50,850 bases of DNA, taken from the NCBI GenBank assembly GCA_001798885.1, contig MGQW01000094.1:1-50850 (forward strand), in the 5' to 3' direction. Positions 1 to 50,850 of this stretch are shown here, in pieces. Numbering within the stretch: position 1 is the stretch's first letter; each line of letters starts with the position of its first letter. The position numbers and the translations under genes were made by a program. This stretch comes from Deltaproteobacteria bacterium RBG_16_64_85. GTDB lineage: Bacteria > Desulfobacterota > Deferrimicrobia > Deferrimicrobiales > Deferrimicrobiaceae. The notes beneath the pieces are model-generated. The model made no database searches and was not told the origin of the DNA. It saw only the letters and a list, made by a program, of their open reading frames with translations.

Positions 1-887
1 CCTTCCGCGTACTCCTTGAAAGCGATCCGAAGCTCATCGTGCGTGTTCATGACGATGGGTCCGTACCAGGCGACCGGCTCGCCGATCGGCTTCCCCGACA
101 CGAGGAGGAATCGGACCGGCCCGTCTTCCGTGGTGACAGCCACCTCGTCCCCGTCGCCGTAATGGACGAGGGCCTCCGCCCCGCAAATGCATTTCCGTTC
201 CATGTCGTACCAGTTCCTCCCGACCGCCTCGCGGGCGAAGGGGTCCCGCTCCGGATCGAAGAAGCCGTTCCCGTCGACGACGTAGGCGAAGACGGTGTGC
301 CCCCGCTTCACCGGGCGGGTGAAGGTCGTTCGCGCCGGCACGGTAACGTCGAGGTACTCGGGGTCGGTGACGATGTCTCTCACCGGCCCCTGGATGTCGT
401 TGACCCGACCACAGAGGATCCTTGCCGTGACGCCGTTTTCCAGGGCGATCTCGGGGATCTGGCTGCTTTTTATCTCCCGGTAGCGGGGATCCATCATCTT
501 GTGGGAGGCGGGGAGGTTCGCCCAGAGCTGAAACCCCCACATGCGGCCCTCCACGTCTCCCTTCGGCATCTCCTGGTGGATGATGCCGCTTCCCGCAGTC
601 ATCCACTGCACGTCGCCGGGGGAGATCACCCCCCGGTTCCCCATGCTGTCACCGTGCTCCACGTCCCCCTGGAGGACGTAAGTGATCGTCTCGATCCCCC
701 GATGGGGATGCCATGGGAAGCCAGGGAGATACCTGGAGGGGTCGGCGGAGTGGAAATCGTCGAGGAGAAGGAACGGGTCGAGATGCGGCACCTGGTCGTA
801 TCCGAAAGCCCTCTTGAGGTGGACACCGGCTCCCTCGATAGTGGGCTTGCTTCTCCATACCGTTTTGATCCTCCGTACGGTCGACAT
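1..887 (-). CDS. Pirin family protein (3' end cut off by window edge)
   Basis: Bicupin of the pirin family. Known members are either quercetin 2,3-dioxygenases or iron-dependent redox regulators, and the sequence does not tell which. The 295 visible codons start at the ATG at 887-885, behind a strong AAAGGAGG ribosome site. The N-terminal cupin has the metal ligands His60 and His62 (WHPHRG) and His104 and Glu106 (IIHQE), all intact. The C-terminal cupin is mostly present, but the stop codon lies beyond base 1. It is divergent from the sigma-54 response regulator at 1077, with about 190 bp between them, so there is no evidence that the two are functionally linked. Confidence 0.9.
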   Translation of the reverse strand, partial: MSTVRRIKTVWRSKPTIEGAGVHLKRAFGYDQVPHLDPFLLLDDFHSADPSRYLPGFPWHPHRGIETITYVLQGDVEHGDSMGNRGVISPGDVQWMTAGSGIIHQEMPKGDVEGRMWGFQLWANLPASHKMMDPRYREIKSSQIPEIALENGVTARILCGRVNDIQGPVRDIVTDPEYLDVTVPARTTFTRPVKRGHTVFAYVVDGNGFFDPERDPFAREAVGRNWYDMERKCICGAEALVHYGDGDEVAVTTEDGPVRFLLVSGKPIGEPVAWYGPIVMNTHDELRIAFKEYAE

Positions 888-1076
888 GGATTCCTCCTTT
901 GGTTCCGTCCGTTCCGGTCGTAAAATACAATAACTGCAGACAGGATGTCTGTCCAGATGAGCAGCGTCCTCCCGGCGGCGTCCGTCGCATGCCGTGGCCC
1001 CGGCTCCACGCCGAATTGGCGTACGTCGACTCCTTTCGGTTTGCGCCGGATTCTCTTTTTTTGTTACAAAGGCATT
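888..1076. other. Divergent intergenic region, pirin / sigma-54 regulator
   Basis: This 189-bp spacer must hold the promoters for both divergent genes. A short palindrome GACAG-N5-CTGTC lies at 938-952, and a T-rich stretch precedes the regulator start. I see no convincing -35/-10 or sigma-54 element and no TTGC-N5-GCAA site like those downstream of the regulator gene. Confidence 0.4.
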
Positions 1077-2435
1077 ATGGCTTCCACAACCCGGGAGACC
1101 CCTCCGCTCGATATCCTCGTCGTCGATGACGAGAGGAACATCCGCAAGACGCTGACCGTCTGCCTGGAGACGGAGGGGCACCATGTGGCCGCCGTCGGCA
1201 ATTTCCAGGATGCCGTTTCGGAAGGTTCCAGGCGCTCGTTCGACCTCGCCTTCGTGGACCTTCGGCTCGGCACGGCGAGCGGCCTCGACCTGATCCCCGC
1301 TTTGCTCGCCTCGTCGCCTTGGCTGAAGATCATCGTCATCACTGCGTATGCGTCCATCGACACCGCGGTGGAGGCCATGCGAAGGGGCGCGACCGATTAC
1401 CTTCCGAAACCGTTTACGCCGGCCCAGGTGACGCTTGCGGTCCGAAAAGTGGCGGAAGTCCGGTCGATGGAACAAAGGATCGCGGCTCTTCAGGAAGACC
1501 TTGGAAGAGCGGCCCCCGAGGTGGATTTCATCAGCAACAGCCCCAACATGCGGCGGGCCCTGAACCTTGCCAGGCAGGTTGCCCCGACGGAGGCGATCGT
1601 CCTCCTGCGGGGGGAGAGCGGAACGGGGAAAACCGTCCTGGCGCGCGCGATTCATGGCTGGAGCCCGCGGGCAGGCAAACCGTTCGCACTCGTTTCCTGC
1701 CCTTCGCTTTCCGCGGAATTGCTGGAGAGCGAGCTGTTCGGGCACGTCAAAGGCGCGTTCACCGGCGCCGTCCGCGACCATCCGGGACGCATCGCCGCCT
1801 GCGAGGGAGGGACCCTTCTCCTGGATGAAATCGGGGATCTGCCCCTCTCCTTGCAGCCCAAACTGCTGCGTTTTCTGCAGGAGCGGGAATACGAGCGCGT
1901 CGGCGACTCCGCAACCCGGAAAGCGGATGTCCGCATTCTCGCGGCCACCAACATGGACCTGGAAAGGGCGGTGCGGGAGGGGAAGTTCCGGGAAGATCTT
2001 CTCTATCGGCTCGACGTCATCCGGATCGAGATTCCGCCGTTGCGGGAACGTCCCGAGGACCTGTCCGTCATCGCCGAGCGGCTTCTTGCGTTCTACGGCC
2101 GCATCCACCACCGGTGTTTCCTCGGGTTCACCGAAGAGGCGCTGAAATCGCTCAAGGAATATCCGTGGCCGGGGAACATCCGGGAGCTGCGGAACGTTGT
2201 CGAACGCGCGTCCATCCTCTGTCCTTCCGACCGGATCGGCATCGAGGTTCTCCCAGCGACGTTGGCGCCCCGGGACGTGCCCCCGAAAATCGGGGACCCG
2301 GTTCGCCTGGAAAAGCTCGAAGAGGAGCACATCCGGCGTGTTCTCGCCTCAGCGAAATCGCTGCAGGAGGCCGCTGACATTCTCGGCATCGATCAGGCGA
2401 CGCTCTGGCGCCGCCGCAAGCAATACGGAATTTAG
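1077..2435 (+). CDS. Sigma-54-dependent response regulator, NtrC type (probable Kdp regulator)
   Basis: A 452-residue activator of RpoN RNA polymerase. The N-terminal receiver domain (about 15-130) has the acidic pair, phospho-acceptor Asp61 (FVDLRLG) and the conserved Lys (LPKPFTP). The central AAA+ domain has Walker A GESGTGKT, the sigma-54 contact loop GAFTGA and Walker B LLLDEIGDLP. The C-terminus is a Fis-type helix-turn-helix (EAADILGIDQATLWRRR). The ATG at 1077 is chosen because the receiver domain begins shortly after it; a GTG/ATG further upstream would add unrelated residues. The gene directly precedes a sigma-54-type promoter with tandem palindromes and a histidine kinase/kdp operon, which makes it the likely regulator of that operon. 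In E. coli this role belongs to KdpE, an OmpR-type protein that works with sigma-70, so the regulator class here is different. Confidence 0.93.
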   Translation: MASTTRETPPLDILVVDDERNIRKTLTVCLETEGHHVAAVGNFQDAVSEGSRRSFDLAFVDLRLGTASGLDLIPALLASSPWLKIIVITAYASIDTAVEAMRRGATDYLPKPFTPAQVTLAVRKVAEVRSMEQRIAALQEDLGRAAPEVDFISNSPNMRRALNLARQVAPTEAIVLLRGESGTGKTVLARAIHGWSPRAGKPFALVSCPSLSAELLESELFGHVKGAFTGAVRDHPGRIAACEGGTLLLDEIGDLPLSLQPKLLRFLQEREYERVGDSATRKADVRILAATNMDLERAVREGKFREDLLYRLDVIRIEIPPLRERPEDLSVIAERLLAFYGRIHHRCFLGFTEEALKSLKEYPWPGNIRELRNVVERASILCPSDRIGIEVLPATLAPRDVPPKIGDPVRLEKLEEEHIRRVLASAKSLQEAADILGIDQATLWRRRKQYGI

Positions 2436-2451
2436 CCGACTTCGCCTTCCC

Positions 2452-2496
2452 TTGCATTTTGCAATGACGCTGTTCCCGGACCCTTGCGATAAGCAA
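2452..2496. promoter_or_regulatory. Tandem TTGC-N5-GCAA palindromes, probable activator binding sites
   Basis: Two 13-bp sites with the same architecture: TTGCATTTTGCAA at 2452-2464 and TTGCGATAAGCAA at 2484-2496. Their centres are 32 bp apart, close to three DNA helical turns, so they lie on the same face of the helix. They sit about 98 and 130 bp upstream of the start point expected from the sigma-54 promoter at 2562-2577. Paired upstream activator sites at this kind of distance are typical for NtrC-family regulators, and the regulator gene ends 16 bp before the first site. Which protein binds them is an inference. Confidence 0.65.
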
Positions 2497-2561
2497 TTCG
2501 CCAGCGGTCTACCAAGTTATTTATACCTAATGATATCAACTGGTTGCTTCTTAATCCCGGC

Positions 2562-2577
2562 AGGCATGGCCCTTGCC
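2562..2577 (+). promoter_or_regulatory. Probable sigma-54 (-24/-12) promoter of the kdp operon
   Basis: AGGCATG-GCCC-TTGCC matches the consensus TGGCACG-N4-TTGCW at the invariant GG and GC dinucleotides with the exact 10-bp spacing between them. The predicted start point near 2588 leaves a short leader containing AAGGGGG before the ATG at 2605. Two palindromic sites upstream and an NtrC-type regulator gene next door support it. Confidence 0.6.
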
Positions 2578-2604
2578 TTTTCTCAATTCGCAAGGGGGCA
2601 CCAC

Positions 2605-3186
2605 ATGAAGATGCGCATCCCGGTCACAAAATATCTGGCGATGATCGGTGTGGTTCTCCTGTTTGAAAATGTTGGTGTTGCCCAGCAGATGATTCATGAG
2701 ATGGGAAATGCTGAAGGGTTCAGGGAATTGGAGTGGGGAGATTCCATCGGGAAAGCCTCAGAAATATATAACGACTTGTATTTCGAGAAGTACGTGATCT
2801 TGAACAGCAAGGAAGATCCGTCGAAAGTGTATGCCCGAAAGAATGAGGAAGGCATGATTCATGGTGTTGCATTCGGTTCCGTTGAGTATTGGTTCAGGGA
2901 TGGCGCTTTTTTTCAGATCAGAGCGGTACTGCGATCGAAATTCGGTCCGAGAACCCTGGTTACGCGGGCGGAAGATGCGTTTGACACGATATCCAACAGT
3001 CTCCAGCATCGGTATGGCAAGCTTTCGGAATATCAAGTTCATTACGTTACCGAATTCATGGCGGTGGTGAGGGAAGCTACCTGGAAAACCGGAATTTCCA
3101 CAATAACCCTGAAGTACGAAGGTCCCAGGGAAAACAATGAAGATTTATTGATCCTGGAAATACGAAAATCCTTTCGGGGAGGATAA
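2605..3186 (+). CDS. Small secreted protein of unknown function in the kdp operon
   Basis: A 193-residue protein I do not recognise. The first 26 or so residues (MKMRIPVTKYLAMIGVVLLF...) form a signal peptide, so the mature part is probably periplasmic. The ATG at 2605 is favoured over in-frame upstream starts because it follows AAGGGGG at a good distance, begins a clean signal peptide, and lies just downstream of the sigma-54-type promoter. The mature part is soluble, mixed alpha/beta in character, with many aromatic and charged residues. Base composition is clearly more A+T-rich than the neighbours, which hints at different ancestry or relaxed codon use. Its stop is 2 bp before the histidine kinase start, so it is probably co-transcribed and might serve the sensor's periplasmic domain; that role is a guess. 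Confidence 0.75.
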   Translation: MKMRIPVTKYLAMIGVVLLFENVGVAQQMIHEMGNAEGFRELEWGDSIGKASEIYNDLYFEKYVILNSKEDPSKVYARKNEEGMIHGVAFGSVEYWFRDGAFFQIRAVLRSKFGPRTLVTRAEDAFDTISNSLQHRYGKLSEYQVHYVTEFMAVVREATWKTGISTITLKYEGPRENNEDLLILEIRKSFRGG

Positions 3187-3188
3187 TC

Positions 3189-5030
3189 TTGAACCTTCGC
3201 CAAAAATTAGCCCTCGGGTTCGGCGGGCTGCTGATGATCATCGCGGTGATCGGCGTACACAACATCTCGCGGATCACTACGCTTGGGCAATCCATCGATG
3301 TGATCCTCCGGGAGAATTACCGGAGCGTGGTCGCATGCCAGGAGATGAAGGAGGCCCTCGATCGGATGGACAGCGGGGCGGTGTTTGTGCTCCTGGGCGC
3401 CGAGCAGAAGGGGAACGACCAGATCGCGCAGAACGAGACACGCTTCGAGAAGGCCCTCCAGGTCGGGTTGGGCAACATCACCCTGCCCGGGGAAGGGCAA
3501 AAGGCGGAGCTTCTGAAGCAACTCTTCCAGCAGTACCGGTCGGACATCAAAGTGATGGGGAATCCTGCTTTCGGGCGTGAAGCGCGGCGCAAATCCTATT
3601 TTGCCGGGCTTCTTCCCTTGTTTCAGCGGATCAAGGACACGGCGGACGACATCCTGCGGATGAACCAGGAGAACATGGTCGCCATGGATGCACGGGCCAG
3701 ACGACAGGCGTCATCGGTGAGGAGGCAGATGATCCTGATGTTGTTTGCCTCAACGGTTGTCGCCGCCGGTTTCCTGTTTCTCACGGGAAAATGGATCCTT
3801 CGGCCGATCACCCGGCTGATCCATTCCGCCAAGGAGATACAGAAGGGAAACCTGGACCTCGTTGTTGAAAGCGCTTCCCGCGACGAGATCGGCCAGCTCT
3901 CCGAGGCGTTCAACGAGATGGCGGCAAGCCTGCGCGAATTCCGGCGCACCGGCCAGACCAGGCTCCTGCGCATCCAGCGTTCCACCCAGCAGGCGTTCGA
4001 CAGCCTGCCCGACGCGATTGCCGTGGTCAACCCGGAGGGAGAGGTGGAGGTGGCGACCGAAGCGGCGAGGGATGCATTCGGCCTGAAACCGAATGTCAGC
4101 GTTCGGAATTTGCCCTATCCGTGGATGCCCAACCTGTTCGAAGAGGCCCTTGCAAAGGGACACACCGCGGAACTCAAGGGAGCGCAAGCCGTCCTGCAGC
4201 AGTTTGTCGGGAACCAGGAGAGGTTCTACCGCCCCAGGGCCGTGCCGATACTCGATTCCGGCAGAGAACCGGCAGGCGTGGTCCTGATCCTCCAGGACGT
4301 GACGCAGCAGCGCCAGCGGGACGAGATGAAAAGCGGGGTGATCTCGACGGTCTCCCACCAGCTGAAGACCCCGCTCACCTCCATCCGCATGGCGATCCAC
4401 CTCCTGCTGGAGGAAAAAATCGGGGGGTTGACGCCCAAGCAGGCGGACCTGCTGGTGGCAGCCCGGGAAGATTCCGACCTGCTTCACACGATCGTCGAGG
4501 AGCTCATGGACATCGGCCGGATCGAATCCGGAAAGGTCCGGATGGATTTTCATCCCGTCCCCCCGCTCAGGATGGTCCTGGAGGGGGTGGAGCCGTACCG
4601 CAGCGCGGCCCGCGATCAAGGGGTGTCTCTCACCGTGGACCTGCCGGACGACTTGCCGGAGGTGTGGGCCGACCCGACGCGGATCGCCCAAGTCTTCGCC
4701 AACCTCCTTTCGAACGCCCTGAAATACACCCCCCCGGGAGGCAAGGTTTCCCTCTCCGCTAGGTCTGAGGGGGACACCGTCCGGTTTCAGGTTTTCGATA
4801 CCGGGATCGGGATTTCCGGCACGTATCTTCCCCGCGTTTTCGAGCAATTTTTCCGCGTTCCCGATCAGGGGGCCGGGACGGGGGCGGGGCTGGGACTGGC
4901 CATCGTGAAAGAGATCGTGGAGGCCCACGGGGGGACCGTCGGAGTGGAAAGCCGCGAAGGGGCGGGAAGCACCTTCTTCTTTTCCCTCCGGAGAGCGGAC
5001 CGCACACCCAAGGAGGGTAGCCCATCATGA
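3189..5030 (+). CDS. Membrane histidine kinase (HAMP-PAS-HisKA-HATPase) of the kdp operon
   Basis: A 613-residue sensor kinase that starts with TTG at 3189, 2 bp after the previous stop. Domains in order: TM1 (about 8-27), a helical periplasmic segment of about 150 residues resembling a four-helix bundle, TM2 (about 183-200), HAMP (202-255), PAS (about 265-375), HisKA with phospho-acceptor His390 (SHQLKTPLT), and a catalytic domain with N box (NLLSNALKYT), G1 (DTGIGI) and G2 (GAGLGLAIVKEI). Its stop overlaps the ATG of the next small gene (ATGA), so it is translationally tied to kdpFABC. It is not a KdpD: it lacks the four-TM sensor and the KdpD/USP domains, which are encoded separately at 9573. 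It probably phosphorylates the NtrC-type regulator at 1077. Confidence 0.92.
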   Translation: MNLRQKLALGFGGLLMIIAVIGVHNISRITTLGQSIDVILRENYRSVVACQEMKEALDRMDSGAVFVLLGAEQKGNDQIAQNETRFEKALQVGLGNITLPGEGQKAELLKQLFQQYRSDIKVMGNPAFGREARRKSYFAGLLPLFQRIKDTADDILRMNQENMVAMDARARRQASSVRRQMILMLFASTVVAAGFLFLTGKWILRPITRLIHSAKEIQKGNLDLVVESASRDEIGQLSEAFNEMAASLREFRRTGQTRLLRIQRSTQQAFDSLPDAIAVVNPEGEVEVATEAARDAFGLKPNVSVRNLPYPWMPNLFEEALAKGHTAELKGAQAVLQQFVGNQERFYRPRAVPILDSGREPAGVVLILQDVTQQRQRDEMKSGVISTVSHQLKTPLTSIRMAIHLLLEEKIGGLTPKQADLLVAAREDSDLLHTIVEELMDIGRIESGKVRMDFHPVPPLRMVLEGVEPYRSAARDQGVSLTVDLPDDLPEVWADPTRIAQVFANLLSNALKYTPPGGKVSLSARSEGDTVRFQVFDTGIGISGTYLPRVFEQFFRVPDQGAGTGAGLGLAIVKEIVEAHGGTVGVESREGAGSTFFFSLRRADRTPKEGSPS

Positions 5031-5110
5031 TCGACGCAATTTACCTGGTCGTTCTCGTCGCAACGTTCGGCTTGTGCGCCCTGTTCGCACAGGCCCTGGA
5101 AAGGATGTGA
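5027..5110 (+). CDS. 27-residue membrane peptide preceding kdpF
   Basis: A short open frame, MIDAIYLVVLVA... ending ALERM, forming one hydrophobic helix. It begins at an ATGA overlap with the histidine kinase stop and follows a strong AAGGAGGG site at 5010-5017. Only 4 bp separate it from kdpF. Its size and single-helix design are like KdpF, but it lacks the KdpF C-terminal pattern. Similar tiny reading frames occur before kdpF in other genomes as far as I recall, so it may be an extra stabilising peptide of the KdpFABC complex. Function is unproven. Confidence 0.65.
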   Translation: MIDAIYLVVLVATFGLCALFAQALERM

Positions 5111-5114
5111 ATCC

Positions 5115-5198
5115 ATGATGGACATCCTGGTCGGTTTTGTCGGTGTTCTGTTGATCGCATATCTCTTGGTCTCGGTTTTCAAGCCCGAGAAATTTTAG
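5115..5198 (+). CDS. kdpF: KdpF, small subunit of the potassium-transporting ATPase
   Basis: A 27-residue single-helix membrane peptide with the KdpF signature: a hydrophobic core (VGFVGVLLIAYLLVSVF) followed by KPEKF. KdpF stabilises the KdpABC complex in the membrane. The start MM at 5115 follows an AAAGGAT site inside the end of the preceding peptide gene. The stop is 15 bp before kdpA. The gene is easily missed because of its size, but its position and C-terminal motif are characteristic. Confidence 0.85.
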   Translation: MMDILVGFVGVLLIAYLLVSVFKPEKF

Positions 5199-5213
5199 GG
5201 AAGAGGTCCTCCC

Positions 5214-6938
5214 ATGGATCGTTTCGGCTGGATTCAACTCGGGGTTTTCCTGGGCGTCCTCCTGCTCGTCACCCGGCCGATGGGCGTCCATCTCTATCGG
5301 GTCCTGGACGCGGAAGGGAAGACGTTTCTTGACCCGGTTCTCAAGCCCATCGAACGGCTCTTTTACCGATTCCTGCGGGTCGACCCGAAAGCGGAGCAGG
5401 ATTGGAAGCGGTACACGGTTTCCCTCCTGGCGTTCAGCGTGGTCGGGGTCGTTTTCACGTATGCCGTCCTGCGATTACAGCACGTTCTTCCGCTCAACCC
5501 GCAGCATTTCGGTCTCGTGAGCGAGCACTTGGCTTTCAACACGGCGGTCAGTTTCACCACGAACACCAACTGGCAAAGTTACGGAGGGGAGTCCACAATG
5601 TCGTACTTCTCCCAAATGGTGGGGCTTTCTTTTCACAATTTTGCCTCCGCCGCCTCCGGCATCGCCGTGGCAGGTGCGCTCGTGCGCGGGATCGCGCGAC
5701 ACACCGCCAAGACCATCGGCAACTTCTGGGTGGATCTGGTCCGGGTGCACCTCTACCTGCTTCTCCCCATCTGCCTTTTCTATGCGCTTTTCCTGGTCTC
5801 CCAGGGGATGATCCAGAACTTCCATCCGTATGTCGCCGCAAAGCTGGTCGAGCCCGGGACCGTGCACACCCAGACCATCGTGCAGGGCCCGATGGCATCG
5901 CAGGTGGCCATCAAGATGCTCGGCACCAACGGAGGCGGGGTTGTGAACGCCAACGCCGCGCATCCTTACGAGAACCCGACGCCCCTTTCCAACTTCATCC
6001 AGATCCTCTCGATCTTTCTGATCCCCAGCGGACTGACCTATTACCTGGGGCGGATGGTGAAGAACCAGCGGCACGGCTGGGCGGTATGGAGCGCGATGGC
6101 CGTCCTCTTCCTGGCGGGGGTTCTCCTCTGCTGGTGGGCGGAAAGCACGGGAAACCCACGGCTCCACGCGCTGGGGATCGACGCCGCCGGCGGGAACATG
6201 GAAGGGAAGGAGACCCGTTTCGGAATCTTCAACTCCGCCCTTTTTGCCACCGTGACCACGGACGCTTCCTGCGGAGCGGTGAATGCGATGCATGACTCCT
6301 TCACCCCGCTCGGGGGCCTCGTCCCGCTGATCAACATACAACTGGGAGAAGTGGTCTTCGGAGGGGTCGGATCGGGCCTGTACGGGATGCTCGTCTTCGT
6401 GGTGCTGACCGTGTTCCTGGCGGGACTGATGGTGGGCCGCACGCCGGAATATCTCGGTAAGAAGATCGAGTCGTACGACGTGAAGGTCAGCGCGCTCGCC
6501 GTGCTGATCCTCATTTTCGATATCTTGGGGTTCACGGTATGGGCGGTTGCAAGCCGATGGGGACTTGCTGGTTTGAACAACGCGGGCCCGCACGGGTTCA
6601 GCGAGATCCTGTACGCGTTTTCCTCCGCCACGGGGAACAACGGCAGCGCCTTTGCGGGACTCACCGCCAATACCTACTGGTACAACACGACGCTTGGGCT
6701 AGCGATGCTGATCGGGCGGTTCTTCTTCATCGTGCCGGTCCTGGCGTTGGCCGGAAACCTGGCGAAGAAGAAGATCGTCCCGGAAAGCGGCGGAAGCTTC
6801 CCCGTCTCGGGGGGTACCTTCGTCGTCCTGCTGGTGGGAACGGTTCTGATCGTCGGCGTGTTGTCGTTCTTTCCCGCTCTTTCCCTGGGGCCCATCGTCG
6901 AGCACTTCATGATGGTCCATTCCAACGTCGTCTTCTAG
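5214..6938 (+). CDS. kdpA: KdpA, potassium-binding channel-like subunit
   Basis: A 574-residue inner-membrane protein, close to the usual KdpA length, with about ten transmembrane helices. KdpA carries the selectivity filter of the high-affinity KdpFABC potassium pump. The repeated filter and pore motifs are visible (TNTNWQSYGGES, GTNGGGVVNANAAHP, TTDASCGAVN, SSATGNNGSAFAGL), related to the four-fold repeat of the K+ transporter superfamily. ATG at 5214 follows GAAGAGG. The gene sits between kdpF and kdpB in the standard order. Confidence 0.98.
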   Translation: MDRFGWIQLGVFLGVLLLVTRPMGVHLYRVLDAEGKTFLDPVLKPIERLFYRFLRVDPKAEQDWKRYTVSLLAFSVVGVVFTYAVLRLQHVLPLNPQHFGLVSEHLAFNTAVSFTTNTNWQSYGGESTMSYFSQMVGLSFHNFASAASGIAVAGALVRGIARHTAKTIGNFWVDLVRVHLYLLLPICLFYALFLVSQGMIQNFHPYVAAKLVEPGTVHTQTIVQGPMASQVAIKMLGTNGGGVVNANAAHPYENPTPLSNFIQILSIFLIPSGLTYYLGRMVKNQRHGWAVWSAMAVLFLAGVLLCWWAESTGNPRLHALGIDAAGGNMEGKETRFGIFNSALFATVTTDASCGAVNAMHDSFTPLGGLVPLINIQLGEVVFGGVGSGLYGMLVFVVLTVFLAGLMVGRTPEYLGKKIESYDVKVSALAVLILIFDILGFTVWAVASRWGLAGLNNAGPHGFSEILYAFSSATGNNGSAFAGLTANTYWYNTTLGLAMLIGRFFFIVPVLALAGNLAKKKIVPESGGSFPVSGGTFVVLLVGTVLIVGVLSFFPALSLGPIVEHFMMVHSNVVF

Positions 6939-6953
6939 AGAGGAATCCCATCC

Positions 6954-8975
6954 ATGGCCGTGAAGAAACATTCCCTGTTCGACAGGGAGATCGTCCAGCA
7001 GGCGGTCATTGCGTCGTTTCCGAAGCTGCACCCGCGTACCTTGATGAAAAATCCCGTCCTATTCGCCACTGAAGTGGGGGCCTTCATCACGACCGTCGGG
7101 CTCTTTTTCCGACCCGCCGGCGAACCGCTGGGATTCAGCCTACAGGTGGCGATCTGGTTGTGGTTGACGGTGCTGTTCGCCAACTTCGCCGAAGCCATGG
7201 CCGAAGGAAGGGGCAAGGCCCAGGCCGACGCGCTCCGGAGAACGCGAACCCAGACGATGGCAAATCGGCTCCGGAAGGACGGCTCGCAGGAATTGGTGCC
7301 GGCGGAGCAGCTCCGGAAGGAGGACGTCGTGACCGTATCCGCCGGGGAGCTCATCCCCGGAGACGGGGAGGTGATCGAGGGGATCGCCTCGGTGGACGAG
7401 TCCGCCATCACGGGGGAGTCGGCCCCCGTGATCCGCGAGGCGGGAGGAGACCGCAGCGCCGTCACGGGAGGCACCCGCGTCCTGTCGGACCGGATCAAGG
7501 TTCTCATCACCGCGAATCCGGGAGAGAGCTTCCTGGACCGCATGATCCGACTGGTGGAAGGGGCCCAGCGCCAGAAGACACCGAATGAAATCGCCCTGAC
7601 GATCCTCCTCTCCGCCTTGACGATCATCTTCCTGGTCGTCGTCATGACGCTCAAGTTTTTCGGTATCTATTCGGGTGTCGCCTGGTCCGTTACCGTCCTG
7701 GTGGCGCTGCTCGTCTGCCTCATCCCGACCACCATCGGAGGCCTGCTGAGCGCCATCGGCATCGCCGGCATCGACCGGCTTGTGCAGAAAAACGTGCTTG
7801 CCATGAGCGGTCGCGCCGTGGAGGCGGCGGGAGACGTCAACGTCCTGCTTCTCGATAAAACCGGGACGATCACCCTCGGGGACCGGCAGGCGACCGAATA
7901 CCTGCCGGCGGAGGGCGTGTCGGTCGAGGAGCTGGCGGATGCCGCGCAGCTCGCGTCCCTGGCCGACGAGACGCCGGAAGGCCGCAGCATCGTCGTGTTG
8001 GCCAAGCAATACGGCCTGAGAGGGCGGAATCTCTCGGAGATGCCCCTCGCCCGTTTCCTGCCGTTTTCGGCGCAAACCCGGATGAGCGGTGTCGACATCG
8101 ACGGAAGAAAGATCCGCAAGGGGGCAGCGGATGCCGTCAAGAATTTTGCAGGCGGCTGTTTCCCCGAGGAGGTCGAGGACGCGGTCACCCGGGTTTCTTT
8201 CCAGGGCGGGACCCCCCTCATCGTGGCGGAAGGCAACCGGGTTCTCGGGGTGATCTACCTGAAGGACATCGTCAAAGGAGGCTTGAGCGATCGTTTCGAG
8301 CGTTTCCGGGCGATGGGGATCAAGACCGTCATGATCACCGGCGACAATCCTCTGACAGCCGCCGCGATTGCCCGGGAAGCGGGTGTGGACGACTTCCTGG
8401 CCGAAGCGAAGCCCGAAGATAAACTGGCGCTGATCCGGAAGGAACAGGCATCCGGCTACCTGGTCGCCATGACGGGGGATGGGACCAACGACGCCCCCGC
8501 TTTGGCCCAGGCCGACGTGGGGGTGGCGATGAACACCGGGACCCAGGCCGCCAAAGAGGCGGGGAACATGGTGGACCTGGATTCCAACCCCACCAAGCTG
8601 ATCGAGATCGTGGAAATCGGCAAGCAGATGCTCATGACCCGCGGGGCGCTGACCACCTTCAGCATCGCCAACGACGTGGCAAAATATTTCGCCATCCTCC
8701 CGGCCATGCTGATCGGGGTGTTCCCGGTGATCGGGCCGTTGAACATCATGCGGCTTGCGTCGCCCCAAAGCGCCATTCTGAGCGCGGTCATCTTCAACGC
8801 TCTCATCATCGTCGCCCTCATTCCCCTGGCCTTGCGCGGGGTGCGTTTCCGGCCGTTGAGCGCCGCGGAGATGCTGCGCCGCAACCTGCTGATTTACGGA
8901 TTGGGTGGGGTGGTTCTTCCCTTCCCCGGGATCAAACTCATCGATCTGGCGGTGAACGCGTTCCACCTTGCGTAA
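6954..8975 (+). CDS. kdpB: KdpB, P-type ATPase subunit
   Basis: A 673-residue P-type (class IA) ATPase that hydrolyses ATP to drive potassium uptake by KdpFABC. The phosphorylated aspartate is Asp301 in DKTGTIT. The actuator loop carries TGES, the N domain lies between about 310 and 450, and the hinge motifs [11 protein letters not shown] and [11 protein letters not shown] are intact. Membrane helices occur near residues 30-90, 215-280 and 570-670. Start ATG at 6954 behind AGAGAGG, 15 bp after kdpA. No anomalies. Confidence 0.98.
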
Positions 8976-8988
8976 GGAAGGAGTCCCC

Positions 8989-9570
8989 ATGAAGAACCTG
9001 ATCGCGGAACTGCGCAAATCCTTCGTTGCGACGCTGTTCCTGGTCGTCCTGTTTTGCGGTATCTATCCCGTGGCGGTCTGGGTGATTGCCCAGGGGTTGA
9101 TTCCTCACAAGGCCAACGGTTCACTGGTCGAAATAAACGGCAGGGTCGTGGGTTCGTCGCTCCTCGCCCAGGGATTCAACGGTTTTGCCTACTTCCATCC
9201 CCGTCCTTCCGCGGCGGGGCAGGGTTACGACGCCGCCAATTCCTCGGGCACGAACCTCGGACAGACGTCGAAAAAGCTGATCGAGGATGTGAAGCAACGG
9301 GTCGCCGGCTACAGGGAAGAAAACGGCCTGCCGCCGGATGCCCGGGTGCCGGCGGACGCGGTGACGTCCTCGGCGAGCGGCCTCGATCCTCACATCAGCG
9401 TCGAAAATGCGATGCTCCAGGCGGGCCGGGTGGCAAAGGTACGTGGCATGAGCCTGACGGCCGTTTCGCAAAAGATAAGGAACCATACCGAGGGGAGGGA
9501 CCTTATGATATTGGGAGAGCCCCGGGTGAACGTGCTGATGCTCAATCTGGACCTCGACGGTAAAATGTAA
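8989..9570 (+). CDS. kdpC: KdpC subunit of the potassium-transporting ATPase
   Basis: A 193-residue protein with one N-terminal transmembrane helix (about 13-33) and an extracytoplasmic domain, the usual KdpC layout. Conserved segments include FHPRPSAAGQGYDAANSSG and ASGLDPHIS. KdpC is needed for assembly and high affinity of the pump. The ATG at 8989 follows AAGGAAGGAG. An in-frame start 21 bp earlier is rejected because it would overlap that ribosome site. It is followed after 2 bp by the KdpD-like gene. Confidence 0.97.
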   Translation: MKNLIAELRKSFVATLFLVVLFCGIYPVAVWVIAQGLIPHKANGSLVEINGRVVGSSLLAQGFNGFAYFHPRPSAAGQGYDAANSSGTNLGQTSKKLIEDVKQRVAGYREENGLPPDARVPADAVTSSASGLDPHISVENAMLQAGRVAKVRGMSLTAVSQKIRNHTEGRDLMILGEPRVNVLMLNLDLDGKM

Positions 9571-9572
9571 AC

Positions 9573-11270
9573 ATGCTGCTGGAAGAACGAGCCGATACCT
9601 TCCTCCGGATGATCCGCCGCGCCGAGCGCGGGCGGCTCAAGATCTACCTCGGTTACTGTCCCGGCGTCGGGAAGACCTACCAGATGCTGCTGGAAGGCCG
9701 CCGGATCAAGGAAGAAGGAATCGACGTGGCGATCGGCTTCCTGGAAACCCATGGCCGGACCGAAATCGCGAACCTCGCCGAAGGGCTGGAAACGATCCCC
9801 AGGAGAAAGACGGAATACCGGGGTGTTCCCCTGGAGGAAATGGACCTGGATGCCGTCCTTGCCCGGAAGCCCCAGGTCGCCCTTATCGACGAACTTGCCC
9901 ACACCAACGTTCCGGGAAGCAGGAACCCGAAGCGATACCAGGACATCCAGGATGTTCTGGCCGCGGGGATCCACGTCATCACCACGTTGAACGTCCAGCA
10001 TCTGGAAAGCCTCTACGACACGGTGGAGCGGGCCGTCCACGTCAAGGTTCGCGAGCGTCTGCCGGACAACATCGTTGCCGAGGCGGACCAGATCGTGAAC
10101 GTGGACGTGACGACCGAGGATTTGCAGAAGCGCCTGAAAGAAGGCAAGGTCTACCGGGCGGACCGGATCGAGGCTGCGATGGGCAATTTCTTCAGGACCT
10201 CGAACCTGGAGAAACTCCGCGAGCTCACGCTGCGGGAAATGGCCTCGCAGATCGACCTGCGGAGACGGGAGGCTGTGGAGCAAGAGGCAGCGGCTCCCGA
10301 CCAGGTGATGGTCGCCTTGAGCTCCCGCGGCCCAAACAGCGAAATGCTGCTCCGCTACGCATCCCGCCTGGCGGGAAAGCTCAACCGGAACTGGTACGCG
10401 GTCTACGTCCAGACCCCGTCCGAGGAGCCCACGGTGATCGACGCCCATACCCAGCGCATCCTTTCAGGAACCCTGACCCTCGCCAAGCAGCTGGGGGCGA
10501 TGGTGTTCACCTACAAGGGGGAAGACATTACGGGGACGATCCTCCGTTTCGCGAAGGAGTACCGCGTTGGGACCATCGTGGTCGGCACGCCGACACCGAA
10601 ACCGCTTTGGAAGACGATTTGGAGAAAAAGCACCGTCGAACGCCTGATTCACGAAGCGAAGGGACTCACTGTGGTGATTCTCGATACGCGCAAGGAGGAA
10701 CCTTCCGGGATCATGGCTCCTGAGGAAGAGGCAGGGCCGCCCGTCGCCGCGTCGTACGTTCCGGTTTCAACAGGAGCTTCGGCGTTGAGCGGATTCCTCT
10801 CTCCCGAACGGATCGTCGTCTGGGACCGGCCCGCGGAAAAGGACACCGTTCTTCGAACCCTGGCGAAGGCGGCGGTGGCCGGCTGCGGAGAGGTGGATCT
10901 GAATCTGGTATTGACCAACATCGCGAAACGCGAGGAGCAAGGGTCCACCTTCCTGAACGAAGGCATTGCCTTGCCTCATGCGCGCATCGAGAACCTTCCC
11001 CAAACTGTCGTCGCTATCGGGTTGACTCGGAAAGGGGTAACGGATGTATCCACTTCGATCCCGATCGAATACGTCTTCTTGATCCTGTCCCCGGCGGAGT
11101 CGCCGGAGACCCAGATCCAGATCCTGGGGCAGGTCAGCAGGGCTTCCCGCAACCGGCAACTGGTCCAGAACCTGGAATTGTGCCGCACTCCTGCAGAAGT
11201 CTTGACCGCCTTCCGTGACTGGGAAACGTCACAAGGTGCCAGCCCCCGGAAAACCGGAATAACGGGTTGA
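9573..11270 (+). CDS. KdpD sensor module fused to a PTS EIIA domain (no kinase domain)
   Basis: 565 residues. The N-terminal KdpD domain (1-225) has Walker A GYCPGVGKT (27-35) and the signature VALIDELAHTNVPGS. A universal-stress-protein-like domain follows (about 240-370). Where KdpD would carry four membrane helices, a GAF-like region and a histidine kinase, this protein instead has a linker and a PTS EIIA type-2/Ntr-like domain (about 408-550) with putative phospho-accepting His469 in GIALPHARIEN. No membrane segment or HATPase is present, so it should be cytoplasmic. In E. coli the separate EIIA(Ntr) protein binds KdpD and stimulates it when unphosphorylated, so the fusion joins two known partners. 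It cannot phosphorylate a regulator itself and probably acts on the kinase at 3189. It has a weak ribosome site, 2 bp after kdpC, implying coupled translation. Confidence 0.92.
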   Translation: MLLEERADTFLRMIRRAERGRLKIYLGYCPGVGKTYQMLLEGRRIKEEGIDVAIGFLETHGRTEIANLAEGLETIPRRKTEYRGVPLEEMDLDAVLARKPQVALIDELAHTNVPGSRNPKRYQDIQDVLAAGIHVITTLNVQHLESLYDTVERAVHVKVRERLPDNIVAEADQIVNVDVTTEDLQKRLKEGKVYRADRIEAAMGNFFRTSNLEKLRELTLREMASQIDLRRREAVEQEAAAPDQVMVALSSRGPNSEMLLRYASRLAGKLNRNWYAVYVQTPSEEPTVIDAHTQRILSGTLTLAKQLGAMVFTYKGEDITGTILRFAKEYRVGTIVVGTPTPKPLWKTIWRKSTVERLIHEAKGLTVVILDTRKEEPSGIMAPEEEAGPPVAASYVPVSTGASALSGFLSPERIVVWDRPAEKDTVLRTLAKAAVAGCGEVDLNLVLTNIAKREEQGSTFLNEGIALPHARIENLPQTVVAIGLTRKGVTDVSTSIPIEYVFLILSPAESPETQIQILGQVSRASRNRQLVQNLELCRTPAEVLTAFRDWETSQGASPRKTGITG

Positions 11271-11284
11271 ACGATCAGGAACGC

Positions 11285-12331
11285 TTAACGGCTCTTCGAA
11301 TGAATTTTCAAGCTTCCGGGTCTTCCGGGTTCGCCGTCGATGGAGTGCGTGAACGCGTGGAAGAGCCCGGTTACCCAGAGGTTGGTCAGGAGGTGCTGCG
11401 TGATGCGGGATGTTGTGAAGTACGATTCCTCACCGCAGATCGAAAGATAGAGGGCGATCTGATCCGGCAGGTGGGGGTCCAGGGCCGAGCCCGTGGAATG
11501 ATACCGGAGAAATTCCGCCGCCGCCTCCTCCCCGACCGTCTCGGCGCGCTTCCCGATCGCGCCGAGGGAGGTGAACCCCGCGGCTGCATTTTCGGATGCG
11601 GCGTGAAGGAACAGGAACGTCCCCTGGCCGGGAGTCGGCGCCTCCAGGAGGTCGATGCGCACCCCGACCTCCGACTCGCCGATTCGGGAACGGATTTTTT
11701 CCATTGCAGCCTTCCTTTGCCGTTCCGCGATCGACCTGGGGAGTCGACCGACGGCGGAGGACCCGGTGATCGCAAGGAGTTCCCCTCGTTCCGCCATCCG
11801 CAAGGGGAGGATTTTGGCCGCCGGGCGGATTTCCGCACCGATTTTCCCCCCTCCCCGCGGATAGAATCCGTATGACTCGATGGACAGCCGGACCTCCAGC
11901 CCCATCTTCGCGAGGGCCGGTGCGAAGACGTCGGAAACGTAAGGATAGGAGGGGCTGAAGGGAACGTGCGTCCCCCCGGTGAGCGTCACCGTACTCCTGC
12001 TCTCCGCGAAGAGCAACGGAGGAAGCAGGGTTTGAAGGACGAGCAGGGTGGATCCGGCGGTCCCGACGTCGAAGGCATAATCGCCTGCCTTTACCTCGCC
12101 GGGGGAAAAGGTGATCTCCGTTGAACCCGTGCGATCCCCGGTGACCTGCGCACCGGAAACGGCTTGCGCCGCCCGGACGCCGGTCAGGTGCTGAGGGCTG
12201 AGGCCCGGCTTCTTACGGTTCCTGCGGATATTGATGATCCGGAACGGTTTCCGGAACATGCAGGAGAGCGCGAGGGCAGTCCTCAAGATCTGTCCGCCGC
12301 CTTCCCCGTGGCTCCCGTCGATTTCGATCAT
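11285..12331 (-). CDS. rtcA: RNA 3'-terminal phosphate cyclase
   Basis: A 348-residue RtcA, full length for the family. It converts RNA 3'-phosphates to 2',3'-cyclic phosphates with ATP through an adenylated histidine. The N-terminal signature IDGSHGEGGGQILRTALALS is present, as is the internal motif FYPRGGGK. The probable nucleophile is His287 in DPHLPDQIAL. No rtcB ligase or rtcR regulator lies nearby. It is convergent with the kdp operon, with only 14 bp between the stops, and follows the radical SAM gene by 19 bp on the same strand, so the two may be co-transcribed. Confidence 0.95.
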   Translation of the reverse strand: MIEIDGSHGEGGGQILRTALALSCMFRKPFRIINIRRNRKKPGLSPQHLTGVRAAQAVSGAQVTGDRTGSTEITFSPGEVKAGDYAFDVGTAGSTLLVLQTLLPPLLFAESRSTVTLTGGTHVPFSPSYPYVSDVFAPALAKMGLEVRLSIESYGFYPRGGGKIGAEIRPAAKILPLRMAERGELLAITGSSAVGRLPRSIAERQRKAAMEKIRSRIGESEVGVRIDLLEAPTPGQGTFLFLHAASENAAAGFTSLGAIGKRAETVGEEAAAEFLRYHSTGSALDPHLPDQIALYLSICGEESYFTTSRITQHLLTNLWVTGLFHAFTHSIDGEPGRPGSLKIHSKSR

Positions 12332-12350
12332 GCCTTTCGTTGCTGTCCGT

Positions 12351-13757
12351 TCAGCTTGTCCCGTACCTTCGGAGAATGTCCCAGTACGCCCCCCGGTATC
12401 CTTCGCGGATGGCGTCCACGAGCAGCTGGTTGGCGTTGTAGTTGTAGTTGCTCGCGGGTCTCGACGGATCGAAGAACAGGAAGCGGGGATCGCCCCGAGT
12501 AAGCGCGTCGAGCAGGTCGAAGAGAAAAGGCGCGATCCCGGGGTCGATGTAAAAAACCGGCCTGGAGAGGTCCTCCCCGCCGATCAGCCCTTTCTTTCGC
12601 TCCCCCTGCAGGACCCATCCGGCCAACTTCGTTCCCGGGTAGACGCGCGCGCCCGCAGCGACGCCCGCACGGTCGGGACCGGCTCTTTTTACCATGTCGA
12701 TCGTGCGAACGATGCTCTCCCGGGTCTCCCCCGGAGATCCGATGAGGAGGTCGAACATGACGGTGATGCCGGCCTCCCTGCAGGACCGGGCGGCGAGGAA
12801 GATGTCCTCCGACCTGAAGCTCCGCCCAAGCCTTCGCAGCATTCCGTCATCGCCGGAGTCCACGCCGAAGTTGATCCCTAGGCACCCCGCCCGGCGCATC
12901 AGGTTCGCCAATTGCGGGGAGAAGGGAGCCGGGGCGCAGTAGGCGTACCAGCAAAGCTTCTCGCCCAGGCCTCGCCGCAGGATTTCCCGGCAAACTTCCA
13001 TCGCGTGGGCTTCCGGCACGTTGAACTCGCTGTCGCAGGTGTGGGCATGGTCGATTCCCTGCGCGAGCAGGCGCGTGATCTCGTCGGCCACTGCCGCCGC
13101 GGGACGCAGTCGGGAGGTCTTCCCTTTCGCCACGGGGTCGGCGCAGTAGACGCAGCCGCACGGACAGCCCCGCTTCGTTTCGAATCCGGCCTGACCCCCT
13201 TCCCGGAAGTACCTGCGGTTGTCCAGGAATCCCCGGCTCATCGGCGGGAGATCCGCAAGGGGAGGGGTTGAAACGGCATTGCGGTGCCACCTCCCGTTTT
13301 TGCGAAGGATGAGGTTGGAAAGGTCGCCCCAATCTTCATCCCTTTCCAGCCTGGCCGCGAGTTCCGGCAGGGCGAACTCTCCGTCCCCCCAAATGCCGGC
13401 GTCGGCCCCGCACCGGTCCAAAACCTCTTCCGGCATGATGGAAAAGCCGACGCCTCCAAGAAGGATCAGCCCTCCGGTGTGTTCGCGGACGGTTCTCGAA
13501 ATGGCGGCGTGTTCCGGGAGGAAGGACTCCCGGCTTGCGAGTGAACAGTCGTCCGTGTTGCGGATCGAGATCCCGACCAGGCCGTACTCCCTCCGGGAGA
13601 AGAAGGACGCGACGGCCTGTTCCCATCCTTCCTCCCAGCAGAGGTCGAGGATTTCCACCTCCTGCCCGGATGCGGCGAGCGCCTCGGCCACGTAATCCAG
13701 CCCGATCGGCGCGATCGGCGGTTGGATCCGGTTGGTGTTCACAAGGGCGATGCGCAT
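12351..13757 (-). CDS. B12-binding radical SAM protein of unknown substrate
   Basis: A 468-residue protein. The N-terminal third resembles a cobalamin-binding Rossmann domain (MRIALVNTNRIQPPIAPIGL..., ILLGGVGFSIMPE), although the classical DxHxxG motif is not obvious. The radical SAM core follows, with the [4Fe-4S] motif inside KRGCPCGCVYCADP, which gives the CxxxCxxC spacing plus one extra cysteine. The ATG at 13757 is used because the conserved N-terminus begins there; an open extension upstream is GC-driven. The family (B12-rSAM, HpnP/BchE-like) performs methylations and ring chemistry, but the substrate cannot be told. It lies upstream of rtcA on the same strand and is divergent from the aldolase gene. 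Confidence 0.88.
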   Translation of the reverse strand: MRIALVNTNRIQPPIAPIGLDYVAEALAASGQEVEILDLCWEEGWEQAVASFFSRREYGLVGISIRNTDDCSLASRESFLPEHAAISRTVREHTGGLILLGGVGFSIMPEEVLDRCGADAGIWGDGEFALPELAARLERDEDWGDLSNLILRKNGRWHRNAVSTPPLADLPPMSRGFLDNRRYFREGGQAGFETKRGCPCGCVYCADPVAKGKTSRLRPAAAVADEITRLLAQGIDHAHTCDSEFNVPEAHAMEVCREILRRGLGEKLCWYAYCAPAPFSPQLANLMRRAGCLGINFGVDSGDDGMLRRLGRSFRSEDIFLAARSCREAGITVMFDLLIGSPGETRESIVRTIDMVKRAGPDRAGVAAGARVYPGTKLAGWVLQGERKKGLIGGEDLSRPVFYIDPGIAPFLFDLLDALTRGDPRFLFFDPSRPASNYNYNANQLLVDAIREGYRGAYWDILRRYGTS

Positions 13758-13846
13758 AGCTTCCAGACTGGCATATCGGCCGGCCAATTCCAACCGGGGA
13801 GGCAACGTGCCGGGGAACCGGCAGCGAGACGAGGGGGATGAAACCC

Positions 13847-13877
13847 TTGGATCACGGGAGGAATCGAAAGGTACAAT
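13847..13877 (+). promoter_or_regulatory. Possible sigma-70 promoter of the aldolase gene
   Basis: TTGGAT at 13847-13852 and TACAAT at 13872-13877, separated by 19 bp, lie 19 bp before the aldolase ATG in the 139-bp spacer between divergent genes. The -10 matches 5 of 6 consensus bases; the spacing is slightly long. Confidence 0.35.
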
Positions 13878-13896
13878 ACCGTTTGGGGGTGGTCTC

Positions 13897-14919
13897 ATGC
13901 CGGCGCACGAACTCGGATCCGTCGCCCGTTCTCTCGTCGCGGCCGGCAAGGGGATTCTCGCAGCCGACGAGAGCGCTCCCACCATCGAGAAGCGCCTGAA
14001 AGCCGTCGACGTTCCTTCCACGGAAGAACACCGCAGGGCTTACCGGGAGCTTCTGTTCACGACCCCCGGCGTTTCGGAGTTCATCAGCGGGGTGATCCTG
14101 TTCGACGAAACCATTCGGCAGAAGGCCTCGGACGGGACTCCTTTCCCGGAAGTCCTTTCCCGTCCGGGGATCCTCCCCGGAATCAAGGTGGACCAGGGGG
14201 CCAAGGCCCTTGCGGGGTTCCCCGGGGAAAAGATCACGGAGGGGCTCGATGGTCTGCGGGAGCGCCTGGTGGAGTATCGCAAAGCGGGAGCCCGATTCGC
14301 GAAGTGGCGAGCGGTCATCGCAATCGGCGCCGGGATCCCGACGTCGTACTGCCTCAAGGCGAACGCGCACGCCCTCGCCCGCTATGCCGCCCTGTGCCAG
14401 GAGGCAGGGCTTGTACCGATCGTCGAGCCGGAAGTCCTCATGGACGGCTCCCACACCATCGAACGTTGCGAGGAAGTCACGATGACGATGTTGAGTCTCG
14501 TCTTCTCCGAGCTCCTGGAACACCGAGTTGTCCTTGAGGGGACGCTCCTCAAGCCCAACATGGTGCTTTCCGGCAAGGAGTGCCCGAAACAGGCGAGCGT
14601 TGCCGAAGTAGCGGAAGCCACCGTGCGTTGCCTTCGCAGGGTCGTCCCGTCGGCCGTTCCCGGCATCGTCTTCCTCTCCGGAGGCCAGTCCGCCGGGCAG
14701 GCAACCGAACATTTGAACGCCATGAACGCGCTCGGGAAACAACCCTGGGAGCTGAGCTTCTCTTACGGACGCGCCCTCCAGGACCCGGTCCTCAAGACTT
14801 GGAGAGGAATTCCCGCGAATGTCCCTGGGGCGCAGCGTACTTTTTATCATCGGGCCAGGTGCAACGGGGCGGCGCGCCACGGCAGATACACGAAAGAGAT
14901 GGAAATCTCCGCCGCCTGA
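13897..14919 (+). CDS. Class I fructose-bisphosphate aldolase
   Basis: A 340-residue class I aldolase, which cleaves fructose-1,6-bisphosphate through a lysine Schiff base without a metal. Family segments AAGKGILAADES near the N-terminus, GIKVDQG, KWRAVI, and the Schiff-base Lys219 in GTLLKPNMVL are all visible; SGGQSAGQATEHL forms part of the phosphate site. The length fits the eukaryote-like class I type rather than the DhnA type. ATG at 13897 follows GGGGGTGG, and upstream in-frame starts are ignored because the conserved N-terminus begins here. Single gene, convergent with the ybaK gene 17 bp away. Confidence 0.95.
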   Translation: MPAHELGSVARSLVAAGKGILAADESAPTIEKRLKAVDVPSTEEHRRAYRELLFTTPGVSEFISGVILFDETIRQKASDGTPFPEVLSRPGILPGIKVDQGAKALAGFPGEKITEGLDGLRERLVEYRKAGARFAKWRAVIAIGAGIPTSYCLKANAHALARYAALCQEAGLVPIVEPEVLMDGSHTIERCEEVTMTMLSLVFSELLEHRVVLEGTLLKPNMVLSGKECPKQASVAEVAEATVRCLRRVVPSAVPGIVFLSGGQSAGQATEHLNAMNALGKQPWELSFSYGRALQDPVLKTWRGIPANVPGAQRTFYHRARCNGAARHGRYTKEMEISAA

Positions 14920-14936
14920 ACGATTTTCGAAAGGAT

Positions 14937-15422
14937 TCATCGAATCGCCACCCGGACCAGGGTTGGTTTCAGGATCCGGGCGACATCTTTCGGATCGACC
15001 CCGACCAGGTATCCGCGCTTCCCGCCGTTGATGTAGATCTTCGGAAGATCCAGGATCGTATCTTCCATGTAGACCGGCATCTCCTTGCGCGTGCCGAAGG
15101 GAGAGGTTCCTCCCACCAGGTACCCCGTATGTTTCAGCGCGGTTTCGGGAGAGCAGGGAATCACGGTTTTAACGCCGATGATCCGTGCCAGATCCTTCGT
15201 GGATACCTGCCGGTCGCCGTGCATCAGCATCACGAGCGGGTTCCTTCCGTCGTCCTCCAGGATGAGGGTCTTGACGACGACGTGCTCGTCCACCCCCAAC
15301 TCCCGGGAGGAGACTGCGGTTCCCCCCTTCTCCTCGTAGACGTAGAGGTGGTCTGTGTACGGGATCTTCGATGCGCGGAGGACACGGACGGCCGGCGTGA
15401 CGGGCGGCTTTTCCTTCGGCAT
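14937..15422 (-). CDS. ybaK: YbaK/EbsC-type Cys-tRNA(Pro) deacylase
   Basis: A 161-residue single-domain trans-editing enzyme of the YbaK family. It hydrolyses Cys-tRNA(Pro), and sometimes related mischarged tRNAs, to protect proline codons. Family elements visible: HLYVYEEKGGT near the N-terminus, VVKTLIL containing the conserved lysine, the GVKTVIPC segment and the GYLVGGTSPFG loop. It lies 15 bp downstream of the quinone oxidoreductase gene on the same strand and is probably transcribed with it. Confidence 0.93.
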   Translation of the reverse strand: MPKEKPPVTPAVRVLRASKIPYTDHLYVYEEKGGTAVSSRELGVDEHVVVKTLILEDDGRNPLVMLMHGDRQVSTKDLARIIGVKTVIPCSPETALKHTGYLVGGTSPFGTRKEMPVYMEDTILDLPKIYINGGKRGYLVGVDPKDVARILKPTLVRVAIR

Positions 15423-15437
15423 CTTTGTGCCTTCCGG

Positions 15438-16406
15438 TTACGGGAGGAGCAGGACCTTTCCCGTGGTTTTCCGTCCCGAAAGCTGCCGATGGGCCTCCGC
15501 CGCCTCCGGCAACGGGAACCTCGCGGCGATCCGGACCTTGAGCTCCCCGGAGGCCACCCACCCGAGCACGACGTTCGCCCTCCAAAGGAGTTCTTCACGC
15601 GTCGCCGTGTACTGGCCCAGGGAGGGCCGGGTCAAAAACAGCCCCCCCTTGGTGTTGAGGATCTGAGGGTCGAACGGCGGCACGGGCCCGCTGGACTGTC
15701 CGTAGAGCGCCAGGTACCCCCGGGGGGCGAGGCAGTTCAGGCTCTTCTCGAAGGTCGTCTGCCCCACCGAATCGTACACCACCTGCACCCCTTTGCCGCC
15801 CGTAAGAAGTCTCACCTCGGACTCGAAGTCCCGCTCGGTGTAGAGGATGACCTCGTCGGCGCCGAACGCGTGTGCAAGCTCCGCCTTTTCCTTCGTGGAG
15901 ACCGTGCCGATCACGCGGGCTCCCCGCCGCCTGGCCATTTGCGCCAACAGGAGGCCGACGCCGCCGGCCGCCGCGTGAACAAGGCAGGTGTCCCCGGGCT
16001 GGAGAGGATAGGTGCTGTGAGTCAGGTAATGGGCCGTCATCCCCTGGAGCATCGCCGCCGCGGCCAATCCGCCGTCGACCCCGTCGGGGAGCTTGATCAG
16101 CCGCCAGGAGGGGACGACCGCATATTCCGCGTAGGAGCCGAGTGCCCCGGCGTACGCGACCCGGTCGCCCACGGCCACCTCGCCGACCCCGGGTCCCGTC
16201 TCCGCAACGACGCCGGACCCCTCGTTGCCCGGGGTAAAGGGAAGGGGGGATCGGTAGAGCCCCATCCGCTGATAGACGTCGATGAAATTGACCCCGATCG
16301 CCTCGAGCTTGACGAGCGCCTCCCCCTTGCCGGGTTTCGGAACGGGGAGGTTCTCCATCGCGAGGTTCTCGGGTTCGCCGTACTGGTGGACGCGGATGGC
16401 TTTCAC
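15438..16406 (-). CDS. NADPH:quinone oxidoreductase, zinc-free MDR family (Qor-like)
   Basis: A 322-residue medium-chain dehydrogenase/reductase of the quinone oxidoreductase branch. Markers are the N-terminal [24 protein letters not shown], the coenzyme-binding [15 protein letters not shown] motif and YDSVGQTTF. It lacks zinc ligands, as expected for Qor, which reduces quinones with NADPH in the cytoplasm. The GTG at 16406 is chosen because AGGAGGAAACC precedes it directly; an in-frame ATG 60 bp upstream has no such site and would add non-family residues. It is separated from the alcohol dehydrogenase gene upstream by a long hairpin. Confidence 0.92.
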
Positions 16407-16450
16407 GGTTTCCTCCTGTGCGGCAAGGCGCGCATCGTCAAGGTGGACAA

Positions 16451-16479
16451 GGGCAGGCCGGCGCAATGCCGGCCTGCCC
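16451..16479. terminator. Perfect 12-bp hairpin between alcohol dehydrogenase and quinone oxidoreductase genes
   Basis: GGGCAGGCCGGC pairs perfectly with GCCGGCCTGCCC around a 5-base loop. It lies 5 bp beyond the alcohol dehydrogenase stop on the minus strand. Only a weak T-containing tail follows (TTGTCC), so it may be an inefficient terminator, a transcript-stabilising stem, or a copy of a dispersed palindromic repeat. Confidence 0.5.
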
Positions 16480-16483
16480 TACA

Positions 16484-17494
16484 TCAGGGGGTAAGCACGG
16501 CGCGGAGTCGGACCTTCCCTTTGCGCAGCCTCTCCAGGACCTCGTTGGTGTTTTTCAGCGGATGCCGCTCCACCAGCGGCGCGATCCCGTGGTCGGCGGC
16601 AAACCGCAGCATGGCGTCCATGTCGTCCCGTGTGCCGATCACGGAGCCGCAGATGTGCTTCTGCCCCGTGATGAGGCCCGCGGGGATCAGGGAGGCTTTC
16701 TCCGCGATGGCCGCCAGCACCACGAGGGTCCCGTTGGGGCCCAGGCCCGGGATGCACTGCTCGAAGAGGCGGGCGGAGATCCCCGTCAGCAGGATCAGGT
16801 CCGCTCCTCCCATCGAGGAAAGCCGTTTCCCGATCTTCTCCTTTTCCGCATCGATGATCTCGCTGGCCCCCATCTGCCTCGCGAGGGGAATCTTCTCTTC
16901 CCCGCGGAGGATGGCCACGACCCGCGCCCCCATCGCGGACGCCATGCGAAGCCCCAGGTGTCCCAGTCCGCCGATCCCCGCCACCGCGACGGTTTTCCCG
17001 GCCAGGTTCCCCGCCCGGCGAAGCGGCGCGAAGACCGTGATCCCGGCGCACAGAAGGGGAGCCGCCTCCACGAGGTCGAGACCCTCCGGTATCCTGTGGG
17101 TAAAGGCCGCAGGCGCCTTGACGAACTCCGCGTAGCCGCCGTTCACGGTGACGCCGGTGCTTTTCTGGGCGGCACAGAGCATCTCCGCCCCGGACTTGCA
17201 GGGGGCGCACTCCCCGCAGGCGAATTGCATCCAAGGAATGCCTACCCGGTCTCCGGGGGCGAGGGTTTTCACTTCGCTTCCCACCTTTTCCACGATGCCG
17301 GTCGCCTCGTGTCCCGGAACGATGGGCAGGGGTGTTCCCCAGTCCTTCCAGTCCCCGTCGACCAGGTGGAGATCGCTGTGGCAGACCCCGCAGCCGCTCA
17401 CCCGGATCAGCGCTTCGCGGGGTCCAGGGGAAGGCGTCGGCACTTCCGAAAGGACCAGCGGTTTCCCGAAGGCTTCGCATACGGCGGCTTTCAT
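16484..17494 (-). CDS. Zinc-dependent alcohol dehydrogenase
   Basis: A 336-residue zinc MDR alcohol dehydrogenase of the AdhP/AdhA type, oxidising primary alcohols or reducing aldehydes with NAD(H). The catalytic zinc site is shown by CGVCHSDLH and GHEATG, the structural zinc by CGECAPCKSGAEMLC, and the coenzyme site by AVAGIGGLGHLGLRMA. The ATG at 17494 overlaps the stop of the upstream OsmC-family gene (ATGA), so translation is coupled, suggesting a shared redox or detoxification task. The length agrees with the family. No defects. Confidence 0.94.
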   Translation of the reverse strand: MKAAVCEAFGKPLVLSEVPTPSPGPREALIRVSGCGVCHSDLHLVDGDWKDWGTPLPIVPGHEATGIVEKVGSEVKTLAPGDRVGIPWMQFACGECAPCKSGAEMLCAAQKSTGVTVNGGYAEFVKAPAAFTHRIPEGLDLVEAAPLLCAGITVFAPLRRAGNLAGKTVAVAGIGGLGHLGLRMASAMGARVVAILRGEEKIPLARQMGASEIIDAEKEKIGKRLSSMGGADLILLTGISARLFEQCIPGLGPNGTLVVLAAIAEKASLIPAGLITGQKHICGSVIGTRDDMDAMLRFAADHGIAPLVERHPLKNTNEVLERLRKGKVRLRAVLTP

Positions 17495-17970
17495 CGGGTG
17501 TCCCCCGCCAACTCGGTGATCTCCGCGCAGTCGCTGATCTCGATGGCCCCCTTCACGCTCATCGCCGCGGGACATTTCTCCTCGTAAACCTTGAGCGCCT
17601 CGCGTGCGTCTGCTGTTTTCCCCGGGGGGACCTTGAGCGTGTATTTTACCCGGATTTTCGTGATGCGCAGCACGCCGTCCACGTCCTCGACGTCTCCTTC
17701 CACGTCGGCCCTGAACCGATCGCCGAACGTGGGGATCTTCCTTCCGGCCAGCACCGTGGCCAGTGTCCCCATCATTCAGCCCCCCACCGCCCCGACGATG
17801 TGATCGAGCGTGGCGGCATGCTCCTTTTCCGGCTCGACCTTGTAGAAGTGCTTGATCCCGCCGTGGACGCCGTAGTAGACCGGTTCCGCGAACCCCTCGA
17901 TCATCGCCTTTCGCGTCGGGCCTTTTTCCCGCGTGATGACGATCCGCGAGGTGTGAACTACCTGTCCCAT
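17491..17970 (-). CDS. OsmC-family protein with in-frame TGA, probable selenoprotein
   Basis: Read through one TGA (17778-17776) this is a 159-residue OsmC-like protein; read conventionally it is two in-frame pieces of 64 and 94 residues. OsmC proteins are cysteine-based peroxidases that reduce organic hydroperoxides. The TGA is residue 65, in GAVGG-stop-MMGTLATVL, exactly where the family has its first catalytic cysteine. The second catalytic cysteine is Cys133 (YEEKCPAAMSV), 68 residues later; E. coli OsmC has a spacing of 66. Only the N-terminal piece has a clear ribosome site (AGGAGGAAACG before the ATG at 17970). A hairpin resembling a bacterial SECIS follows the TGA. The most likely reading is selenocysteine insertion. 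Alternatives are a nonsense mutation or restart at the ATGATG directly after the TGA. The stop overlaps the alcohol dehydrogenase start. Confidence 0.85.
17731..17770 (-). promoter_or_regulatory. SECIS-like hairpin downstream of the in-frame TGA
   Basis: In the mRNA, 5 bases after the UGA, GGGGA (17770-17766) pairs with UCCCC (17735-17731). Within it CUGGCC pairs with GGCCGG (6 bp including one G-U), closed by an A-U pair over the loop CGGUGC. The apical loop begins about 19 bases after the UGA and has G at its second position, within the usual range for bacterial SECIS elements. Folded by hand; energy not computed. Confidence 0.6.
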
Positions 17971-18147
17971 CGTTTCCTCCTGTCCCCGGAAGTGTTCTTC
18001 AGGTGTTAGATGACGGTAACAGTTTAAAGGATGGAGGTACCGGAGAAGAATAGGATTTTTTCGGAAAATGGACTAAATAAAGGGCGATAAAAAACCGATA
18101 AATAGAGGGAATCGGAGGGTCAGGGAGCTATCCCTGGGAGAGATTAC
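17971..18147. other. A+T-rich divergent spacer
   Basis: This 177-bp region between the OsmC-family gene and the hybrid kinase is the most A+T-rich stretch nearby (18030-18110) and must hold promoters for both genes. The region TAAATAAAG...GATAAAAAACCGATAAATAG contains several possible -10 elements, but I cannot choose one with confidence. Confidence 0.35.
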
Positions 18148-20886
18148 GTGATCGCGATCCTCGTCGGGTCAGCATTTTTCCAGTTTCTCGCGGCGTTTCT
18201 TTCGGTCCGGTTCGTCTATACCCGCCGGCTGGGGCGCCCCTGGATCCTGGTTTCTCTGGGGCTTCTCATCCTGGGAGGGCTTCGGGTGTACGCACTTGCC
18301 GGCAGCCTCTCCGAAACCGCCTCCGGAATCTTCGACCCCACGGTGGAGAGGTTCTCCCTGCTGGTTTCCTTCCTCCTGGCATCCGGGTTCGCGCTCACCG
18401 AGCGGTGGTTCCTCCTGAAGGAGCGGCTGGAGGGCCGGTTCCGGCTGATCTCCGAGGTGGACCAGTCCCTGATCGGCGTCCTGGATGAAAACCGGATCCT
18501 GTTCAACGTGTGCGAGGTGCTTTCGCGGCGCAAAGGATACCGCCTGGCATGGATCGCTGCCGGGGAGCTCGATGGCTCCGTCCGGGTCGTGAAACACGCG
18601 GGAGAGGGGGAAGCGCCCCTCACGAGCGCTGCCATCCGGTGGGACGATGCCCCGGAAGGGCAGGGGCCCACGGGTCGTGCGCTTCGAACGGGAGAGGCGT
18701 GCGTTGTGAACCGCATGCGGAGGAACCCCCGCATGGCGGCATGGGAGAAGGTCCTCGCGGAATCCGGCGTCCGCAGCGCGGCCTCCGTTCGCATCGAACC
18801 CGACGGGCAGCAGCCGATGGCGCTGACCATCTACGCGGACGCCCGTTCCGCCTTCGACCGGCTGGAGATGGAGGCCGTCTCCGCGCTGGCCCACCGCGTC
18901 GGAGGGGCCGTTCAGAGCGCGAGGCGGTACGAATTCTTCGTTTGCGCGAAAGGGGCGTACGACGACCTCCTTCGGACGCAGCGGGACGGTGTGATTCTCG
19001 TTCGTGGAGAGAAGGTCGTCCGGGTCAACCTCGCGGCGGCGGCGATGCTCGGATACCGGGAGGAAGAGCTCGTCGGGATGGATCCCGCCGTGATCCTCAA
19101 GGATTCACAAGAGAAGCCGGAGATGGCGAGGAGCCTTCGCGGCGGCGGCGAGGACGGCGGACGCTTCGAGTGGGAGGCGGAAATCCTGCGAAAGGACGGA
19201 TCCTCCTTCAGCGGGGAAGTCATCGCCACGTGGCTCCCCAGGGAGTACAAAAAGGCGACTTGGATCCCGAAGTTCAGCGGGCCGCTCGGGATGATCATCC
19301 TTCGGGACATTACCCAGAGGAAACAGTTTCTGGAGGATCTGCGCAAGGAGCGCGATTTCTCCGCGAAGATCCTCGCCATCGCCGGGGTCCTCGTCGCGCA
19401 GCTGGGCCCCCGCGGAGAGGTTCTCCTGGTCAACCGCCAATTCGAGGAGATGACGGGATACCACGGGGAGCAGGTCTCCGGCCGGGAGATGGCCGGGTTG
19501 CTGATCTCCGGGACGGCGCGGGATTCCTACCTGAGGGCATTCGCAGACGTACTCAAAGGCAACGTTCCGTCCAACCTCGAGTTCCCGATCGTGTCGAGGA
19601 CGGGCGAGGAACGGCTGGTGGTCTGGAACCACGCGGCCCTTCGGGATTCGGCCGGGCAAGTGACCTCGGTGATCGCGACCGGCACCGACGTCACGGAAAG
19701 CCGCCGCCTGGAGCGGCAGATCATCGAGATGCAAAAGATGGAAGCCGTGGGCACGCTTGCCGGTGGGGTCGCCCACGACTTCAACAACATCCTCACCGGG
19801 ATCCTCGGGAACCTCGACCTGGCCAGCGAGGCCATCCCTCCCGAGTCCCTCGCGGCGCTTCCCATCCAGGAATCGATCAAGGCTTCGGAGCGGGCTGCCA
19901 ACATGGTCCGCCAGCTCCTGGACTTTTCCCGTCGCTCCCCCTCGGAGCGGCGGGCCATCGACCTGGGGAAACTGGCGCAGGAGGTCGTGGACCTTTTTGC
20001 TCAGGCGATCGACAAACGGATCGAAGTGGAGACCTTTCTCACCGGCGATCTCTGGCTGGCGAAAGCCGACCCCAACCAGATGCACCAGGTGATGATGAAC
20101 CTCTGCGTGAACGCCCGGGACGCGATCATGGAGTGCCTGGAAGGGAAACCACGCACCGAAGAGCCGTCGGGAAGATACAGGATCCGAATTCTCACGGGAA
20201 ATGCTGCCATCGGGGAGGAATACTGCCGGCAGCACCCCTACGCGCGCCGGGGGGATTTCGTCGTCCTGTCGATTTCGGACAACGGTTCCGGCATGGACAA
20301 GGCGACCCAGCGGCGGATCTTCGAGCCGTTTTTCACCACGAAGAAACTGGGACGGGGAACGGGTCTCGGGCTCTCCACCGTGTATGGCATCATGAAGCAG
20401 CACGAGGGGTGGATCACTCTGGAAAGCCAGACGGGGAAGGGGACGACCTTCCATGCCTACTTGCCGCGGGCGGAAGAACGGCAGGCAGAGAAACTCCCGC
20501 CCCCGGAAAAAGCCAAGGCGAGGACGGGGAAGGAAACGATCCTCCTGGTGGATGACGAGGAGATGATCCGGAACTTCGCGCAGCAGATCCTCGAGATCCA
20601 CGGCTATTCCGTCGTGACGGCGGCCGACGGGCAGGAGGCGGTCGACCTCTACATCCGGCAGCGGGACCGGTTCGACCTCGTGATCCTGGACCTCACGATG
20701 CCGCACCTGTCCGGGTCCGAGGTCCTGACGCGGATCCGCAACCTCAACTCGCACGCAAAGGTCATCTTGTCCAGCGGTTACCCGTCGGGGGAGACCTACC
20801 GGGCCTCCGCATTCCTCCCCAAGCCGTACCGAGCCGACACGCTGATCCGGGTCGTGCGGGAAGTCCTCGACCTCTACAGGGGTTAG
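18148..20886 (+). CDS. Hybrid sensor histidine kinase (TM-GAF-PAS-PAS-HisKA-HATPase-REC)
   Basis: 912 residues, starting at GTG 18148 after GGGAGAG. Three N-terminal hydrophobic segments (about 1-22, 33-53, 68-88) anchor it. A GAF-like domain (about 95-255) and two PAS domains (about 270-395 and 405-520) follow, then HisKA with His543 (GVAHDFNN), a catalytic domain (NLCVNARDAI, DNGSGMD, GTGLGLSTVYGI), and a C-terminal receiver with Asp848 (VILDLTMP). The AHDFNN-type H box and attached receiver are typical of kinases that regulate through phosphorelay. No partner regulator with an output domain is adjacent. It is convergent with the acs operon, with 4 bp between the stops. The signal sensed cannot be told. 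Confidence 0.93.
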   Translation: MIAILVGSAFFQFLAAFLSVRFVYTRRLGRPWILVSLGLLILGGLRVYALAGSLSETASGIFDPTVERFSLLVSFLLASGFALTERWFLLKERLEGRFRLISEVDQSLIGVLDENRILFNVCEVLSRRKGYRLAWIAAGELDGSVRVVKHAGEGEAPLTSAAIRWDDAPEGQGPTGRALRTGEACVVNRMRRNPRMAAWEKVLAESGVRSAASVRIEPDGQQPMALTIYADARSAFDRLEMEAVSALAHRVGGAVQSARRYEFFVCAKGAYDDLLRTQRDGVILVRGEKVVRVNLAAAAMLGYREEELVGMDPAVILKDSQEKPEMARSLRGGGEDGGRFEWEAEILRKDGSSFSGEVIATWLPREYKKATWIPKFSGPLGMIILRDITQRKQFLEDLRKERDFSAKILAIAGVLVAQLGPRGEVLLVNRQFEEMTGYHGEQVSGREMAGLLISGTARDSYLRAFADVLKGNVPSNLEFPIVSRTGEERLVVWNHAALRDSAGQVTSVIATGTDVTESRRLERQIIEMQKMEAVGTLAGGVAHDFNNILTGILGNLDLASEAIPPESLAALPIQESIKASERAANMVRQLLDFSRRSPSERRAIDLGKLAQEVVDLFAQAIDKRIEVETFLTGDLWLAKADPNQMHQVMMNLCVNARDAIMECLEGKPRTEEPSGRYRIRILTGNAAIGEEYCRQHPYARRGDFVVLSISDNGSGMDKATQRRIFEPFFTTKKLGRGTGLGLSTVYGIMKQHEGWITLESQTGKGTTFHAYLPRAEERQAEKLPPPEKAKARTGKETILLVDDEEMIRNFAQQILEIHGYSVVTAADGQEAVDLYIRQRDRFDLVILDLTMPHLSGSEVLTRIRNLNSHAKVILSSGYPSGETYRASAFLPKPYRADTLIRVVREVLDLYRG

Positions 20887-20890
20887 TCGG

Positions 20891-21568
20891 TTACTCCTTC
20901 AGCGCCGACTTGATCGCAGCGCGCACGATGTAGCCGGACAAGTGCATGATCGTGTCCTGAAGACCGGGGTCGATCTCCATCGACGCGAGGCAGGGATGGT
21001 GGTGGTGCCGCAGCGCCCCGGTGTCGGGCGCTTCCGTGATGCGGACTCCGGAGAGGATGGACGCGACGAATTTCGCCGACCCGCACGGCGCGTCGCGCAG
21101 GACCTCGACCGACGTCACCCGGTCCCCGTCCCGTTCGACCCGGAACTTCGGCCGTCCGAACTTCGCCGCGAATTCATCGAGCCGCCTGTCCGGACCGCCG
21201 TCGAACCCGCACAGAGGGCGGGGGAAGGCGTGGGCGATGCCCATGGCGGCGAGCCGCTTGCGGATCTGGTTCTCCAGGCCGGTGGGGCAGGCGGTCCGGT
21301 CGTCCACCGCGGCCAGCACCGCTCCGGCGCCGCAGCCCTTGGCGATATCGGGGATGAGCTCCGCCGCGCCGGGGCTCTCGTGGAGGGAGACGAGCAGGTC
21401 AGAGGGGGGCAGCGGGGAGGGAAGGAACTCGTCCGGATCGTCGATTACCAACGGGAGGTGGGCGGGAAGCCGCAGCACGGCAACCTCCCACTCCTTCGGG
21501 CCGTTCGCCCGGACGTTTTCGGCTACCCGTTCCCCATACCTGCCCTGCACCGAGAAGAGGATCTTCAT
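20891..21568 (-). CDS. DUF166 family protein at the end of the acs operon
   Basis: A 225-residue protein that resembles the DUF166 family, known mostly from methanogens and anaerobic bacteria and sometimes annotated, without firm basis, as thymidylate synthase. Features: start MKILFSVQGRYGERVA, an LVSLHESPG segment, conserved cysteines in VDDRTACPTGLE and LRDAPCGSAKF, and a histidine run ALRHHHHPCLASM near the C-terminus that could bind a metal. The ATG at 21568 overlaps the cooC stop (ATGA), tying it to the Wood-Ljungdahl operon. Function unknown; a role in corrinoid, nickel or C1 metabolism is inferred from context only. Confidence 0.75.
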   Translation of the reverse strand: MKILFSVQGRYGERVAENVRANGPKEWEVAVLRLPAHLPLVIDDPDEFLPSPLPPSDLLVSLHESPGAAELIPDIAKGCGAGAVLAAVDDRTACPTGLENQIRKRLAAMGIAHAFPRPLCGFDGGPDRRLDEFAAKFGRPKFRVERDGDRVTSVEVLRDAPCGSAKFVASILSGVRITEAPDTGALRHHHHPCLASMEIDPGLQDTIMHLSGYIVRAAIKSALKE

Positions 21569-22305
21569 CGCGCGTTCCCCGGAACCAGGCTCCGGATGGC
21601 CCCGAACATCGCGGAAGCGGCCGGGGAACTGTCCGGCAGATCGAGGAAGGAGCGGCCGGACGCCTCCCAGGCGGGCAGCGTCGGGTCGTGCGGGATCGCG
21701 GCCAGGAGCGGGATCGGGAGGGAAGGCGCGTCTCCTCGGTCCCCCGCGGCATACGGCCGGTTGAGGAGAAGCCAGACCTTGCCGACGGGGAGGGCAAGCT
21801 GGTCCGCCAGTTCGCGGATGGCGCAAGCGGCCGAAATCCCGCGTGGGGAAGGGTCGGCGACGAGCACCAGTTGGTCGATCCGGCGCAGGTTGCGCCGGGA
21901 GAGGTGCTCCATCCCGGCCTCGTTGTCGACGACGGCCGCTTCATAACCGCCGGCGAGACGGGAGAGTGACTGGCGCAGGAGGTTGTTCACGTAGCAGTAG
22001 CACCCCGGCCCTTCACCGCGGCCCATCGTGACGAGATCGACGTCCTTCCCTTCCGCGACCCGCTGCTGGACCATCGCTTCGAGGAGCGCTTCCTTGGAGG
22101 TTGCCCCGTCGCGGGAGGCAAGGAGCTCCTCCCGAAGCGATCCCAGCCCCTTTGGCGCGGGGAACCCCAGGAGCAGGTGGAGGTTGGCGTTGGGGTCGGC
22201 GTCCACCGCCAGGAGCGGCCGGACGCCCGACGCGGCCAGGGCGCGCAGCAGCAGCGCCGAACAGGTGGTCTTTCCCACCCCCCCCTTCCCGGCGATGGCA
22301 ATCAT
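21565..22305 (-). CDS. cooC: CooC/AcsF-type nickel-insertion ATPase
   Basis: A 246-residue P-loop ATPase of the MinD/CooC type. The deviant Walker A is GKGGVGKTT near the N-terminus; VDADPNANLH and VVDNEAGMEH correspond to the switch and Walker B regions. A CxC motif in GPGCYCYVNN is the metal-binding dimer site of CooC proteins. Such proteins mature the nickel sites of CO dehydrogenase (CooC) or acetyl-CoA synthase (AcsF). Because only acsB is present in this operon, an AcsF role is more likely; the symbol cooC names the family. ATG at 22305 follows GAGGTGA; a longer open frame upstream overlaps the previous gene and is rejected. Confidence 0.9.
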   Translation of the reverse strand: MIAIAGKGGVGKTTCSALLLRALAASGVRPLLAVDADPNANLHLLLGFPAPKGLGSLREELLASRDGATSKEALLEAMVQQRVAEGKDVDLVTMGRGEGPGCYCYVNNLLRQSLSRLAGGYEAAVVDNEAGMEHLSRRNLRRIDQLVLVADPSPRGISAACAIRELADQLALPVGKVWLLLNRPYAAGDRGDAPSLPIPLLAAIPHDPTLPAWEASGRSFLDLPDSSPAASAMFGAIRSLVPGNAR

Positions 22306-22310
22306 GAGCG

Positions 22311-23351
22311 TCACCTCGCCGTGCCTCCGTGCCGGCGCCGCAGAAGGGCGGAGAGCTCGCCGGCCAGGCGGACCGCACGTTCCGCCTCCTCCTCCAAGAG
22401 AGTGCCCAGTCCGCAGGCGGGGGTAAGGAACGCCGCACGGATCACATCTTCGCGGGAGATCTTCCGCGCCTCGAATTTCCGCAGGATGGACTCCATCCTT
22501 TCGGCCAGCGTTTCCGGGGTTTCGCGGCGGATCCCCTCGGCTGACGTCGGCACGATCCCGAAGGCGAGCTTTCCCCCGCGGCGAAGAAACGCCTTCACCT
22601 CCTCCGGATAGAGCAGGAGGGAATCGGCGTACTCGTAGGCGTCGAAGGACAGGTATCCCACCCGCGAGGAAAGGACCAGACCCCAATCGGTGTTCGCGCA
22701 GCAGTGCACGCCGCACAGCGCCCCCGGCAAGCCATCGAAGATTTCGTTGAGGCAGCCGATGACCTCTTCCTTTCCCAGGGAGAGGATGGCGGAGCCCACC
22801 GAGGCGAGGTACGGTTCGTCCAGGACGAGGATGACGTTGGGGGAAAGGCGGGAGAGCGCGGCGACCTGCCACTGGGCGACGCGGAGAAGGTGCTTCACCA
22901 GGACGTCCCTGCCGACGGGGTCGTAGAAGACAGGCTTCTTCTGCCGGTCGGTGATCATCAGGCCGAAGGAGACCGGGCCCGTGACCTGCCCCTTGACGGC
23001 GGGATACGGGCCGTTCGCATCCTCCAGGAAGCGGTGCAGCGCGGCTGCCCTTTCCTCAGGGATGGCGAAGGAAGCCGTGTCCTCCGAGAGGAACCGTTCG
23101 TAGAAGGCCTCGGCTTCGGGCAGCACGCCTTCCCCTCCTTCCACGAATAGCTTCCCCCCTTCGATGTTCGCTCCCGGCAGCCCGGCTGCAACCTGGACGT
23201 ACATGTTCTCGAGAAAGGTCCTGCGAGGGAGTTGGGGCCAGCACGGGATCTCCCGGAAGCCTGAAAGGACGAGGCGCACCGCCTTGTCGGGATCGGTGTG
23301 TGGCAGGCTGCCCACGCCGGTCGCCAGGAACGGCGGGAGGTCGTTCATCAC
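22311..23351 (-). CDS. Core methionine synthase-like protein (MesB-type candidate)
   Basis: 346 residues, homologous to the C-terminal catalytic half of cobalamin-independent methionine synthase (MetE) without the folate-binding N-terminal half. The zinc ligands typical of the family are visible: His216-x-Cys218 (GVHCCANTDW), an acidic segment DAYEYADS, and Cys313 (TPACGLGT). Core methionine synthases of the MesB family occur in anaerobes with Wood-Ljungdahl corrinoid proteins and probably methylate homocysteine from the corrinoid protein. Its place between the corrinoid-protein activator and cooC fits that role. Its ATG overlaps the stop of the activator gene. A related corrinoid methyltransferase with another acceptor remains possible. 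Confidence 0.75.
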   Translation of the reverse strand: MMNDLPPFLATGVGSLPHTDPDKAVRLVLSGFREIPCWPQLPRRTFLENMYVQVAAGLPGANIEGGKLFVEGGEGVLPEAEAFYERFLSEDTASFAIPEERAAALHRFLEDANGPYPAVKGQVTGPVSFGLMITDRQKKPVFYDPVGRDVLVKHLLRVAQWQVAALSRLSPNVILVLDEPYLASVGSAILSLGKEEVIGCLNEIFDGLPGALCGVHCCANTDWGLVLSSRVGYLSFDAYEYADSLLLYPEEVKAFLRRGGKLAFGIVPTSAEGIRRETPETLAERMESILRKFEARKISREDVIRAAFLTPACGLGTLLEEEAERAVRLAGELSALLRRRHGGTAR

Positions 23352-25024
23352 CTTGCGATCTCCGGGGAGAGGTTTGCGCGGTAGCTCTCGACATCCGTGT
23401 GCGGGAGGAACAGGGCGCGCTGGTAGAGGTCCATGAAGGCGGGGTCGGAGGACAGGTCATGGTAGGCCGTGGAGGGGGCCAGCGCGGCCGCCTCCTCCCA
23501 CCGTTTCCGGCTGCGCAGCGCCCCGATCGCCCCTGCCAGAGAGGCGTTCCCGAGGGGGACGAATTTCTTCAGCGGAAAAGGCGGGAAGACCCCGATCGTG
23601 AGCGCCGACCGCAGGTCGAGGAAGTTGCCGAATCCCCCGGCGATATAGACCCGCTCCACCTCCTCCCGGGAGAGCCCGACCACCTGCAGGAGAGCGTCCG
23701 CCGCGGCGCACAGCGCCGCCTTCGTCCGGATGACGCATTTCAGGTCGGAAGCGGTGAAGGAGATGTCCGCACCGGTGGCGCTCCGGTCCGCCTCCACGAC
23801 GACGAAGGCTCTCCCGCGCTCCGTCTCGCGGAAGGGGGCGCCGGCGCGCGATACAAAGCGACCCGTCCGGTCGATGAGCCCCGCCCGGAAGAGCTCCGCG
23901 CACAGGTCGAGGATGCCCGAGCCGCACACCCCCGCGGGCTTCCCGCTGCCGATCACGGTGTACTCGGCCGCCAGGCTCTCCGGGTCGATCCGGACCGACT
24001 CGATCGCCCCGGGATAAGCCCGCATCCCGCACGCTACTTCTCCTCCCTCGAACGCCGGGCCCGCCGAGGAGGAGCAGGCGATCCGGAACTCCCGGTTGCC
24101 CAACGCCACCTCGCCGTTGGTTCCCACGTCGAAAAGGAGCGACACGGCCTCCGACCGGTGCATGCCGGAAGCCAGGATCCCGGCGACGATGTCCCCGCCG
24201 ACGAATCCCCCGATGGAGGGGAAGATCCGGAAGCGGGCGGAAGGGGCGTTGGAGACGCCGAGCTCCTTTCCCGTCTTTACGGGGTATTCCTTGAGCGTGG
24301 GCCGGTGGGGGGGCCGGCGGACCGGCGCGGGGGAGAGGCCGTAGAGGATGTGGGAGAGGACCGTGTTCCCCGCCGCGGTGACCTCGACGATCTTCCCGGG
24401 CTCGGGGGAGAAGGCGAGCAGGTCGGCGATCACCTTGTCCAGGCCGCGCAGAAGAAGGCGGCGCAGGAGGGGAAACCCGTCGGGGTTCTCCTCCCCGTAG
24501 ACAATCCGCGAGATCAGGTCCTCCCCGCAGACCATTTGCGGGTTGTCTGCCGTGGCGCGGGCCAGTACGGCCCCGTCCCGGAGGTCGATCAGGACACCCG
24601 CCAACGTGCTGGTTCCGACGTCGAGGGCTACCCCAAGGGGGGTCCCTTTCTCGGGGACCACGTGAAAGGGGAGATACGGGCCGTTCTCCGCCATCTCCCT
24701 TCCGTCGATGTACGCCGACAGGCGAGCGGGGCGGCTCTCCGGGAGAACCGTGACGCCCACCTCGCCGTCAAGGGGAACGCACCGGCAGGAGAGGCGGATC
24801 CCGGAGCGGCGATCCTCCGGGGAAAGGATACCGGGATCGCTGTCGCCCCGGATGTTTCCGGTCACGGCGACGCGGCACTTGCCGCAGCGACCCTCGCCGC
24901 CGCACGGCGAGAGGATCGCCACCCCCGCGCGAATCGCGTGAGCGAGGATCGTCTCTCCGGTGGAAAGAGATGTGGTAACGCCCTCCGGGAGGAACCGGAG
25001 GCGCCCGCCGGAGGAGTCACCCAT
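23348..25024 (-). CDS. Reductive activator of the corrinoid iron-sulfur protein (RACo-like)
   Basis: A 558-residue ASKHA-type ATPase with an N-terminal ferredoxin domain. The [2Fe-2S] ligands are Cys41, Cys47, Cys50 (PCGGEGRCGKC) and Cys80 or Cys82 (LSCRC). A middle linker precedes the actin-like ATPase with LGVALDVGTSTLAG, LFDVGTNGEVALG and AGGFGNFLDL. RACo uses ATP to reduce the inactive Co(II) corrinoid of AcsCD back to Co(I). Its start overlaps the acsC stop by 8 bp and its own stop overlaps the next start, consistent with one operon. Often named acsV or orf7 in acetogens. Confidence 0.92.
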   Translation of the reverse strand: MGDSSGGRLRFLPEGVTTSLSTGETILAHAIRAGVAILSPCGGEGRCGKCRVAVTGNIRGDSDPGILSPEDRRSGIRLSCRCVPLDGEVGVTVLPESRPARLSAYIDGREMAENGPYLPFHVVPEKGTPLGVALDVGTSTLAGVLIDLRDGAVLARATADNPQMVCGEDLISRIVYGEENPDGFPLLRRLLLRGLDKVIADLLAFSPEPGKIVEVTAAGNTVLSHILYGLSPAPVRRPPHRPTLKEYPVKTGKELGVSNAPSARFRIFPSIGGFVGGDIVAGILASGMHRSEAVSLLFDVGTNGEVALGNREFRIACSSSAGPAFEGGEVACGMRAYPGAIESVRIDPESLAAEYTVIGSGKPAGVCGSGILDLCAELFRAGLIDRTGRFVSRAGAPFRETERGRAFVVVEADRSATGADISFTASDLKCVIRTKAALCAAADALLQVVGLSREEVERVYIAGGFGNFLDLRSALTIGVFPPFPLKKFVPLGNASLAGAIGALRSRKRWEEAAALAPSTAYHDLSSDPAFMDLYQRALFLPHTDVESYRANLSPEIAR

Positions 25025-26369
25025 GGGCCGCCGCGAACGCCGCCGGCGGCAGCCGGCGGAGATAGGAGGGGAGCGCGGAGGACTCCTGAGGCCCGACCAG
25101 AACGCGCCACGGTGCGAGCTCCTCGATCTTCCCCGAAAGGCGCGCCACCATTCCGGGGAGGATGAGCGTCCGATGCCCGACCTGCTCGGCGATGCCGCTC
25201 TCGGTCAGGATCCTCGCGATGCTCTCGGCGGTGAATTTCCCCGCCGCCCAGGCGGTGAGCACCGACATCCCGTCGCACTCCGCGATCAGCAGGTACGCCG
25301 GAGTTTTCGCCGATTCGACGTCGCTGCGCACCGTGAAGTAGGTCAGGGAGAAGTTGGTGGTGACGAGGACCGGCGAGGAGGGAGTGACTTTCCCGATGGG
25401 GTAGATCCCCGGCTCCACCTGGATCGGGCGCTGCGGGTCGGTGAAGAGGTTCTGTCGAAGCGTGAGGATCGGGAAGATCTCCGCGGGGTCGGCGGTGTCG
25501 AGCACAAGGAGCGAGCCGTATTTGGATACGAGGAGGCAGGCGGCCGCGAAAGGTTGCGGGAACCCCTGCCCGAGATCGAATGCGGTCGGGTACGCGATCT
25601 CTCTCGCCCGGTGCGTGATGGCGAGCCTGCGGATGAAGACGGAATCGGCGACGGCCTGCAACGCGTCGGCGGACATCGGGTCGGCGACAAGATCCGTCGC
25701 CCCCGCCGTCCGGGCGATTGCGAGCGCTTTCGCGAGCCCCTCGATCCCCCGTGCGCGCACCACGAGCGGTAGCTTCCCCGACGCGGCCAGCCTCGCACCG
25801 TTCCCCGTTTCCTCGGGAGGGGGGCACAACAGCGGCCGGGAGGTTCCCGCCACCCCGACGGCAGCCTCGAGGACGGCACAGGGGCCGACGAGCAGGAGCG
25901 GCTTGCCGCCCGTCGCAAGCGCCGACGCCGCGGCCGCGGCAAAACGCGCCGGGTCGCCCGATTCGCATCGCACCGCCACCAGGTCGACGGAAAGGGCCTG
26001 TCCTACCCGCTCGAAGGAAAGTGCCGAGATGCCCCGCACGCGCTCCCGCAGGGTTTCCTCCGAAAGCGCGTCGGAAACCGACACCGCGATGGCGGTCGGG
26101 TGGTAGAAGGTCTTCTCGTGCCGGAACAGCACCACTTCGTCGCCCAGCGTGACGGTCCGGTCGCCGGTCCCCACGAGAACCTTGGGGAGGGGGGGCGCCG
26201 AGGCCGCGCCGAGCGTCTGCTTGGCCTCCTCGGAGGCGTGTTCGCACTTCTCGATCTTTTCTTTTCCTCCCGCCAACTGCATCGCGAACGCGAGACAAGT
26301 GGGGAATCCGCAGTCCTTGCAGTTGGTCTTGGGGAGCAGCTTGTAGATTTCGAGGGCGGTCAGCGCCAT
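25017..26369 (-). CDS. acsC: Corrinoid iron-sulfur protein, large subunit
   Basis: A 450-residue AcsC. The N-terminal [4Fe-4S] motif has Cys17, Cys20, Cys25 and Cys42 (CKDCGFPTC ... EKC), the expected arrangement. A TIM-barrel domain (about 90-320) and a C-terminal cobamide-binding domain follow. With AcsD it carries the methyl group between methyltetrahydrofolate and acetyl-CoA synthase. The ATG at 26369 sits behind GGGGGATGG and overlaps the acsD stop by 10 bp. Length close to characterised AcsC proteins (about 446). Confidence 0.96.
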   Translation of the reverse strand: MALTALEIYKLLPKTNCKDCGFPTCLAFAMQLAGGKEKIEKCEHASEEAKQTLGAASAPPLPKVLVGTGDRTVTLGDEVVLFRHEKTFYHPTAIAVSVSDALSEETLRERVRGISALSFERVGQALSVDLVAVRCESGDPARFAAAAASALATGGKPLLLVGPCAVLEAAVGVAGTSRPLLCPPPEETGNGARLAASGKLPLVVRARGIEGLAKALAIARTAGATDLVADPMSADALQAVADSVFIRRLAITHRAREIAYPTAFDLGQGFPQPFAAACLLVSKYGSLLVLDTADPAEIFPILTLRQNLFTDPQRPIQVEPGIYPIGKVTPSSPVLVTTNFSLTYFTVRSDVESAKTPAYLLIAECDGMSVLTAWAAGKFTAESIARILTESGIAEQVGHRTLILPGMVARLSGKIEELAPWRVLVGPQESSALPSYLRRLPPAAFAAAHG

Positions 26370-27280
26370 GCCATCCCCCGGAATGCCGCCACGTTCTCCG
26401 GGTGCCTGCACACCAGGAGGTCCGCACCCGCGGCCAGGCAGGCCCAGCCGGTCGCCTCTTCCCACCGGCGGCCGCGGACGACTACGTCCCCCCAGGAGGG
26501 TTCGGAAACCTCCACGGCCTCCCGCGCTTTCCACGCGTCCCCCAGGTGGCACAGCACGGGGAGGGCGAGCATCCCGTCGCCGCCCAACCCCGCCAGCCGG
26601 ATCCGTTCCACGATGGAGAACGTGTATTCGAGCCCGTACCCCAGCCCTCCCGTGAGCGGGTCGATCAGGATTCGCCTGGCCGGGACGCCGATGTCCGACA
26701 GGAGCAGGTTGATCTGCTTGGCCATGTTGATGTCGATCGGGGACCACGACACGACCCCGTGCCCGTACGCCATCGCCGCGCCGCCGACAAGCCGGTAGTT
26801 TTTCTCGTCGGCATACGAGAGGAAGACCGGGCGGGGGGCCGCCTCCGCAACGGCGGGGAACAGCTTTGCATCGATCTCCTCCTCGCCGCACCCGCCCACG
26901 ATCACCGGACAGGGTACCGCGGTGAGAACCTCCCGCAGGATCCTTGCGCCCAGCGAAACCGTTTGTCCTCCGCCGTCGGGGTGGCATCCGGAGAGGGAGA
27001 GGAAGAGAAACTGCGCCCCCCACTCCTCCACGCAGGCTTTCGCGAAGGAGACCGGGTCTTTTTCCCGGTTTTCCACCGCCCGCGCGAGGGAGGGAGGCGG
27101 CTCGCATACCCCGGTACCGACCTCCATCCCGACCGCCGCCCGGTGCGGCCGGTCTCCCTCGGGAACCAACGGGAGGGCGTTTTGTCCGCCGACGGTCACG
27201 GGGGTTCCTCCCGGCGCCGCCGGCAGGGTAACGGAAAGGATCCTCCCCGGATAGCACCGCGCGGCCGACGGGATCGTCAT
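26360..27280 (-). CDS. acsD: Corrinoid iron-sulfur protein, small subunit
   Basis: A 306-residue AcsD with a TIM-barrel fold that pairs with AcsC to hold the corrinoid. Recognisable segments: VTVGGQNALPL at the N-terminus, DPVSFAKACVEEWGAQF, YADEKNYRLVGGAAMAYGHG, SPIDINMAKQINLLL and DPLTGGLGYGLEYTFSI. The ATG at 27280 overlaps the acsB stop (ATGA). No defects. Confidence 0.95.
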   Translation of the reverse strand: MTIPSAARCYPGRILSVTLPAAPGGTPVTVGGQNALPLVPEGDRPHRAAVGMEVGTGVCEPPPSLARAVENREKDPVSFAKACVEEWGAQFLFLSLSGCHPDGGGQTVSLGARILREVLTAVPCPVIVGGCGEEEIDAKLFPAVAEAAPRPVFLSYADEKNYRLVGGAAMAYGHGVVSWSPIDINMAKQINLLLSDIGVPARRILIDPLTGGLGYGLEYTFSIVERIRLAGLGGDGMLALPVLCHLGDAWKAREAVEVSEPSWGDVVVRGRRWEEATGWACLAAGADLLVCRHPENVAAFRGMAWR

Positions 27281-29397
27281 AGGAGCGGCGGCATCGAGAG
27301 GGCCGGGTGCCCGACTTTCCTCAAGTACTCGACCAGCCGGTCGGGAGTGCTCGCAATCGTCTCGTCGGCGATCTTGTCGACCAGGTCCGGCATCCCGATC
27401 TCGGCGGCCCGGACCCGCAGGTCCGTCCCGAGCTGCTCCTTCATCTCCTTCGTCATCCACACGAGGCGGGGGAGCCCCCCCTCGGCGCCCAGGAACTTCC
27501 TGCTGAGAAGGTAATGCTTCCCCACGCCCATGAAGCCGGGGGTCTGGATGCCTCCACCGACCGAGCCGGCAAGCGTCGAGAACCCCATGCCGCACGGCGT
27601 CCCGGCGCCCGCGAACTCGCGGTTGACCACCATCACGCCGTTGGCCTCGGGGATCACCGCCAGGATGCACTCGAAGCATCCGCAGGAGGTCATCGGGGCG
27701 TCCATGATCGAGTAGAGGTTGAAGCCGGGGACGGTGTTGCGGGAATGCTCGCGGACGAACGCGTTCACGCCGTCCCACGCCCCCTTGACGGGGTCGAGCG
27801 AGGCGCCCTTCTTGACCGGCTGGTTCGGGCCGGTCGGAGTGATCTCGTAGCCGGCTTTCCCGTCGAGCCAGTTGATGGCCCCGCACAGGCCCAGGCGTTC
27901 CGGAGCGACGATGCAGACGTGGTTGGGGGCGAACGACTGGCACAGCGTGCAGGAGTAGAACTCCTCCACGGCGTCGTCGGTCAGCGTCTGCGCCCGCGCG
28001 TCGCGCTCGGCGTAGACCGTCTTGGCGAACGCCAGCCCCTTCCGGACATCCCCCTCCCCGGTGGAAATCGACACGGATACCCTGTCGACAATGTTCTCGA
28101 AATCGGCGTGCAATTTGGCGTAGAGCATCCTCCCCAGGTCCGTCAGCGTAAACCCCTTGGCAACCGCCTCGCCGGACACGCGGATCCACGTGGTGTCCCG
28201 CTGGGCCACGTGCATCGTCCCCTCCCCGTAGTTGACGATGCGGTGGATCCGCCGCTCCAACACCGACTCGAAGTCCTTCTGCATCCGGTTCCCCGCGACC
28301 GTGACCACGATCCCCAAGGGGAGCGTCCCGCCCTTCGGGATGTCAGCGATGTCCGGGCCGGTGACCGTGATCTCCCGGTCCCGCACCTCCGAGAGTGGCG
28401 CAGAGACGACCAGTTCATACGCGGTGGAGCGCCCGCCGCCGAACTCGGCGTGGGTGTCCGACTTCCGGATCCGCTCCCCTTCGTAGGCCGGTCCGAACGC
28501 GATCGGGATCGGGACCTTGACGATCTTGACTTTGATCCCCCGGGCTTCCATCCCGGTTCTGACCATCTCCTCGCCGGCGGGACGTCGGAAGAGGACACCG
28601 GGGATCTCCGGGACATTCTGGTCCGAGAGCACCGGAAACCCCGCCTTGATCGCCCCGGCGGCCACCGCCAGCGCGATCTCGTCCAGGGGCCCCAGCGCGC
28701 AGACGAACGCCTTGACCCGGTGGCCCAGGTAGTTGTACATCGCGGCGGTCTGCCCGCGCCCGAGGCCGCCGAAGGTCAAGCCCGCCCGCACCGCAAAGTT
28801 GACGGCGTGGATGACCGCGGGGAGCGGGCCCAGCGGGAACGTCCTGAAGTCGTCGCCCAACTTCACCCCGGCCAGGTTCATCTGCGAGACCACGTCTCCG
28901 GCCAGGAAAACGAGGAGGCCGATCTCCTGGAACTGGCGGATCATGGCCGCCGCGGCCGCAGGGTCCGTTGCCCTTCCGATGACCACCGCGACCCCCGGAA
29001 CGGAGCCGTCGACCATGAAGATGCCGAGCCTGCGCAGGATCGAGTCGGGGATGAACCCCACCGAAGGCGGCGGAAACGGGTTGCCGTCCTTGTGGGAGAG
29101 CGCCCCCAGCACCTCCGCGGAGAGGAGCGTGGCCGCTCCGGCGTCGAGCGCATTCTCCAGCGTGGGGGGATTCCGGAGGAGCCCCTCCGCCAGGCCGAGG
29201 AGCTTTTCGGCGCCGCCGAGGGTCGTGACGTTCAGGTCCGTCAGGCCGAAGGCGACCGGCAGTTCGTACGCCGTGTCGGGATACCCAATGGGAGCGTCCG
29301 CGCCCCGCCGGGCGAGGTGGTAGGAAAGGGAAGCCCGGGCCAGGGAGAGAACGCTTCTTGCCCCCCGTATGCAGGAAGAATAAAGCGGCTCGGTCAT
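27277..29397 (-). CDS. acsB: Acetyl-CoA synthase (CODH/ACS subunit AcsB)
   Basis: A 706-residue acetyl-CoA synthase that makes or cleaves acetyl-CoA from a methyl group, CO and CoA at a nickel-iron-sulfur A-cluster. The six A-cluster cysteines are Cys483, 486, 495, 505 (SCTLCQSFAPNHVC ... LGLC) and Cys572, 574 (MTSCGCFEC). Their spacing is identical to the Moorella enzyme (506, 509, 518, 528, 595, 597) with a constant offset of 23. The ATG at 29397 follows AAGGAG; an in-frame upstream start has no ribosome site. It is the first gene of a seven-gene operon. No acsA (CO dehydrogenase) gene is next to it, although CO made by that enzyme normally feeds AcsB. Confidence 0.97.
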   Translation of the reverse strand: MTEPLYSSCIRGARSVLSLARASLSYHLARRGADAPIGYPDTAYELPVAFGLTDLNVTTLGGAEKLLGLAEGLLRNPPTLENALDAGAATLLSAEVLGALSHKDGNPFPPPSVGFIPDSILRRLGIFMVDGSVPGVAVVIGRATDPAAAAAMIRQFQEIGLLVFLAGDVVSQMNLAGVKLGDDFRTFPLGPLPAVIHAVNFAVRAGLTFGGLGRGQTAAMYNYLGHRVKAFVCALGPLDEIALAVAAGAIKAGFPVLSDQNVPEIPGVLFRRPAGEEMVRTGMEARGIKVKIVKVPIPIAFGPAYEGERIRKSDTHAEFGGGRSTAYELVVSAPLSEVRDREITVTGPDIADIPKGGTLPLGIVVTVAGNRMQKDFESVLERRIHRIVNYGEGTMHVAQRDTTWIRVSGEAVAKGFTLTDLGRMLYAKLHADFENIVDRVSVSISTGEGDVRKGLAFAKTVYAERDARAQTLTDDAVEEFYSCTLCQSFAPNHVCIVAPERLGLCGAINWLDGKAGYEITPTGPNQPVKKGASLDPVKGAWDGVNAFVREHSRNTVPGFNLYSIMDAPMTSCGCFECILAVIPEANGVMVVNREFAGAGTPCGMGFSTLAGSVGGGIQTPGFMGVGKHYLLSRKFLGAEGGLPRLVWMTKEMKEQLGTDLRVRAAEIGMPDLVDKIADETIASTPDRLVEYLRKVGHPALSMPPLL

Positions 29398-29442
29398 CGC
29401 GGGCTCCTTGTGGGGAGAGGAAGAAAAATTGGTTGTTGGAAA

Positions 29443-29471
29443 ATTGTAATGCAAGTGATTCTCGCAATCCA
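29443..29471 (-). promoter_or_regulatory. Possible sigma-70 promoter of the acs operon
   Basis: On the minus strand, TGGATT (29471-29466) and TACAAT (29448-29443) are separated by 17 bp, with the acsB ATG 45 bp further on. The -10 matches 5 of 6 bases and the -35 is weak. Confidence 0.3.
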
Positions 29472-29714
29472 TGGGAATTCGGGCCGCGGATCGTTTTCCG
29501 TGCGCCTGAGCCGGCTCCGAAAGAGAGAATGCGCGGTCGACACCGCATTCTCGGCCCGGAATGTCGTCCGTCGGAAAGCGGGGCCATCCCGGGAGCGGCA
29601 AAGTCCTTACCCTTGTGCGCAACATGCATGTAATGTCGTGTTTATGACATTTATGTCTTTCCTGGTCCGGGAAAGGAATCGGGTAACCGCTGGAAATCCA
29701 ACGGGTTCACGAGA

Positions 29715-29730
29715 TGGCACGGTCGTTGCC
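29715..29730 (+). promoter_or_regulatory. Sigma-54 (-24/-12) promoter of amt
   Basis: TGGCACG-GTCG-TTGCC matches the sigma-54 consensus TGGCACG-N4-TTGCW at every fixed base except the final W. It lies 51 bp before the amt ATG. This is the classic arrangement for nitrogen-regulated ammonium transporters that respond to NtrC. Confidence 0.85.
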
Positions 29731-29780
29731 CGTTCATGGTATGTCGGCACCCATCCCTTTCCGCCAAGGAGGAAATCCGA

Positions 29781-31001
29781 ATGAACACCGGCGACACGGC
29801 ATGGCTGCTCGTATCGGCGGCCCTGGTCATGCTCATGACTCCCGGGCTGGCGCTCTTCTACGGCGGGATGGTCCGCAGGAAGAACATCCTCGGCACGATC
29901 ATGCAGTCCTTCATCATCATCGGCCTGATCAGCGTGGAGTGGATCCTCGTCGGCTACAGCTTCTCCTTCGGGCCGGATCGCTGGGGGATCATCGGCGACC
30001 TCTCCTGGTTCGCCCTGAACGGCGTCGGGCTGACCCCCTTCAAGGAATATGCGGCAACCGTTCCGCACCAGGCGTTCATGATCTACCAGATGATGTTCGC
30101 AGTGATCACCCCGGCCCTGATCACGGGGGCGTTCGCTGAGCGATTCAAATTTTCCACCTTCCTCGTGTTCACTCTCCTATGGGCGCTGCTGGTCTACAAT
30201 CCCATCGCGCACTGGGTGTGGGGGATCGGGGGATGGATCCGAAATCTGGGAGCGCTGGACTTTGCCGGAGGCACGGTCGTCCATATCACCTCCGGGGTCA
30301 GCGCCCTCGCCGCGGCGCTCGTCGTCGGGAAGCGGAAGGGATTCGGCATCGATAACATGGCGCCGCACAACCTTCCCATGACGGTGCTCGGTGCAGCGAT
30401 CCTATGGTTCGGCTGGTTCGGCTTCAATGCCGGGAGCGCCCTTGCGGCAGGGGACCTGTCGACCAGCGCGTTCGTCAATACCCATGCGGCGGCGGCCATG
30501 GCGACGCTTTCCTGGGTATTTACCGAGTGGATCCACCGCGGCAAACCGACGGTGCTCGGGGCCGCCTCCGGGTGTGTCGCCGGGCTGGTCGCGATTACAC
30601 CCGCTGCGGGGTTCGTGCAGCCGATCGGAGGCCTGATCATCGGACTGGCGGCGGGCGCCCTCTGCTACGGCGCCGTGATGCTGAAGGGGAAATTCGGGTA
30701 CGACGATTCACTGGATGTCGTCGGCGTGCATTGCGTCGGCGGTACCCTCGGGGCACTGGCCACCGGGGTGTTCGCCACGACGGCGGTCAATGCCGGGGGC
30801 GCAAACGGCTTGCTGTACGGCAATCCCAAGCTGCTCGCCATCCAGGCAGTGGCGGTCGTCGTGTCCCTCGTGTATTCCTTCGCGGTCACCTTCCTCCTGC
30901 TGAAGGTCCTCGACAAGATCATGGGGCTGCGGGTCGCGAAGGAGGACGAAATCCAGGGACTCGACCTTTCGTTGCACGGGGAGTCCGGGTACAACTTTTA
31001 A
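29781..31001 (+). CDS. amt: Ammonium transporter
   Basis: A 406-residue Amt/MEP/Rh channel with eleven predicted membrane helices. Signature segments are MTPGLALFYGGMVRRKN near the N-terminus, FAGGTVVHITSGVSAL, WFGWFGFNAGS and DDSLDVVGVHCVGG, which carries the second pore histidine. ATG at 29781 follows AAGGAGG. It is preceded by a sigma-54 promoter and followed by a strong terminator, so it is a single-gene unit. The usual partner glnK/glnB is not adjacent. Confidence 0.96.
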   Translation: MNTGDTAWLLVSAALVMLMTPGLALFYGGMVRRKNILGTIMQSFIIIGLISVEWILVGYSFSFGPDRWGIIGDLSWFALNGVGLTPFKEYAATVPHQAFMIYQMMFAVITPALITGAFAERFKFSTFLVFTLLWALLVYNPIAHWVWGIGGWIRNLGALDFAGGTVVHITSGVSALAAALVVGKRKGFGIDNMAPHNLPMTVLGAAILWFGWFGFNAGSALAAGDLSTSAFVNTHAAAAMATLSWVFTEWIHRGKPTVLGAASGCVAGLVAITPAAGFVQPIGGLIIGLAAGALCYGAVMLKGKFGYDDSLDVVGVHCVGGTLGALATGVFATTAVNAGGANGLLYGNPKLLAIQAVAVVVSLVYSFAVTFLLLKVLDKIMGLRVAKEDEIQGLDLSLHGESGYNF

Positions 31002-31315
31002 CCAACGCGCGCCGATGCTCGTCGCGGTTCCTCCGGTGAGGTGATGGGGCCGACCACGCCTTTCGGAGGAGGGACGCCGGGGACCTGACCCGGCGTCCCC
31101 GGTTTTTGTGAACATCAGGGAAAATCCCCGCGGGAGGATCTTCCTCCTTTGCATACTATGGACGACACATAGCGGGACACCGGCGAACTCTTCCATCCCC
31201 TGCTTCGCGAAAGCGTCTCTTCATTTTTCAGAATTCTCCATGACGGTCGCGCCTCCTTCATTACCAAGGGGAAAGGATCGGGGTTCCCCTGGCCGGTGCA
31301 GGCAAGGAACCCTTT
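31002..31315. other. 314-bp intergenic region after amt
   Basis: It contains the amt terminator (31071-31107). The remaining 200 bp upstream of the deacetylase gene shows no gene or repeat; a short stem GGGGAA...TTCCCC lies near 31270-31290. No clear promoter could be picked. Confidence 0.4.
31071..31107 (+). terminator. Rho-independent terminator of amt
   Basis: GGGACGCCGGG (31071-31081) pairs perfectly with CCCGGCGTCCC (31089-31099) across a 7-base loop, followed by CGG and TTTTT. It is 70 bp after the amt stop. Confidence 0.9.
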
Positions 31316-32152
31316 GTGCTATCTTTAAGCTCTCACAGCATCGAAGAAACCCGGAGAGGATTCCCGGAATTGAAGCGAAGGATCCTGCTCCTCCTGGCGC
31401 ATCCCGACGACGAGACGTTCGGACCGGGGGGAACCATCGCAAAATATTCGAGCGAGGGGGTCGACGCGTACCTCGCGACGGCGACGAAGGGGCAGGCCGG
31501 AATGGTCGGAGAGCCGCCCGTCACCGACCGGGAGCACCTGGGAGAGGTCCGCGCCGCGGAGCTTCTCTGCGCCGCCGGGATCCTCGGGATCCGGAAAGTC
31601 GTTTTCCTCGGGTTCCTGGACGGACAGCTCCTCCACACTCCGCGTTCGCTGCTCGTCGAGAAGGCGGTCGAGCAGATCCGCTGGATCCGCCCCCACGTCC
31701 TTATCGGCTTCGGGCCGGAAGGGATTTCCCGGCACCCCGACCACATCGTGATGTCGGAGGTGGCCCGGGAGGCGTTCGACGCCGCGGCGGACCCGTTGCG
31801 GTTCCCCCACCAGCTGGTCGACGGCGTCGCCCCGTGGATGCCGTTCAAGCTGTACCAGTTCGAGATCGCGCAGGAAATCCTGGATGCGTGGAACGTCCCG
31901 CTGGCGGGGGTGCCGAAGGAAAAACTCACCACGTTCGTGGACACTTCGGCCTACGTCGAGAGAAAAGTCGAGGCGTTTTCCTGCCACCGGACGCAAGGCC
32001 GGGATTCCGAACGGATCCTCTCCAGGGAAGGGTACCGGGAGTTCGCCCGAATGGAAACCTACGTACTGGCGAAAACGCGGCTTTCCCGGGTGAACCTGCC
32101 GGAGAGCGACCTGTTCGAGGGAATCCCGGACGAGGAGACACGAGACCGATGA
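31316..32152 (+). CDS. PIG-L/LmbE family deacetylase
   Basis: 278 residues. The zinc-binding motif AHPDDE appears early (LLLLAHPDDETFGPGG) and the second motif GISRHPDHI supplies further ligands. Family members remove acetyl groups from N-acetylglucosamine-containing substrates, such as mycothiol or bacillithiol precursors; the actual substrate is unknown. GTG at 31316 with AAGGAA 7 bp upstream is used. A TTG at 31370 with GGAGAGG before it would place the conserved core at the exact N-terminus and is a real alternative. Its stop overlaps the start of the YchF-like gene (ATGA), so the pair is co-translated. Confidence 0.88.
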   Translation: MLSLSSHSIEETRRGFPELKRRILLLLAHPDDETFGPGGTIAKYSSEGVDAYLATATKGQAGMVGEPPVTDREHLGEVRAAELLCAAGILGIRKVVFLGFLDGQLLHTPRSLLVEKAVEQIRWIRPHVLIGFGPEGISRHPDHIVMSEVAREAFDAAADPLRFPHQLVDGVAPWMPFKLYQFEIAQEILDAWNVPLAGVPKEKLTTFVDTSAYVERKVEAFSCHRTQGRDSERILSREGYREFARMETYVLAKTRLSRVNLPESDLFEGIPDEETRDR

Positions 32153-33189
32153 GGGTCGGAATCTTCGGGAAAGCCGGCACCGGCAAGAGCACGCTCTTCC
32201 GCGCCCTGCCCGGAGGGGGAGACACCTCCGTGAAAGGCCCGTCGGCCGGGATTTGCACGATCCGCGTACCCGATGAGCGGGTGGACCGGCTGGCGGACAT
32301 TTTCCGGCTCAAAAAAGCGACCCACGTATCCATTACGTTCGAGGACATCGACGTGAAGGAGGACGAGTTGCTCTCCCCCGAAACCTTGGTGAGGATCAAA
32401 GGGGCGGAGGTCCTAGCCATCGTCCTTAGAGGGTTCTCGGACGATTTCCACCCGGCGCCTCCGGAGGGGCTCAATCCCGTCAAGGGATTCCGGGCGATCG
32501 AGTCGGAGTTGACGCTGTCCGATTACCTGATCGCGCAGAAGCGGATCGAGCGGATGACGAAGGAGGCGCGCCGGGACATCGAATGGACGACCCTTCACAA
32601 GGCGATCGCCTCCCTCGAAAGGGAGGTTCCTCTCCGCAAAGTGGTTTTCTCGGGCGAGGAGCTCCGCATCCTCTCGGGATTCCGGTTCGTCAGCCGGGTC
32701 CCGTTGCTCCTGGTGCTGAATGTGGGGGAGGGAGACCTTGCCGGAGAGCCGTACCCGGAGCTGAACTCCGTCGCACGGGATCGAGAGATCCCCCTCGTGC
32801 GCCTCTCGGCCAAGATCGAGGAGGAGATCTCCCAGCTATCCCAAGCCGAACAGGCCGATTTCCTGAAGGAAATGGGAATCGTGCGCGGCGCACGCGAGAA
32901 GCTGGTCCGGGGGGCTTTCGATGCCATGGACCACATCTGCTTCCTGACGGTGGGGGAGGACGAGGTCCGCGCCTGGAACATCCGGCGGGGCGCCACGGCC
33001 CTCATGGCGGCGGGAAGAATCCATTCCGACCTGGAGAAAGGGTTCATCCGGGCGGAAGTCATCGGATTTGAGGACTTTCTTCGGTGCGGGACAATGGCGA
33101 AGGCGAGAGCCGAGGGGAAGTTGAAGCTGGAAGGAAAGGAGTACGTCCTCCGGGACGGGGATATTTTCCAGGTCCGCTTCAATGTTTGA
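32149..33189 (+). CDS. Divergent YchF/OLA1-like P-loop NTPase
   Basis: 346 residues with the architecture of YchF: P-loop domain, helical insert, and C-terminal TGS-like (DUF933) domain. Walker A is GKAGTGKST, the base-recognition motif is NVGE (YchF has NxxE rather than NKxD, giving ATP preference), and the C-terminal segment RAWNIRRGATALMAAGRIH is clearly YchF-like. The switch II DxxG motif expected after the beta-3 strand is missing: the sequence runs ITFEDIDVKEDELL, and the loop is shortened. This suggests a paralogue with altered hydrolysis rather than the housekeeping YchF, which should be encoded elsewhere. Coupled to the upstream deacetylase gene. Confidence 0.88.
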   Translation: MRVGIFGKAGTGKSTLFRALPGGGDTSVKGPSAGICTIRVPDERVDRLADIFRLKKATHVSITFEDIDVKEDELLSPETLVRIKGAEVLAIVLRGFSDDFHPAPPEGLNPVKGFRAIESELTLSDYLIAQKRIERMTKEARRDIEWTTLHKAIASLEREVPLRKVVFSGEELRILSGFRFVSRVPLLLVLNVGEGDLAGEPYPELNSVARDREIPLVRLSAKIEEEISQLSQAEQADFLKEMGIVRGAREKLVRGAFDAMDHICFLTVGEDEVRAWNIRRGATALMAAGRIHSDLEKGFIRAEVIGFEDFLRCGTMAKARAEGKLKLEGKEYVLRDGDIFQVRFNV

Positions 33190-33255
33190 AAACGTCGAAA
33201 TCCCACCGAAGAAATAAGATTAAATATTATCCCCTTGTTGCCGAAGAGTATCATC

Positions 33256-34371
33256 GTGAATCTTATGCCGCTGACAGGACATCGCTCCTACCATGCAAAC
33301 GGTAACGGGAAGGCGGTCCTCGTCGTCGACGACGAGGAGTCCATCCGAACGATTGTCAGAGAACGCCTTGAAATTGAAGGATATTCGGTAGGGGAAGCAA
33401 TCAACGGGAAGGACGCGCTGGCCAAGCTGGCCGCCGGGGGCTACTCCGTCCTCCTTACCGATATCCGGATGCCGGAGATGGATGGTATCACCCTCCTCCG
33501 GGAGTCGACGTCGAGGTTCCCCGACATCGCGGGCATCGTGATGTCGGCCCACTCGGAACTCGACACCGCGGTGGCCGCAATCAAGATCGGGGCCTGCGAT
33601 TACATCACCAAGCCGTTCAATTTCGACGTCCTGCTCATCACGATCGAGAATGCCATACGGAAAAAAGCCCTCGAGCAAGAGATCCAGGATTACCAGGCGA
33701 ACCTGGAGAAGAAGGTCAAGGAGCAGACCGACCTCATCAACTCCATGTACGTCCGGTCGATCGACGCCCTGATCAAGGCCCTGGAAGCCAAGGATCTCTA
33801 TACGCGGGGCCACTCCCAGCGGGTAACCATGTATTCCGTGGCCATCGGGAAGGCGATGCATCTCCAGCAGGAGAAGATCGAGCTCCTCCGCCAGGCCACG
33901 GTGCTCCACGATCTGGGGAAGATCGGAGTCCGCGAGGTGATCCTCAACAAGCCGGGAAGACTGACGGACGAGGAGTTCAGGGAGATCACCCTGCACCCCG
34001 AGGTGGCAACCCGGATCCTTCAGCCCATCCCGTTCTTCCGGCCCCTTCTCCCGATGGTCCTGCATCACCACGAGCGTTTCGACGGGAGAGGATATCCCGC
34101 CGGTCTCGCGGGGGGCGATATCCCGGTGGAATCGCGCATCATGGCGGTCGCCGATACGTTCGACGCCATGACCTCCACCCGCGCCTATCGGCAGGCGCTC
34201 TCGCTGGAGGCCGCGAACAAGGAGATCCTCCGCTGCTCCGGGACCCAGTTCGACCCCGAGATCGTCCCCGTCTTCATCGGGGTGCAGGGGAGGATCGAGA
34301 TCCTTGGGGACATCCACGACCTGATCATGCCCGATGCCTGCGTGGACTCCATTTTCGCCCCATCGGGCTGA
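33256..34371 (+). CDS. Response regulator with HD-GYP domain (c-di-GMP phosphodiesterase)
   Basis: 371 residues. The receiver domain (about 20-135) has phospho-acceptor Asp69 (LLTDIRMPEMDG). A coiled-coil linker (about 150-180) leads to an HD-GYP domain with His218-Asp219 (VLHDLGKIG), the HHHERFDGRGYP motif and VADTFDAMTS. HD-GYP proteins degrade cyclic di-GMP to GMP; all metal ligands appear present, so it should be active. GTG at 33256 with GAAGAG upstream is preferred; TTG 33235 and ATG 33265 are possible. The partner kinase is not adjacent. The stop overlaps the AMMECR1 gene start (TGATG). Confidence 0.93.
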   Translation: MNLMPLTGHRSYHANGNGKAVLVVDDEESIRTIVRERLEIEGYSVGEAINGKDALAKLAAGGYSVLLTDIRMPEMDGITLLRESTSRFPDIAGIVMSAHSELDTAVAAIKIGACDYITKPFNFDVLLITIENAIRKKALEQEIQDYQANLEKKVKEQTDLINSMYVRSIDALIKALEAKDLYTRGHSQRVTMYSVAIGKAMHLQQEKIELLRQATVLHDLGKIGVREVILNKPGRLTDEEFREITLHPEVATRILQPIPFFRPLLPMVLHHHERFDGRGYPAGLAGGDIPVESRIMAVADTFDAMTSTRAYRQALSLEAANKEILRCSGTQFDPEIVPVFIGVQGRIEILGDIHDLIMPDACVDSIFAPSG

Positions 34372-34913
34372 TGCCGCCCTACCTGACGAAAGAGGAGCGC
34401 ATGGAGTTGCTGGCGATCGCCCGCCGTACCGCGTCGTCGTTTGTCCGGAAAGGGGAGGTGCCGGAGGAGGCTCCCGCCTCTCCCAAGCTGTCCGCGCCGG
34501 GAGCGGCATTCGTGACACTCAAGCAGAAAGGGCATCTTCGAGGGTGCATCGGGTATACCTTCGCTGTGGCCCCCCTGTACCGGACGATCCAGGAGTGCGT
34601 CGTGGCGGCGGCGACGGAGGATCCGCGTTTTCCCCCGGTGGGGCCTTCCGAAATCGACTCGGTCAACATTGAGATTTCCGTCCTCACTCCCCTGGTTCCG
34701 GCCCGGCCGGAGGAGGTCGAAGTGGGCGTCCATGGCCTGATGATCCGGAAGGGGGAGCGCCGCGGCCTTCTCCTGCCGCAGGTGGCCACGGAGTGCGGGT
34801 GGGACCGCCAGGCATTCCTTTCCAACGTGTGCCGGAAGGCGGGTCTTCCTCCCGACGAGTGGAGGGAGGGGGCTGAGCTGTATGCCTTCACCGCCGAGGT
34901 GTTCGGGGAATAG
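34371..34913 (+). CDS. AMMECR1 domain protein
   Basis: 180 residues of the AMMECR1 family (conserved from archaea to humans), with the hallmark LRGCIGYTFAV and the PRFPPV and LLLPQVATECGWDRQAFL segments. In bacteria it is often fused to or next to Memo-like proteins or radical SAM enzymes (AmmeMemoRadiSam), neither of which is here. Its biochemical role is not settled. It shares one base with the HD-GYP gene stop, indicating coupled translation. Confidence 0.9.
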   Translation: MPPYLTKEERMELLAIARRTASSFVRKGEVPEEAPASPKLSAPGAAFVTLKQKGHLRGCIGYTFAVAPLYRTIQECVVAAATEDPRFPPVGPSEIDSVNIEISVLTPLVPARPEEVEVGVHGLMIRKGERRGLLLPQVATECGWDRQAFLSNVCRKAGLPPDEWREGAELYAFTAEVFGE

Positions 34914-36453
34914 CCCCGGAGATCTCCTTCCCCTTCAGTTTGACCTTGAGGACTTTACCCTGGCTGTTCCGGGGCAGGGCGGGAATGAACTCGATCGACT
35001 CGGGAACCTTGAAGGGGGCCATGTTTTCGCGGCAGTGTGCAAGGAGGTCCAAGGCATCGGCCTGAGCCCCCTCCTTCAGAACGACGACGGCGACCGGAAC
35101 TTCCCCGAGGATATAGTCGGGCCGCCCGATGACCGCCGCTTCCTTTACGGCGGGGTGCTCCGCGATGACATCCTCGATCTCCCGCGGATAGACCGAGATC
35201 CCCCCGACCATCAGAATGTCCCGCTTCCGGTCCACGATGTAAATGTACCCTTCCTCGTCCACGGAAGCGATGTCCCCCGTGCGGAGCCAGCCGTTCCGGA
35301 GCATTTCGGCGGTGGAGGACGGGTCCCTGAAATATCCGTCGAAGATGTTCGGGCCGCGCGCGACGATTTCGCCGATCTGGTCGGGGAGGACCTCCCGGCC
35401 GGACTCGTCCACGACCCGGACCTCGACGCCGATCGCTTCCTTGCCGATCGACATCAGCTTCCGCATGTAGGGGGCGCTCTCTTCCAGGGAGTGGTCCTCG
35501 GCGTGCAGGAACGTGAGAACCCCCGCCGACTCGACCTGACCGTAGGACTGGACCAGCCCGCACCGGAAGAACCTTATGGCGCGCTTCTGCAATTCGATCG
35601 GGATCGACGCCCCGCCGTAGAGAACCGTCTTCAGGGTGGCGAGGTTGAACCGGGAAGCGGTGGGCAGGTCGAGAATCCGGGCCATCATCGTGGGGGTCAG
35701 GAGAACGTGGGTGATCTTGCGCCGCTCGATCGTACGGAGCACCTCTTCTGGATCGAGGTCCTGCAGAATGACGATCGTGCCTCCCATGTACTGGAAGCGG
35801 AGATGTCGCCCCGTTCCCCCCATGAACGGAAGCGGTGTACAGGAGAGATAGACGTCGTTGGGGGACAGGCCGAGCTCGAGCGCCGCTGACACGGATGCGG
35901 CTGCCAGGTTCCCGTGGGACAGCATCGCCCCTCGAGGTACCCCGGACGTTCCGCTGGTGTAGATCAGGATCGCGATGTCGGACTCGGAGAGAGGAACCTC
36001 CTCGGCCGGAAGGCCGGGGGGAACCGTCTCTCTTTCCTCCGGACCGCCGCGGTCGGGGAAGTCCCGTTCGATGGAAACGAAGCGGGTGACGGAGGACAAG
36101 CCGGGCCGGATCCGTTCGACTTTGTCCCCGAACTCTTCGGAAAAGAGGAGGGCCTTTGCCTCGGCGTGCCGGAGGATCGCCGCGAGTTCCCTCGCGATCA
36201 GCAATTCGTTGAGCGGCGCAAGGATGGCCCCGATCCGCGTGATGGCATACAGCAGTTCAAAGTAAACAGGCGAGTTGCGCATCAGCACCGCCACCCGGTC
36301 GCCTTTTCCGATCCCGAAGCTCCGGAGGGCGGAAGCCCGGCGGGTCACGCGCGCCGAAAGCTCCCGGTAGGTGACGGATTCCTCGGCCAGCGCCAAGGCG
36401 ACACGGTCGGGGTGGACGCGGACGTTCCGGGCCAGGATGTCGCGGAGAACCAA
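34888..36453 (-). CDS. AMP-dependent acyl-CoA ligase
   Basis: 521 residues of the ANL superfamily, which activates a carboxylic acid with ATP and transfers it to CoA. Motifs: P-loop YTSGTSGVPRGAMLSH, the adenine-binding segment YGQVESAG, hinge VDRKRDILMVGG, and the C-terminal catalytic lysine in NSQGKVLKVK. TTG at 36453 is the start, as GGAGGG lies 6 bp before it and the conserved N-terminus begins there. The 3' end overlaps the end of the convergent AMMECR1 gene by 26 bp. The substrate (fatty, aromatic or other) cannot be told from context. Confidence 0.92.
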   Translation of the reverse strand: MVLRDILARNVRVHPDRVALALAEESVTYRELSARVTRRASALRSFGIGKGDRVAVLMRNSPVYFELLYAITRIGAILAPLNELLIARELAAILRHAEAKALLFSEEFGDKVERIRPGLSSVTRFVSIERDFPDRGGPEERETVPPGLPAEEVPLSESDIAILIYTSGTSGVPRGAMLSHGNLAAASVSAALELGLSPNDVYLSCTPLPFMGGTGRHLRFQYMGGTIVILQDLDPEEVLRTIERRKITHVLLTPTMMARILDLPTASRFNLATLKTVLYGGASIPIELQKRAIRFFRCGLVQSYGQVESAGVLTFLHAEDHSLEESAPYMRKLMSIGKEAIGVEVRVVDESGREVLPDQIGEIVARGPNIFDGYFRDPSSTAEMLRNGWLRTGDIASVDEEGYIYIVDRKRDILMVGGISVYPREIEDVIAEHPAVKEAAVIGRPDYILGEVPVAVVVLKEGAQADALDLLAHCRENMAPFKVPESIEFIPALPRNSQGKVLKVKLKGKEISGAIPRTPRR

Positions 36454-36538
36454 GCTTTACCCTCCAGGCGGCTATTTCATGGCGGGATACCAGCGTATAC
36501 TAGGTTGGGGGGCGGCGTAAAGCGCGAAAGGGTTTGCC

Positions 36539-36793
36539 TTGAAGTCGGACGATTTCGACATCTACCCGATCCAGCACAACGGGAAGGTGTACAACGTGGT
36601 CACTCCTTTCGACATGACGTTTATCGAGGTCCATGCGCTGCTCGACTGGCTGGGCGAGCAGGGCGCCTTCGCGGTCACCCCCGAGGACGAGTTCATGGGG
36701 CCCGGGAAACTGTTTGCCTACAACGTTCATGGCGTGACGTTCGAAGTCGACGTCCAGGGGGATGAAGTGATCGTCTACAGCCGGAGCTCGTGA
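36539..36793 (+). CDS. 84-residue protein of unknown function upstream of nth
   Basis: Small soluble acidic protein starting at TTG 36539 after AAAGGG (MKSDDFDIYPIQHNGKVY...). No signal peptide, membrane helix or familiar motif. It lies 1 bp before the endonuclease III start, so it is almost certainly co-transcribed. Codon usage fits the neighbours, which supports a real gene. Function unknown. Confidence 0.7.
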   Translation: MKSDDFDIYPIQHNGKVYNVVTPFDMTFIEVHALLDWLGEQGAFAVTPEDEFMGPGKLFAYNVHGVTFEVDVQGDEVIVYSRSS

Positions 36794-36794
36794 C

Positions 36795-37436
36795 GTGGCC
36801 GCCCGCAAGCCGTCCGCGCCGGTCCCTTTCGTTCTGGACTTCTTGGCCGCCGCTTATCCGGCGGCAAGTGTCCTCCTCGACTTCCGCAATCCCTTCGAGC
36901 TGCTCGTGGCGACGGTGCTTGCCGCCCAATGCACCGACGAACGGGTGAACCAGGTGACGCCTGCGCTGTTCCGCAAGTACCCGGACCCGCGCGCGCTTGC
37001 CGCCGCGTTGCCGGAAGCGGTGGAGGAAACCGTTCGCCCGACGGGCTTCTTCCGGAACAAGGCGAAGGCGATCCTGGGGCTTTCTGCTGCGATCGCCGAA
37101 CGGCATGGGGGAAAGGTGCCCGCGACGATGGAGGCGCTCACGGCGCTTCCCGGCGTTGGGAGGAAGACCGCTTCGATCCTTCTGGGGGCGTGCTTTGGAG
37201 CCAGCGCGCTGCCGGTCGATACGCACGTCGGCAGGGTGTCGTTCCGTCTGGGCCTCACCGCGTCGAAGGACCCTGCCCGGGCCGAAAAGGATCTCGCGGC
37301 CGTTGTCCCCGAGGCAAAGCGGTGGGAGTTCGCCACGCGCCTGGGCTGGCACGGGCGTCAGGTCTGCCTGGCCCGAAAACCCAGGTGTCCTGCCTGTGGC
37401 CTTTTTCCGCTCTGCCCCAGGAACGGCGTGAAGTGA
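36795..37436 (+). CDS. nth: Endonuclease III
   Basis: A 213-residue DNA glycosylase/AP lyase that removes oxidised pyrimidines. The helix-hairpin-helix LPGVGRKTAS carries the nucleophile Lys124, and VDTHVGRV carries the catalytic Asp142. The C-terminal [4Fe-4S] cluster motif C-x6-C-x2-C-x5-C is intact (CLARKPRCPACGLFPLC). GTG start at 36795, 1 bp after the upstream small gene. Length typical. Confidence 0.96.
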   Translation: MAARKPSAPVPFVLDFLAAAYPAASVLLDFRNPFELLVATVLAAQCTDERVNQVTPALFRKYPDPRALAAALPEAVEETVRPTGFFRNKAKAILGLSAAIAERHGGKVPATMEALTALPGVGRKTASILLGACFGASALPVDTHVGRVSFRLGLTASKDPARAEKDLAAVVPEAKRWEFATRLGWHGRQVCLARKPRCPACGLFPLCPRNGVK

Positions 37437-37451
37437 CGGGCCGCTGCCCGT
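37436..37451. terminator. Short hairpin between convergent nth and XRE-cupin genes
   Basis: ACGGGC-CGCT-GCCCGT forms a 6-bp stem just after the nth stop and 5 bp from the stop of the opposing gene. No T tract on either side, so any termination role would be weak. Confidence 0.3.
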
Positions 37452-37455
37452 GAGG

Positions 37456-37998
37456 TCAGGAGGCGGAGACGATCAGGAGCTGCGTTTCCTGGTCCGCTGC
37501 GTTTTTCCACCGGTACGGCGTGTTGCCGCGGAAGTAGAGGCTGTCCCCTTCCTCCAGCCGGGAGGTCTGGCCGTCCAGCTCGACCTCCAGGGCGCCCTTC
37601 AACACGAGGAAAAACTCCTCCCCGCGATGGGTCACGTAGTCCTCCCCGCTGATCGCGCCGGGCTTGAGGACGCTCATCATCGGCTGGAACCGCTGGCCCG
37701 GGACTCCCGATGCGAGGCTCAGGAAATCGACGTTCCGGATCTCGGTGGCCAGGCGCTCCCGCTTGTCGGCCCGCGTCAGGACGTAAGTGATTTCGCTTTC
37801 GCCCAGCAGGGAAGACAGCGATTCGCCGAGGGCCCGGGCAATGCCGGCCAGCGTGTTCACCGTAGGGGACGACACGTTCCGCTCGATGGCGCTGATCGCG
37901 GTGGCGGAGATCCCGCTCTTTTCGGCCAGCTCCTGGAGGGTCAGTCCCTTCCTTTTCCGTATGCTCTTGATCCTTTTTCCCACGTCGATCGTTTCCAC
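37456..37998 (-). CDS. XRE-family transcriptional regulator with cupin domain
   Basis: 180 residues: an N-terminal XRE helix-turn-helix (about 8-62, LQELAEKSGISATAISAIER) and a C-terminal cupin (about 110-178, HRGEEFFLVLKGALEVELDG). This architecture is found in regulators such as PuuR and SutR, where the cupin probably binds a small ligand. GTG at 37998 follows GGGAGGAGA; a longer open frame upstream is rejected for lack of a ribosome site. It is divergent from the malic enzyme gene and may regulate it or itself, given the palindromes in the 187-bp spacer. Confidence 0.92.
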   Translation of the reverse strand: METIDVGKRIKSIRKRKGLTLQELAEKSGISATAISAIERNVSSPTVNTLAGIARALGESLSSLLGESEITYVLTRADKRERLATEIRNVDFLSLASGVPGQRFQPMMSVLKPGAISGEDYVTHRGEEFFLVLKGALEVELDGQTSRLEEGDSLYFRGNTPYRWKNAADQETQLLIVSAS

Positions 37999-38025
37999 GG
38001 CACACTCTCCTCCCTTTTGATAATG

Positions 38026-38042
38026 ATACCTCCATGCGGTAT
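38026..38042. promoter_or_regulatory. Possible operator: ATACC-N7-GGTAT
   Basis: Inverted repeat with 5-bp arms 28 bp before the XRE-cupin start, followed by another GATACC half-site about 26 bp away. Its position suits autoregulation by the XRE protein, but arms this short can occur by chance. Confidence 0.3.
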
Positions 38043-38102
38043 TTTTTGTATAGATACCCACCGAAAAATCCATTAGAAAGCATATACGGAGCGCAAATTC
38101 CC

Positions 38103-38132
38103 TTGTATTGAGCCTAACCGATTCAATAGAAT
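38103..38132 (+). promoter_or_regulatory. Possible promoter of the malic enzyme gene
   Basis: TTGTAT and TAGAAT separated by 18 bp in the A+T-rich spacer, 53 bp before the malic enzyme ATG. The -10 matches 5 of 6 bases and the -35 is poor. ATTC-N4-GAAT overlaps the -10 and could be a regulator site. Confidence 0.35.
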
Positions 38133-38185
38133 AACCACTTGCACTGAACCCGATTCCACACTCTTTAAGGGCAGGGGAGGATTGC

Positions 38186-39631
<1,446 letters not shown>

Positions 39632-39640
39632 GGAAAGGCG

Positions 39641-40993
39641 ATGATCAACCCGCACATCTTTCGGGAATACGACATCCGGGGCGTCGTGGGGAAGGACCTT
39701 ACCCCCGACTCGGTACGGACTCTCGGGAAAGGATTCGGCACGTACGCGGTCGGGAAGGGGATCCGGACCGTCATGCTCGGGCGGGACTGCCGCCTGAGCT
39801 CCCCCGAGTTCCGGGATGCAATGGCCGAGGGGCTCTCCTCGACCGGCCTCTTCGTCGTGGACGTGGGGATCTGCCCCTCCCCGTTGTTGTACTTTTCCAT
39901 CCTCCAGTTCGGCGCCGATGGGGGGGTGATGATCACGGGGAGCCACAACCCTCCCGATTTCAACGGCTTCAAGCTGTGCATCGGACCGTCCTCCCTTTAC
40001 GGAGAGAAGATCCAGGAGGTTCGGAGGATCGTCGAACGCGGGGAGTTCGCCTCGGGCACCGGCCGGGTGACGAGCCGGACCGTGATTCCCGAATATCAGC
40101 GGTACATCAAGTCGATCCTTTCCATCCCGCGCAGGCTGAAAGTCGTGGTGGACGCCGGGAACGGGACCGCTTCGACGGTCGCGCCGGAGCTCTTCCGCGA
40201 CATGGGGGTGGAGGTCGTGGAGCTCTTCTGCGAGATGGACGGGCGTTTCCCCAACCACTTCCCCGACCCGACGGTCCCGGAGAACCTCCGGTTTCTCATC
40301 GAGGCGGTCCGTGAGCACGGTGCGGACGTCGGGGTGGCGTACGACGGAGACGCCGATCGCATCGGCGCGGTCGACGAAAAAGGAAACGTTATTTACGGAG
40401 ACTACCTCCTGGTGCTCTTTGCGCGGGAGATCCTCTCCCGGAAGCCGGGCGCCTCGATCATCTCGGAGGTCAAGGCTTCCCAGAACCTGTACGACGACAT
40501 CGCCCGACACGGCGGCAGGCCGATCATGTGGAAGGCCGGGCATTCGCTCATCAAGCAGAAGATGAAGGAGGAGCTGGCCGAAGTGGCGGGGGAGATGAGC
40601 GGTCACATCTTCTTCTCGGACCGGTATCTGGGTTTCGACGACGCGATCTACGCGTCCCTCCGGCTCTTCGAGATCCTGGCCGGGTCGGACCGCCCGTTGA
40701 GCGCCATGCTCTCCGACCTCCCACCCGTCGTTGCCACTCCCGAGATCCGCGTGGAATGCCCGGACGACCGGAAGTTCCGGATCGTCGAGCGGGTGGCGGC
40801 GATCGTCCGGCCGCAGGCCAGGGAAGTGATCGACGTGGACGGGGTGCGTGCCCTCTTCGACGGGGGCTGGGGACTGGTCCGAGCCTCGAACACGCAGCCG
40901 GTCCTGGTGCTTCGGTTCGAAGGAAAGGACGAGGCCGTCGTCGGAAGGATACGCGCTGTCATGGAAGACGCGGTGAGGAAGGCGCAGGCATGA
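39641..40993 (+). CDS. Phosphomannomutase/phosphoglucomutase
   Basis: 450 residues of the alpha-D-phosphohexomutase family (AlgC/ManB type), which interconverts hexose 1- and 6-phosphates for polysaccharide precursors. Domain 1 has the phosphoserine loop TGSHNPPDFNGFK, domain 2 the metal site YDGDADRIG, domain 3 the sugar loop GEMSGHIFF, and domain 4 the phosphate loop RASNTQPVLVLRFEG. Start ATG at 39641 follows GGGAAAGG. Whether mannose or glucose is preferred cannot be told. Confidence 0.95.
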   Translation: MINPHIFREYDIRGVVGKDLTPDSVRTLGKGFGTYAVGKGIRTVMLGRDCRLSSPEFRDAMAEGLSSTGLFVVDVGICPSPLLYFSILQFGADGGVMITGSHNPPDFNGFKLCIGPSSLYGEKIQEVRRIVERGEFASGTGRVTSRTVIPEYQRYIKSILSIPRRLKVVVDAGNGTASTVAPELFRDMGVEVVELFCEMDGRFPNHFPDPTVPENLRFLIEAVREHGADVGVAYDGDADRIGAVDEKGNVIYGDYLLVLFAREILSRKPGASIISEVKASQNLYDDIARHGGRPIMWKAGHSLIKQKMKEELAEVAGEMSGHIFFSDRYLGFDDAIYASLRLFEILAGSDRPLSAMLSDLPPVVATPEIRVECPDDRKFRIVERVAAIVRPQAREVIDVDGVRALFDGGWGLVRASNTQPVLVLRFEGKDEAVVGRIRAVMEDAVRKAQA

Positions 40994-41006
40994 CGGCGGT
41001 TGCCGG

Positions 41007-41801
41007 TTGACCTTCCTCCAGTCGATCTTCCTCGGAATTCTCCAGGGGGCGACCGAGTTCCTGCCGGTCAGCAGCTCGGGCCACCTCTTTCTCGCCCAGC
41101 GGCTGCTGGGGATCCGGGAGCCGGAGCTCGCATTCGACCTCCTCCTCCACCTGGGGACGCTCTTTGCCGTCCTGGTCTTCCTGCGCAAGGAGATTTTCGA
41201 GATGGCGTCCTCCCTCTTTCGAAGGGATAGGGCCGTCGCGGAAGGGTGGGGGCGGAGAGAGATCCTTTTTGTGATCCTTTCGACGATACCGACCGGCATC
41301 ATCGGCCTTGCCTTCCACGACACGGTGGAGACCGGGATCACGGTGTGGGGCGTGGGGGTGCGTTATCTCCTGCTGACTTCCTTCCTGCTCATCAGCAACC
41401 TGCGGTTCCGGCACAAGTGGGACCCGGAACGGATGACGGCCTGGGAGGCGCTCGCCATCGGGATGATGCAGGGAGCCGCCGTGTTTCCGGGGCTCTCCCG
41501 GTCCGGCTCGACGATCACGCTGGCGCTTGTCCTCGGGATCTCCCCTTCCCGCAGCGCGAAATATTCCTTCCTCATCTCCCTGCCCGCCATTCTCGGAGCC
41601 GCGTTGGTGAACGTGCACAAAGGGATCTCGGTCCTGCCGGGGTTTGCCCCCTCGGCCGCAGGATTTTTCTTCTCCCTCCTGATCGGGTACCTGTCCCTTT
41701 TTCTGGTCGAGCGTCTGGTGACCCGGGGGAGGTTCATCCGCTTCGCTCCCTACACCTTCCTCCTGGCGGTCCTCTGCTTCGTTCTCAACTGGAAGGGGTG
41801 A
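41007..41801 (+). CDS. uppP: Undecaprenyl-diphosphatase
   Basis: A 264-residue membrane protein (BacA/UppP), which dephosphorylates undecaprenyl diphosphate to recycle the lipid carrier for peptidoglycan synthesis. The two signature motifs GATEFLPVSSSGHL and PGLSRSGSTIT are intact, with about eight helices. Start TTG at 41007 (MTFLQSIFLGILQG); the ribosome site is weak and the gene follows the mutase by 13 bp, so coupling is likely. Convergent with the aldehyde dehydrogenase gene. Confidence 0.95.
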   Translation: MTFLQSIFLGILQGATEFLPVSSSGHLFLAQRLLGIREPELAFDLLLHLGTLFAVLVFLRKEIFEMASSLFRRDRAVAEGWGRREILFVILSTIPTGIIGLAFHDTVETGITVWGVGVRYLLLTSFLLISNLRFRHKWDPERMTAWEALAIGMMQGAAVFPGLSRSGSTITLALVLGISPSRSAKYSFLISLPAILGAALVNVHKGISVLPGFAPSAAGFFFSLLIGYLSLFLVERLVTRGRFIRFAPYTFLLAVLCFVLNWKG

Positions 41802-41837
41802 CCACGCGGGTCGCCGTGTTGCCGTCACACCGCTGGG

Positions 41838-43097
41838 TCAGACAGACGTCTCGACGCTCAGCAGCTTCGGGCCCTGTTGGATTCGGAATCGTCCTTCGGC
41901 CGTATCCCAGATCCATCCGGAATAGCCGTAGCCGCCTACGGCCTTGGTGACGAACGCTCCTTTCCAGGATTCCGACCTGGGCTGATTGAGCGCCACCGTG
42001 CCGAATTTCCCGAAGGTGTAGCCTTCCACGGAGTGGCAATAATCCTCCCCTTTCAGAGCCCCCGCGGTCCGCTTCGCGGCATCCCCGCCAAATACCGCGG
42101 CGCGGAGACCGTACTTGTGGCTCTTGGCCCGGCGGATGGCCTCCTCCTCCGTTTCGAAGCTCGTCGTGAACGCCACGGGTCCGAAGACCTCCTCCTTCAT
42201 CCCGAGCATGTCGTCCGTTGCGTCCTTCACCACAGTCGGGTGGATCAGGCTCCCCTCGATCTTTCCGCCGGCGAGGATCCGTGCCCCCCCGGCGCATGCA
42301 TCCTCGAGTTGCCGGCGGATCCTTTGGACGGCGAGATCGCTCACCACGGGGGCAATATCCACGGCTTCGTCCGCCGGGTCGCCGACGACGAGTTGCCCGA
42401 TCCTCTCCACGAACCGCTCCAGGAAGTTCTCGTAGATCGATCGGTGGATGAAGATGCGCTTGGGGGCCGTGCAGGTTTGCCCGGAGTACATGAACTTCGC
42501 GGTCATCAGGTCGGATAGCGCGAGATCCAGGTCCGCGTCGGGGAAGACGATGAACGGGTCCTGGCCGGGTCCCTCGAAGACGAGCTTCTTGCCGCTCCTC
42601 ATAAAGGATTCCTCGTACGGGAGGACATTTTCATCGAACCCGAAAACCACGATGGACGTCACCTCGGGGGACTTGAGCGATCTTTCGATGAAGCTTTTTC
42701 CGTTTTCCCTGGAAAAGGTGATGTCGTCCCCGAAGATGGGCCGGTACATCTCCTCGGTCAGGCCCATGACGTCGGAGCCCTTGGAGGAGAACTTCACGCT
42801 GACCTTGTTCCCGACGATGTAGATGGAAGTGATGGCGGTGTTCAGCCACGAGCTTCCGTTGTAGGAGAGCATCAGGGAGACGCGGGAACCGGTTCCCCCG
42901 AGCGGCCTCCTCCCTTTGAGGAAGGCGGCCGCCTGCTCGTACATCTTCAGCCGGTCGAACGTGATGTCCACCTCCTTGGCGCTGTCCTTCACGGTAAACC
43001 GGAGATCCCTCACGGCGCAGGCGACGAGCTTCTCCTTGTTTCGAATCAGGGACCGGCCGAGCTCCTGTATGTTTTCGAATCGCTCTTCGTAGGACAT
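41838..43097 (-). CDS. Short atypical aldehyde dehydrogenase family protein
   Basis: 419 residues, about 60 fewer than usual ALDHs, mainly through a shorter N-terminus. The catalytic cysteine is in YSGQTCTAPKR and the general-base glutamate in LVFEGPGQDP; the C-terminal EEVFGPVAF segment is present. The coenzyme-binding segment is divergent (SIVVFGFDEN in place of the usual FTGS). Both active-site residues are kept, so the protein is probably active on an unknown aldehyde or acyl substrate. ATG at 43097. It lies 62 bp from the MFS permease gene on the same strand. Confidence 0.85.
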   Translation of the reverse strand: MSYEERFENIQELGRSLIRNKEKLVACAVRDLRFTVKDSAKEVDITFDRLKMYEQAAAFLKGRRPLGGTGSRVSLMLSYNGSSWLNTAITSIYIVGNKVSVKFSSKGSDVMGLTEEMYRPIFGDDITFSRENGKSFIERSLKSPEVTSIVVFGFDENVLPYEESFMRSGKKLVFEGPGQDPFIVFPDADLDLALSDLMTAKFMYSGQTCTAPKRIFIHRSIYENFLERFVERIGQLVVGDPADEAVDIAPVVSDLAVQRIRRQLEDACAGGARILAGGKIEGSLIHPTVVKDATDDMLGMKEEVFGPVAFTTSFETEEEAIRRAKSHKYGLRAAVFGGDAAKRTAGALKGEDYCHSVEGYTFGKFGTVALNQPRSESWKGAFVTKAVGGYGYSGWIWDTAEGRFRIQQGPKLLSVETSV

Positions 43098-43159
43098 CCC
43101 TCTTCACCCTCCCCCGTCCCTTGCAGGCATCGTGAAGATTCCCGCGATGATGGTTCAGC

Positions 43160-44332
43160 CTACACCATTTTTACGGTTCGTTTCCTCTCCCGCATCTCGG
43201 CCAGGCCTATGGCAAAGGGCAGGGCGAGCATGAGGATTCCCAACACCGCCACTCCCGGCCAGCCTGCCAAGTGATAGGTATGGCCGCTCGCGGTGATGCC
43301 GATCGAGCCGCCCAGGTAATAGAACAGCACGTAGAGGGAATTGGCCCGCCCCCTGCCGGAGGAGAGCCTCAAGTTCAAGGCGCCGGCCGCGGCGGAGTGG
43401 ACCGCGAAGAATCCGGCGCACACCCCCGCGAGGGCAGCGGCGATCACCGGGAGCGAGGGGATGAAGGTCGCGGCGATGGCGATCGCCAGTGTCGCGGAGC
43501 CGAGGGCCATCGTAGCGCCGTTGCCGATCCGGTTGCTTAATTTCCCCGCGACGGGACCGGTGAACGCACCGACCAGGTAGGAAAGGTAGGTCCAGGTGAT
43601 GACCTGCGTGGAAGCGCGGAAGGGCGCGGCGGAAAGGTAAAAGGGAAGGTAATTGAATACCGAAGAGAAGACGAAACAGGCACCGAAGGCGACGAAGAAA
43701 ATGCGCAGCAGTTCGGGACGGCGGAGCAGCCCCGCAAAACTCTCGAATTCTTCGGACGTCTCCCTCTGCCCTTCACGTTTCGGCAGCCAGCGGGACGCGG
43801 CCAGGGTTGCCGCCAGCAGGAGAAGCGACGCAGTGACAAAGGCGTAGCGCCAGTGAAGGGGCGGATGGATCCATCCCCCCAGCAGCCGCCCGCCGAGTCC
43901 CCCCACCACCGTCGCCGAGACGTACGAACCCGTCACCACGTTCAGCCGGTCCGCGGGAAGGCTCCGCACCAGGTGCACGACCAGGCACGTGGTGAGGGAG
44001 GGGATGAAGAGCCCTTGAATGAACCTCGCCGCGATCAGGAGCGACAAGTCCTTGGTGGAGGCGCAGAAAATCCCGCACGCCACGATGACCGAGCCGCCCA
44101 GGAGGATGATGGGACGGATCGGATAGCGGTCCACCAGCATCCCGAACGGAAGGTTGGCCAGCGCGATTCCCAGGATGACCGCGGAGATGGTGAGAGAAGC
44201 CGTGGAAGCGCTCACCCCGAACTCGGACCGAAGCACCGGGAGGACGGGCTGCGTAATGTAGATCGTGGAGAAAGTGGCGGCCACCAGCGAAAAAATCAGG
44301 ACCTGCAGGCCGATGTGCTTCCCTTCGGGCAT
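43160..44332 (-). CDS. MFS transporter
   Basis: A 390-residue major facilitator with twelve predicted helices and the family loop motif between TM2 and TM3 (GMLVDRYPIRP). Overall it resembles the YnfM/arabinose-efflux-like DHA group. It sits 27 bp downstream of the MurU-like gene on the same strand. Substrate unknown; it is not an obvious AmpG muropeptide permease despite the recycling genes next door. Confidence 0.88.
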   Translation of the reverse strand: MPEGKHIGLQVLIFSLVAATFSTIYITQPVLPVLRSEFGVSASTASLTISAVILGIALANLPFGMLVDRYPIRPIILLGGSVIVACGIFCASTKDLSLLIAARFIQGLFIPSLTTCLVVHLVRSLPADRLNVVTGSYVSATVVGGLGGRLLGGWIHPPLHWRYAFVTASLLLLAATLAASRWLPKREGQRETSEEFESFAGLLRRPELLRIFFVAFGACFVFSSVFNYLPFYLSAAPFRASTQVITWTYLSYLVGAFTGPVAGKLSNRIGNGATMALGSATLAIAIAATFIPSLPVIAAALAGVCAGFFAVHSAAAGALNLRLSSGRGRANSLYVLFYYLGGSIGITASGHTYHLAGWPGVAVLGILMLALPFAIGLAEMRERKRTVKMV

Positions 44333-44359
44333 GCGATCCGGTCTCCCCTTGCGATGGTT

Positions 44360-45310
44360 TCAGGAAATCTCGACGCGGCGCCGGGGGGTGAGGATGGCCG
44401 ACGACAATTCCTGACCTGCCGCAAGGACTGCCCCCGGCCAGACGATTCCCCGGGTGACCGTAGCTCCTTCTCCGACGGCACCGTCCTCCTCTACGACCGC
44501 TTCGGGACCGATGCGGGCGCCGGGCGCGATTTTCGCCCGCGGGGAGATGTGGACGGGGGGAGTGATCACGGAGTCGGCGGGCGTGGAGGGAAGATCGACC
44601 TTCTGCCCCGGCTTCTCGGAGAGAAGCGCGAGCGTTCCGTACAGGTAGTCGGCGGGCGATCCGAATTCCCGGAAGGTACCGGAGGAGAGGAACCCGAAGA
44701 GGGGCGCGCCGTCACGGAGGAGCGGCGTATACGTCTCCCGGATGATGCAAGACGCCTTCCCGGCGGGAATCCGCCGCAGCAGTTCCGGCTCGAGGATCTG
44801 GAACCCCGTGTAAAAGCCGGACCGGGTACCGTCGCCTGCCACGTTCCCGAAGCCGGTGATCCTCCCCTCCTGGTCGATCCATACCGGGGGGTAGCGCTTC
44901 TCCGGGTCGGGGAAGAGGACCAGGGTGACCAATGCCTGCTTCTTCCGGTGATAGGCGAGTGCGGAGGCGAAGGGGAACCGGATGACGGTGTCCGAATTCG
45001 CGGTGACGAACGTCCCGCCCGAAAGGAAATTCCTGGCGTTCCAGATTCCTCCGCCGGTCCCGAGGATCTCCGGCTCCACGGTGTATTTCACGCCGATTTT
45101 CTTTCCTGCCCACCCGCTCACTCGCTGCTGGATGAGCTTGGGCTGGCGGTGAAGGTTCAGGACGAACTCCCGGATCCCCGCCTGGAAGAGGAATTCCATG
45201 TTGTAGGAGCACAAGGGACGTCCGAGGACCGGAACAATCGGCTTGGGCAGCTCGTAGGAGAGAGGGCGCAGGCGCGTTCCGAAACCTGCCGCCAGGATCA
45301 TCCCCTTCAT
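44360..45310 (-). CDS. Sugar-1-phosphate nucleotidyltransferase, MurU-like
   Basis: 316 residues. The nucleotidyltransferase signature AAGFGTRLRPLSYELPKP is near the N-terminus, with sugar-site segments TGGGIWNA and NSDTVI; a C-terminal left-handed beta-helix-like tail (about 250-310) follows. MurU makes UDP-MurNAc from MurNAc-alpha-1-phosphate in the recycling route that bypasses fosfomycin-sensitive MurA. Its ATG overlaps the stop of the AmgK-like kinase gene (ATGA), the arrangement known from Pseudomonas. The beta-helix tail is longer than in classical MurU, so a related sugar nucleotide is possible. Confidence 0.85.
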   Translation of the reverse strand: MKGMILAAGFGTRLRPLSYELPKPIVPVLGRPLCSYNMEFLFQAGIREFVLNLHRQPKLIQQRVSGWAGKKIGVKYTVEPEILGTGGGIWNARNFLSGGTFVTANSDTVIRFPFASALAYHRKKQALVTLVLFPDPEKRYPPVWIDQEGRITGFGNVAGDGTRSGFYTGFQILEPELLRRIPAGKASCIIRETYTPLLRDGAPLFGFLSSGTFREFGSPADYLYGTLALLSEKPGQKVDLPSTPADSVITPPVHISPRAKIAPGARIGPEAVVEEDGAVGEGATVTRGIVWPGAVLAAGQELSSAILTPRRRVEIS

Positions 45311-46392
45311 GGCGGCGCTTCCGTTGCGGCTTTCGACGCAAGGGAAGAAAGAATGGGGAGCAGCTTCCTCGACAGCGGGCGCATTCGCGGGTTCCGGTCG
45401 AAATTCGCGGCGAGGGTCGCAACGGTCGGCGGGATGAAACGAAGATAGAACGTTTTCCCCCGGTTGCGCGCTTGGTTGCCGAAGGTTCCGATCGCCTTGA
45501 CGTTCCGCTGAAGCGCAGCCGCGTCGATGCGCCAAGCGAACGCAGCGGGGTCTCCCCACGTCGCCTTGAGCCCCGCGGGCGAGGCGTGCCGGTAGGCGTA
45601 GCAGAGGTGGTCAACCGCCTTGTCCGACAGCGTTACGTAGGAGTCTCGCAGCAGGGAGCAGAGGTCGTAGAAGACGTTTCCCATCCGGGCGTCCTGGAAA
45701 TCGAGGATCCGAAGCTCGCTCTGCCCTCCCGGCGTGACGGGAAGGACCATCACATTGCGGCTGTGGTAGTCGCGGTGGGCAAGGACGCGGGGGAGCGCCG
45801 CCATCTCTTCGAGGAAGGGGAGGAACAGGTCCTCGATCCTCCGCTCATCGCTTTCGGACAAGGCGATCCCGCCGTATCCGCGGACGGCATGCTCGAAGAA
45901 GAAGTCGATCTCCTCACGGAACTTCCTGACGTCGAAGGCCAGCCGGGCGGGGATGGCGTTTCCGTCCATCGCCGTCGTCCCGTCCCACTGGATTCGCACG
46001 AGGATCTCCACGCACCGCTCGTAGAGAGGGAGAACGTCTTCCTCCGCCCGGGCGGCTTTGACGGCACCCTCCAGCAGCGTGTCGCCCGCGTCCTCCAGGA
46101 AGAGAAGCTTGGCTTCCGGCGCGGCCAGATAGATTTCCGGCACGGGGACCCCCGCCTTGCGCAGGTACCGGTGGACGTTGACGAACGGGAGTTCCCCGCC
46201 GGGCTGGATTTCCTCGGGGTAGCGCATCAATACGAGGGAAGACAGGGGGGAGCCGGGGGCCATCCGGATCCGGTAGTAGCGCCGGGAGGAGGCGTCGCCG
46301 GCCAGCTCGGTGATCTGGGACATCTGCGCGGGAGCGCGGAAGAAGGTGGACAGGGTCGACTGGATCGCCCGCTCGTCCACCGGGGGGGTCAT
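45307..46392 (-). CDS. AmgK-like N-acetylmuramate/N-acetylglucosamine kinase
   Basis: 361 residues of the aminoglycoside phosphotransferase fold. The catalytic loop HRDYHSRNVM and metal motif ILDFQDARMG match anomeric sugar kinases such as AmgK. AmgK phosphorylates MurNAc at C1 for MurU. It is directly upstream of, and overlaps, the MurU-like gene, which strongly supports the assignment over an antibiotic-resistance kinase. ATG at 46392 gives the family N-terminus; an upstream in-frame ATG at 46458 lies inside the next gene. Confidence 0.88.
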   Translation of the reverse strand: MTPPVDERAIQSTLSTFFRAPAQMSQITELAGDASSRRYYRIRMAPGSPLSSLVLMRYPEEIQPGGELPFVNVHRYLRKAGVPVPEIYLAAPEAKLLFLEDAGDTLLEGAVKAARAEEDVLPLYERCVEILVRIQWDGTTAMDGNAIPARLAFDVRKFREEIDFFFEHAVRGYGGIALSESDERRIEDLFLPFLEEMAALPRVLAHRDYHSRNVMVLPVTPGGQSELRILDFQDARMGNVFYDLCSLLRDSYVTLSDKAVDHLCYAYRHASPAGLKATWGDPAAFAWRIDAAALQRNVKAIGTFGNQARNRGKTFYLRFIPPTVATLAANFDRNPRMRPLSRKLLPILSSLASKAATEAPP

Positions 46393-46396
46393 GGCG

Positions 46397-47242
46397 TTAA
46401 CGGTCTCCGTCGAGAACCCGGGCGAGCGTATGGCTGCACTCGGCCAGGATCTCGTCAAAGTTCCTGTAGAACGCGTCGTCCCCCCGGGTGTAGTCGCGCA
46501 GCTCGACGGTGAAAGCCCCGTCGAAACGGACTTCCCGCAGGGCGTCGACGGCCTTGACCCAGGCGATCGACCCGCGTCCCGGAACGAAGTGGTCGTCCTG
46601 GATTGCGTGGTTGTCCGAGGCGTGGACGTGGATCAGCCGCTCGCCGGAAGCCCGGATGGCGTTGAGGACGTTTTCTTGAATGTTCGCGTGCCCCAGGTCC
46701 AGGCAGACGCCGACCCGTTCCGGTGAATAACGGTGCGCGATGTCGAGGATGACCCCCACCCGGCCGGAAGGGAGGGGAGTATTCTCCACGGCGAACCGGA
46801 CGTTCTCCGGGACCAGCGAGAGGAGTTCGTTCATGGAGGAGAGGAAGGCGGCCCACCGGTAGGGGTACCACTTCTCTGCGGGAAAGGTCGTGTGCACGAC
46901 CATCGTCCCTCCGCCGTGGTGGGCGAGCCAGTTCGCCGCCTGCGCGGTGGCGGCCACCGACACCTGGCGGTGCCCCTCTTCTTCCGAGGACAGGGAGTAC
47001 CAGCGGTCCTTCTTGTACGTCCTCACGTCGGGGTAGAGCGGCGCGTGGACGCTGGCGATCCTCACTCCTTTCGATGCGAGCAGCCCGGCGATCCGGTCGG
47101 ATTCCGCGATGTCGCCGTACGGGAAGTGGGGGGGCATGGCCCAGAGCTCCGCCGAAGAAAACCCGAAACGTTGAAACAGGGAGGCGATCGTTTCGTCGAT
47201 ATCGTTGAACACGAAGAGGTGGGTGGAAAGCGAAATCTCCAT
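46397..47242 (-). CDS. Sugar phosphate isomerase/epimerase-like TIM barrel protein
   Basis: 281 residues of the xylose isomerase-like TIM-barrel (AP endonuclease 2) superfamily. Metal ligands are suggested by VHAPLYPD, the glutamate in FAVENTP, CLDLGHANI, HVHASDNH and the terminal VELRDY. Members are sugar epimerases/isomerases or endonuclease IV; the sequence does not decide. It is first in the minus-strand run before the AmgK and MurU genes with 4 bp spacing, so an amino-sugar substrate is plausible. ATG at 47242 is 77 bp from the divergent transglycosylase start. Confidence 0.85.
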   Translation of the reverse strand: MEISLSTHLFVFNDIDETIASLFQRFGFSSAELWAMPPHFPYGDIAESDRIAGLLASKGVRIASVHAPLYPDVRTYKKDRWYSLSSEEEGHRQVSVAATAQAANWLAHHGGGTMVVHTTFPAEKWYPYRWAAFLSSMNELLSLVPENVRFAVENTPLPSGRVGVILDIAHRYSPERVGVCLDLGHANIQENVLNAIRASGERLIHVHASDNHAIQDDHFVPGRGSIAWVKAVDALREVRFDGAFTVELRDYTRGDDAFYRNFDEILAECSHTLARVLDGDR

Positions 47243-47319
47243 CAGGGGGCCATTCCTTGTGCACGGGTCCGCATATTAGCGATATTATCATTGTATCTCC
47301 GAGGAGGACACCTGCGCGC

Positions 47320-49560
47320 GTGACACGAGCCTTGCGGTTCCTGGTGGTTGCGGCCCTGCTGTTGCCCCCCTCGGTTTCCACCGGCGCTTCCCTCCCCTCC
47401 TTCGATACGGCATTCCGGGAGGGATGGTCTCACCTCTCGGAGGAGAAATACGCGGAGGCGAGATCGGCGCTTCGGATCATTCCTCCTGCGGACTACGACC
47501 TCGGCGACTACGTCCTGTACTTCACCGGTCTGTCTCTGGCCCGGGAGGGGAACCGCGGAGAGGCAGCGGCAATTCTGGACAACCTCGTCGGGGCCTTCCC
47601 CTTTTCCCCGCTCGTCCCGTATCTTTCCCATGCGCTCGCCTATGCCGCCGCCGTCGACAACGACCTTCCGGCCGCGAAGGGGTTCTACGAATCTTCGCGG
47701 GGGAAGGTGACCGGCAACGGGTACAAGGCGGAAGAAGGGTACGTCGCCGCCCGCCTGCTCGAGTCGGACATCCCTTCCGCGAAGGCCGCGGAGGCCCACC
47801 TCGAAAACTTCTCCACCCACACGGCGCAGGAGGCGGCGTTCCTGTCCATGGAGCGACTCCGGCAGTGGCGGCAGGAGGGGAGGTGGGAGGAGTGGAATCT
47901 CCCGATCGGATTCCACGGAACGTTCGCCAGGGCTCTCTCGCGCGCGTCGGAAAACGAGACGGCGAAGGCGGTCTACGCGGAGGTTGTCCGGAAATTTCCC
48001 CCCTCCGATGATTATTATTCGGTCCTCCTCGACTACGCCGAGCTCCTGAGAAAGCTGGGGGACACCGCGGGATCGAGAGCCCTGCTGGACCGGGCGGCGC
48101 CCGGCGCACCGCAGGCCTTCCGCAACGAGGTGGCCTTCCTGCGGGCGAAGCTCGACTGGAAGGCCGGACGACTCAAAGAAGCCCGGGACGTCTTGCTTGC
48201 GATCGCGGAAGAGGGAAGCGTTCGCCCCGGCACCGCGGAGCGCGCCAGGTACCTTGTGGCCTGGATCGCGGAGGAAGAGGGGGACGTCCCGGCCGCGACG
48301 GACGCCTTCGGGAAGCTTCGCGCAGCGAGGGACGAGGCGATCCGTCAGGAAGCCATCTTCCGGCATGCGTTCAACCACTATCGGCAGAAACGGACCGCGG
48401 AGGCGATTGCACTCTTCGAGGCGGGCGAGAAGACGGGGTTCTCTTCCGTCGAGCAGGCCCGGCACGCCTACTGGAAGGCGAAGACGCTCCTCGAAACGGG
48501 ACAGCGCGACGAAGCGGAGAGGATGCTGTTCCTCCTTGCCGTCGACCCGGGGGCCGGTCCGTACGCCCTGTTCGCGGCGAAGCTCGCCGGGAGGGACCCG
48601 TACAAGATGTTCAACGCTCCTTCCGGCGGGGAAACGACCTCCTGCGGGCAGGAAAAGGACCAGCTGTGGGAAAGGGTCCGGAAGGCAGGGTGGGGGAAGG
48701 AGGACGCGGAAAAAATCCGCAGGGCGGAGCGGCTGATCACCCTGGGAATCCCGGAGTACGCGATTCTGGAGGCGGAGCGCATCGACCGGGCCGCCATCCG
48801 CAAGGCGATCGGCCTGGCCGACGGCGGGACACCGGGCCTGATCCGCTACCTGGCGGGCGACCTGCGGGGCGCCATCCGGGAAACATTGAACATCCCCAAC
48901 GATCCGGCGACGGTGGAGCTGATCGATCGGATCCAATTCCCCCTGGCCCCCGAATATGTGGGCGATTGCGAACGGAAGAAGTCCGGCGTGGATCCCCTGG
49001 TGCTGCACTCCATCATCCGGCAGGAGTCCCACTTCCAGTTCAACGCGCTCTCGCCGGCGGGTGCGGTGGGGCTGATGCAGCTCATGCCCCGCACGGCCGC
49101 CGAGGTCGCCCGGAAGGAAAAGATGCACAAACTCCGCCGGAAGGACCTTCTCAAGCCGCAGACCAACGTTGCGTTGGGAGCTGCGTACCTTTCGCGCCTG
49201 ATCCGGGAGTACGGCGGTGATTATCTGCGTGCGGTGGCCGCCTACAATGCGGGGGAGGCGGCGGTGGCGAAGTGGTGGGGGGATGCGAAGGGGGACCCGG
49301 CCCTCTTCCTCGAAACCATCGCCTACCGGGAGACGCGCTTCTACCTGAGGAGGGTGTTCTTCAACGTTCTCCAATACTACATGATCTATCGTCCGAAGCT
49401 GTTCGCGCTCTACTTTCCCAGCGTTCCGAGAGAAGCTCCGCCAGCGCCCGGTGTCCCTTCGCTCCCACCGATCGAAGAGACTCCCGCCGCGCCGAAGGAA
49501 CCGGCAGCCGCCCCCGGAAACGGGCAACCCGGCGGGCAGCCGCAGCCGTCATCCTCCTGA
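47320..49560 (+). CDS. Soluble lytic murein transglycosylase (Slt70-like)
   Basis: 746 residues. A signal peptide (residues 1-24, TRALRFLVVAALLL) directs it to the periplasm. A long superhelical TPR-like region (about 40-550) precedes the goose-lysozyme-like SLT domain with catalytic Glu569 (IIRQESHFQ), GAVGLMQLMP and VAAYNAGEAAV. It cleaves glycan strands to 1,6-anhydro-MurNAc products that feed recycling. GTG at 47320 is used; GAGGAGG lies 12 bp upstream, a slightly long spacing. The last 45 or so residues are Pro/Ala-rich and overlap the 3' part of nagZ on the other strand. Confidence 0.93.
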   Translation: MTRALRFLVVAALLLPPSVSTGASLPSFDTAFREGWSHLSEEKYAEARSALRIIPPADYDLGDYVLYFTGLSLAREGNRGEAAAILDNLVGAFPFSPLVPYLSHALAYAAAVDNDLPAAKGFYESSRGKVTGNGYKAEEGYVAARLLESDIPSAKAAEAHLENFSTHTAQEAAFLSMERLRQWRQEGRWEEWNLPIGFHGTFARALSRASENETAKAVYAEVVRKFPPSDDYYSVLLDYAELLRKLGDTAGSRALLDRAAPGAPQAFRNEVAFLRAKLDWKAGRLKEARDVLLAIAEEGSVRPGTAERARYLVAWIAEEEGDVPAATDAFGKLRAARDEAIRQEAIFRHAFNHYRQKRTAEAIALFEAGEKTGFSSVEQARHAYWKAKTLLETGQRDEAERMLFLLAVDPGAGPYALFAAKLAGRDPYKMFNAPSGGETTSCGQEKDQLWERVRKAGWGKEDAEKIRRAERLITLGIPEYAILEAERIDRAAIRKAIGLADGGTPGLIRYLAGDLRGAIRETLNIPNDPATVELIDRIQFPLAPEYVGDCERKKSGVDPLVLHSIIRQESHFQFNALSPAGAVGLMQLMPRTAAEVARKEKMHKLRRKDLLKPQTNVALGAAYLSRLIREYGGDYLRAVAAYNAGEAAVAKWWGDAKGDPALFLETIAYRETRFYLRRVFFNVLQYYMIYRPKLFALYFPSVPREAPPAPGVPSLPPIEETPAAPKEPAAAPGNGQPGGQPQPSSS

Positions 49561-50506
49561 AATCCGAGCAGGTGCGCCACTCGCGCGCGAGCGCCTCGGC
49601 GGCTTCCGCCTGCTCCCTTTCTCCCCGGCACACCAGGACGGCGTCGCAACCGGCGGAAAGCGCCATCACGGCCGCGCGACCGATTCCGTAGTGCCGGGTG
49701 ATCGCTTTCATCTCCAGCGCGTCGGAGAACACCATCCCCCGGAACGACAGCTGCTCCCGGAGAAGCCCCGTCAGGATCTTGCGGGAAAGGGTGGCCGGGC
49801 ATTCCCGGTCCAGCGCCGGGTAGAGGACATGGGCGGTCATCAGGGCAGGGATCCCCGCTCGGACGGCTTCCCGGAAAGGGAAGACCTCACGGGCCAGGAG
49901 CGACTTCCTCGTCCGGCGCATGACGGGCAGTTCCACGTGGGAGTCCGCATCCGTGCCGCCGTGGCCGGGGAAATGCTTCCCGACGGGAAGGACGCCGCGG
50001 GAAAGGGAGCCGCGGCAGAACGCAATGCCGAGGCGCGCGACGGTCGCCGGCTCGCCGCCCAGCGCCCGGTCCCCGATCACGGTGTTGCGCGGATTGCTGT
50101 CGACGTCCAGCACGGGGGCGAAGTTGATGTCGATCCCGACGGCGGAGAGTTCCTCGGCCAGGACTGCGCCCGCCGCCTCCGCTACCCGATCGGCATGGGA
50201 GCGGAAAAGGGAATAGCTCCGGGCCGGCGGGAACTGCGTGAACCCGGGGTCCTTGAACCTTGTGACCCTGCCGCCTTCCTGGTCGGTGGCGATCAGCGGC
50301 GCGGAGCGCCCTTTCCCCGCTGCCGCGCGGATCTCCCGGCACAGCTCCTTCACCTGCCGGGGACCTTCCAGGTTGCGGGAGAAGAGCACGACGCCCCCCG
50401 CCGTCCCGTCCTGGAGCCGTGCGGCGAGCACGGACGGCAACGACTTCCCCTCGAATCCCATCATCAGGAGAGGAGCGCCCCCGGTTCGCTTTCGCAGAAG
50501 GGTCAT
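49361..50506 (-). CDS. nagZ: Beta-N-acetylhexosaminidase
   Basis: A 381-residue family GH3 NagZ. It removes GlcNAc from GlcNAc-1,6-anhydroMurNAc peptides in the cytoplasm during cell-wall recycling. The signature KHFPGHGGTDADSH with the catalytic His-Asp pair and the nucleophile aspartate in FSDALEMKAI are present. Residues beyond about 315 form an arginine-rich tail not typical of the family, and this tail is encoded opposite the end of the transglycosylase gene (200-bp overlap). ATG at 50506, 12 bp after the P-type ATPase stop. Confidence 0.93.
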   Translation of the reverse strand: MTLLRKRTGGAPLLMMGFEGKSLPSVLAARLQDGTAGGVVLFSRNLEGPRQVKELCREIRAAAGKGRSAPLIATDQEGGRVTRFKDPGFTQFPPARSYSLFRSHADRVAEAAGAVLAEELSAVGIDINFAPVLDVDSNPRNTVIGDRALGGEPATVARLGIAFCRGSLSRGVLPVGKHFPGHGGTDADSHVELPVMRRTRKSLLAREVFPFREAVRAGIPALMTAHVLYPALDRECPATLSRKILTGLLREQLSFRGMVFSDALEMKAITRHYGIGRAAVMALSAGCDAVLVCRGEREQAEAAEALAREWRTCSDFRRMTAAAARRVARFRGRLPVPSARRESLRSVGAKGHRALAELLSERWESRARTASDDRSCSIGER

Positions 50507-50518
50507 GACGTCAGCACT

Positions 50519-50850
50519 CTAACACGCAGGGTCCGTCCCGATCCATCCTCTCCGCCGGGCCCACTTCGCGGCCTCGAGCACCGGGAAGATCGTGAGCGCT
50601 GCCGGTACGACGACGAGCCAGTCCGCGGGCGAAAGCGCGAACGTACCGAACAGCTTCTGAAGCACGGGCACGTAGACGACGGCGGCCAGAAGGAGCAGTT
50701 CCCAGGCCACGGCAAGGTTCAGCCAGCGGTTTGCGAACGGACGCTGAGACAGCGAATGCCGCTCCGATCGGAAGATGTAGGCTTTGAAGAACTGGATGAG
50801 CACCAGCGACACGAACGTCATCGTGACCGCCTCGGCTTCCTCCAGGCCGG
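50519..50850 (-). CDS. P-type cation ATPase, C-terminal end (cut by window edge)
   Basis: The last 110 residues of a P2-type cation-transporting ATPase; the rest lies beyond the right edge. The frame is open to the edge, reading EEAEAVTMTFVSLVLIQ in the segment typical of TM8-9 of calcium/sodium pumps, then RSERHSLSQRPFANRWL and two further helices. No catalytic motifs are in the visible part, so the ion cannot be predicted. It precedes nagZ by 12 bp on the same strand. Confidence 0.8.
   Translation of the reverse strand, partial: GLEEAEAVTMTFVSLVLIQFFKAYIFRSERHSLSQRPFANRWLNLAVAWELLLLAAVVYVPVLQKLFGTFALSPADWLVVVPAALTIFPVLEAAKWARRRGWIGTDPAC

Follow-up and report, generated by a model that had tools for sequence, protein, structure and literature searches.

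An apparently interrupted OsmC-family gene almost certainly encodes an intact redox enzyme with an active-site selenocysteine

The OsmC gene and its neighbours

The window analysed here is a stretch of 50,850 nucleotides from Deltaproteobacteria bacterium RBG_16_64_85 (contig MGQW01000094.1). On its minus strand lies an OsmC-family reading frame that appears to be broken by a stop codon. Translation of 17491-17970 on this strand gives 159 residues with a single internal TGA, at codon 65, and another TGA at the end, in agreement with a preliminary description of this DNA, whose coordinates and residue numbers (65 and 133) were correct. The features of the locus are as follows.

17491..17970, minus strand: OsmC-family gene, almost certainly for a selenoprotein; 159 codons, in-frame TGA as codon 65, stop TGA at 17491-17493
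17776..17778, minus strand: TGA very probably read as selenocysteine, residue 65, at the first OsmC redox position
17572..17574, minus strand: codon of Cys133, the invariant partner (CP motif) and likely resolving cysteine
17976..17981, minus strand: ribosome-binding site AGGAGG
17730..17775, minus strand: predicted SECIS element, with a lower stem (nucleotides 5-10 with 41-46 after the UGA) and an upper stem-loop
17744..17763, minus strand: conserved upper hairpin CUGGCCA-CGGUGC-UGGCCGG, whose loop begins 20 nt after the UGA
16484..17494, minus strand: zinc-dependent alcohol dehydrogenase of 336 aa, its start overlapping the OsmC stop

The AGGAGG sequence stands 5 bases ahead of the OsmC start ATG. 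The joined frame scores 46.4 bits against the Pfam OsmC model (PF02566, gathering score 27.5), which is also matched by all 23 relatives aligned with it. Besides Cys133, the protein has an extra, non-conserved cysteine close to its C-terminus.

The OsmC stop and the alcohol dehydrogenase start share the sequence ATGA. The nearest NCBIfam model to the dehydrogenase is the aldehyde reductase Ahr, with a score below the model cut-off. Coupling of the two genes, as suggested earlier, holds for close relatives, the dehydrogenase being directly 3' of the OsmC gene in 8 of 12 tested members of the source's family; no tested relative outside this family has the arrangement, and the dehydrogenase was accordingly rejected as a general partner. 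Upstream of the OsmC gene, a divergent GAF/PAS hybrid histidine kinase with a receiver domain is encoded at 18148-20886 (plus strand). In several members of the source's family a relative of this kinase adjoins the OsmC gene; outside the family none recurs at that place. The same leftward run of genes also includes a quinone-reductase-like protein (15438-16466), after which comes the Cys-tRNA(Pro) deacylase YbaK (14937-15422, minus strand), which scores over its NCBIfam cut-off. Elsewhere in the window are an RNA 3'-terminal phosphate cyclase (11285-12331, minus strand), a strong match at 387 bits, and a protein that joins a KdpD-like sensor domain to a PTS EIIA domain (9573-11270, plus strand), in which no kinase domain was matched.

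Conservation of the TGA codon and of the hairpin behind it

The internal TGA is a fixed feature of this OsmC subfamily. It occupies one shared column in 23/23 aligned homologues, drawn from relatives and from searched genome contigs, with identities down to 35%. It is likewise found at the expected position in 59/59 loci tallied by script and in another three that were read manually; these 62 loci include some records that were fetched twice and represent 53 distinct nucleotide contexts. None of the 62 carries Cys, TAA or TAG at the selenocysteine (Sec) column. Of 395 genomes searched in the source's phylum, 36 contain strong matches (E of 1e-53 or lower), and each match has a single internal TGA. 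In 30 of 396 Acidobacteriota genomes the match spans most of the protein and likewise has one TGA; left out of this count are a fragment that lacks the site and a weak, partial match that does have a TGA. Carriers of the subfamily make up about 9% of the genomes sampled in the source's phylum and about 8% of the sampled Acidobacteriota. Its distribution extends over several bacterial phyla, and a named strain, Desulfacinum hydrothermale DSM 13146 (locus L038), and a Nitrospiraceae bin (locus L040) are among the carriers. A search of plasmids returned no homologue. The next-ranked matches in the source's phylum are Cys-containing OsmC proteins (E about 1e-14) that belong to another OsmC branch and lie clearly outside the subfamily. 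Since no Cys form of the subfamily was found in the 791 genomes sampled from the two phyla, it is perhaps restricted to Sec. At positions 12237-12365 of contig C20 in genome G211, a fragment matches subfamily residues 2-44, contains an internal TAA and ends before the site; it is possibly a decayed copy. Values of dN/dS are 0.09 before the TGA and 0.23 after it, indicating that both halves are under purifying selection.

The RNA downstream of the TGA is also constrained. Starting at the TGA, a stretch of 51 nt folds into two stacked stems with an energy of -18.7 kcal/mol (z -2.2 relative to dinucleotide shuffles). The apical loop, CGGUGC, has G at its second position; the preliminary description, which put the loop about 19 bases downstream and G within the first two loop positions, is close. 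Within the family, differing pairs make up 0.36 of the synonymous codon pairs 5' of the TGA and 0.37 in the distal part of the frame; in the 12 codons immediately 3' of the TGA the value is 0.13, about one third of the level elsewhere. The stability of the hairpin exceeds what the amino acid sequence requires: against synonymous-codon resampling it reaches z -9.2 (37 sequences) and z -6.9 (16 sequences), scores that overstate significance because related sequences are not independent.

Two forms of the hairpin are found over the same residues. In the Desulfobacterota type, nucleotides 13-19 after the UGA pair with 26-32, while in the Acidobacteriota type, which uses another register, 20-25 pair with 31-36. 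In each of the two clades, the cells in which both sides of a pair had changed outnumbered those in all 500 shuffles, a comparison whose significance is similarly overstated by the relatedness of the sequences, and slid structures paired far worse. Joint folding of both clades with RNAalifold yielded no structure because the registers differ; when the clades were folded apart, a structure was found. A search of Rfam gave no match, and the hairpin of Desulfacinum is weak (-6.3 kcal/mol).

Decoding of the UGA codon and function of the product

The source genome, a 2.2 Mb draft in 96 contigs that is 99% complete, encodes SelB (323.6 bits, over the cut-off), SelA (570 bits) and a tRNA-Sec (selC) with a UCA anticodon (73.9 bits). 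For selD, the C-terminal part alone is present, because contig C32 begins inside the gene, and this part scores under the family cut-off. Absence of selB or selC had been named as grounds for abandoning the selenoprotein reading, and both genes are there. None of the formate dehydrogenase-like proteins of this genome has an internal TGA. It follows that a Sec formate dehydrogenase does not maintain the Sec system here, and such an enzyme was rejected as a second selenoprotein. In the source's family, selA is present in 13/13 genomes that bear the OsmC gene, and the three genomes without selA all lack the gene, a correlation that by itself does not reach significance (Fisher p 0.08). Matches to selA were also obtained in 7/7 carriers from the other searches, one of them (in the genome of locus L043) being a fragment at a contig end.

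A search of PDB sequences with the protein or its profile found no match, and comparison at the level of fold was therefore needed. The AF2 model (pLDDT 84, pTM 0.81) predicts an OsmC fold. Its best Foldseek match is E. coli OsmC (1nye, E 8.9e-8), and VIA-align comparisons with OsmC/Ohr structures give Z of 10-13 and rmsd of 2-3.5 over about 95-125 residues. In the alignment to E. coli OsmC, Sec65 falls opposite Cys59 and Cys133 opposite Cys125, which places the TGA at the first catalytic cysteine. In Ohr, the catalytic disulfide forms between these two redox positions, and Arg19 and Glu51 complete the active site; in XfOhr, the catalytic Glu51 stands ten residues before the reactive Cys61 (PMC5962072). 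The corresponding position in the present protein, residue 55 (Cp-10), is Leu, or Ile in some relatives, and the next residue, Asp56 (Cp-9), is invariant. The N-terminal half of the subfamily contains the invariant residues R20, G34, H36, G37, I39 and Y43. Arg20 may correspond to the catalytic Arg, though alignment of the N-terminal region to OsmC is unreliable, and the subfamily motif G-x-H-G-x-I (residues 34-39) falls in a low-confidence stretch of the model and has no obvious counterpart in OsmC.

Taken together, the Sec machinery, the universal TGA and the conserved, covarying hairpin strongly support incorporation of Sec, and there is little doubt that the locus encodes one 159-residue OsmC-fold selenoprotein in which UGA65 is decoded through SelB and the downstream hairpin. 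Translation would begin at the ATG led by AGGAGG and reach the UGA at codon 65, where SelB, bound to the hairpin just 3' of the codon, would bring Sec-tRNA. Sec65 would then sit in the central helix in place of the first reactive cysteine of OsmC, with Cys133 of the CP motif standing in for the second. Chemically, the selenolate would probably attack a substrate in oxidised form, for which a hydroperoxide is the simplest candidate, and a Sec65-Cys133 selenenylsulfide would then form and be reduced by a cellular reductant.

Because an ATG directly follows the TGA in the source, termination and reinitiation has to be considered. In such a split gene the ribosome would stop at the UGA and restart at the next ATG (TGAATGATG), producing two polypeptides that assemble. 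The ATG is found in the source and in all Desulfobacterota-type relatives, and a run of G lies just ahead of it. However, 13 loci of the 59 in the tally, and two of those read by hand, have CTG as the codon after the TGA, the stop is TGA in every one of the 59 and never TAA or TAG, and the hairpin, the suppression of synonymous change and the placement of the TGA at the catalytic position would go unexplained. Reinitiation fails for these reasons, and we consider a split gene very improbable; by the model, it would also separate the redox positions onto two chains and cut the central helix (H55-76). A pseudogene or a sequencing error at 17776-17778 might be suspected from the single internal stop and the draft, 96-contig state of the genome, but its probability is next to nil: the same TGA recurs in several phyla, including in Desulfacinum hydrothermale, dN/dS is well below 1 on both sides of it, and the relatives have no in-frame stops elsewhere. 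Conservation of the TGA and of the hairpin, in two registers, disfavours both of these explanations alike. Recoding of UGA as Trp or Cys, at this site or throughout the genome, draws on the open frame and on nothing else. It is extremely improbable: TGA serves as the ordinary stop of this very gene (17491-17493), no component of the Sec machinery other than the cut selD is incomplete, and distant homologues have Cys, not Trp, in the UGA column.

The function of the selenoprotein is less settled than its decoding. The preliminary description proposed a functional selenoperoxidase; its Sec part stands, while the peroxidase part was drawn from the fold and the cysteine pair and meets a hydrophobic residue where Ohr has its Glu. 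Peroxidase activity is plausible yet unproven for the subfamily, because the redox positions match those of Ohr but the Glu position is Leu or Ile. An alternative, which bears on the assigned function alone and not on selenocysteine, is that the protein performs another reaction, such as reducing or cleaving a small electrophile. It would suit the displacement of the acid from Cp-10 to the invariant Asp at -9 and the subfamily's own G-x-H-G-x-I motif, and an OsmC/Ohr-like protein that lacks thiol-dependent peroxidase activity is reported (PMC4069020). Against it stand the fold and both redox positions, which are as in the OsmC/Ohr peroxidases, and the invariant Arg20, which could replace the catalytic Arg. 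This alternative is a genuine though somewhat doubtful possibility.

Relation to known OsmC proteins and selenoproteins

OsmC selenoproteins have been reported before, as the preliminary description stated, and those belong to another subfamily. An OsmC-like selenoprotein with the motif UxxT was described from the Sargasso Sea in 2005 (PMC1088965) and again, with UxxT, from GOS data in 2008 (PMC2398784), and a 2026 review of 119 selenoprotein families and subfamilies lists OsmC in the UxxT form only (PMC13188914). The NCBIfam model NF041052 (OsmC_like_Se), judging by its name and motif, describes the same family as the 2005 proteins. A search of the source genome with this profile at E 1e-15 gave no match. 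Its Sec-containing members in the source's phylum come from two genomes, at loci L116 and L117, with the motifs ULLT and UMFS and one internal TGA each. A tree built from 49 OsmC proteins places the source subfamily in one group (support 99/95) and the NF041052 Sec members on the other side; it has several long branches, and its deeper joins are unsure. As read from these sequences, Sec is present in at least two separated OsmC branches, and two origins of Sec within OsmC are likely. Within the open-access papers and the NCBIfam release consulted, the subfamily is apparently distinct and uncatalogued.

In any genome that carries it, the gene probably appears in annotation as a pair of fragments or as a pseudogene, and the subfamily is covered neither by NCBIfam nor by the 2026 review of 119 families. 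It is unusual for a selenoprotein family to show no Cys forms, and this makes it directly testable what selenium achieves here beyond the reach of sulphur. With two hairpin registers over one protein motif, the subfamily is also a natural example of SECIS turnover. We tentatively propose, at slightly less than an even chance, that this is a Sec-obligate OsmC subfamily whose chemistry depends on selenium so heavily that Cys forms do not persist and that the two registers are the trace of a shift of the SECIS element.

Compared with known systems, the protein is of a known general kind, the OsmC selenoproteins, and forms a distinct subfamily that is possibly Sec-only. With the UxxT proteins and NF041052 it shares the OsmC family, Sec at a redox cysteine and a hairpin past the UGA; its own motif is UxxG as opposed to UxxT, and it scores 14.7 bits against NF041052, for which the curated cut-off is 95. 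E. coli YhfA (19% identity; placed in the tree on a long, unsure branch) has in common with it the acidic residue at Cp-9 and a Gly-Gly before the reactive residue. The fold and the two redox positions are shared with E. coli OsmC and bacterial Ohr, from which the protein differs in having Sec for the first Cys, no Glu at Cp-10 and an N-terminal half specific to the subfamily.
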